A stretch of 35,919 nucleotides of DNA, taken from NCBI GenBank assembly GCA_005778215.1, contig SXKB01000194.1:1-35919 (forward strand). Direction: 5' to 3'. A program made the position numbers and the translations under genes. Source of the stretch: Actinomycetota bacterium. GTDB taxonomy: Bacteria > Actinomycetota > Acidimicrobiia > Acidimicrobiales > Ilumatobacteraceae. This document shows, piece after piece, positions 1 to 35,919 of the stretch. Each line of letters opens with the position of its first letter. Positions within the stretch are counted from its first letter, which is position 1. The notes beneath the pieces were generated by a model. The model did no database searches, was not told where the DNA came from, and saw only the letters and a program-made list of their open reading frames with translations.

Positions 1-1713
1 ATCCCGCCCGGGCAGATGAACACGTCGATGACCATCAACGCCACGGCCGCCTGGCTGCTGGCGCTGTACGTCGCGAACGCCGAGGAGCAGGACGTGCCCT
101 CGACCGCACTCCGCGGCACCACGCAGAACGACATCGTGAAGGAGTACCTGTCCCGCGGCACGTACATCTTCCCGCCCGAGCACTCGCTGCGCCTGATCAG
201 CGACCTGATCGCCTACACGGTCCACCAGATCCCCAAGTGGAACCCCATCAACATCTGCAGCTCCCACCTGCAGGAGGCCGGGGCCACGCCCGTGCAGGAG
301 ATCGCCTACTCGCTCGCCACCGCCATCGACGTGCTCGATGCCGTGCGCGACAGCGGCCAGGTGGCACCCGAGCAGTTCGGACAGGTGTTCGGCGCGATCT
401 CGTTCTTCGTCAACGCCGGCATCCGGTTCGTGGAGGAGATCTGCAAGCTGCGTGCGTTCACCGATCTGTGGGATCGCATCGGCCTCGAGCGCTACGGCGT
501 CACCGACGCGAAGGCGCGCCGGTTCCGCTACGGCGTGCAGGTGAACAGCCTCGGCCTCACCGAGGCGCAGCCCGAGAACAACGTGCAGCGCATCGTGCTC
601 GAGATGCTCGCCGTCACGCTGTCGAAGAAGGCCCGGGCACGCAGCGTGCAGCTGCCGGCGTGGAACGAGGCGCTGGGCCTGCCCCGGCCGTGGGACCAGC
701 AGTGGGCGCTGCGCATGCAGCAGGTACTCGCGTTCGAGACCGACCTGTTGGAGTACGGCGACCTGTTCGACGGCTCGAAGGTGATCGAGGCGAAGACCGA
801 CGAACTGCGGGATGCGGCCTGGGCCGAGCTGCAGGAAGTGCTCGAGATGGGTGGCGCGTTCGCCGCGGTCGACGAGCTGAAGGGCCGCCTGGTGCGTTCG
901 ATGGCCGAGCGCACCCGTCGCATCGAAGCGGGTGACCAGACGGTGGTGGGCGTCAATGCCTACACCGAGACCGAAGTGTCGCCGCTCGACTCGCCCGGCA
1001 ACATCCTCACCGTCGACCCGGCCGTCGAGCACGAGCTCATCGCCGAGGTCACCGAATGGCGCCGCGACCGCGACCAGGCAGCGGTCGACGCCGCACTGGC
1101 CGCGCTGCACGACGCCGCGGTCGGCAACGGCAACATCATGGAGCCGTCGATCGCGCTGGCGAAGGCCGGCGGTACCACGGGCGAGTGGGCTGGCTGCCTG
1201 CGCGAGGTGTTCGGCGAGTTCCGCGCCCCCACCGGCGTGAACGCCGCCGTCGGCCGCCGGGTGGGCGAGCTGGCGTCGGTGGCCGAGTTCGTGAAGACCA
1301 TGGCCGGCGGCCCGCCGCGGTTCCTGGTGGCGAAGCCGGGTCTCGACGGCCACAGCAACGGTGCCGAGCAGATCGCCGTGGCCGCCCGCGACGCCGGCAT
1401 GGAAGTGGTGTACAGCGGCATCCGTCTCACCCCCGAGCAGATCGTCGCCTCCGCACGCGACGAGGACCCCGACGTCATCGGCCTGTCCATTCTCAGCGGC
1501 TCGCACCTCGCGTTGGTGCCGGCCATCGTCGACATGCTGCGCGCCGAAGGAGTGGACGCCCCTGTGGTGGTGGGCGGCATCATCCCCGAGGCCGACCGCG
1601 AGCGGCTGGCCGATGCCGGCGTGAGCGCGGTCTACACGCCGAAGGACTTCGAGCTGTCGCGCATCATGCGCGACGTCGCCCACCTGGCTGCCGCGCACCG
1701 CTCCAGCAACTGA
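1..1713 (+). CDS. meaA: Ethylmalonyl-CoA mutase-like protein (MeaA/Ecm), 5' end missing
   Basis: The reading frame is open from base 1 (IPPGQ before the Met at 16), so the gene starts upstream and only its last ~570 codons are here. The first ~300 residues match the substrate-binding barrel of methylmalonyl-CoA mutase-type enzymes (NTSMTINATA, INICSSHLQEAGATP). The C-terminal ~130 residues are a B12-binding domain with the cobalamin motif DGHSNG, followed by GLSILSGSH and VVVGGIIP. The GLSILSGSH/VVVGGIIP signature is what I know from the MeaA/Ecm subgroup rather than from classical MCM. Known members rearrange ethylmalonyl-CoA to methylsuccinyl-CoA in the ethylmalonyl-CoA pathway of acetyl-CoA assimilation. 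No other pathway gene is in the window. Methylmalonyl- or isobutyryl-type activity is the alternative. Confidence 0.88.
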   Translation: MPPGQMNTSMTINATAAWLLALYVANAEEQDVPSTALRGTTQNDIVKEYLSRGTYIFPPEHSLRLISDLIAYTVHQIPKWNPINICSSHLQEAGATPVQEIAYSLATAIDVLDAVRDSGQVAPEQFGQVFGAISFFVNAGIRFVEEICKLRAFTDLWDRIGLERYGVTDAKARRFRYGVQVNSLGLTEAQPENNVQRIVLEMLAVTLSKKARARSVQLPAWNEALGLPRPWDQQWALRMQQVLAFETDLLEYGDLFDGSKVIEAKTDELRDAAWAELQEVLEMGGAFAAVDELKGRLVRSMAERTRRIEAGDQTVVGVNAYTETEVSPLDSPGNILTVDPAVEHELIAEVTEWRRDRDQAAVDAALAALHDAAVGNGNIMEPSIALAKAGGTTGEWAGCLREVFGEFRAPTGVNAAVGRRVGELASVAEFVKTMAGGPPRFLVAKPGLDGHSNGAEQIAVAARDAGMEVVYSGIRLTPEQIVASARDEDPDVIGLSILSGSHLALVPAIVDMLRAEGVDAPVVVGGIIPEADRERLADAGVSAVYTPKDFELSRIMRDVAHLAAAHRSSN

Positions 1714-1740
1714 CCCTTGCGCCCGCAGGGACGGGCGGCG

Positions 1741-1746
1741 TAACCT
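1741..1746 (+). promoter_or_regulatory. Leaderless -10 box (TAACCT) of arsR-type gene
   Basis: TAACCT fits TAnnnT and lies 8 nt before the ATG at 1755, so the transcript probably starts at or next to the start codon. No Shine-Dalgarno sequence precedes that ATG. No clear -35 is seen. The box overlaps the left arm of the operator palindrome. Confidence 0.6.
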
Positions 1747-1764
1747 ACAACCGAATGGTTGTAG
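1745..1764. promoter_or_regulatory. Palindromic operator over the arsR-type start codon
   Basis: CTACAACC-GAAT-GGTTGTAG is a perfect 8-bp inverted repeat with a 4-bp spacer. It overlaps the end of the -10 box and the ATG at 1755. ArsR-family dimers bind such sites next to their own promoters, so autorepression by the gene that starts inside the site is the natural reading. The palindrome is seen directly; the protein that binds it is inferred. Confidence 0.7.
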
Positions 1765-2102
1765 ATGAGCTGTCTGCCGGCGACGTCGATCGCATCTTCC
1801 ACGCACTCGCCGACGCGACGCGTCGCGACATCCTTCGACAGGTGATGATCACCGAGTCGTCGGTGTCGGCACTGGCCCGGCACTACCCGGTCAGCCTCAC
1901 GGCGGTGCAGAAGCACGTCGCCGTGCTGGAGGAGGCGGGGCTCGTGTCGAAGGAACGCCGGGGCAGGGAACTGCGCGTCCGCGCCGAGATCACCGCGGTG
2001 CGCCGGGCGATGCAACTGCTCGAACAGTACGAGGCCGTGTGGCGCGGCCGTGTGGATCGGATGAGCGCAGTGCTCGACGAACATGAAGGAGTCCCCCGAT
2101 GA
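1755..2102 (+). CDS. ArsR-family winged-helix transcriptional regulator
   Basis: A 115-residue protein. The N-terminal half is a typical ArsR helix-turn-helix: IFHALADATRRDILRQV, then VSALARHYPVSLTAVQKHVAVLEEAGLVSKERRGRE, which carries the recognition helix and wing. No cysteine metal-site motif is seen, so a metal sensor is unlikely. The start at 1755 is set by the TAnnnT box 8 nt upstream; the longer ORF in the track is read-through from upstream. The stop overlaps the next ATG (ATGA), coupling it to an SRPBCC/AHSA1 protein. ArsR-AHSA1 pairs are common in actinobacteria, where the regulator usually represses the pair. The ligand is unknown. Confidence 0.88.
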   Translation: MVVDELSAGDVDRIFHALADATRRDILRQVMITESSVSALARHYPVSLTAVQKHVAVLEEAGLVSKERRGRELRVRAEITAVRRAMQLLEQYEAVWRGRVDRMSAVLDEHEGVPR

Positions 2103-2590
2103 CCGTCACCGCCGTGGCCCGAGACCACTCGGCCCTCACGCTCACCGTCGACGCGACGTTCGATGCGGCACCCGCCCGGGTGTGGTTGCTGTGGGCCGAC
2201 CCTCGTCAGCTCGAGCGCTGGTGGGGGCCGCCCGTGTACCCGGCCACGTTCGTCGAGCACCAGCTCGTCGTCGGAGGTCGCTGCACGTACTTCATGACCG
2301 GCCCCGAGGGCGACCAGCACCACGGCTGGTGGGAGGTCGAGTCGGTCGACCCCGGTCGTTCGTTCGAGGTGCGCGACGGTTTCGCCGACGGCGAGGGCAA
2401 CGTGAACCCCGATCTGCCGGTGACGCGCATGCGGGTGGAGCTGAGCGACCGCGGCGACGGTGGCACGAAAGTGCGCATCGTGTCCACGTTCGCCACGCTC
2501 GAGCAGCTCGAGCAGCTCGTGGCGATGGGCATGGAGGAAGGTCTGCAGGTGGCGATGGGCCAGATGGACGCCGTCCTCGCCGACGCCTGA
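2099..2590 (+). CDS. SRPBCC/AHSA1-domain protein
   Basis: A 163-residue single-domain protein of the SRPBCC (Bet v1-like, AHSA1) fold. Visible family features are FDAAPARVWLLWADPRQLERWWGP near the N-terminus, the glycine-containing strand GGRCTYFM, and the long C-terminal helix beginning after FATLEQLEQL. Its ATG overlaps the stop of the ArsR gene (ATGA), and GAAGGAG lies 8 nt upstream, so it is translated from the arsR transcript. The fold makes a hydrophobic pocket for lipids or small aromatic compounds. Its substrate, and whether it is an enzyme or a binding protein, cannot be told from sequence. Confidence 0.85.
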   Translation: MTVTAVARDHSALTLTVDATFDAAPARVWLLWADPRQLERWWGPPVYPATFVEHQLVVGGRCTYFMTGPEGDQHHGWWEVESVDPGRSFEVRDGFADGEGNVNPDLPVTRMRVELSDRGDGGTKVRIVSTFATLEQLEQLVAMGMEEGLQVAMGQMDAVLADA

Positions 2591-2598
2591 CCGGATGT

Positions 2599-2673
2599 TC
2601 TGGCGGCGTTCCGTCTCGGTTTCCGGGACGGAACGCCGCCAGATGCCGATTCGGGACGGTTCACGCCCAGATG
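2599..2673 (+). repeat. 75-bp palindromic intergenic repeat, copy A (REP/BIME-like)
   Basis: Its first 45 nt form a 17-bp perfect stem (TCTGGCGGCGTTCCGTC with its complement) around TCGGTTTCCGG, which can itself pair further. A 28-nt tail follows that repeats the right arm (CGGGACGGTTCACGCCCAGA). Copies B (6328-6402, inverted) and C (18760-18834) align without gaps; A and C agree at 61 of 75 positions by hand count. It sits between convergent genes, where the hairpin could also end transcription from both sides. Confidence 0.85.
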
Positions 2674-2674
2674 G

Positions 2675-4585
2675 TCAGGCGTAGAGGTGGGCGCGGAGGT
2701 CGAACGTGAGCGGGGTGCCGTCGGCGCGTAGGTGGCGGGCGTTGTAGCCGCGCGGGTGCACGGCGATGGCGATCTGCTCGGTGGCCAGGTCGCTGGGCGT
2801 GGCGAACCCGAACAGCCCGTTCGCATCGGTGCGGCCACGGGCCAGCTCGCGGGGCTCGCGACCGGGCAGGTGTGCCGACACCGTCACCTCGGCACCTTCC
2901 ACCGGCGCGTGCTCGCCCGCCTCGTCGGCGTCGTGGCGCACCACGGTGAGCCGCGCCGTGCGATGGTCGGGCTTGCGCTCCACGGTGACCTCCACGTCAC
3001 GCAGCCAGATCATCGGCTCGGCCACGATCGCTTCGAAGCCGGCGTCGAGCACGTGCGCCGCCGCATTCGCGTTCAGCGCGACGTCCTGCGGCGCCATGCC
3101 GTGATCGGCCGACACCACGAACAGCGTGTCGTCGAACAGACCGCGACGGTCGAGTTCGGCGAGCACGTGGCCGATGCGCCGATCGGTCTCCTCCAGCGCG
3201 TCGACCAGGCCGTCGTGGTGCGGGCCGTACTCGTGCCCGGCGCCGTCGGTGACCGCGAGCTCGTGGTACACGAACGACGGCACCGGCAGGTCGTCACGGC
3301 GCAGCAGTTCGATGATCTGCGCGAGGCCGCGGGTGTCGAGCAGCGACTCGCTGGCCACCGCCGGGTGCTCGTCGGCCCACCGCGGATTCATGTCGGCGGC
3401 GAACTCGATGGTGAGTTCCTTCACCGCGACGCGGTCGCACAGGTTGCGGCCCTCCAGCACGGCGTGCTTCGCCGAACGACCGAACGGTGCGTGGATGGCC
3501 ACGGTGAGCGCCTCCGGGTCGCGCCGGTGGAACGCCTCGTGCAGGCTCTCCACCGAGCGGCTCGCGAACCGTTCGGTGCCCACCTGCAGGCCCTGCGGCG
3601 ACACGGTCTCGTTCGTCTCGCGCAGGTGGTACGTGGGGTTCACCACGCCGTGGTGGCCACACCAGGTGCCGGTGACGATGGACGTATGGCTGGGCCAGGT
3701 GATGGACGGGAAGTTCACCATCGCACCGCCGGCCAGCACGGCGGCGCGTTCCCACAGACGATGCAGGTTCGGGAACCGGTACCGGTCGTGATGGATGCGC
3801 TCCTCCAGCTCGGTCTGGTGCATGCCGTCCATCAGGAACACGTACAGCCGTTGCGGTGTCGGCGCCTCGTGGTCGAGCACCTCGTGCAGCACACGCCCGT
3901 CCTGCCGGGCGAGGTACACGTCGGACGACGGCGTACCGGAGGCATCGACACCTTCGATGGTGGGAAACCCGAGCGCGTGCAGCGCGGTGGGCGCGATGTC
4001 GATGGAACGCGCCGCCAACTCGTGCCGGCCGACACGCACGTTCGGACCGCTGAACCACAGTGGCGCACGCGCCTGGCGCACGTGGAGCGCACCGTGCATT
4101 CCTGGCTGGTTGCCGGCGCACCAGTCCTTCGGCGACACCGCGAGGTCGGGCGCGTTGGGCGAGTCGAAGAGCTGCGCGACGCGCTCGTACCCGAACGGGT
4201 AGGTCTGGTGCTCGGGAGCGATGAAGCGTCGCTCGGCGTGGCGGGCGTCGAACCCGGAGTCGGCCGCCGCGGCACGCTCGAGCGCGAGCGTGTTCAGCGC
4301 CAACGGATCCTGCGCGGCGATGGGGTTCTCGCCCACCACCTCGAGCACCTCGAACTGCAGCGCACCGTCGTCGTCGACGAGGCGACGGAACCGCACCATG
4401 CCGCGCTGCGACCACACCTCGTACGCACCGGTGTCGGCGTCGGCACCTCGCCAGGTGAGCACCAGGTCGACCTGGTCCCCCACCACGGGGTCGGTGAGCA
4501 GCGCCGCGATGGCACGGTCGCCCGACTCGTCCTGTTGGGGATGGAGACCCTGCCCACCCAGCCGTTCCGGTCCGTGCACGCGCAT
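2675..4585 (-). CDS. Type I phosphodiesterase / alkaline-phosphatase-superfamily protein with permuted motif order
   Basis: A 636-residue protein with the metal and catalytic motifs of nucleotide pyrophosphatase/phosphodiesterases: FLMDGM (Asp ~253), FPSITWPSHTSIVTG (nucleophile Thr ~296), TDGAGHEYGP (Asp ~447, His ~451) and SADHGM (~494). In the usual order the last metal His and the DIAPTxxxLLG helix follow DHG. Here the equivalent segment (GNQPGMHGALH, His ~164; APLWFSGPNVR; SIDIAPTALHALGF) lies before the DGM, so the domain looks circularly permuted. After DHGM comes a ~140-residue beta-rich tail with a GRTDANGLFGFATP motif like carboxypeptidase-regulatory or Ig-type domains. No signal peptide is seen. 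The start at 4585 is chosen from the TACTGT box 7 nt upstream; the track start at 5098 runs into the neighbouring gene. Substrate unknown. Confidence 0.82.
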   Translation of the reverse strand: MRVHGPERLGGQGLHPQQDESGDRAIAALLTDPVVGDQVDLVLTWRGADADTGAYEVWSQRGMVRFRRLVDDDGALQFEVLEVVGENPIAAQDPLALNTLALERAAAADSGFDARHAERRFIAPEHQTYPFGYERVAQLFDSPNAPDLAVSPKDWCAGNQPGMHGALHVRQARAPLWFSGPNVRVGRHELAARSIDIAPTALHALGFPTIEGVDASGTPSSDVYLARQDGRVLHEVLDHEAPTPQRLYVFLMDGMHQTELEERIHHDRYRFPNLHRLWERAAVLAGGAMVNFPSITWPSHTSIVTGTWCGHHGVVNPTYHLRETNETVSPQGLQVGTERFASRSVESLHEAFHRRDPEALTVAIHAPFGRSAKHAVLEGRNLCDRVAVKELTIEFAADMNPRWADEHPAVASESLLDTRGLAQIIELLRRDDLPVPSFVYHELAVTDGAGHEYGPHHDGLVDALEETDRRIGHVLAELDRRGLFDDTLFVVSADHGMAPQDVALNANAAAHVLDAGFEAIVAEPMIWLRDVEVTVERKPDHRTARLTVVRHDADEAGEHAPVEGAEVTVSAHLPGREPRELARGRTDANGLFGFATPSDLATEQIAIAVHPRGYNARHLRADGTPLTFDLRAHLYA

Positions 4586-4592
4586 GCGGCGA

Positions 4593-4598
4593 ACAGTA
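4593..4598 (-). promoter_or_regulatory. Leaderless -10 box (TACTGT) of the phosphodiesterase gene
   Basis: On the minus strand TACTGT lies 7 nt before the ATG at 4585, in the 17-bp gap after the alpha-glucosidase stop. It gives the gene its own start and supports 4585 over the longer ORF. Confidence 0.55.
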
Positions 4599-4602
4599 CC
4601 CG

Positions 4603-6276
<1,674 letters not shown>

Positions 6277-6327
6277 GGTCGCCTGTCCCACCCACGACAC
6301 CGAGCCCCTCGACGGTGCGCTCCCCGG

Positions 6328-6402
6328 TTTCTGGGCGTGTTCCGTTCCGAAACGGCTTCTGGCGCTGATTCGTCCCGGACTCCGGGACGAATCCCGGCCA
6401 GA
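6328..6402 (-). repeat. 75-bp palindromic intergenic repeat, copy B (inverted)
   Basis: Read on the minus strand it starts TCTGGCCGGGATTCGTCCC and ends CACGCCCAGAAAC, and aligns without gaps to copies A and C. The stem GATTCGTCCCGG/CCGGGACGAATC is perfect, with compensating changes relative to copy A (ATTCG/CGAAT here, TTCCG/CGGAA there). It lies between the dead methyltransferase and the alpha-glucosidase promoter. Confidence 0.82.
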
Positions 6403-6421
6403 TGCGCCGCCCGGCGAGGGT

Positions 6422-6890
6422 TCAGCGCTTGCGCAGCACGACGAGGAAGTGGTCGCCCGTGCTGCGGAAGCCCGGCCGCGACACCGTCACGTCGTCGAGC
6501 TTCGCCATCGTGCGGAACGTGCGCGAACTCCCACGGGCACCAGCGACCGATCACCGTGAACAGCGCGTGGCCGCCAGGCCGCATCAACTCACCGAGCTGT
6601 CGCGCCGTGTCGCCGAGATCGGGCACGCAGTTCAACGGCCCGAAGTTCGAGTACGCCACGTGGAACAGGGGCGACAGCGTGGTGGTGATGCCGGTGCCGC
6701 AGCCGAGGTCGATGAGGTTCGCGGGGCCGGTGGGCAGCAACCCGTCGATCTGCTGCCACACGATGTCGCGCATGCGTTGGATGAGATCGTTGTTGCCCTG
6801 CGGACCGTCCTAGGTGGGCGCCACGCTGTCGAACGCGAGCGCGGTCTCGTCGGGCATCTGCTCGAGCGCGGGTCTGGCGGGCGTGCTCAC
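6422..6890 (-). pseudogene. Class I SAM-dependent methyltransferase, decayed
   Basis: Pieces of one methyltransferase are spread over two frames. The N-terminus (MPDETALAFDSVAPT) is cut by TAG at 6810-6812 where a Tyr codon is expected (SVAPT-stop-DGPQGNN). The frame then continues to motif I, LIDLGCGTG, and runs almost directly into HVAYSNFGPLNCVPDL, so the stretch between motifs I and IV is missing. After RWCPWEFAHVP a frameshift moves the last ~25 codons (PGFRSTGDHFLVVLRKR) to another frame, ending at TGA 6422. The likely start is the GTG at 6890, overlapping the stop of the radical SAM gene (GTGA). At least three lesions make a working enzyme unlikely. Confidence 0.8.
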
Positions 6891-8377
6891 TCCGAGAGCA
6901 CCGGAATGCGCAGACGCGTGGGGTTCGGATTCCGCGCAGTCACCTCGGCGGCGCGCAGATCGATCCAGCGCTGCTCGACGCGAGCGCGGTGCTCGTCGAG
7001 CGGCAGATCGGGCAGCATCGCGTGCTGGGCCCTGCTGAGGCCGGCCTCGCGACGGCGCAGGTCGAGCAGGTCGTGCAGGCTGAGGTGCAACTCGCGATAG
7101 ATCTCGGTGGGGTACGTGCCGTGGAACATCATCGCCAGGTCGCCGGAGTGCGCCCAGTTGGCCTGCTCGTCGAGTTCCAGCTTCACCATCTCGTGGAAGC
7201 GGGTACCGGGCAGCGGGTAGCTGACGCTCACGCCGATGTCGTCGGGGAGCAGTTCGCTCACCAGCGCGACGGTGCTCTCGATGTCGGCCCAGGTCTCGCC
7301 CGGGTACCCGAACTGGATGAAGAAGCACGCCCGGATGCCGTGCCGGGCGAGGCCCGCTCGGGCGGTGCGGATCTGCTCGACCGTGATCTCCTTGTCCATC
7401 GCGTCGAGCACCCGCTGGCTACCGCTCTCGGCACCCAACCACACCTCGTCGCAGCCCGAACGGGCGAGCGCGTCGAGCGCCTGCTCGTTCATCAGATCGC
7501 AACGGCTCTGCATGGTGAACGGGATGCGCACGCCGGCGGCCTCCACGCGGTCGGCGAATGCAGCGAGCCAGTCGCTGCGCAGGCCGAAGATGTCGTCGGC
7601 GAACCACAGGTGGTCGGGCTGGTAGGTGCGCGCGAGATGGATGACCTCGTCGGCCACCTCCGCCGCGGACCGCATCGAGTAGCGCTGACCCCAGATGGGC
7701 TTCGCGCACCAGTTGCACGAGTACGGGCAGCCGCGGGTGGACACGAGGTTGAGCGAGAACTTGCCGTGCGCCGACACCCAGGCGTCGCGATAGGCGGCGA
7801 TGTCGACCAGGTCGCGTGCCGGCTGGCCGAACACGTCGGGATGGCGCTCGATGCTGCGGCGGCCGTTGGAGTGCACGGTGCCGTCGACGAGCGTGGCGAT
7901 ACCGGCGATGTCGGCGAGGCTCTGGTGCGGGTCGTCGCCCGTCCACCGCGCGAGCACGTCGCGCATCGTGTGCTCGCCTTCACCGAGGAAGCACGCCTCG
8001 GCGCCGGCCTCGAGGTACACCTCGGCGTGGTCGGTGACGTCGGCCCCGCAGGCCGCCACTCGCGCGCCGGCCTCGCGGGCCATGCCGATCATGGTGATCG
8101 CTGCCTCACGCATGCGCGTGAGGCACATCTTCGACAGGAAGTTGAAGTTGTCCTCGAACAGCACCACCACGTCGGGCCGGTGTTGTTCGATCGCGGCCTG
8201 GAACTCGGACTCGTCGGCCGCGAGCATCGCGTCGAACACCGCCACGTCGAAGCCGTCGGTGCGCAGCACGGTGGCCGCGTGCAACGTGTTGAGCGGCGGG
8301 TACGGCTTCATCTTGGCGTGCTGCTTCGGGTCGAGCTGCAGGAAGTAGGAGTGAGCGAGGAGCACTTTGGTGGTCAT
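6887..8377 (-). CDS. B12-binding-domain radical SAM protein
   Basis: A 496-residue protein. Residues ~1-150 look like the cobalamin-binding domain found at the N-terminus of class B radical SAM enzymes (PPLNTLHAATVLRTDGFDVAVFDAM, VVVLFEDNFNF). The radical SAM core follows, with the cluster motif CPYSCNWC (CxxxCxxC) in STRGCPYSCNWCAKPIWGQRY, then GAESGSQRVLDAM and FFIQFGYPGE. Such enzymes do methylations, ring contractions and related chemistry; the substrate is not evident. The start at 8377 (MTTKVLLAHSYF) has GGAG about 13 nt upstream; the longer track ORF reads into the glycosyltransferase gene. Downstream, the methyltransferase remnant begins within its stop codon, and upstream lies a GT4 gene in the same direction, which suggests one pathway. 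Confidence 0.87.
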   Translation of the reverse strand: MTTKVLLAHSYFLQLDPKQHAKMKPYPPLNTLHAATVLRTDGFDVAVFDAMLAADESEFQAAIEQHRPDVVVLFEDNFNFLSKMCLTRMREAAITMIGMAREAGARVAACGADVTDHAEVYLEAGAEACFLGEGEHTMRDVLARWTGDDPHQSLADIAGIATLVDGTVHSNGRRSIERHPDVFGQPARDLVDIAAYRDAWVSAHGKFSLNLVSTRGCPYSCNWCAKPIWGQRYSMRSAAEVADEVIHLARTYQPDHLWFADDIFGLRSDWLAAFADRVEAAGVRIPFTMQSRCDLMNEQALDALARSGCDEVWLGAESGSQRVLDAMDKEITVEQIRTARAGLARHGIRACFFIQFGYPGETWADIESTVALVSELLPDDIGVSVSYPLPGTRFHEMVKLELDEQANWAHSGDLAMMFHGTYPTEIYRELHLSLHDLLDLRRREAGLSRAQHAMLPDLPLDEHRARVEQRWIDLRAAEVTARNPNPTRLRIPVLSE

Positions 8378-8408
8378 CGGTTTCTGTCGCTCCAAGCTTC
8401 GCCCGTCG

Positions 8409-9473
8409 TCATCGAAGGGAGCGATGCACGTCGGCCAACCGTGCGGCAACTCGCTCCCATGACAGCACGTTACGTGATCGATCGAGGACGTCGGCACGGG
8501 GTGTCGACATCGCCTGCTCGATCGCACGCGCTGCGGCCGGGGCATCACCGACTGCGAACGTGGCGCCGAGGTCACCCACGATCGACCGATGCGGTGGGAT
8601 GTCGGTGACTGCGGGCGGGCAACCACGCGACAACGCCTCGATGACCGAGTAGCCCGAGCCCTCGTGATGACTGGTCGACAAGAACACGTCGGCGGCCGAG
8701 TACCAGGCGCCAATCCGGTCGTGCGGCACCGGCGCGTGCACGTGCACACGTGTGGCCGCAGTACCGAGGCGGCCGACGGCCTCGCGCACCTGGGTCTCCA
8801 GCATGCGATCGGTGGCCAGCAAGTGCAGGTGCGCGTCGGGTTGCCGCTCGGCGATCAGCGCGAACGCCTGCACCGCCGTGAGTGGATCCTTGCCCGGCAC
8901 CAACCGACCCACCCACAGCACGGCGGGGTTCCCGGCGAGCGGCACCGCTGACCCGTCGCCGTCGGGCAGCAGCGAGGCCGCCTCGAGGACGTCGAACACC
9001 GCTGCATCTGGTGCGATGACACCGGCGTCGAGCCACGGCTGCGCCTGGCCGTGATCGGCGCCGGTGAACAGGTAGGCCGCCACACCCGATCGAACCAGCC
9101 GGTGGCCCCACCGCGCCCGACCGGTGAACACCGGTTCGCCGTGGTGCTGCAGCGCCACCGGAGCAGGTACCGATCGCAGCCGGCGCAGCAGCCGTGTCCA
9201 TCCCAGGCCGTGCACGTGCACCGAATCCGGACGCTCGGCGCGCACGGCGGCCACCAGCGCCGCATCCGAGGTGTGGAAGCGAACGGTCACGCCGGCGTGC
9301 GCCACCTCGGCCGGTGTGGTGCGGTGGCGTGCGTGCACCACCGTGGCCACATCGCCGCGCGCTGCGAGGGCGGCGATGGTGGCGGTGACGGTGGTCCACC
9401 GATCGAGCGCATCCGCGGGCGGCACGTCCACCACCGGCGGCATCACCATCGCCAGGCGCAGGACATCCTTCAC
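8409..9473 (-). CDS. GT4-family glycosyltransferase
   Basis: A 354-residue GT-B fold enzyme. The N-terminal domain has a short acceptor region (LRLAMVMPPVVDVPPADALDRW). The C-terminal nucleotide-sugar domain shows AVLWVGRLVPGKDPLTAVQAF and the donor-binding EX7E-type segment HHEGSGYSVIEALSRGCPPAVTDI. I choose GTG 9473 because it overlaps the stop of the upstream gene (GTGA); the track start at GTG 9488 is five codons longer. It is in the cytoplasm, with no signal peptide or membrane segment. Coupling to the NTP_transf_5 gene and closeness to a radical SAM gene suggest a surface glycan or glycosylated small molecule. Donor and acceptor are unknown. Confidence 0.85.
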   Translation of the reverse strand: MKDVLRLAMVMPPVVDVPPADALDRWTTVTATIAALAARGDVATVVHARHRTTPAEVAHAGVTVRFHTSDAALVAAVRAERPDSVHVHGLGWTRLLRRLRSVPAPVALQHHGEPVFTGRARWGHRLVRSGVAAYLFTGADHGQAQPWLDAGVIAPDAAVFDVLEAASLLPDGDGSAVPLAGNPAVLWVGRLVPGKDPLTAVQAFALIAERQPDAHLHLLATDRMLETQVREAVGRLGTAATRVHVHAPVPHDRIGAWYSAADVFLSTSHHEGSGYSVIEALSRGCPPAVTDIPPHRSIVGDLGATFAVGDAPAAARAIEQAMSTPRADVLDRSRNVLSWERVAARLADVHRSLR

Positions 9474-10468
9474 CGCACTCGTCCCCACGCCCCGTGCGCG
9501 AGCTGTCGGGCGACGGCCGCTCGTTGCGACGTGGTGCGCGCGAACGCGGTGCGCCAGCCGGCGGTGGTGCGTTGTGACGGATCGCGCAGCACCGCAGCCT
9601 CCGACGTGCTGCCGAGCAGATCACCACCCTTGCCCAGACGGGCGAGTTCACGCTGCAGCAAGGTGGGTGGCACCACACCCGGCAGGAACCGATCGGCCGC
9701 CCACAGCCCCGGTGCGGTGAGCTGCGGCGCGATGTCGTGCAGGCAGCGATCGACGGCCTGCCAGTCGATGCCCCTTTCCGACAGGAACCACACGTCGAGC
9801 ACGTTCACCGCCCGCACCTCGGCGCGCACGACGGTGGACGCGAGGTGGCCGATCACGTGGGTGACGAATGCCGCGTCGTCGAGCCGCCAGGTGCCGTCGG
9901 CGCGTCGGTGGGCGCGCCGTTCGAGGTCGAATCCCCCCGCGGTGTAGCCGTGCAGGAACTCGGTCCAGCCCGGATGCACCTCCACCCGGCCGTTGTGCGC
10001 TGCGCTCTCGCCATCGGTGCGGCCGACGCTGCCGTCGCCCCACACCAGGAACGTGTCCTCGTGGGCCGACGACGCGTGCAACTGCCAACCACCCCTGGTC
10101 AGCACGGCGCCGGCCTGCGCGCGGTGGCGCGTCGGCACCAGCAGGTCGAGATCACTCATCGGCCGGGTGTCGGGCCGCGGCCACACCGGCACATCGCCCA
10201 GCACCCCGGCGAGCACGGCGCCCTTCACCGGCACGGCCATCAACTCGGCGGCCGCGAGCAACTCGACCACCTGCGGCCCGGCCGTCCGGAACCGCTCGAC
10301 CCGCGCGGCCACCTCGGCGCGTTGTTCGCGCACGTACTCCCCCACCTCGGCATCCGCTTCGTCGAACAGCCCCAGCGCGCCGGCGAGCGCGGTGAGCCCG
10401 GTGGCGAGACCGACGCGCTGCACCTCGTCGAGCGACCAGCTGGGCAGCGTCGGCGCACCGCCGCGCAA
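9470..10468 (-). CDS. Nucleotidyltransferase-fold protein (NTP_transf_5 type)
   Basis: At least 332 residues. The core is PVKGAVLAGVLGDVPVWPRPDTRPMSDLDLLVP, matching the NTP_transf_5 family: the KG helix followed by the metal-binding D-x-D in SDLDLLV. Members occur in exopolysaccharide and peptide-modification clusters; their reaction is not well established. The only conventional in-frame start is TTG at 10468. The frame is open further upstream to a TAG and encodes a plausible extension (ISPTVTVWREQQRQLVEAVVASL). A TAGTGT box sits exactly 6 nt before an ATC codon at 10537, so a 355-residue protein from a rare ATC start is possible. The stop overlaps the GTG of the GT4 gene. Confidence 0.78.
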   Translation of the reverse strand: MRGGAPTLPSWSLDEVQRVGLATGLTALAGALGLFDEADAEVGEYVREQRAEVAARVERFRTAGPQVVELLAAAELMAVPVKGAVLAGVLGDVPVWPRPDTRPMSDLDLLVPTRHRAQAGAVLTRGGWQLHASSAHEDTFLVWGDGSVGRTDGESAAHNGRVEVHPGWTEFLHGYTAGGFDLERRAHRRADGTWRLDDAAFVTHVIGHLASTVVRAEVRAVNVLDVWFLSERGIDWQAVDRCLHDIAPQLTAPGLWAADRFLPGVVPPTLLQRELARLGKGGDLLGSTSEAAVLRDPSQRTTAGWRTAFARTTSQRAAVARQLAHGAWGRVR

Positions 10469-10543
10469 CGACGCGACGACGGCCTCGACGAGTTGGCGCT
10501 GCTGTTCGCGCCAGACGGTGACGGTGGGACTGATGATCGCAGG

Positions 10544-10549
10544 ACACTA
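10544..10549 (-). promoter_or_regulatory. Leaderless -10 box (TAGTGT) of the NTP_transf_5 gene
   Basis: TAGTGT on the minus strand lies 6 nt before an in-frame ATC (10537). The spacing is the same as for the other leaderless genes here, but no ATG, GTG or TTG stands at that point. Confidence 0.45.
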
Positions 10550-10581
10550 GCCACGGGCCCCGATCCGCGAGACTGCCCGCC

Positions 10582-11712
10582 ATGCGGATCGTGTACGTGG
10601 TGCCGGGCGGTGTGGACCCGCCCGACGGCGAACGGGTGATCCCGTTCGTGCACCACCTCGTGCGCAGCATGGCGGCGCGCCACGAGGTGGCGGTGGTGGC
10701 CGTGGGGCACGACGCCGAGCCCGGCGAGTGGACGCTGTTCGGCGCCCCAGTGGTGAACGTGCCCGTCGGCACCCACTCGAAGGCCGACATCGCGCGTGTG
10801 CTCGCCGCCGTGCCACGTGCGGTGGGCCGACTCGGGCGCCCCGACGTGGTGCACGGGTTGTGGGCGAACCTGCCCGGTCTTGCGGCCACCGCGACCGGCC
10901 GCCGGTTCGGTGCCCCGACCGTGGTGAGCGTGTGCGGCGGCGAGCTGGCCGCGGTGTCGAGCATCGAGTACGGCGGTGGGTTGCGGCGGGGCACACGCCA
11001 GTTGACGTTGGCCGCCCTCCGCGCAGCCAGCGAGGTGACGGTGGCCACCGAGTGGATGCAGCGACACGTCGCGGCGGCCGGTGGGCGCATCGGCGAGGTG
11101 GTGCCGCTCGGCGCCGACCTGGCGCACTGCTCCCCCGGCGACGCCACCACGCAACCGCATCACCTGGTGCACGTGGCGGGCCTCAACCGGGTGAAGGACC
11201 AGGACCTGCTGCTGCATGCCGTGGCACTGGCCGCCGAGGCCGAGCCGCAGCTCACGCTCGGCATCGCCGGTGGCGACACGCTCGACGGACATCACCGCCG
11301 GCTGGCGCAGAAGTTGGGCGTCGCCGAACGGGTCACCTTCCACGGCCATGTCGCGCACGACCGTCTGGCAGAGGTGGTGCGCGGCGCGGCGCTGCACGTG
11401 CTCACCTCGCACCACGATGCGGGGCCGATCGCCGTGCTCGAAGCAGCGGCGTGCGGCGTGCCCACCGTGGGCACCGCGGTGGGGCACGTGGCCGATCTGG
11501 CCGCGCTGCCCGAGCCCGGTGCCGTCGCGGTGCCGTCACGCGATCCGGCGGTGCTGGCCGCCGCGATGGTGGCCCTGTTGCGCGACCGCCCGCGGCGCGA
11601 CGCGCTCGCTCACTCGGCGCAGCGCTGGGCCGAGCAGCACGACGCCGACTTCACCGCCGACTGCTTCGACGTGCTGTATCGCCGGTTGATCACCCGGCCC
11701 GACACGGCCTGA
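10582..11712 (+). CDS. GT4-family glycosyltransferase
   Basis: A 376-residue GT-B enzyme starting MRIVYVVPGGVDPPDGERVIPFVHHLV, the first strand of the N-terminal Rossmann domain. The C-terminal domain has LVHVAGLNRVKDQDLLLHAV, VTFHGHVAHDRLAEV and HHDAGPIAVLEAAACGVPTVGTAVG, which holds the donor-site glutamate. It is transcribed away from the NTP_transf_5/GT4/radical SAM genes and shares their 110-bp promoter region. GAGACT 7 nt before the ATG is a poor match to TAnnnT and no Shine-Dalgarno sequence is clear. It probably adds a sugar in the same pathway as its neighbours; the sugar is unknown. Confidence 0.85.
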   Translation: MRIVYVVPGGVDPPDGERVIPFVHHLVRSMAARHEVAVVAVGHDAEPGEWTLFGAPVVNVPVGTHSKADIARVLAAVPRAVGRLGRPDVVHGLWANLPGLAATATGRRFGAPTVVSVCGGELAAVSSIEYGGGLRRGTRQLTLAALRAASEVTVATEWMQRHVAAAGGRIGEVVPLGADLAHCSPGDATTQPHHLVHVAGLNRVKDQDLLLHAVALAAEAEPQLTLGIAGGDTLDGHHRRLAQKLGVAERVTFHGHVAHDRLAEVVRGAALHVLTSHHDAGPIAVLEAAACGVPTVGTAVGHVADLAALPEPGAVAVPSRDPAVLAAAMVALLRDRPRRDALAHSAQRWAEQHDADFTADCFDVLYRRLITRPDTA

Positions 11713-11743
11713 GCCGGAGGACCCTGGCGACGACCGGGCGCGC

Positions 11744-12442
11744 TCAGACGAGCGCCGGGACCTGGCGCTCGATCCAGCCCTGCAGGTCGGGGGTGCACTC
11801 GACGCTGGTGATGAGGCCGTACCGCGGGGCGTTGCCGTTGTGCACCACCACGTGCCAGAGCCGCTGGGTGTCGACCACGAAACGCGAGTACTTCGGCAGC
11901 GGCACGCGGCGCTCGGTGCTGGGGATGGGCAGACGGTCCTCGTCGAGATCCATCAGCAGCATGTAGCTGTCGGGGTCGTCGGTGAGCTCGATCCACGTGC
12001 GCACCACCCAGCCGGTGCCGGCCGGGTTGAAACGGTTGTTGTCGTCGCGGTGGAAGCTCCGCAGCGCCTGCTCGTGGTCCTGCGGTTCGAGCTTGATGAT
12101 GCGCACTCGCCCGAAGTTCGCGCCGATGCTGTCGACGTAGGCCTTCAGCGTCGGTGCCTTCTCGGCGTTCGGGGTCCAGAGCGCGTCCTTGTCGGTCTTG
12201 CCCTTGTCCCAGAAGCCCCGGCAGTCGAGCGTGCCGTCGGCCGAGGCCAACGGGGCGAAGTTCGTGTCGCCGCCGCTCTTCCAGTCCATGTACTCGAGCG
12301 ACTCCCACTCCTCGGTGGGGATCTCGCCGGCGTAGGGGGTGAGGGCGACGAACCCGGTCTCCTCCAGCGCAGGGCAGAGGTAGTGCTCGGTGCGGAGCGG
12401 GATGTCGACGCTCCAGTGCTCCTTGGTGGGCCAAAAGCTCAT
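11744..12442 (-). CDS. Fe(II)/2-oxoglutarate oxygenase-like protein (Asp/Asn beta-hydroxylase-like)
   Basis: A 232-residue protein that I cannot name with confidence. A metal triad can be read as H131-x-D133 (SFHRDDNN) and a distal H197 in LWHVVVHNGNAPRYGLITS. R207 sits ten residues later, where 2-oxoglutarate is held in the Asp/Asn hydroxylase family. The strand between them (WVVRTWIELTDDPDSYMLLMD) fits the double-stranded beta-helix. No signal peptide is seen. The start at 12442 is set by TAGGCT 7 nt upstream; the 667-residue track ORF is an artefact of open high-GC sequence. The gene converges on the GT4 gene with a 31-bp gap. The substrate is unknown, and a structural role without iron is possible. 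Confidence 0.7.
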   Translation of the reverse strand: MSFWPTKEHWSVDIPLRTEHYLCPALEETGFVALTPYAGEIPTEEWESLEYMDWKSGGDTNFAPLASADGTLDCRGFWDKGKTDKDALWTPNAEKAPTLKAYVDSIGANFGRVRIIKLEPQDHEQALRSFHRDDNNRFNPAGTGWVVRTWIELTDDPDSYMLLMDLDEDRLPIPSTERRVPLPKYSRFVVDTQRLWHVVVHNGNAPRYGLITSVECTPDLQGWIERQVPALV

Positions 12443-12449
12443 GGCCGAG

Positions 12450-12455
12450 AGCCTA
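12450..12455 (-). promoter_or_regulatory. Leaderless -10 box (TAGGCT) of the oxygenase-like gene
   Basis: TAGGCT on the minus strand lies 7 nt before the ATG at 12442; no Shine-Dalgarno sequence is present. Confidence 0.55.
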
Positions 12456-12492
12456 CCAAGGCCCGTTTTTCGCCAGAAGGGACCGAAGTCAC

Positions 12493-12840
12493 TCAGCCCG
12501 TGGTGGTGGAGGTGGTGGTCTCGGCCGCCACGGTGGTGGGCGGCGGGATCTGCAGCACCTCGCCCAACTCCACATGGTCGGGGTCGGTGATGCCGTTCAG
12601 CGCCATCAGCGCCGCCTGGTCCACCCCGAACTTCGTGGCGATCTTGCTGAGCGTGTCGTTGGCCTGCACGGTGTAGAACGACAGCGTCGTGGTGGTGGTG
12701 ACCACGATGGTGGTGGACGTCGTGGTGGTGATGAGCGCGGGCAACGTGCCGACCGACTCCGAGTCGTCGCCGCACGCCGCGGCCACCAGGGGCATCAGCA
12801 CGCTGGCGACCACCATTGCTCCCAGCCGGGCACCGTTCAC
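12493..12840 (-). CDS. LysM-domain lipoprotein
   Basis: A 115-residue exported protein. The N-terminus MNGARLGAMVVASVLMPLVAAACG is a lipoprotein signal with the acylated Cys at ~23. A Thr-rich linker follows (ITTTTSTTIVVTTTTT), then one LysM domain: YTVQANDTLSKIATKFGVDQAALMALNGITDPDHVELGEVLQIP. It ends in another Thr-rich tail. LysM domains bind peptidoglycan or chitin N-acetylglucosamine, so it probably links membrane and wall. The start is GTG 12840, 6 nt after TATGCT; the track ORF begins 19 codons further upstream, before the -10 box, which would not fit. It is divergent from the alpha/beta hydrolase at 12896. Confidence 0.88.
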   Translation of the reverse strand: MNGARLGAMVVASVLMPLVAAACGDDSESVGTLPALITTTTSTTIVVTTTTTLSFYTVQANDTLSKIATKFGVDQAALMALNGITDPDHVELGEVLQIPPPTTVAAETTTSTTTG

Positions 12841-12846
12841 GGGGCG

Positions 12847-12852
12847 AGCATA
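12847..12852 (-). promoter_or_regulatory. Leaderless -10 box (TATGCT) of the LysM lipoprotein gene
   Basis: TATGCT on the minus strand lies 6 nt before GTG 12840 and decides that start. The divergent box for the hydrolase gene is 31 bp away. Confidence 0.6.
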
Positions 12853-12883
12853 TGCGGGTTCGGTGGCCGTCGTGCATGCGGCA

Positions 12884-12889
12884 TAGGGT
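12884..12889 (+). promoter_or_regulatory. Leaderless -10 box (TAGGGT) of the alpha/beta hydrolase pair
   Basis: TAGGGT lies 6 nt before the ATG at 12896; no Shine-Dalgarno sequence is present. Confidence 0.6.
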
Positions 12890-12895
12890 CGCCGC

Positions 12896-13798
12896 ATGAC
12901 TCCGGCTCCCTACCCCGGCACCGAAGCACCCCATCGCCAGTACCACCTGGTCAGCTCGGGCGTGCGCATCGCGGTGCACGAGTGGGGCGACGAGACCGCC
13001 GAGCCGCTGTTCCTGGTGCATGGCGGCTCCGACTTCGCACGCACCTACGAGGAGTTCGGCCCCCGCCTCGCACGGGCCGGCTGGCGAGTGGTCACCTGGG
13101 ATCAACGCGGCCACGGCGACAGCGAGCACGCCGCGCTCTACGGGTGGGATGCCGACATCCGCGATGCCGTCGCCGTGATGGGCAGCGTCACCTCGCGACC
13201 CGCACCGGTGATCGGCCACTCGAAGGGTGGCGCCCTGATGATCCAGCTCGCCGATGCGCAGCCGTTCCGCTTCAGCCACCTCGTGAACCTCGATGGCCTG
13301 CCGTCGCGCCGCCCGATGAGCGACGTCAGCGAACACGAGCGCACGCGCATGGTGGCGAGCGATCTGCAGGGCTGGCTCGAGCATCGCCGCACCACTGCGA
13401 CGGCGGAACGCAAGCCCGGCACGCTGGAGGAGCTGGCCCACCGGCGGGCGCGGATGAACCCCCGGCTGTCGTTCGAATGGCTGTGCCACCTCGTCACGGT
13501 CGGCGCCCGCCAGGACGCCGACGGCTGGCGGTGGAAGCTCGACCCGTCGATGCGGTTCGGTGGTTTCGGCCCGTGGCGGCCGGAATGGACCGCCACCCGA
13601 CTGCCCGGGCTGGGCATGCCCTTCCTCGGACTCCTCGCCGCCGAGCAGGAACCGATGGGGTGGGGCACCAAGCCGAAGGACATCGAACACCTCATCCCCC
13701 GCACGGGACGCCTGGAGGTGATGGACGGGATCGGCCACTTCGTCCACATCGAGCAGCCCGACCTCGTCGCCGGCATGGTGCTGGAGTTCCTGTCATGA
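12896..13798 (+). CDS. Alpha/beta hydrolase
   Basis: A 300-residue cytoplasmic alpha/beta-hydrolase. The oxyanion-side motif is LVHGGSDFARTYEEF, followed by VVTWDQRGHGDS. The nucleophile elbow is GHSKGG (Ser ~109) and the catalytic His is in GIGHFVHIEQP near the C-terminus. A lid region of about 100 residues lies between them. Esterases, lipases and C-C hydrolases all share this pattern, so the substrate cannot be named. Its stop overlaps the next ATG (ATGA), so it is made together with a shorter hydrolase-fold protein that lacks the nucleophile. Confidence 0.87.
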   Translation: MTPAPYPGTEAPHRQYHLVSSGVRIAVHEWGDETAEPLFLVHGGSDFARTYEEFGPRLARAGWRVVTWDQRGHGDSEHAALYGWDADIRDAVAVMGSVTSRPAPVIGHSKGGALMIQLADAQPFRFSHLVNLDGLPSRRPMSDVSEHERTRMVASDLQGWLEHRRTTATAERKPGTLEELAHRRARMNPRLSFEWLCHLVTVGARQDADGWRWKLDPSMRFGGFGPWRPEWTATRLPGLGMPFLGLLAAEQEPMGWGTKPKDIEHLIPRTGRLEVMDGIGHFVHIEQPDLVAGMVLEFLS

Positions 13799-14442
13799 CC
13801 GTCACCACCCTCCTGCACAACAAGGTGCGGCTCGCGCTGCACGAATTGCGGGGCGGCAGCGGCCGGCCGCTGCTCCTGCTCCACGGTCTCGGCGAGCAGT
13901 CGCCCGCCACCGTGCCCGACCACGTCGCGGCGTGGCCCGGCCCGGTGATGGCACTCGACTTCACCGGCCACGGTGCCTCCACCGTGCCGGCCGGCGGTGG
14001 CTACTCGGCCGAGATCCTGCTCGGCGACGCCGACGTAGCGCTCGCCCACCTCGGCGAGGTCACCGTCGTCGGCCGCGGCCTCGGCGGCTACATCGCGTTG
14101 ATGCTCGCCGGGGCTCGAGCCACCCAGGTGCGCGGCACGGTCATCTGCGACGGGCCCGGGTTGTGGGGCGGCCCCACGGGGCCCACGTCCACCAGCTTCG
14201 TCACCTTGCCCGATTCCGACGCCGCACCCGACCCCTACGCGTTGCTCGAGCTGTCACGCGACCTGCGTCCCCGCGACTACGCGGCGCTCTTCGCGCGACT
14301 CGCGCTCGAACACTCCGGGCTCGACGAACCGATCACCGTGGCCGCCGTGGTGCGTCCACCGTGGTTGGAGAGCGTGGCCGAGGAGATGGGCGTGGTGGAG
14401 GGCAGCGTCGAGCAGGCGCTGCTCACGTACTCCGCTGACTGA
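13795..14442 (+). CDS. Alpha/beta-hydrolase-fold protein lacking the nucleophile Ser
   Basis: A 215-residue protein of the alpha/beta hydrolase fold: LLLLHGLGEQSPATV, ALDFTGHGAST, and an elbow VVGRGLGGYIALMLAG. The elbow should read G-x-S-x-G; here residue 95 is Gly (GGC), one base from the Ser codon AGC. No GH-type catalytic His motif is visible near the short C-terminus, and the length is below the usual 250-300. It is probably catalytically dead or works differently, perhaps as a partner of the active hydrolase whose stop it overlaps. Its 3' end overlaps the convergent polyprenyl synthetase gene by 20 bp. Confidence 0.8.
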   Translation: MTVTTLLHNKVRLALHELRGGSGRPLLLLHGLGEQSPATVPDHVAAWPGPVMALDFTGHGASTVPAGGGYSAEILLGDADVALAHLGEVTVVGRGLGGYIALMLAGARATQVRGTVICDGPGLWGGPTGPTSTSFVTLPDSDAAPDPYALLELSRDLRPRDYAALFARLALEHSGLDEPITVAAVVRPPWLESVAEEMGVVEGSVEQALLTYSAD

Positions 14443-15484
14443 CGTACGCGGCGAGCGTGACCAGTTCGTCGCGGGCGGCGCCGGCGATGGGTGCTCGCTC
14501 GATCGCGGCAACGGCCTCGGCGGTGAGTGCCGTGATGGTGGCCTCGAGGTCGGCCAGCGCGCCGGTGTCGACGATGACCTGTTGCACGCGGGCAACGTCG
14601 GCGTCGGAGAGATGTTGGGTGCCCACCAGGGCGAGCACCTCGGCCTGCGCCGGCGTGGCGGCCTCGGTGGCACGCGCCATCAGGGGCGTGGGCTTGCCCT
14701 CGCGCAGGTCGCCGCCGACCGGCTTGCCGGTGACCGCGGCATCGCCGAACGCACCCATCACGTCGTCGCGCATCTGGAAGGCGTCACCGAGCGGCAGGCC
14801 GTAGGCGCTGAGCGCCGGCAGCAGCGCGTCGGCCCGTTCGGGCGCGGCCATCACGGCGCCGAGGTGCAGGGGCCGCTCGATGGTGTACTTGCCGCTCTTG
14901 TACCGGCAGATCAGCTCGGCCTTGTGGCGGCGCCGCTCGTTGCGCACGCTGCCCACGATGTCGAGCACCTGTCCGACGTTGAGCTCGATGCGCAGTTCGT
15001 TCCAGATGCGCCACGCCGCCGGACCAGCCTCGGCCATGAGCTGGTCGGCGTACACGAACGCGAGGTCGCCCACCAGGATGGCCACGCCCTCGCCGAAGCG
15101 ACGCGACTCGCCGGCCCACCCGTGCTCTTGGTGGTACCCGGCGAACACGGTGTGGGTGGTGGGGTCGCCACGACGGCTGGCCGCATCGTCCATCACGTCG
15201 TCGTGGAACAACGCGAACGCGTGCATCAGCTCGAACGCCGCGCCCGCGTCGACCACTCGCTGGTCGTCGGGGTCGCCGCCCGCGCCGACGAAACCCCAGT
15301 GGCAGAACGCCGGCCGCAGCCGCTTGCCACCCACCAGCACCAGCCGGCCGATCTCGCGCACGGGCTCGGCAAGGTCGTCGTCGAACGCCGACCAGCGGGC
15401 CTCCTCGGGGGCGAGGAACTCGCGCAGCCGGTCCTGCACCCGCGTGGCGATCACAGTGAGCGAGGGGGGCACGGCCGTGGTCAC
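14423..15484 (-). CDS. Polyprenyl (isoprenyl diphosphate) synthetase
   Basis: A 353-residue trans-isoprenyl diphosphate synthase. The first Asp-rich motif is FHDDVMDDAASRRGDP and the second is QMRDDVMGAFGD, with the Lys/Arg IPP-binding region GGKRLRPAF near the N-terminus and KSGKYTIERP between. It condenses isopentenyl diphosphate onto an allylic primer. Product length (farnesyl, geranylgeranyl or longer) cannot be read reliably, although the actinobacterial GGPP group looks similar. The start is GTG 15484, 7 nt after TAGTCT; the track ORF extends 56 codons upstream into xseB. It lies just downstream of xseB in the same direction but has its own promoter. Confidence 0.9.
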   Translation of the reverse strand: MTTAVPPSLTVIATRVQDRLREFLAPEEARWSAFDDDLAEPVREIGRLVLVGGKRLRPAFCHWGFVGAGGDPDDQRVVDAGAAFELMHAFALFHDDVMDDAASRRGDPTTHTVFAGYHQEHGWAGESRRFGEGVAILVGDLAFVYADQLMAEAGPAAWRIWNELRIELNVGQVLDIVGSVRNERRRHKAELICRYKSGKYTIERPLHLGAVMAAPERADALLPALSAYGLPLGDAFQMRDDVMGAFGDAAVTGKPVGGDLREGKPTPLMARATEAATPAQAEVLALVGTQHLSDADVARVQQVIVDTGALADLEATITALTAEAVAAIERAPIAGAARDELVTLAAYVSQRST

Positions 15485-15491
15485 GAGGGGC

Positions 15492-15497
15492 AGACTA
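15492..15497 (-). promoter_or_regulatory. Leaderless -10 box (TAGTCT) of the polyprenyl synthetase gene
   Basis: TAGTCT on the minus strand lies 7 nt before GTG 15484 and sets that start. Confidence 0.55.
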
Positions 15498-15521
15498 GGG
15501 GGAAAGCGAGGACGCGCGGCC

Positions 15522-15743
15522 TCAGGCAGGGTCGCCGAGACCGGCGACGGCTTCCTCGATCTGCAGCTTGGCGGTGCCGATGCGGTCGCGGCAGAACGCG
15601 ATGAGGGTGGCGGCGCGCTGGACCTGCTGGGCCAGCACGTCGACGTCGACATCGGCGCGCTCGAGCTGGGCCAGGATGTCGTCGAGTTCGGCGAGGGCCT
15701 CGGCGTAACCGGCGGCCACCGGGGCGGACTCGGGGGTGGTCAT
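15522..15743 (-). CDS. xseB: Exodeoxyribonuclease VII small subunit
   Basis: A 73-residue protein with the family pattern GYAEALAELDDILAQLERADVDVDVLAQQVQRAATLIAFCRDRI: two helices ending in the conserved CRxRI region. Together with XseA it forms ExoVII, which degrades single-stranded DNA from both ends to oligonucleotides. The ATG overlaps the xseA stop (ATGA), as is usual for this pair. Confidence 0.95.
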   Translation of the reverse strand: MTTPESAPVAAGYAEALAELDDILAQLERADVDVDVLAQQVQRAATLIAFCRDRIGTAKLQIEEAVAGLGDPA

Positions 15744-17068
15744 GATGAGGTCTCCTCCACACGGCTGGTGGCCGTGCCCGTGGCGAACGTGGTGACGAGC
15801 CGGTCGCCCGGCTGCAGATCGGCGGCCGACCGCACGGTACGGCCGTCGGTGGTGCGGGTGATGGTCCACCCGCGGGCCATGGTGGTGGCCGGGTCGAGCA
15901 GGCGCACCCGTTGGGCGATGCCCTCCAGGTGGCGCTGCTCGTGATCGAGCCGTTGCGGCACCCGGCGCAGTGCGGCAGCCGAGGTGGCGGCTCGCTGCTC
16001 GGCCTGCTGCAGCGCGCGCTGCGCCGCGAGCCCCACCCGCTGCGACCGACCGGCCAACCGGTCGTCGCTGCGCGACACCGCGGTGAGCACTTGGTGGCGC
16101 AACCCCTCGGCCAGCGAGGCCAGCTCGGCGCTGGACTGCTGCACACCAAGGTCGGCGAGGTGGCGGATGCGCGACCACACCGCGTCGGTGCGCTGCAGGA
16201 ACCCGGCGACGCGCTCCACCAACGCCGCGGCACACGCAGTGGGGGTCTTCAGCGCGGCGTACGCCACCTCGTCGGCGACGCTGCGGTCGATCTCGTGACC
16301 GAGGCCGGTGAACACGGGCAACGGCGACATGGCGACGGCCATCGCGATGGGCTCGGCGTCGAACGTGGCCAGCTCGCTGCGGCTGCCACCACCCCGGATG
16401 AGCACGAGCGCGTCGAGGTCGGGCTGTCGACCGAGCTCGCGCAACGCGCCGGTGATCTCGGGCACCGCCGTGGCGCCCTGCACGCGCACGTCGACGAGGC
16501 GCAGCACGAACGCCAGGCCACTGCGCTCGATCTCGTGCACGAAGTCGGCCCACGCGGCACTGTCGCGGCTGGTGACCACGCCGATGCGCAACGGCGCCAA
16601 CGACAGTGCCAGCGACCGGTTGCGCTCGAGCAGGCCCGCCTCGCCCAATCGGCGCAGCACGTCGTCGCGCTGCAGGGCCAGTTCGCCGAGCGTGAAGCGC
16701 GGGTCGATGCCGCTCATCTTCAGACCCAGGGTGCCGCCGCCCGCGAAGAAGTCGAGATGGCCGTGGATGCGCACCTTCAGCCCGTCGGCCAGGTGCAGCC
16801 CGTTCTTCAGCAGCAGCGAGCGCAGCTTGTTGCGCTGCGGCGCGAAGAACTGCACGCTCACCACGGCCTTGCCGGTGTCGGTGACCTCCACCAACCGGAA
16901 GTAGGCGTGCGGGCCGCGCTCGTTCCATCCCTGGATCTCACCACGCACCCACACGCCGCCGTCGAACTGCGACCGGAGCACGCCGTTGATGGCGTCGGCC
17001 AGCTCGGACACCGAGTACGTGGGGTCGAGTTCCTCCTCGGGCTCGAACGCGAGCGCACCCTGGCTCAT
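15740..17068 (-). CDS. xseA: Exodeoxyribonuclease VII large subunit
   Basis: A 442-residue protein. The N-terminal OB-fold (tRNA_anti-like) region holds YSVSELADAINGVL and VWVRGEIQGW...HAYFRL. The catalytic core holds RIGVVTSRDSAAWADFVHEIERS, the IRGGGSRSELATFD motif and PVFTGLGHEIDRSVADEVA. A long helical segment and the C-terminal DPATTMARGWTITR follow. Length is normal. The start at 17068 (MSQGALAFEPEEE) overlaps the GNAT stop; the track ORF wrongly adds 169 codons from another frame. Its own stop overlaps xseB. It acts in DNA repair with XseB. Confidence 0.96.
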   Translation of the reverse strand: MSQGALAFEPEEELDPTYSVSELADAINGVLRSQFDGGVWVRGEIQGWNERGPHAYFRLVEVTDTGKAVVSVQFFAPQRNKLRSLLLKNGLHLADGLKVRIHGHLDFFAGGGTLGLKMSGIDPRFTLGELALQRDDVLRRLGEAGLLERNRSLALSLAPLRIGVVTSRDSAAWADFVHEIERSGLAFVLRLVDVRVQGATAVPEITGALRELGRQPDLDALVLIRGGGSRSELATFDAEPIAMAVAMSPLPVFTGLGHEIDRSVADEVAYAALKTPTACAAALVERVAGFLQRTDAVWSRIRHLADLGVQQSSAELASLAEGLRHQVLTAVSRSDDRLAGRSQRVGLAAQRALQQAEQRAATSAAALRRVPQRLDHEQRHLEGIAQRVRLLDPATTMARGWTITRTTDGRTVRSAADLQPGDRLVTTFATGTATSRVEETSS

Positions 17069-17670
17069 GGTTGCCACCACAGGCGGAAGGCAGGCGGGCC
17101 GTCGGGCTGCAGGGTGAAGTCGCCGAGCGAGGTGAACCCCACCGACGAGTAGAAGGTGAGGTTCCGAGCGTTGGTGGACTCGAGGTACACGCCCTGGCCC
17201 TCGGCGGCAGCGCGTTGCTGACCGAACCGGACCAACTGCGCGCCGATGCCCTGCCCCTGGTGCGCCGGGTGCACCGCGAGGAACTGCAGGTAGTGGAACG
17301 GCGGCTCGGGCTTGTTGGCCGCGAACGCGCCCAGCCCGGTGCCCACCGCCGTGGCGCGTTCGGCGCCGAGGAAGGCCACCATCAACCCGCCCAGGTTGGG
17401 CAGTTCGGGAAACGGCAAGGATCCGGCACCCGTGCGCCACAGCGCCACGCCGGCGAACCCGCCTTCTTCGTCGGGCACCACGTCGACCACACCGCCACCG
17501 GCGAACGCATCGACGAACAGACCCACCCACGCGGCGATGGCCTGCTCGGGCATCGTGACCCCACGGAACACCCACTGCATCATCGGGTCGTCGGCGAACG
17601 CGGCCCCGATGACGGAGCGGATGGCCACGGTGTCGGTGGCCGTCGGGTGCAGCGTGCGCGGGGTGTTCAT
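17065..17670 (-). CDS. GNAT-family N-acetyltransferase
   Basis: A 201-residue GNAT protein. The acetyl-CoA-binding motif A is FLAVHPAHQGQGIGAQLV, and motif B is YLESTNARNLTFYSSVGF, ending in the usual strand before the C-terminus. The front half (AIRSVIGAAFADDPMMQWVF) matches the subgroup of GNATs annotated with unknown substrates. It leads the operon GNAT-xseA-xseB with ATGA overlaps. The start at 17670 follows TAGCCT by 7 nt. Nothing links it functionally to ExoVII beyond co-expression. Confidence 0.88.
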   Translation of the reverse strand: MNTPRTLHPTATDTVAIRSVIGAAFADDPMMQWVFRGVTMPEQAIAAWVGLFVDAFAGGGVVDVVPDEEGGFAGVALWRTGAGSLPFPELPNLGGLMVAFLGAERATAVGTGLGAFAANKPEPPFHYLQFLAVHPAHQGQGIGAQLVRFGQQRAAAEGQGVYLESTNARNLTFYSSVGFTSLGDFTLQPDGPPAFRLWWQP

Positions 17671-17677
17671 CGGCCAG

Positions 17678-17683
17678 AGGCTA
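17678..17683 (-). promoter_or_regulatory. Leaderless -10 box (TAGCCT) of the GNAT-xseA-xseB operon
   Basis: TAGCCT on the minus strand lies 7 nt before the ATG at 17670. It overlaps the stop codon of rmuC upstream. Confidence 0.6.
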
Positions 17684-18721
17684 CGCCAGCAGCCCTGCCT
17701 CGGACCCGGTGTCGAGTCCGGTGTCGAGGGCGGTGTCGACCTTGATGTGCCGTTCCTGGCGGAGCGCCTCGAGTCGCTGCAGCGGACGCTCGAGCTGGCG
17801 CCGTCGGGGGCCGGCCAGTTCGTCGACGCCGTTCACCAACGTGTCGAGCTGCTTCTTCACCTTCTCGACCTGGCCCTGGTACTTGCTCCACTGGGCGGCG
17901 AACTGCCCGAGCAGGGCGAGCATCTCGCGACTGGTCTGCTCGAGCCGGAAGTTGTCGAACGCCTGGCGGATGACGCCCAGGAACGCGAACAGGGTGAGCG
18001 GCGAGCACAGCACCACCCGTTCGCGCATCGCCTCGTCGACCAGTTGCGGCGCATGCTCGTGGATGAACCCGACGATGGACTCGTTGGGTACGAACATCAG
18101 CACGTTGTCGACCGCGGGTCGAGCGTCGACCTGCGCGTAGTCACGGCGGGCGAGCTCCTTCACGTGGCCCCGCACGGCACGCAGGAACGCCTCACGGTGC
18201 GCGGTGCGTTCGGCCTCGGTGGTGGCCTGCAACGAGGCGAGGTACGAGTCGATCGGGAACTTCACGTCCATGAACATCACGTGCTGGTCGGGCATGAAGA
18301 ACGTGAAGTCGGGAATGACCCGACCGTCGCCCGACACGGCGGTGTGCTTCTGGTAGTTGACGTTGGGCAACAGCCCGGCCAGCCGGAGCACGTCGTCGGC
18401 CATGCGCTCACCCCACTGGCCGCGAGCGTTGGTGTGGGCGAGTGCTTCGCGCAGGCTGTTGGTGGTGCCGTACAGCGCATGCGTGACCTCGGCCTGGGTG
18501 CGCATCGAGCGGTCGATCTCGCCGAACTGCTGTGCCGTGTACTGGCCCAGGCGCTGCACGGCCTCGTGCAGACGACGCAGCTCGGCCTCGGTGGCCGGCG
18601 GCAGCGCAGTGGGCACGGCCTCGGCACCGGGCACGGCACGGGGACGGGTGGCCAGCACCCAGACGAGCGCAGCCACGGCCGCGACCAGCAACACCACCAG
18701 CAGGATCTCCATGCCGGTCAC
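17681..18721 (-). CDS. rmuC: RmuC-family DNA recombination protein
   Basis: A 346-residue protein. One N-terminal membrane segment (MEILLVVLLVAAVAALVWVLA) is followed by a helical stretch. The RmuC nuclease-like domain then holds GQWGERMADDVLRLAGL, VIPDFTFFMPDQHVMFMDVKFPIDSY, VLMFVPNESIVGFI and SPLTLFAFLGVIRQAFDNFRL. The D and DVKFP residues match the PD-(D/E)xK-type core assigned to this family. In other bacteria RmuC limits rearrangements at inverted repeats. The start is GTG 18721 or ATG 18712; neither has a clear TAnnnT or Shine-Dalgarno sequence. Confidence 0.9.
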   Translation of the reverse strand: MTGMEILLVVLLVAAVAALVWVLATRPRAVPGAEAVPTALPPATEAELRRLHEAVQRLGQYTAQQFGEIDRSMRTQAEVTHALYGTTNSLREALAHTNARGQWGERMADDVLRLAGLLPNVNYQKHTAVSGDGRVIPDFTFFMPDQHVMFMDVKFPIDSYLASLQATTEAERTAHREAFLRAVRGHVKELARRDYAQVDARPAVDNVLMFVPNESIVGFIHEHAPQLVDEAMRERVVLCSPLTLFAFLGVIRQAFDNFRLEQTSREMLALLGQFAAQWSKYQGQVEKVKKQLDTLVNGVDELAGPRRRQLERPLQRLEALRQERHIKVDTALDTGLDTGSEAGLLA

Positions 18722-18759
18722 CCAACCAGAGGGGTGTGACAGAGTTCCCGCCGCGCCGA

Positions 18760-18834
18760 TCTGGCGCCGATCCGTCCCGGTTTCCGGGACGAATCCCTGC
18801 CAGAAGCCGAACTGGGAAGAATCACGCCCAGATG
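18760..18834 (+). repeat. 75-bp palindromic intergenic repeat, copy C
   Basis: It starts TCTGGCGCCGATCCGTCCCGG and ends CACGCCCAGATG. It matches copy A at 61 of 75 positions without gaps. The stem TCCGTCCCGG/CCGGGACGAA is kept. It lies between the rmuC start and the ABC transporter stop, both on the minus strand, so it may terminate rmuC-upstream transcripts. Confidence 0.85.
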
Positions 18835-18856
18835 CCTGGCAGGGCGACGGTGGGGG

Positions 18857-20716
18857 TCAGTCGAGGACGGCGTCGCCGGCGCGCACCTGGGCGGCGTAGG
18901 CACCGTCGAGGCGCAGCAGCTCGTCGTGGGTGCCGGTCTCCACCACGCGACCGTTGTCGAGCACCACGATGCGGTCGGCGTCGCGAATGGTGGACAGGCG
19001 GTGGGCGATCACCAGCGCAGTGCGCCCCTCGAGCGCGCCCTCGAGCGCCGCCTGCACCGCCGCCTCGTTCTCGTTGTCGAGGTGGCTCGTGGCCTCGTCG
19101 AGGATCATCACGGCCGGGTTCTTCAGCAGCAGGCGGGCGATGGCCAGGCGCTGCTTCTCGCCGCCCGACATGCGGTAGCCGCGCTCGCCCACCACCGTGT
19201 CGTACCCGTCGGGCAGGTCGGCGATCATGTCGTGGATGCGCGCACCGCGGCACGCCGCGTCGAGCTCGGCGATGGTGGCGTCGGGCTTCGCGTAGCGCAG
19301 GTTGGCACCGATGGAGTCGTGGAACAGGTGCGGGTCCTGGCTCACCACGCCGATGGCTTCACGCAGGCTGTGCTGGGTGAGGTCGCGCACGTCGTGGCCG
19401 TCGAGCAGCACCGCGCCACCGGTGACGTCGTACAGCCGCGGGATGAGGCCCGACAGCGTGGTCTTGCCGGAGCCCGAGGAACCCACGAGCGCCACGGTCT
19501 CGCCGGGTCGCACCACCAACGACACGCCCTGCAGCACGTCGCGATCGGGGTCGGTGCCGCCGAGCGCGTTGGGGGCCTCGAGCGACCGCACCGTCACATC
19601 GGCCGCGGCCGGATAGCGGAACCACACGTCGCGGAACTCCACCAGACCGGTGGGGTCGACGAGGTCGATGGCACCCGGACGGTCCTGGATGTTCTCGGGG
19701 GCGTCGAGCACCTCGAACACCCGCTCGAAGCTCACCATCGCGGTCATCAGATCGACACGGGCGTTGGTGAGACCGGTGAGCGGTTGGTACACCCGGGTGA
19801 CCAGTGCGGCCAGCGCCACCAGCGTGCCGGGGCTGATGTCGCCGTCGACCACCAGCAGGGCGCCGACGCCGTAGATGGCGGCCGCGCCGAGTGCACCCAC
19901 CAGGCCGAGCGCCACGAAGAACACCCGGCCGTACATCGCTGCGCGCACGCCGGTGTCGCGCACCTTCGCCGCACGACCGGAGAACATGTCGACCTCGTCG
20001 GTCTGACGGCCGAACAGCTTCACCAGCAGCGCACCGGCCACGTTGAACCGCTCGGCCATCTGGTTGTTCATCTCGGCGTTGGTGGCCATGTTCTGGCGCT
20101 GGATGTCCTGCAGGCGGCGACCCACCCGCTTGGCGGGGATGATGAACATCGGCAGCACCACCAACGCGAGCAGCGTGAGCCGCCATTCGAGCGCCGCCAT
20201 CGCCGCGAGCGTGGTGACCAGCACCACGACGTTGCTCACCACGCTGCCGAGCGTGCTGGTGACGGCGGTCTGTGCGCCGACCACGTCGTTGTTGAGACGG
20301 CTGGTGAGTGCGCCCGTCTGGGTGCGCGTGAAGAACGCCACCGGCATGCGCTGCACCTTCGCGAACAACGCGACACGGAGGTCGTAGATGAGACCCTCAC
20401 CGATGCGCGCGCTGCACCAACGCTGCACGATGGCGAGGCCGGCGTCGACCAGCGCGGCAGCCACCACCAGCGAGGCCAGCATCACGATGGCGCCGCGGTC
20501 GCTCTCGGGAATGGCCACGTCGATGATGCGGCGGAATGCGAACGGTGCCACCAGCTCCACCAGCGCGGCCGCCACGATGGCCGCGAGGAACAGGAAGATC
20601 ATCGACTTGTACGGCCGGGCGAACTGCCAGGCACGGCCGAGCGAACGACGCTGCAGACGCTTGCCCTTCACCGCCTCGGCATCGCCGGGCATCATCATGT
20701 GGGGACCCATCCGCAT
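18857..20716 (-). CDS. ABC exporter, fused membrane and ATPase domains
   Basis: A 619-residue half-size exporter of the MsbA/ABCB type. Residues ~35-330 hold the six-helix membrane domain, including TRTQTGALTSRLNNDVVGAQ. The ATPase has Walker A VGSSGSGKTT, Q-loop VVSQDPHLFHD, signature MSGGEKQRLAIARLLL, Walker B VMILDEATSHLD and the switch IAHRLSTI. All key residues are intact. It probably works as a homodimer that pumps lipids, drugs or peptides outward. The start at 20716 follows TATCCT by 7 nt. It is divergent from two lipoprotein peptidases with promoters 12 bp apart, which may mean shared control. The substrate is unknown. Confidence 0.93.
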   Translation of the reverse strand: MRMGPHMMMPGDAEAVKGKRLQRRSLGRAWQFARPYKSMIFLFLAAIVAAALVELVAPFAFRRIIDVAIPESDRGAIVMLASLVVAAALVDAGLAIVQRWCSARIGEGLIYDLRVALFAKVQRMPVAFFTRTQTGALTSRLNNDVVGAQTAVTSTLGSVVSNVVVLVTTLAAMAALEWRLTLLALVVLPMFIIPAKRVGRRLQDIQRQNMATNAEMNNQMAERFNVAGALLVKLFGRQTDEVDMFSGRAAKVRDTGVRAAMYGRVFFVALGLVGALGAAAIYGVGALLVVDGDISPGTLVALAALVTRVYQPLTGLTNARVDLMTAMVSFERVFEVLDAPENIQDRPGAIDLVDPTGLVEFRDVWFRYPAAADVTVRSLEAPNALGGTDPDRDVLQGVSLVVRPGETVALVGSSGSGKTTLSGLIPRLYDVTGGAVLLDGHDVRDLTQHSLREAIGVVSQDPHLFHDSIGANLRYAKPDATIAELDAACRGARIHDMIADLPDGYDTVVGERGYRMSGGEKQRLAIARLLLKNPAVMILDEATSHLDNENEAAVQAALEGALEGRTALVIAHRLSTIRDADRIVVLDNGRVVETGTHDELLRLDGAYAAQVRAGDAVLD

Positions 20717-20723
20717 GCGAACG

Positions 20724-20729
20724 AGGATA
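20724..20729 (-). promoter_or_regulatory. Leaderless -10 box (TATCCT) of the ABC exporter gene
   Basis: TATCCT on the minus strand lies 7 nt before the ATG at 20716. It is back-to-back with the TACGAT box for the plus-strand peptidase gene. Confidence 0.6.
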
Positions 20730-20741
20730 CGGCCGACCTCC

Positions 20742-20747
20742 TACGAT
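20742..20747 (+). promoter_or_regulatory. Leaderless -10 box (TACGAT) of the first peptidase gene
   Basis: TACGAT lies 6 nt before GTG 20754 and sets that start. The -35 region would fall inside the divergent exporter promoter. Confidence 0.6.
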
Positions 20748-20753
20748 GAGCCG

Positions 20754-22349
20754 GTGCGCCGCATCGCCCTCCTCCTCGTGACGTGCAGTGCGTTGCTGGT
20801 CGCCTGCGGCGACGGCATCGACGAGGGCGCGAACGAAGGCCGCGGCACGCGCGGCACCATCGACGGGGTGGCACTCGGGCCACCCGAGAGCGTCGACATC
20901 ACCGAACCACCCGCCACCACCGACCCCGGATTCCCCGACTTCCCCGACGACACCCGACCCGATCTGCCGCCGCTGCCCGGCGACGAGCTGTTCGACTGGG
21001 AGCCCTTCGGTGACGGCCTGGAGGACGGGTACCTCGAGGTGCCCCTCGACTGGAACGAGCCCGACGGTGACACGATCAGCCTGTACGTGGTGCGGCACCG
21101 CGCGGTCGATCCCGATCGGCGCATCGGCACGCTGCTGGTGAACCCGGGTGGGCCCGGCTTCGGCGGCAGCGGTCTGGCCTACGACGCCGAGAGGATCTAC
21201 GGCCAGGACATCCTCGACCGGTTCGACATCATCGGCTGGGACCCGCGTGGCACCGGGTACAGCGAGCCGTACGTCGACTGCATCGACGACTACGACGCGT
21301 ACTTCGCGCTCGACTCGTCGCCCGACACCGCCGAGGAGCGCACGGCGCTGGTGGAGGGCGCCGGCGAGTTCGTCGAGCAGTGCCGCCGCAAGAACCTGCT
21401 GCTCCTCCCGCACCTCAGCACGGCCGACTCCGCCCGCGACATGAATGCCATCCGCGCCGCACTGCAGGAGGAGCAGATCAGCTACTTCGGGTTCAGCTAC
21501 GGCAGCGAGCTCGGTGCCACCTGGGCGACGATGTTCCCCGACACGGTGCGCGCCGCCGTGCTCGACGGCGCGGTCGACCCCACCGTCGGGTACTTCGACC
21601 AGAACGTGCAACAGGCCGCGGGGTTCGAAGCGGCGTTCACCACCTTCCTCGCGCAGTGCAGCGCCGACCCGGCGTGCGCGTTCCACAACGACGGCGACGC
21701 GGAGGGCGCGTTCGACGAGGTGCATGCCACCCTCGAGGCCACGCCCATCGCCGGCGACGATCCCGACCGCCCGAAGGTCACCGACGGCGTGTTGGTCACC
21801 GCCATCGCCCAGTCGATGTACGACCGTGCGATGTGGCCCGAACTCGAGCAAGCGCTCGCCGATCTGCAGGACGGCGACGGCACCGCGATCGTGGAGCTGT
21901 ACGACCTGTACTACGGCTACTTCGACGGCGAGTGGGACGACGGCCTCGAGGCCTACTTCGCGATCAGCTGCCTCGACGACCCGGGCTCCACCGGGCCCGA
22001 CGAGTTGTTCGCACGCGAGGCGGAGTTGGCGGCGGCAGCACCGCGACTGGGCCGCAGTTGGTTGGGCGAGTTGACCATCTGCTCCAAGTGGCTCGACGGC
22101 CCCGCACCCAGCGTCACCATCACCGGCGCCGGCGCCGGGCCGATCCTGGTGATGGGCACCACGGGCGATCCGGCGACACCGCTCGACAGCACCCGACGCA
22201 TGGCCCAGGCGTTGGAGGACGGCCACCTGGTGGTGGTGGCCGCCGATCAACACACCGGCTACGGCGTGAACCGATGCGGCAACGACGTGGTCGACGCGTA
22301 CCTGCTCGACCCCGACGCCCCGCTGGACGACGAGATCGATTGCACGTGA
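20754..22349 (+). CDS. Lipoprotein alpha/beta-hydrolase peptidase (S33, tripeptidyl-aminopeptidase-like)
   Basis: A 531-residue exported protein starting at GTG 20754. The lipoprotein signal is ALLLVTCSALLVAC, with the acylated Cys near residue 18. A Pro/Asp-rich linker leads to the catalytic domain: LVNPGGPGFGGSG, GWDPRGTGYSEP, nucleophile elbow GFSYGSELG (Ser ~248), Asp in GTTGDPATPL and His in DQHTGYG. This layout matches the secreted tripeptidyl aminopeptidases of actinobacteria (TAP-like C-terminus). It likely trims peptides outside the membrane. The track ORF starting at 20388 lies antisense to the exporter and is wrong. A paralogue follows 14 bp downstream. Confidence 0.9.
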   Translation: MRRIALLLVTCSALLVACGDGIDEGANEGRGTRGTIDGVALGPPESVDITEPPATTDPGFPDFPDDTRPDLPPLPGDELFDWEPFGDGLEDGYLEVPLDWNEPDGDTISLYVVRHRAVDPDRRIGTLLVNPGGPGFGGSGLAYDAERIYGQDILDRFDIIGWDPRGTGYSEPYVDCIDDYDAYFALDSSPDTAEERTALVEGAGEFVEQCRRKNLLLLPHLSTADSARDMNAIRAALQEEQISYFGFSYGSELGATWATMFPDTVRAAVLDGAVDPTVGYFDQNVQQAAGFEAAFTTFLAQCSADPACAFHNDGDAEGAFDEVHATLEATPIAGDDPDRPKVTDGVLVTAIAQSMYDRAMWPELEQALADLQDGDGTAIVELYDLYYGYFDGEWDDGLEAYFAISCLDDPGSTGPDELFAREAELAAAAPRLGRSWLGELTICSKWLDGPAPSVTITGAGAGPILVMGTTGDPATPLDSTRRMAQALEDGHLVVVAADQHTGYGVNRCGNDVVDAYLLDPDAPLDDEIDCT

Positions 22350-22351
22350 CC

Positions 22352-22357
22352 TAGCCT
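22352..22357 (+). promoter_or_regulatory. Leaderless -10 box (TAGCCT) of the second peptidase gene
   Basis: TAGCCT lies 6 nt before the ATG at 22364, in the 14-bp gap between the two paralogues, so the second copy can be transcribed alone. Confidence 0.6.
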
Positions 22358-22363
22358 GCGTGC

Positions 22364-23893
22364 ATGCGCGGTCGTCCCCTCCTTCTGCTCGCCGCACTCA
22401 CCGCCGTCGCTGCGTGCAGCAGCGGGTCGTCGGTCACCAGCGGCACGTCCACCGACGAGCCCGGCACCACCGGCCAGGCACCCGACACGTCCACCGACAC
22501 GTCCGACGGCGGCGGCGCCACCGCCACCATCGAGTGGCGCGCCGACCCCGACGACCCGAGCATCGAGACCGGCGTGCTGGAGGTGCCGGTCGACCAGGAC
22601 GACCCGTCGAAGGGTTCGTTCCAGCTGTACCTCGCCCGCCACCTGGCGCCGGCCGACTCGCGCACCGGCAGCCTGCTGGTGAACCCCGGCGGCCCCGGCT
22701 TCGGCGGCACCGACCTCGCGGTGTTCGCCGATCAGATCTACAGCAAGGCGCTGCTCGACTCGTTCGACATCGTGGCCTGGGACCCACGCGGCACCGGCCT
22801 CTCCGAACCGGCGCTCGACTGCATCGACGACTACGACCGCTACTACACCGGCTACGACATCACCCCCGACGACGACGCCGAGCGCCAGCAGATCATCGAC
22901 CTCGCGCAGGAGTTCACCGAGCGGTGCATTGGCCAGAACGCCGACATCCTGCAACACATCGGTACGAACAACTCGGCCCGCGACATGGACGCCATTCGGC
23001 AGGCACTCGGCGAGGACCGCATCAGCTACTTCGGGTTCAGCTACGGCAGTGAGCTTGGCGCTGTGTGGGCCACCCTGTTCCCCGACACCGTGCGCGCCGC
23101 CGTGCTCGACGGCGCCGCCGACCCGAACGCCGACTTCGTCGAGTCGGGCCTGCAGCAATCGGCCGGGTTCGAACTCGCGCTCACCAACTTCCTCGCCCGA
23201 TGCAGCGGCGACCCCACCTGTGCCTTCCACCACGACGGCGACGCCGAGGCCGCGTTCGACGCGCTGATGGCCGATCTCGACGAGCAGCCCATCCCCACCA
23301 CCGACGGTCGGCCCGACCTCACCCGCAGCATGGCCATCACCGCCACAGCGCAGGCCATGTACAGCGACCAGCTCTGGCCGTCACTGGAAGCCGGACTCGC
23401 GGCCGCCGAGCAGGGCGACGGGGCCGGACTGCTCGACCTGTTCGACCAGTACTACGCCCGCCAGGCCGACGGCACATGGGACAACTCGCTCGAGGCGTTC
23501 CAGGTGATCTCGTGCATGGACATGCCCGAGCGGCTCACCGTGGAGGAGGACGACGCCACGGCCGCGCAGTTCGCCGAGGCGGCGCCGCGGTTCTCGCCCG
23601 GCACCACCGGCAGCTACTTCTGCACGTTCTTCCCGCCCACCGAGGAGCCGGTCGTGAGCGTCACCGGTGCGGGTGCCGGACCCATCCTGGTGATGGGCAC
23701 CACCGGCGACCCGGCCACGCCGCTCGAGTCGTCGCGAGCCATGGCCGCCGCGCTCGAGGACGGCCGGCTGGTCATCGTCGACGCCGAGGGCCACACCGGG
23801 TACCTGCCGGGTTCGTGCAGCGGCGACGTGATCGACGCCTACCTGCTCGACCCCACCGGTGCTGCGCCCGACGACGGCACCGAGTGCAACTGA
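22364..23893 (+). CDS. Lipoprotein alpha/beta-hydrolase peptidase, tandem paralogue
   Basis: A 509-residue paralogue of the preceding gene. The signal LLLLAALTAVAACSSG has its lipid Cys near residue 19, then a Thr/Asp-rich linker. The catalytic domain repeats the same landmarks: LLVNPGGPGFGGTDL, AWDPRGTGLSEP, GFSYGSELG (Ser ~226), GTTGDPATPL and EGHTGYLPGSC. Pairs of Cys (FLARCSGDPTC, SCMD, YFCTF) suggest disulfides, as expected outside the cell. The linkers differ far more than the catalytic cores, so the duplication is not recent. It probably cleaves a related set of peptides. Confidence 0.9.
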   Translation: MRGRPLLLLAALTAVAACSSGSSVTSGTSTDEPGTTGQAPDTSTDTSDGGGATATIEWRADPDDPSIETGVLEVPVDQDDPSKGSFQLYLARHLAPADSRTGSLLVNPGGPGFGGTDLAVFADQIYSKALLDSFDIVAWDPRGTGLSEPALDCIDDYDRYYTGYDITPDDDAERQQIIDLAQEFTERCIGQNADILQHIGTNNSARDMDAIRQALGEDRISYFGFSYGSELGAVWATLFPDTVRAAVLDGAADPNADFVESGLQQSAGFELALTNFLARCSGDPTCAFHHDGDAEAAFDALMADLDEQPIPTTDGRPDLTRSMAITATAQAMYSDQLWPSLEAGLAAAEQGDGAGLLDLFDQYYARQADGTWDNSLEAFQVISCMDMPERLTVEEDDATAAQFAEAAPRFSPGTTGSYFCTFFPPTEEPVVSVTGAGAGPILVMGTTGDPATPLESSRAMAAALEDGRLVIVDAEGHTGYLPGSCSGDVIDAYLLDPTGAAPDDGTECN

Positions 23894-23897
23894 CCCG

Positions 23898-24383
23898 TCA
23901 CCCTTCCGGCAGCAGCGCCCGGATGCGGTGCGCCACTCGCGGGTAGCGGGCCAACAGGTCGTCGACTCGGCCGAGTTCGAAGCCTCGCCAGTCGAACGGC
24001 GGGGCCATCGTGGTGCCCACCAGTGTCCAGCCACCCGCCGAGGCCGACCCCTGCCACACGCCTCTCGGCACGCGCACCTGCGGCTGCTGACCGATCGCCA
24101 CATCGGGGCCGAGCACCGGCTGTTCCACCCGACCGTCGGGATGCAGCAGCAACAGCTCCAACGGTGCCCCGGCGTACCAGTGATAGATCTCGTCGCCCTG
24201 CAGGCGGTGCAACGCCGACACCATCGGGTCGATGAGCATGAAGTAGATCGCCGATGAATGGTCGTCGCGATGCGTCTCGCGGAACAGGCCACCCTCGTGC
24301 GGCAGCGGATGCAGGCGCAGCCGTTCGGCGATGGCCAGCCCCGCCTCACGGTCGAGATCGTCGGCGAACGGGTCGGCAGCCAT
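23898..24383 (-). CDS. DUF985 cupin-domain protein
   Basis: A 161-residue protein of the DUF985 (cupin_5) family. It starts AIAERLRLHPLPHEGGLFRETHRD. The cupin strands run SSAIYFMLIDPMVSALHRLQGDEIYHWYAGAPLELLLL, with possible metal ligands H and E in LHRLQGDEIYHWY, and VPRGVWQGSASAGGWTLVGTTMAPPFDWRGFEL. No function is established for the family. The start at 24383 follows TACACT by 8 nt; the two longer track ORFs in this stretch include tRNA sequence and are not real. The stop is 4 bp from that of the convergent peptidase gene. Confidence 0.88.
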   Translation of the reverse strand: MAADPFADDLDREAGLAIAERLRLHPLPHEGGLFRETHRDDHSSAIYFMLIDPMVSALHRLQGDEIYHWYAGAPLELLLLHPDGRVEQPVLGPDVAIGQQPQVRVPRGVWQGSASAGGWTLVGTTMAPPFDWRGFELGRVDDLLARYPRVAHRIRALLPEG

Positions 24384-24391
24384 GGGCGGCG

Positions 24392-24397
24392 AGTGTA
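24392..24397 (-). promoter_or_regulatory. Leaderless -10 box (TACACT) of the DUF985 gene
   Basis: TACACT on the minus strand lies 8 nt before the ATG at 24383. It sits just downstream of the tRNA terminator hairpin. Confidence 0.5.
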
Positions 24398-24415
24398 GGT
24401 GGCCGAAAACGGGCA

Positions 24416-24447
24416 CACCGCCCGCTCGACGTGCGAGGCGGGCGGTG
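24416..24447 (-). terminator. Terminator hairpin after tRNA-Ser(CGA)
   Basis: CACCGCCCGC and GCGGGCGGTG form a perfect 10-bp stem, extended by TCG/CGA across a one-base bulge. It begins 7 nt past the tRNA 3' end. Minus-strand TGCCCGTTTTCGG follows, so a short U run comes a few bases after the stem. Confidence 0.75.
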
Positions 24448-24453
24448 AGCACC

Positions 24454-24541
24454 TGGCGGAAGGGGTGGGATTTGAACCCACGGAGGCTTTCACCTCGCAC
24501 GCTTTCGAGGCGTGTCCCTTTGGCCGCTCGGGCACCCTTCC
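24454..24541 (-). tRNA. tRNA-Ser (anticodon CGA)
   Basis: Minus strand. The 88-nt gene has a GGAAGGG/CCCTTCC acceptor stem and an encoded CCA. The anticodon loop is CTCGAAA on the stem ACGC/GCGT. The long variable arm is typical of tRNA-Ser, and the T loop is GGTTCAAATCC. It reads UCG codons. Confidence 0.95.
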
Positions 24542-24629
24542 GGGGCGGCAGGTTAGCGGCATCCGGCGGACGCGACACCGGCGCAGCAGAATCCTCAAGG
24601 TCTCGTCAGGTCGTGCCGAAAACCTGGTG

Positions 24630-25538
24630 ATGCAAGTGGACCTGTTCGACAACGGCGCCGGCACCGGCTCGCGCCCCGCATGGCAGGTGATCGAGGCCGC
24701 GCGCCGTCGCTACCTGACGGGGCTCCTGGTGCTCGAGACCACCCCTCCCACCCACGTGTACCTGCGCGACGGCCAGGTGTACTTCGCCGAACGCACCACC
24801 GATGGTGGCCTCGGTGTCCGCCTCCTCGTCGAGGGCGTGATCACCAGGGAGCAAATGCACAAGGCAACACTCCAGGTGAGCGGCGTCGAGCACCTCGGGC
24901 GGATGTTCGAGCGCGACGAGACCATCGACCGTGAGGCCGTGGAGCTGTGCGTCGAGCTGATGACCGACGACGTGCTCACCCACGTGGCCGACACCGAGGT
25001 GGCCGCGTGGAAGATGAAGATGTACCAGCGGCACCCGAGCGGTCTCGACCGCTGGCTGCCCACCCGCGTCGAGGTGATCACCCATCTGGTGGACACCCCG
25101 GCCGCGGCCGATCCGGAGGCCGAGGTCACCCCCGCCCCGGCCCCGCGGCCGCGACCCCAACTCGCACCGCCGCCCATCACCGCCGAGGTGAAGATGCCGC
25201 CGCCGGTGGACCCCACCCCCACGGCACCGATGCCGCGCCCGATGATGGATCCCACCCCGGTGGCGATGCCGTCGATGGAACTGCCGGTCGTCGGCCTGCC
25301 GTCGTCGGAGGTACCCGTGGTCGATCCGGCCGCTGCCGCGCCACGGCCGTTCGTGCCCGAGGAGACCGACGTCGTGGAGCACCACGAGGCCGCGGTCGAC
25401 CCCGACCCGACCCCGGTGGCGCCCGATGCCACCCCGATCGGATTGGCCCCGGCCGCCATGGACGCCCTGATGTCGGGTTCCATCAAGGACGAGGTCGCCG
25501 ACGCGGTCCGCCGCGCCCTGGCCAGCATCGACCACTGA
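24630..25538 (+). CDS. DUF4388/PATAN-like protein with Pro-rich tail
   Basis: A 302-residue protein. The N-terminal ~150 residues look like a DUF4388 (PATAN) domain: the helix-strand RRRYLTGLLVLETTPPTHVYLRDGQVYFAERTTDGGLGVRLLVEG and a helical part VELCVELMTDDVLTHVADTE. A long Pro/Ala-rich linker follows (PAPAPRPRPQLAPPP), and a short conserved-looking end, GSIKDEVADAVRRALASIDH, which could be a docking helix. PATAN domains occur in regulators of pili and gliding, and a pilB-pilC operon lies 2 kb downstream; a link is inference. The start is ATG 24630, or GTG 24627 just before it; no TAnnnT or Shine-Dalgarno sequence is clear. Confidence 0.7.
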   Translation: MQVDLFDNGAGTGSRPAWQVIEAARRRYLTGLLVLETTPPTHVYLRDGQVYFAERTTDGGLGVRLLVEGVITREQMHKATLQVSGVEHLGRMFERDETIDREAVELCVELMTDDVLTHVADTEVAAWKMKMYQRHPSGLDRWLPTRVEVITHLVDTPAAADPEAEVTPAPAPRPRPQLAPPPITAEVKMPPPVDPTPTAPMPRPMMDPTPVAMPSMELPVVGLPSSEVPVVDPAAAAPRPFVPEETDVVEHHEAAVDPDPTPVAPDATPIGLAPAAMDALMSGSIKDEVADAVRRALASIDH

Positions 25539-25544
25539 GTTCGC

Positions 25545-26003
25545 TCAGCGGCGGCGGGCGGCGAAGAACGCTTTCAGCAACGCGCCACATTCGTCGGCCA
25601 GCACCCCGTGTGACACGGGCGGCCGGTGGTTGAGGCGTTCGTCGGCGCACACCTCGTACAGGCTGGCCACGGCGCCGGCCTTCGGGTCGGCGGCCCCGTA
25701 GACCACCCGCCCGATGCGGGCGTTCACCAACGCGCCGGCGCACATCACGCACGGTTCGAGCGTGACGTACAGCGTGCAGTCGAGCAGGCGCCAGTGGCCC
25801 ACCACCGCCGCTGCATCGCGCAATGCCAGCACTTCGGCATGGGCCGTGGGGTCACCCGACAGCTCACGCTCGTTGTGTCGCCGGGCGATCACCTCGCCGT
25901 CGCGCACCACCACGGCACCGATGGGCACGTCGCCGTGGGTCTCGGCCGCGACGGCTTCCTCGAGGGCGAGGCGCATCGCGGCAGCATCGTCGACGGCGGG
26001 CAT
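25545..26003 (-). CDS. tadA: tRNA adenosine(34) deaminase
   Basis: A 152-residue CDA-fold deaminase. The zinc motif HAE appears in GDPTAHAEVLALR and PCxxC in TLEPCVMCAGALVNARIGRVVYGA, with the family's C-terminal helix VLADECGALLKAFFAARR. TadA converts A34 to inosine in tRNA-Arg(ACG). The start at 26003 follows TACGAT by 7 nt; the track extension upstream reads the tRNA-Ser gene. It stands next to tRNA-Ser and the SRP RNA, a neighbourhood often seen in actinobacteria. Confidence 0.94.
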   Translation of the reverse strand: MPAVDDAAAMRLALEEAVAAETHGDVPIGAVVVRDGEVIARRHNERELSGDPTAHAEVLALRDAAAVVGHWRLLDCTLYVTLEPCVMCAGALVNARIGRVVYGAADPKAGAVASLYEVCADERLNHRPPVSHGVLADECGALLKAFFAARRR

Positions 26004-26010
26004 GGGCCGC

Positions 26011-26016
26011 ATCGTA
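26011..26016 (-). promoter_or_regulatory. Leaderless -10 box (TACGAT) of tadA
   Basis: TACGAT on the minus strand lies 7 nt before the ATG at 26003. Confidence 0.55.
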
Positions 26017-26039
26017 ACGACCGCCTGGGTCGTGCACGC

Positions 26040-26078
26040 GGGCACGGAATGTTGCGCCGGGCGCAACATTCCGTGCCC
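26040..26078 (-). terminator. 39-nt perfect palindrome after tRNA-Ser(GGA), probable terminator
   Basis: GGGCACGGAATGTTGCGCC and its exact complement form a 19-bp stem with a single central G. It lies 5 nt past the tRNA 3' end on the minus strand. No U run follows, so it is either a factor-assisted terminator or a separate palindromic element. A partial copy of one arm (GGCAGGGAATGTCGCC) lies at 26200-26215 on the other side of the tRNA. Confidence 0.6.
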
Positions 26079-26083
26079 ACACG

Positions 26084-26171
26084 TGGCGGAGGGGGTGGGA
26101 GTCGAACCCACGGAAGGTTGCCCTTCACACGCTTTCCAAGCGTGCCGATTCGGCCGCTCTCGCACCCCTCC
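26084..26171 (-). tRNA. tRNA-Ser (anticodon GGA)
   Basis: Minus strand. The 88-nt gene has a GGAGGGG/CCCCTCC acceptor stem, an encoded CCA, the anticodon loop CTTGGAAAG on CACGC/GCGTG, a long variable arm and the T loop GGTTCGACTCC. It reads UCC and UCU codons. Confidence 0.95.
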
Positions 26172-26231
26172 CGGGACGGTCGGAAAGGGTAGCGGTCGCG
26201 GCAGGGAATGTCGCCAGCGACGCGAAGCCGA

Positions 26232-26237
26232 TACGAT
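26232..26237 (+). promoter_or_regulatory. -10 box (TACGAT) of the SRP RNA gene
   Basis: TACGAT lies about 25 nt before the conserved SRP stem. A transcript starting 6-7 nt later would begin with the small hairpin TCACCC-GTC-GGGTGA. Confidence 0.45.
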
Positions 26238-26259
26238 GCCGTCATCACCCGTCGGGTGA

Positions 26260-26367
26260 GGTGACGGTCGGGCCCTGTGCGACGTGCGTCCGGGAATCAG
26301 GTCAGGACCGGGAGGTAGCAGCCTTCAACGGTGCCGCTCGTGTGCCGCAGGCCACCTGGCCGTCACC
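26260..26367 (+). ncRNA. ffs: Signal recognition particle RNA, small bacterial type (4.5S)
   Basis: The conserved Ffh-binding hairpin is present: CAGGTCAGGACCGGGAGGTAGCAGCC, with the asymmetric loop and tetraloop region of bacterial SRP RNA. The ends pair as GGTGACGG/CCGTCACC, and intermediate segments pair along the single long rod (GGGCC/GGCC, GTGCG/CGTGC). No Alu domain is seen, so it is the short form. Ends are set by pairing and are accurate to a few bases. The RNA works with Ffh and FtsY in membrane protein targeting. Confidence 0.92.
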
Positions 26368-27252
26368 TCAGCCGGCGGGTGGTGCCAGTTTTCGGGCCAG
26401 CTTCTCGGCCCGGTCGGCCAACTGCGGCGCCCCCAGCGACTCGGCGAGCGCCCGGAAGCCCGGTGTGGGGCCACGCCACTCCCAGTCGTCGACCGTGCCC
26501 ACCGGCACGTCGAGCGCCACCGTGGCGATCACCTTGAACAGCAGCGCGTCGTCCATCTGCTCGCGCAGCGTGCGCGCCAGCTTGTCGGCGCCACGCAGCG
26601 GCAGCCCCCAGTCGGCGGCGTCGGCCGGGACGGCCTCGATGGTGCCGAACTTCGACAGCACGGCGGCGGCGCTCTTCGCGCCCCATCCGGCGAGGCCCGG
26701 GTAGCCGTCGGCCGAGTCGCCCACGAGGGCGAGATAGTCGGCGATCGACGACGGCGGCACACCGAACTTGGCGGTCACGGCGTCCTCGTCGACCACTTCG
26801 TCCTTCCGGCGGTCGTACTGCACCACCCTGGTGCCGCGCACGCACTGGCCGAGGTCCTTGTCAGGGGTGACGATGCGCACCTGCTCCACCCGGGGATCGG
26901 CCTCGGCCACCTTCGCGGCGGCACCGAGGGCGTCGTCGGCCTCCCACTGCACCATCGCCCACGTGGTGAAACCGGCGGCGACGCACAACTCCTCCATCAC
27001 GGGGATCTGCGCCAGCAGCACGGGATCCATGCCGTCGCCGTTCTTGTACCCGGCGTACAGGTCGTTGCGGAAGCTCTCGATCACGTGGTCGCTGGCCACT
27101 CCGACATGGGTGGCACCCTTCTGCACCAGCTGCAACGTGCTGTTCACCACCCCGATCGCGGCATCGTTCGGACCCGGGTCGCCGTGGCGCATCACCATGC
27201 CGAAGTGCTGGCGGAACAGCTCGTAGGTGCCGTCGATGAGGTGGACCTGCAT
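26368..27252 (-). CDS. 5'-3' exonuclease / flap nuclease (PolA N-terminal-domain-like)
   Basis: A 294-residue stand-alone 5'-3' exonuclease. Acidic metal sites are visible in MQVHLIDGTYELFR, WEADDALGAAAKVA, VTPDKDLGQCV and YLALVGDSADGYPGLAGWGAKSAAAVL, the last containing the helix-hairpin-helix that grips DNA. In PolA the same domain removes RNA primers; here it has no polymerase attached. The start at 27252 follows TACGGT by 7 nt; the track ORF extends 162 codons into the antisense of the pilus operon. The stop codon abuts the SRP RNA 3' end on the opposite strand. Confidence 0.9.
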   Translation of the reverse strand: MQVHLIDGTYELFRQHFGMVMRHGDPGPNDAAIGVVNSTLQLVQKGATHVGVASDHVIESFRNDLYAGYKNGDGMDPVLLAQIPVMEELCVAAGFTTWAMVQWEADDALGAAAKVAEADPRVEQVRIVTPDKDLGQCVRGTRVVQYDRRKDEVVDEDAVTAKFGVPPSSIADYLALVGDSADGYPGLAGWGAKSAAAVLSKFGTIEAVPADAADWGLPLRGADKLARTLREQMDDALLFKVIATVALDVPVGTVDDWEWRGPTPGFRALAESLGAPQLADRAEKLARKLAPPAG

Positions 27253-27259
27253 CGCCCGC

Positions 27260-27265
27260 ACCGTA
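27260..27265 (-). promoter_or_regulatory. Leaderless -10 box (TACGGT) of the exonuclease gene
   Basis: TACGGT on the minus strand lies 7 nt before the ATG at 27252. It shares a 118-bp gap with the divergent pilus operon. Confidence 0.55.
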
Positions 27266-27370
27266 GCCGCGATCAATCTGTAAAGGATTGTGCAAGACGC
27301 GCCGATACCACTGCGTGGCGAAGGAGCAGCAACCCCGCATGGGGCAGGCAGGAAACCCGGAGGGCCGGCG

Positions 27371-28630
27371 ATGAGCGCGCCCGAGTCGAACAACAACGGA
27401 CTGTCGGCATCGATGACCGAAGTGCTCGCGACCACCATCGCGGCCGTGGTCGAGCGACAGCTCGAACAGTTCGCCGCTGCGATGACGCAGCAGGTGGAAC
27501 ACACCAAGACCGAGCTCCGCCAGGAGTTCTCGGCACAGATCGCCGCCGTCGGGCGACAGCTCGAGAGTGGCCAGCAGAGCAGCGAGGCGTACCAGAAGGC
27601 GTTGCAGACCGCCCTCGAGGACCGCCTGGCCGATTTCGCACAGCACCAGCACCGCCGCCTCGCCGAGGTGGAGAACCGGATGATGGAGATGCCGGCCCTC
27701 ACGGAGGGCGGCAACGTCGACCCGGTGGAGCTGGCCAACCTGCGCGATCAGATCGACCAGCAGAGCGCCGCCGCCCACGCTCGCATCGACGAGCTGCACA
27801 AGGCCACCCGCCGCTTCGACGAGCAGGCCTCGGCGCTCGTGCAGCACGTGAACGACACCACCATCGCCCTTGCCAAGCGCATGGACGAGGGCAACCAGGC
27901 CCTCGCCACTGCGGTCGAGGAGCGCCTCGCGTTCGTGCGGTCCACCCTCGAGGCCGTCGGCCCCGAGGTGCAGCGCCAGCTCACCGAGCACGCGACGATG
28001 ACCACCCAGCGCATCGACTTCACCGAGCACAAGGTCACCGACCGCATGCTCGCCATGGAAGACCGCATCAACGAGGCGAACGGCACCAAGCTGGCACACC
28101 TCGAGGCCACGGTCGGTCGCATCGGCGCCGGTTTCGACGACGCCATCGGTGCCCTGTCGCAGCGCATGCTCGAGCTCGAGAACCGCTTCTACGAGGCCAA
28201 CGACCGCCTCGACGCACTCACCGCCCAGGTGGCGAAGGTGGACGAGAAGGCGATCAACGAGGTGCGCGAACAGCTGTCGGCCGCCGTCGGCGAGGCGATG
28301 CTGGTCCGGATCGAACTGGATCGCATGGCCGCCACCACCGACGAGAAGATCGACAAGGCCACGCTGCGCATGGCCGAGATCGAAGCCCAACTGGCCGACG
28401 AGATGGACGTCAGCGCCGCAGTGCAGTTGGAGCGTCTGGAAGAACTCGAGCGAGCGATCGTCGAGCTCAACCCCGACCAGTTCGTCCGCAAGTCCGATCC
28501 GAACGCACGCCCGGGCGCACTGCCCAGCCCCAACGGGATCCCGAGCACCTCGCTCGACACCGGATCCCACGCCGGGGTCCCGGCGAGCGACCCGACCACC
28601 TCATCCGAACACAGTCTGTCGTCGTTCTGA
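27371..28630 (+). CDS. Coiled-coil protein leading the pilB-pilC operon
   Basis: A 419-residue protein I do not recognise by name. After an N-terminal stretch (MSAPESNNNGLSASMTEVLATTIAAVVERQLEQF) nearly 350 residues are heptad-like helix rich in Ala, Glu, Gln and Arg, with few Pro or Gly breaks. A ~45-residue unstructured Ser/Pro tail ends it. No signal peptide or membrane segment is seen, so it is cytoplasmic. GGAGG lies 7 nt before the ATG at 27371. It is followed 40 bp later by pilB and then pilC in the same direction. A scaffold or regulator of the pilus motor is a fair inference. Chance resemblance to SMC-like or apolipoprotein coils would mislead homology searches. Confidence 0.75.
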   Translation: MSAPESNNNGLSASMTEVLATTIAAVVERQLEQFAAAMTQQVEHTKTELRQEFSAQIAAVGRQLESGQQSSEAYQKALQTALEDRLADFAQHQHRRLAEVENRMMEMPALTEGGNVDPVELANLRDQIDQQSAAAHARIDELHKATRRFDEQASALVQHVNDTTIALAKRMDEGNQALATAVEERLAFVRSTLEAVGPEVQRQLTEHATMTTQRIDFTEHKVTDRMLAMEDRINEANGTKLAHLEATVGRIGAGFDDAIGALSQRMLELENRFYEANDRLDALTAQVAKVDEKAINEVREQLSAAVGEAMLVRIELDRMAATTDEKIDKATLRMAEIEAQLADEMDVSAAVQLERLEELERAIVELNPDQFVRKSDPNARPGALPSPNGIPSTSLDTGSHAGVPASDPTTSSEHSLSSF

Positions 28631-28670
28631 CGACCGACTGACGAGCCCTCCGTAGCGGGAGACGGGCAAC

Positions 28671-30410
28671 ATGGCACTCTTCACAGGAAAAAAGGACCAA
28701 GGCGTCGCACCCCCCGAGGGTGAAGCCGCGGCCGAATGCATGAAGGTGGGTCAGGCCCTCGTCGAGGCCGGCCACCTCTCGGCCGAGCACCTCGCCGAAG
28801 GGCTCGCCCAGGCGAACGGCGACCTGCTCGCCTTCCAGGACATGGTGATGAGCCGTTGGACCGTGGGTCGCAACGAGGTGGCCCTGGCCGTCTCGGCCGC
28901 CACCGGCATCCCGGCCGTCGACACCAAGAACATCGTCATCTCCGACGAGATCAAGGGCATCTTCCCCGAAGCCCTCGTCCGCAAGCAGTGCGCGCTGGCC
29001 GTGGCCGCCGAGGGCGACACGCTGATCGTGCTGCTCTCCGACCCGTCACCGAGCCGCAAGCAGGCCATCGAGGCCGAGGCCAAGCGACCGGTCAAGTACT
29101 TCATCGCCGACCCGGTCACGGTGCGCACGTTCATCGACGCGATGTACCGCGCCGATGCCGACATCGACCGCATCGTGTCGTCGATCGACCTCCAGGACGA
29201 CCAGGCGAAGCTGGCCGCACAGGCCGCCGAGGTGAGCCTCGACGACCAGGCCCCGGTCATCCAGCTCGTGAACCGCATCGTCAGCCAGGCGATGCGCGAC
29301 CGTACGTCCGACATCCACATCGAACCGCTCGACGACAAGGTGCGCGTGCGGTTCCGCATCGACGGTCACCTCGTCGAGGCGTTCAGCCTGCCCCACGGTG
29401 TGCACGCCGCACTGACGAGCCGTCTGAAGATCATGTCGGGCATGAACATCGTGGAGAAGCGGCGCCCGCAGGACGGCCAGTTCTCCACCACCATCGACGG
29501 CAAGGACGTCGACGTCCGCGTGGCCAGCGTGGCCACGGTGTTCGGCGAGAAGATCGTGATGCGAATCCTCGACAAGTCGAGGTCGATGATCGGTCTGTCG
29601 GAGCTGGGCTTCCCCCGCGAGACGTACCTGCACTACTCGAAGATGATCCACTCGCCGTTCGGCATGGTCATCTGCGCCGGCCCCACCGGCGCCGGCAAGA
29701 CCACCACCCTGTACGCCTCGCTGCTCGAGGTGAACTCGGCGGGCAAGAACATCACCACGGTCGAGGACCCGGTCGAGTACGTGTTCCCGGGCATCAACCA
29801 GATCCAGACCAACGACCAGGCGGGCCTCACGTTCGCCACCGGTCTGAAGGCCATCCTCCGTCAGGACCCCGACGTCATCCTCGTGGGTGAGATCCGTGAC
29901 GCCGACACCGCACGCATCGCCGTGCAGTCGGCCCTCACCGGTCACCTCGTGCTGTCGTCGCTGCACGGCACCGACAGCGTGGCCGCACTGCACCGCTTCC
30001 TCGACATGGGCATCGAGGCCTTCCTCATCGCCTCGTCGGTGGTGGGCGTCATCGGTCAGCGTCTGCTCCGCCGAGTGTGCGACTCCTGCAAGGAGCCCTA
30101 CACCCCGGGCGCCGACGAGCTGGCCGTGTTCCGTCAGCACAGCGGCGGCAGCGAGAAGAGCACCTTCTACCGCGGCGCCGGCTGCAACTTCTGCGCCGGC
30201 ACCGGGTACCGCGACCGCATCGGCGTGTACGAGCTGCTGCGCATCACCCCCGAGCTCCGCCGACTCATCGTCGGTTGGGCCACCACCGAAGAACTCCGTC
30301 GACTCGCCGTCGCCCAGGGCATGCGCACGATGCTGCGCGAAGCCATGGCGCTCGTCGAGAACGACGTCACCACCATCCCCGAAGTCGTCCGCACTCTCTT
30401 CGCCAGCTAG
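28671..30410 (+). CDS. pilB: Type IV pilus assembly ATPase PilB (GspE family)
   Basis: A 579-residue secretion ATPase. The N-terminal MshEN-type region (LVEAGHLSAEHLAEGL, AVSAATGIPAVD) is followed by the linker QLVNRIVSQAMRDRTSDIHIEPLDDKVRVRFRIDG. The ATPase has Walker A GPTGAGKTTT (~337), the Asp box TTVEDPVEY, Walker B VGEIRDADTARIA and the His box GHLVLSSLHGTDS. A Cys-rich zinc site follows: CDSCKEPY and GCNFCAGTGY. GGGAG precedes the ATG. It powers pilin extraction from the membrane together with PilC. No PilT retraction ATPase or pilin gene lies in the window. Confidence 0.95.
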   Translation: MALFTGKKDQGVAPPEGEAAAECMKVGQALVEAGHLSAEHLAEGLAQANGDLLAFQDMVMSRWTVGRNEVALAVSAATGIPAVDTKNIVISDEIKGIFPEALVRKQCALAVAAEGDTLIVLLSDPSPSRKQAIEAEAKRPVKYFIADPVTVRTFIDAMYRADADIDRIVSSIDLQDDQAKLAAQAAEVSLDDQAPVIQLVNRIVSQAMRDRTSDIHIEPLDDKVRVRFRIDGHLVEAFSLPHGVHAALTSRLKIMSGMNIVEKRRPQDGQFSTTIDGKDVDVRVASVATVFGEKIVMRILDKSRSMIGLSELGFPRETYLHYSKMIHSPFGMVICAGPTGAGKTTTLYASLLEVNSAGKNITTVEDPVEYVFPGINQIQTNDQAGLTFATGLKAILRQDPDVILVGEIRDADTARIAVQSALTGHLVLSSLHGTDSVAALHRFLDMGIEAFLIASSVVGVIGQRLLRRVCDSCKEPYTPGADELAVFRQHSGGSEKSTFYRGAGCNFCAGTGYRDRIGVYELLRITPELRRLIVGWATTEELRRLAVAQGMRTMLREAMALVENDVTTIPEVVRTLFAS

Positions 30411-30419
30411 GAGCCCATC

Positions 30420-31631
30420 ATGCCCAGGTTCGCCTACGCCGCCATCGACGCCAATGGTGCGTCCGTGGAAGGTGTCACCAAGGCCGACACGATCGGCGAA
30501 GCACGAGCACACCTGCTCGACCAGAGCCTGTATCCGGTGAAGATCGAGGAGAAGCGCGGCGCGCTCTCGCTGGAGCTCACCAAGGAGAAGGTGAAGAAGA
30601 AGGAGTTGATGCACTTCACGCGTCAGCTCGCCGTCTTCGTGAAGGCCGGCATCCCCCTCACCGAGGCGATGGAGATCATCGGTGACGAGACCACCGACGT
30701 GGCCCTGCAGCGCACCATCTCGCACATGGTGGAGGAGGTCCGCAACGGCGGCACCCTCTCCGGCGCAGCTGCCAAGCACCCTGAGGCGTTTCCGATGTAC
30801 TACATCGGCATCCTCGGTTCCGCCGAGCTCACCGGCAAGCTCGACGAGACCCTCGAGAACCTCGCCGGTTACCTGGAGCGTGAACTCGAGACCCGTTCGA
30901 AGGTGGTCTCGGCGCTCTCGTACCCGGGCGTCGTCATGGTGCTCGCCGTGTTCACGGTCGCCGTGCTCGCCGGCTACGTGCTTCCACAGTTCAAGCCGCT
31001 GTTCGAGGAACTCGACGCAGACCTGCCCTTCGCCACACGGGCCCTGCTCTTCGTCGCCACCTTGTTCAGCAGCCTCTGGTACATCCCGTTCACGATCGGT
31101 GGCCTGTTCACCGCGTGGATGGTGTGGATGTTCAAGTCGCCGGCGGGCAGGGATTTCAAGGACCATCTGGTCCTCAAGCTCCCGATCATCCGCGGGATCA
31201 TGGAGTACTCCATCCTCGAACGCTTCTGCCGCATCCTCGGCGCCATGGTGAAGGCCGGCGTGCCGCTGCCCGATGCCATGAAGACGACCACGGAGGCCAC
31301 GAGCAACGTGGTGTTCCGCGAGCGGTTGGTGGAGGCCCAGCTCGAGATGATGGAGGGCGGTGGCTTCGCCAAGCCGCTGGCTCGCACCGAGCTGTTCCCG
31401 GGTGCCGCCCGCCAGATGTTCAAGGTGGGCGAGGAGACGGGCACGCTCGACGAGCAGCTCGAGGTGGCCAGCCTCTACTTCGACCGTGAGCTCGAGAGCC
31501 GCATCAAGAAGTTCACCACGATGTTCGAGCCGCTGATGATCGTGTTCGTCGGTCTCATCGTGGGCTTCGTGGCCATCGCCCTGGTGCAGGCCATGTACGG
31601 CGTGATGAACGGCCTCAAGGAAACGGCCTGA
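30420..31631 (+). CDS. pilC: Type IV pilus inner-membrane platform protein PilC (GspF family)
   Basis: A 403-residue protein with two T2SSF repeats. The N-terminal MPRFAYAAIDANGASVEGV is typical of PilC/GspF. The first repeat begins HFTRQLAVFVKAGIPLTEAMEII and the second FCRILGAMVKAGVPLPDAMKTT. Membrane helices are seen at GVVMVLAVFTVAVLAGYVLPQF, LFVATLFSSLWYIPFTIGGLFTAWMVWMF and PLMIVFVGLIVGFVAIALVQAMY. GGAG lies upstream of the ATG at 30420, 9 bp after the pilB stop. It is the rotor or platform that PilB acts on. Confidence 0.95.
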   Translation: MPRFAYAAIDANGASVEGVTKADTIGEARAHLLDQSLYPVKIEEKRGALSLELTKEKVKKKELMHFTRQLAVFVKAGIPLTEAMEIIGDETTDVALQRTISHMVEEVRNGGTLSGAAAKHPEAFPMYYIGILGSAELTGKLDETLENLAGYLERELETRSKVVSALSYPGVVMVLAVFTVAVLAGYVLPQFKPLFEELDADLPFATRALLFVATLFSSLWYIPFTIGGLFTAWMVWMFKSPAGRDFKDHLVLKLPIIRGIMEYSILERFCRILGAMVKAGVPLPDAMKTTTEATSNVVFRERLVEAQLEMMEGGGFAKPLARTELFPGAARQMFKVGEETGTLDEQLEVASLYFDRELESRIKKFTTMFEPLMIVFVGLIVGFVAIALVQAMYGVMNGLKETA

Positions 31632-31647
31632 CAGTACGAGCGGAAAA

Positions 31648-31690
31648 GTGCGGCGAGGGCGCCCCCGATGACGCCCTCGCCGCTCCGCAC
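31648..31690 (+). terminator. Strong hairpin terminator after pilC
   Basis: GTGCGGCGAGGGCG pairs with CGCCCTCGCCGC-T-CCGCAC: 12 bp perfect, then a one-base bulge and further pairs, around a 10-nt loop. It starts 16 nt after the pilC stop. No U run follows, so it is a hairpin-only or Rho-assisted end. Confidence 0.75.
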
Positions 31691-31783
31691 ACAGGCCCTC
31701 GCGTTCGGGGCACTGCCGACGGTCCTGTGAACCTGTCTCGGTGATACCTCGCCGCAGGCGATCGGTCCTAGGGCCGAACGTCC

Positions 31784-31789
31784 TACGCT
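31784..31789 (+). promoter_or_regulatory. Leaderless -10 box (TACGCT) of the hexosaminidase gene
   Basis: TACGCT lies 6 nt before the ATG at 31796, with no Shine-Dalgarno sequence. The ~90 bp before it, back to the pilC terminator, hold no other feature I can support. Confidence 0.6.
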
Positions 31790-31795
31790 CGGCAC

Positions 31796-33229
31796 ATGGT
31801 CACCGATCGCACCGATCTGCCGCTCGTCCCGCTGCCCCGCCAGGTCGAATGGCACGACGGCCGGTTCGAGATCGCCACCGACACCTGTGTGGTCGCGGGT
31901 GACGACCCGGTGGTGCAGCGCATCGCTGCGCAGCTGGCCGACGAGCTCGGCGACGCGCTCGGGCATCGGCCCGACGTGGTGTCGACGGGCGACGGCATCG
32001 CCCTGCAGGTGCATCCCGGCCGCGCCGACCTCGGCGCCGAGGGGTACGAGCTGTTCGTGGCCACCGACGGGGTGGGCATCGTGGCCGCCACCGCGCACGG
32101 CGTGTGGAACGGCACCCGCACCCTGTTGCAGCTGCTGCCGGCGTTGCCCGCGGTGCACATCGTCGACGCCCCGCGGTTCGAGTGGCGCGGGGCGATGCTC
32201 GACGTGGCGCGCCACCCATCGACGGTGGACGACGTGCTGCGGTTCATCGAGCGCATCGCGCAGTGGAAGCTGAACCGCCTGCACCTGCATCTCACCGACG
32301 ACCAGGGCTGGCGGATCGAGATCCCCGACTGGCCGGCCCTCACCGCCGTGGGTGGCGCCACGGCCGTCGGCGGCGATCCGGGCGGCTGGTTCTCGCTGGC
32401 CGACTGGGCACGCATCGTGGCCCACGCCGAGCGCCACTTCGTGACCGTGGTACCCGAGGTCGATCTGCCCGGGCACACCAACGCGGCACTCGCCTCGGTG
32501 CCCGGGCTGAACCCCGGCGAAGTGGCGGTGGCGCCCTACACGGGCATCGAGGTGGGGTTCAGCACGCTGCGGCTCGATCTGCCGCTCACCCGCCGGTTCG
32601 TGGGCGACGTGCTCGGCACGTTGGCGGCCATCACGCCCGGCGACCATCTGCACATCGGCGGTGACGAAGCGCACTCCACCGACCACGCCGACTACGTCGC
32701 GTTCATCACGTTCCTGCAGGGCGAGGTGGAGCGGCTGGGCAAGCGGATGATCGGATGGGAGGAGATCACCGCCGCCCCGTTGCAGCCGCACACACTGGTG
32801 CAGCACTGGCTGCGGGCCGAGACCGCGGGCCGCGCCCCGCACGACAACCGGTTCGTGATGTCACCGTCGGCGCACACCTATCTCGACATGAAGCATCACG
32901 CCGACGATCGTCTCGGTCGTCGCTGGGCGGGCATGATCGACGTCGATGCTGCCTACGGCTGGGACCCCGCCGCGCTGGTCCCCGGTGTCGACGACCGTCG
33001 CATCGCCGGCGTGGAGGCGCCGCTGTGGACCGAGAAGGTGCGCACGTTCGACGAGGTGCAGTTGCTCACGCTCGATCGGCTCGCGTGCCTGGCCGAGGTG
33101 GGGTGGACCCCCCAGGCCGCCCGGCAGTGGCACACGTTCCGGCCGCGGCTCGATGCCGCCGTGCGACGACTGGAGGCCGGCGGCGTGCCGGTCTACCGAT
33201 CGTCGCTGCTGGCCGCTGCCCAGGCGTGA
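31796..33229 (+). CDS. Beta-N-acetylhexosaminidase (GH20)
   Basis: A 477-residue GH20 enzyme. The N-terminal beta domain (LPLVPLPRQVEWHDGRFEI to GVWNGTRTLLQLL) is followed by the barrel: WRGAMLDVARHPSTVDDVLRFIERIAQWKLNRLHLHLTDDQGWRIEI, VPEVDLPGHTNAALA, the catalytic Asp-Glu pair in HLHIGGDEAHSTDH (D290/E291), and GWEEI. The Asp positions the substrate acetamido group, which acts as nucleophile, and Glu is the acid/base. No signal peptide is seen, so it acts in the cytoplasm, perhaps recycling wall or chitin sugars. Its 3' end overlaps the convergent signal peptidase gene by 37 bp. Confidence 0.93.
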   Translation: MVTDRTDLPLVPLPRQVEWHDGRFEIATDTCVVAGDDPVVQRIAAQLADELGDALGHRPDVVSTGDGIALQVHPGRADLGAEGYELFVATDGVGIVAATAHGVWNGTRTLLQLLPALPAVHIVDAPRFEWRGAMLDVARHPSTVDDVLRFIERIAQWKLNRLHLHLTDDQGWRIEIPDWPALTAVGGATAVGGDPGGWFSLADWARIVAHAERHFVTVVPEVDLPGHTNAALASVPGLNPGEVAVAPYTGIEVGFSTLRLDLPLTRRFVGDVLGTLAAITPGDHLHIGGDEAHSTDHADYVAFITFLQGEVERLGKRMIGWEEITAAPLQPHTLVQHWLRAETAGRAPHDNRFVMSPSAHTYLDMKHHADDRLGRRWAGMIDVDAAYGWDPAALVPGVDDRRIAGVEAPLWTEKVRTFDEVQLLTLDRLACLAEVGWTPQAARQWHTFRPRLDAAVRRLEAGGVPVYRSSLLAAAQA

Positions 33230-33975
33230 AGGTCGTCGAGCGAGAGCTCCTCGGTGATGTCGTGCGCGACGAACGTGGCCGGCGCAGGGGTCACTGCGGG
33301 ACGCGGCATCCGGTCGGGCTTCGTCGGCACCGGTGACGGCTCGGGCTCCGGCACGAGTTCGGGCTCGGCGTCGCCCTTCGCCGCGGCGGCAGCCTCGGCC
33401 TCGGCCTGCTTGCGCGCCTCGTCCTCCTCGTGCTCGCGTAGGGCGCGGGGCAACAGCAGCAGCATGCACAGCAGGCCCGCCGCCCCGCCGATGAAGAACG
33501 GACTGTGGGTCATCTGCAGCAGGCGGCCGAACTGCGGGATGGTCCACGTCGGCTTGCCCACGATGTCCTCGGGCATGATGTGCCACGGGTCGGCGTAGCG
33601 CCGGTTGTCGCCCTTGGTCATGAACGACCCGTCGTCGCGCTGGGCGAAGATGCGGTGCACCACGAAGCTGCCCTCGGCGGGATCACCCTCGGGGATGCGG
33701 AAGACGATGATGTCCCCGATCTGCGGATCGTCGATCGCTCGAACGACCAGCGAGTCGCCGATGTGGTACACCGGCTCCATCGAGGCGCCGGTCACCATGA
33801 TGAACCGGGTGTGGCCGCCCAGCGCGGCGGGCCACAGGTTCCACGCCAGCACACACACCAGACCCAACAACAGCAGATCGAGCACGTCGTGCAGCACGTG
33901 ACGCTTGCCGGTGGCGTGCGCGGTGATGTGCACGTGCGGCGCGTGGTGCGCAGGGGACTCGATCGCGATGGTCAT
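33193..33975 (-). CDS. Signal peptidase I, ER/SipW type (S26B)
   Basis: A 260-residue membrane protease. A His-rich N-terminus leads to a transmembrane segment (VLDLLLLGLVCVLAWNLW). The catalytic Ser is in TGASMEPVYHIGDSL (S65). The partner residue is His in SFVVHRIFAQ (H107) rather than Lys, the mark of SipW, archaeal and ER-type peptidases. GDNRRYADPW (D123/D129) completes the site. A second membrane segment (FFIGGAAGLLCMLLLLP) is followed by an ~80-residue acidic and Pro-rich cytoplasmic tail. It is the last gene of a three-gene operon whose other two products carry matching signal peptides, so it is probably dedicated to them. The ATG at 33975 is 10 nt from the upstream stop. Confidence 0.92.
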   Translation of the reverse strand: MTIAIESPAHHAPHVHITAHATGKRHVLHDVLDLLLLGLVCVLAWNLWPAALGGHTRFIMVTGASMEPVYHIGDSLVVRAIDDPQIGDIIVFRIPEGDPAEGSFVVHRIFAQRDDGSFMTKGDNRRYADPWHIMPEDIVGKPTWTIPQFGRLLQMTHSPFFIGGAAGLLCMLLLLPRALREHEEDEARKQAEAEAAAAAKGDAEPELVPEPEPSPVPTKPDRMPRPAVTPAPATFVAHDITEELSLDDLHAWAAASSDDR

Positions 33976-33985
33976 GGTGTGTGGG

Positions 33986-34765
33986 TCATGGAACGGGTGC
34001 GGTGACGAAGAAGTTCGAGTAGCGGAGGGCGGTGCCCTCCTCCTGGTACAAGCCGGCCCTCGTACCGGTGGCCTGCGAGGCCTGGGCGGCGGTGAGGGTG
34101 TAGGTGAGCACGATCGTGCCGTTCAGGCGCACCGTGAGGTTGTTGCCGATGCGGGTGAACCGCACGACCTGCGAGACGTTGGGGGTGATCGCCGCGCTGG
34201 CGAGCACCGTGTAGTTGGTGTTGCGCACGAGGCGGATCTGCAGGGTGCCGGGGCCGACGATGACGGCGGCGAGGTGCTCACGCCGCGAGCCGTTGTGGCT
34301 GAGCGACACGCCGCCGGCGCGGTTGGCGCCGTTGGAGTGTTCGACCGTGGCCTGCACCGTCACGAAGGCCGAACCGACCTCGATGGTGGCCGTCGCGTCG
34401 TCGTGCCGGGTGCGGACCCGGCCGTTGCCGACGATGGTCCACTCACCGGAGTCGGCGTTCCAGAGTCCGTTCCCGCACTGCTGCGGGCGCTCGTCGAGGT
34501 TGTTCCCCGTGGGACCACCGGTCGTGAACGTGTCACAGCCGATGGCGGTGGGCGCGGTCGTCGTGGTGGTGGGCGGGATGGTCGTGGTGGTGGTCGGCGG
34601 CAGCGTGGGCGGCCGCTGATTGCTGTCCACGGCCAGCAAGGTGTCGGGACGCAGACCGAGAGTCGCGGCACTGGCCACCCCGAGCGTGGCGAGGAACGAG
34701 ATCGTCAGGACGACGATCAACGTCCGGCGCGCACGGGGCACCGAGTGCCGCGACCCTGTCTGCAC
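33986..34765 (-). CDS. Exported beta-sandwich protein with SipW-type-like signal peptide
   Basis: A 259-residue exported protein with no name I can assign. The signal peptide is RRTLIVVLTISFLATLGVASAATLGL. A Thr/Pro-rich spacer follows (PPTLPPTTTTTIPPTTTTT). The remaining ~185 residues are beta-rich with a concanavalin/LamG-like look: NGLWNADSGEWTIVGNGRVRTR, ATIEVGSAFVTVQATVEHS, RFTRIGNNLTVRLNGTIVLTYT and GTRAGLYQEEGTALRYSNFFV. Such folds bind glycans or other surface ligands. The start is GTG 34765, with AGGA about 11 nt upstream and 15 nt after the stop of the small exported protein. The motif SAA-T-LG is shared with that protein. Confidence 0.8.
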   Translation of the reverse strand: MQTGSRHSVPRARRTLIVVLTISFLATLGVASAATLGLRPDTLLAVDSNQRPPTLPPTTTTTIPPTTTTTAPTAIGCDTFTTGGPTGNNLDERPQQCGNGLWNADSGEWTIVGNGRVRTRHDDATATIEVGSAFVTVQATVEHSNGANRAGGVSLSHNGSRREHLAAVIVGPGTLQIRLVRNTNYTVLASAAITPNVSQVVRFTRIGNNLTVRLNGTIVLTYTLTAAQASQATGTRAGLYQEEGTALRYSNFFVTAPVP

Positions 34766-34780
34766 GGTTCAAGGTCCTGA

Positions 34781-35185
34781 TCAGCCCGCGATGACGAGCG
34801 ACATGCCCTCGACCGCAGCCGCGCTCACGCCCGCCGGGATGTTGATCGAGAAGGTCGTGCCGGCGCCCATGCTCAGGTTCGAGGACTGGCTGGCGAGCAC
34901 GGTGCCCGCACCGTCGCGCAGCGTGACGGTCGCGATCTTGCCGCTGCAGCCGTTGTCCACATTGCCGAAGTTGACGGCAGTCACCTGGCTGGTGCCGGCG
35001 CTCTGGACGTACTGGGTCGTGTAGCCGACGTCGATGCCGTCGGTGTCGCACGAGGCGACGACATCGTCGCCCGAGCCGAGCGAGTTGCCGGTGAACATGC
35101 CGAGGCTGGCTGCCGAAGCGCCTGCCATACCCGCCACCAGCACGCTCGCCACACCGGCGATGACCACCTTACGCGGAATCTTCAT
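34781..35185 (-). CDS. Small exported protein with SipW-type-like signal peptide (TasA/camelysin-like candidate)
   Basis: A 134-residue exported protein. The signal region MKIPRKVVIAGVASVLVAGMAGASAASLGMF ends in the motif SAA-S-LG, close to the SAA-T-LG of the next gene. The mature part is a single beta-rich domain with two Cys (VASCDTDGIDV, DNGCSGKI) that could form one disulfide. It is comparable to small structural proteins such as camelysin/TasA, though no direct similarity can be claimed by eye. GAGG lies 8-9 nt before the ATG at 35185; the longer track ORF starts before the leader hairpin. It is first in the operon, so likely the most abundant product. Confidence 0.78.
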   Translation of the reverse strand: MKIPRKVVIAGVASVLVAGMAGASAASLGMFTGNSLGSGDDVVASCDTDGIDVGYTTQYVQSAGTSQVTAVNFGNVDNGCSGKIATVTLRDGAGTVLASQSSNLSMGAGTTFSINIPAGVSAAAVEGMSLVIAG

Positions 35186-35352
35186 TGCTGTTCCTCTTTC
35201 GTTGTCACACCACCCCGTTTGGTGGCGAGTGAATGTTCGGCACAACCCCTCAGTTCTTGAGTCGAAATTGATCTACGGGATGCGAATTTCTTGATCTGGA
35301 AAATCTTGATACGACCCGTAGCAAGTTTTCTGCGCCGGGGTAATCTGCAGGC
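35186..35352. other. A+T-richer divergent regulatory region between the secretion operon and clpB
   Basis: This 167-bp gap is clearly lower in G+C than its surroundings. The secretion-operon leader contains the hairpin CCACC-AAACGG-GGTGG (35210-35225). Toward clpB are CTTGAGT (35256), CTTGATC (35290) and CTTGATA (35305), all in the same direction, and a spaced inverted repeat CTACGGG (35273)/CCCGTAG (35315). Confidence 0.6.
35341..35346 (+). promoter_or_regulatory. Leaderless -10 box (TAATCT) of clpB
   Basis: TAATCT lies 6 nt before the ATG at 35353, with no Shine-Dalgarno sequence. It lies ~20 bp downstream of the spaced inverted repeat CTACGGG/CCCGTAG. Confidence 0.65.
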
Positions 35353-35919
35353 ATGGCGTTCGATCCGAAGAAGTGGACCCTGAAGACCAACGAGGCCTTC
35401 GCCGCGGCCATCGACCAGGCGAAGTCGCTCAGCAACCCCGAGCTCACCCCCGATCACCTGATGGCGGCGCTGATGCGCCAGGCCGACACCATCGTGCCGG
35501 CCGTGCTGGCCAAGTTGGGTCTCGCACCCCTCATGGTGCGCAACAAGGCCGACGAGGCCGTGGCCAAGCTGCCCAAGGCGTACGGCGGCAGCGAGCCGCG
35601 CATGAACCGCGAGCTCGACAACGTGGTGCAGAACGCCACCGCCTACCAGAAGGACCTGAAGGACGACTTCCTGTCGGTCGAGCACCTGCTCCTGGCCATG
35701 AACCAGCGGCTCGGCGTGGGCAGCGAGGAGCTGCTGCAGGCGCTGAAGGAGGTGCGCGGCAGCCACCGCGTCACCAGCCAGAACCCCGAGGAGTCGTTCG
35801 CCGCGCTCGAGAAGTACGGGCAGGACCTCACCCAGCGCGCCCGCGACGGCAAGATCGATCCCGTCATCGGTCGCGACGACGAGATCCGTCGGGTCATCCA
35901 GGTGCTCAGCCGTCGCACC
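35353..35919 (+). CDS. clpB: ClpB disaggregase, 5' part (runs off the window)
   Basis: The 189 codons to the window end are open, which is why the ORF track does not list them. The N-domain is complete with its two Clp repeats ([31 protein letters not shown] and [17 protein letters not shown]). Then comes the start of the first ATPase domain, [39 protein letters not shown]; the Walker A lies beyond the end. ClpB rescues aggregated proteins with DnaK. The start is fixed by TAATCT 6 nt upstream and by the normal N-domain length. HspR control is known for actinobacterial clpB; only half-site-like repeats are seen here. Confidence 0.95.

Follow-up and report, generated by a model that had tools for sequence, protein, structure and literature searches.

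A dispersed three-module palindromic repeat linked to an AbiEi-Vsr/EDxHD-type nuclease gene in Actinomycetota

Introduction

REP-like palindromes are among the commonest repeats in bacteria. RAYTs are the sole class of enzymes firmly tied to REPs, and the repeat families that lack a RAYT are an open question (PMC3733652). In the REP/REPIN-RAYT systems (REPtrons), short palindromes are dispersed between genes, near gene ends, and form composite units of inverted modules; the enzyme gene lies between two inverted copies that match the repeat of its own genome, and the stems carry compensatory changes (PMC2817692; PMC3733652). While the element described here shares these traits, the REPtron enzyme is a Y1/HUH transposase and its counterpart here is an AbiEi-Vsr/EDxHD nuclease; in addition, the palindromes are longer (~45 bp, arranged 21-3-21), a third module is present and no conserved GTAG head is apparent by eye. 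CGTC-tagged REPs are likewise REP-like repeats that do not bracket a RAYT and were reported without a dedicated transposase (PMC3733652), but their stems are shorter (8-9 bp) and they occur in other phyla. MITEs, like the element, are short repeats that encode no protein and whose movement is presumed to occur in trans; however, neither a target-site duplication nor terminal inverted repeats shared with a known IS are established for the element, and its putative mover is not a DDE transposase.

Two protein families bear on the enzyme. AbiEi of the type IV AbiE systems binds two 23-bp inverted repeats, 3 bp apart, in its own promoter (PMC3985639). The N-terminal ~200 residues of the nuclease resemble AbiEi in fold, and the 23-3-23 operator of AbiEi (PMC3985639) is close to the 21-3-21 palindrome of the element, whereas the fusion to a nuclease and the dispersal of the palindromes set the present system apart; no AbiEii toxin gene was noticed next to the locus. 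The C-terminal domain resembles the EDxHD/Vsr-like nucleases (I-Bth0305I, Vsr, 3hrl) by fold and by sequence profile, but differs from them in its AbiEi-type fusion, in being bracketed by palindromes and in its position outside introns (no intron was seen). No paper linking DUF559/AbiEi nucleases to REPs was found in open-access text.

Architecture of the element

The window, that is, the whole stretch of 35,919 nucleotides analysed, is one contig (C166) of a draft genome of 3.5 Mb in 356 contigs, which is 75% complete. Among named organisms, the closest to it are uncultured actinobacteria of the Acidimicrobiaceae/Ilumatobacteraceae type. It holds three copies of the element, and alignment bears out the coordinates given for them earlier and the absence of gaps over 75 bp. 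The copies and the genes that adjoin copies A and C are as follows.

2599..2673, plus strand: copy A of the 75-bp element; module 1 at 2599-2619, loop at 2620-2622, module 2 (inverted) at 2623-2643, module 3 (same direction as module 2) at 2653-2671
6328..6402, minus strand: copy B; module 1 at 6402-6382, loop at 6381-6379, module 2 at 6378-6358, module 3 at 6348-6330
18760..18834, plus strand: copy C; module 1 at 18760-18780, loop at 18781-18783, module 2 at 18784-18804, module 3 at 18814-18832
2099..2590, plus strand: AHSA1-family gene, left of copy A, with its stop codon 8 bp ahead of the element
2675..4585, minus strand: phosphodiesterase/pyrophosphatase-family gene, right of copy A, with its stop codon 3 bp past module 3
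17681..18721, minus strand: rmuC, adjoining copy C
18857..20710, minus strand: ABC-transporter gene, adjoining copy C

The gap filled by copy A is bounded by the stop codons of two convergent genes, which end at 2590 and 2675. Copy B lies directly past the stop codon of a frame-disrupted methyltransferase gene, with the start of an alpha-amylase gene 65 bp further on, and copy C has the stop of the ABC-transporter gene (18857) on one side and the rmuC start (18721) on the other. The methyltransferase-like frame (6403-6887, with an LDLGCGTG motif) contains stops and frame changes and is either a pseudogene or the product of assembly errors. Similarly, the alpha-amylase gene (4603-6264) is split into two ORFs, matching Pfam positions 183-446 and 1-176, by a frameshift or an assembly error. 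The element density of the window (three copies, about 0.5 expected) reflects chance.

Two features of the window lie apart from the element. At 21112-23893, two adjoining genes for TAP-like alpha/beta hydrolases, with a DNA identity of about 75%, form a tandem duplication. A perfect inverted repeat of 19 bp around a 1-base centre occupies 26040-26078, between a gene and a tRNA-like sequence and close to the small SRP RNA (26266-26364).

Folding of copies A, B and C agrees with the proposal that modules 1 and 2 form a long hairpin. The 21-3-21 hairpin of copy A pairs perfectly (RNA -51.8 kcal/mol, z -7.6), and the stems of copies B and C have internal mismatches (z -4.3 and -4.2). Module 3 was found, as suggested, to repeat module 2 directly; a stem formed by modules 1 and 3 was also considered and rejected, being weaker than that of modules 1 and 2. 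The differences between stems are indeed compensated, one column pair showing 13 double changes within the genome. Among 49 copies drawn from this genus and from two further ones, compensatory double changes occur in 17 of the 21 stem pairs, 91.9% of the stem cells are paired, and covariation reaches 0.465, against 0.153 +/- 0.012 in shuffled alignments; shifting the partner by one column destroys the signal. The variable core changes with the genome, for example GCGTGATTC here, GAAGGATC in G003 and G009, ACAGGAATC in G006 and GGCTGATTC in G001. As judged by eye, the alignments contain no conserved GTAG head, and CGTC lies inside the stem of many copies and not as an unpaired tag.

Copy number and placement

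A genome-wide search with a covariance model, which the earlier note had proposed for finding further copies, revealed a dispersed family of about 53. Full-length elements occupy 52-53 places in the 3.5 Mb draft by blastn, covariance model and profile, which for a 75%-complete assembly falls short of the hundreds that had been anticipated; the whole genome perhaps holds ~70. The 19-base module pattern has 87 matches, against none for the reversed control. Since nearly all of them lie within complete three-module units, the triple module is the unit, and essentially no solo modules or hairpins were found elsewhere in the genome by pattern or genome-wide search. Three-module units thus dispersed, with compensatory change in their stems, agree with the earlier view that the paired structure is selected or copied as a unit. 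No Rfam family covers the element.

The copies are confined to non-coding gaps, as had been predicted: none of the 53 lies inside a called gene, though 93% of the sampled DNA is coding (genes were called with a home-made caller, and one copy overlaps a doubtful ORF by 33 nt). Among the 51 copies with both neighbours, 25 lie in convergent, 20 in tandem and 6 in divergent gaps. The convergent excess (25/50, against 44/285 for the other gaps of the same DNA) corresponds to an odds ratio of 5.5 (p = 3e-7). In most copies, one end of the element is 3-30 bp from a stop codon, and the tandem gaps that hold a copy are wide, resembling the ends of transcription units. As dispersed intergenic palindromes lying mostly near gene ends, the copies are placed as REPs and REPINs are.

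Such a distribution, together with the strong hairpin, would also suit a bidirectional terminator or a stabiliser of mRNA 3' ends that is maintained by selection, in which case the link to the nuclease described below would be secondary. The convergent enrichment, the nearness to stop codons and the wide tandem gaps all speak for such a role; nevertheless, we consider it unlikely. Most convergent gaps have no copy, and two genomes of the genus lack the element entirely. No terminator-like site was found in positions 2400-7000 of the window, which cover copies A and B, and no T-tract lies near either copy, so that the pattern of an intrinsic terminator (a GC-rich hairpin followed by a T-tract) is absent from both. 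Moreover, module 3 and the bracketing of the nuclease gene would be left unexplained, and placement at gene ends, which is general for REPs (PMC3733652), would also result from the purging of other insertions.

Turnover between relatives

Comparison of orthologous gaps for presence or absence of the element gave a positive result for copy C. The rmuC/ABC-transporter gap is empty in two relatives (L147 and L148), filled by the element here and occupied by a different palindrome in two others (L149 and L150), this being a comparison of one gap that is too diverged to show a target-site duplication. The palindrome of L149 and L150 is of the GTGGGCCGTA-CGGCCCACTT type and resembles that of a nuclease of genome G007. 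About five of the sampled element positions are common to more than one species, which indicates that spread is slow.

A nuclease gene between inverted copies

The earlier note had likened the element to REPIN/BIME repeats and had pointed to a RAYT (Y1 transposase) gene flanked by the same hairpin. A search for Y1_Tnp (PF01797, E<=0.01) gave no match in the 15 genomes of the genus, several of which are 97-99% complete, and did give matches in control genomes. A RAYT/Y1 transposase is therefore rejected as the mover, being absent from the element's own genome and from all 15. The gene found instead between inverted copies, on another contig of the same draft, encodes a nuclease.

Contig C73:10088-11026 (outside the window): AbiEi-DUF559 nuclease gene, single-copy, with a ~313-aa product, lying between two inverted element copies

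The two inverted copies, ~1 kb apart, bracket this one gene here and also in genome G013. Another pair ~1 kb apart, on contig C326, brackets an ordinary membrane-type gene and not a nuclease. The product of the bracketed gene matches DUF559 and MTES_1575 and, weakly, AbiEi_4. A profile built from three bracketed nuclease proteins detected a high-scoring, sharply separated orthologue in 11 of the 13 genomes that carry the element and in neither G004 nor G011, the two that lack it; in the other two element carriers, G002 and G007, no orthologue was detected. Inverted elements, with the hairpin side inward, lie on each side of the orthologues visible within contigs. The flanking copies resemble the dispersed ones of the genome that they lie in: mean identity is 0.689, which 0 of 20,000 permutations reached (permuted identity 0.572 +/- 0.019), with the dispersed copies sampled unevenly, 2 to 28 per genome. 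One of the two G006 nuclease copies (L233) has no match to the sampled dispersed family, and one G006 copy is flanked by palindromes without module 3. An enzyme gene bracketed by repeats that match those of its genome is the architecture of a REPtron, here with several of the flanking copies partial. The comparison with REPIN/BIME thus holds for dispersal, intergenic sites, compensatory change and an enzyme gene between inverted copies, and fails for the enzyme, which is not a RAYT. Because the defining RAYT is absent, we do not file the element as a REPIN, though it probably works like one.

In the syntenic loci, the neighbours of the nuclease are a solute-binding-protein gene and a cyclophilin gene. 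The locus is inverted in some genomes and located elsewhere in G001 and G006; mostly it is inherited in place, and the nuclease is thus not a hopping gene. The picture is of a slowly evolving enzyme that would act in trans. Many genomes (L227-L242) have a short string in common (CGGCAAAA / TTTGCCG), placed after the upstream element and ahead of the nuclease start, which is possibly a promoter or operator.

The AlphaFold2 model of the nuclease is confident, with a mean pLDDT of 91.6. In Foldseek searches, the best PDB match of the N-terminal ~200 residues is AbiEi (6y8q, E 5e-6), and the C-terminal part matches I-Bth0305I, a homing endonuclease (3r3p, E 7e-4), followed by 3hrl and Vsr; sequence profiles agree with this assignment, and AbiEi is the only PADLOC match. 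E209, D236, H254 and D264 are invariant, or nearly so, over 53 members. We take these residues to be those of the EDxHD motif, and such invariant residues are expected for the EDxHD/Vsr type. Fold and conserved residues together place the C-terminal domain in the Vsr/EDxHD superfamily; the N-terminal region is DNA-binding and of the AbiEi-type winged-helix kind.

Given this N-terminal domain, the dispersed copies might be operator sites and the AbiEi-type domain a regulator whose regulon the repeats mark. AbiEi proteins do bind inverted repeats in their own promoter (PMC3985639), and in several genomes the nuclease gene has one of its flanking elements immediately upstream. Nonetheless, we judge this very unlikely: promoters are avoided (6/51 copies are divergent and 25/51 convergent, most of them <=30 bp from a stop codon), a copy is found on both sides of the nuclease gene, and copy number and sequence turn over fast between species.

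Other nucleases and their palindromes

Among 151 genomes of the family, 43 carry a relative of the nuclease at the thresholds used, as do 67 among 297 of the phylum. Such nuclease genes, whether in the genus, the family or the phylum, often lie between unrelated palindromes of their own. For an inverted-repeat score, the left flank was compared with the reverse-complemented right flank; rmuC and 253 ordinary genes served as negative controls, low-scoring nuclease paralogues being unsuitable because they carry their own palindromes. Orthologues, with 29 loci, had a median score of 54 and more distant paralogues, with 17 loci, one of 53, whereas the median for rmuC (64 loci) was 20.5. Scores of at least 36 were obtained at 11 of 25 phylum-level nuclease loci, against 1 of the 253 ordinary genes, the latter being the chance pair on C326. 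A per-side palindrome score separated the loci less well (p = 1e-4) than did comparing left with right, since perfect pairing is missing from many of the flanking palindromes.

Where clear palindromes occur at other nuclease loci, they are mostly 41-51 bp long with a centre of 3-5 bases. When 11 nuclease-flanking palindromes were used as a joint query against 12 genomes, all matches, among those listed, lay in the palindrome's own genome. Each genome had 4 to 71 matches, a figure that includes both strands and thus exceeds the number of places; a control genome gave one weak match. The genome of the window has a second AbiEi-DUF559 gene (L251, on G000 contig C18), with palindrome arrays of its own (GAGGTCGCGACGAATCCACCG-TTC-...) and 14 matches in the genome. 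At L265, L270 and L272, in other genera, the nuclease genes are flanked by tandem palindrome arrays and not by single copies.

These families bear on whether a missed or lost RAYT, or another transposase, spread the element, and the nuclease came to lie between copies by historical accident. The mostly ancestral, syntenic nuclease locus would fit such a history, as would the copies in G002 and G007, which lack an orthologue. It is, however, highly improbable, given the absence of Y1_Tnp from the 15 genomes and the rarity of such bracketing at ordinary genes, and because an accident would not recur, whereas paralogous nucleases with unrelated palindromes show the same layout and have dispersed families of their own.

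Discussion

The element is probably a dispersed three-module REP within a two-part system, which comprises a bracketed gene for an AbiEi-Vsr/EDxHD nuclease and copies scattered over the genome. The element and the nuclease gene are linked. The fold of the protein, its conserved active-site residues, the 23-3-23 geometry known from AbiEi and the one gap that is filled here and empty in relatives all suggest that the nuclease mobilises the element. Most likely, the AbiEi-type region binds the palindrome and the nuclease nicks it. In the manner of AbiEi on its 23-3-23 operator, the N-terminal region would hold the 21-3-21 palindrome of ~45 bp, and the nuclease may nick or cut there, with the palindrome extruded as a cruciform or folded as a single-stranded hairpin. 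Repair, template switching or strand transfer could then copy the element into new sites. Copies landing in genes or within operons would be lost, leaving survivors at gene ends.

That the palindromes are instead sites of a restriction-like or mismatch-repair nuclease or of a defence system, kept for that role and not for mobility, accords with the Vsr/DUF559 fold, the PADLOC match to AbiEi only and the reading of Caulobacter VsrA as a mismatch-repair nuclease (PMC12907096), but is scarcely credible, as the locus that the element brackets in its own genome had no methylase gene and no AbiEii toxin gene in view next to it, and neither a repair nor a defence role predicts a separate palindrome family for each paralogue.

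Beyond this genus, the evidence leans towards the AbiEi-Vsr/EDxHD (DUF559) nucleases being a second, independently evolved class of REP-mobilising enzymes, common in Actinomycetota, each recognising its own palindrome family and spreading it; they may explain some of the REP families that lack a RAYT. If this is true, a non-homologous nuclease with the same layout of one enzyme and one palindrome would be a case of convergent evolution, RAYT-less repeats would gain a testable candidate enzyme, and a large group of proteins now annotated only as DUF559 or AbiEi-like would gain a role. The pairing of element and nuclease suggests a second route, unrelated to REP/RAYT, by which small palindromes spread in bacteria.
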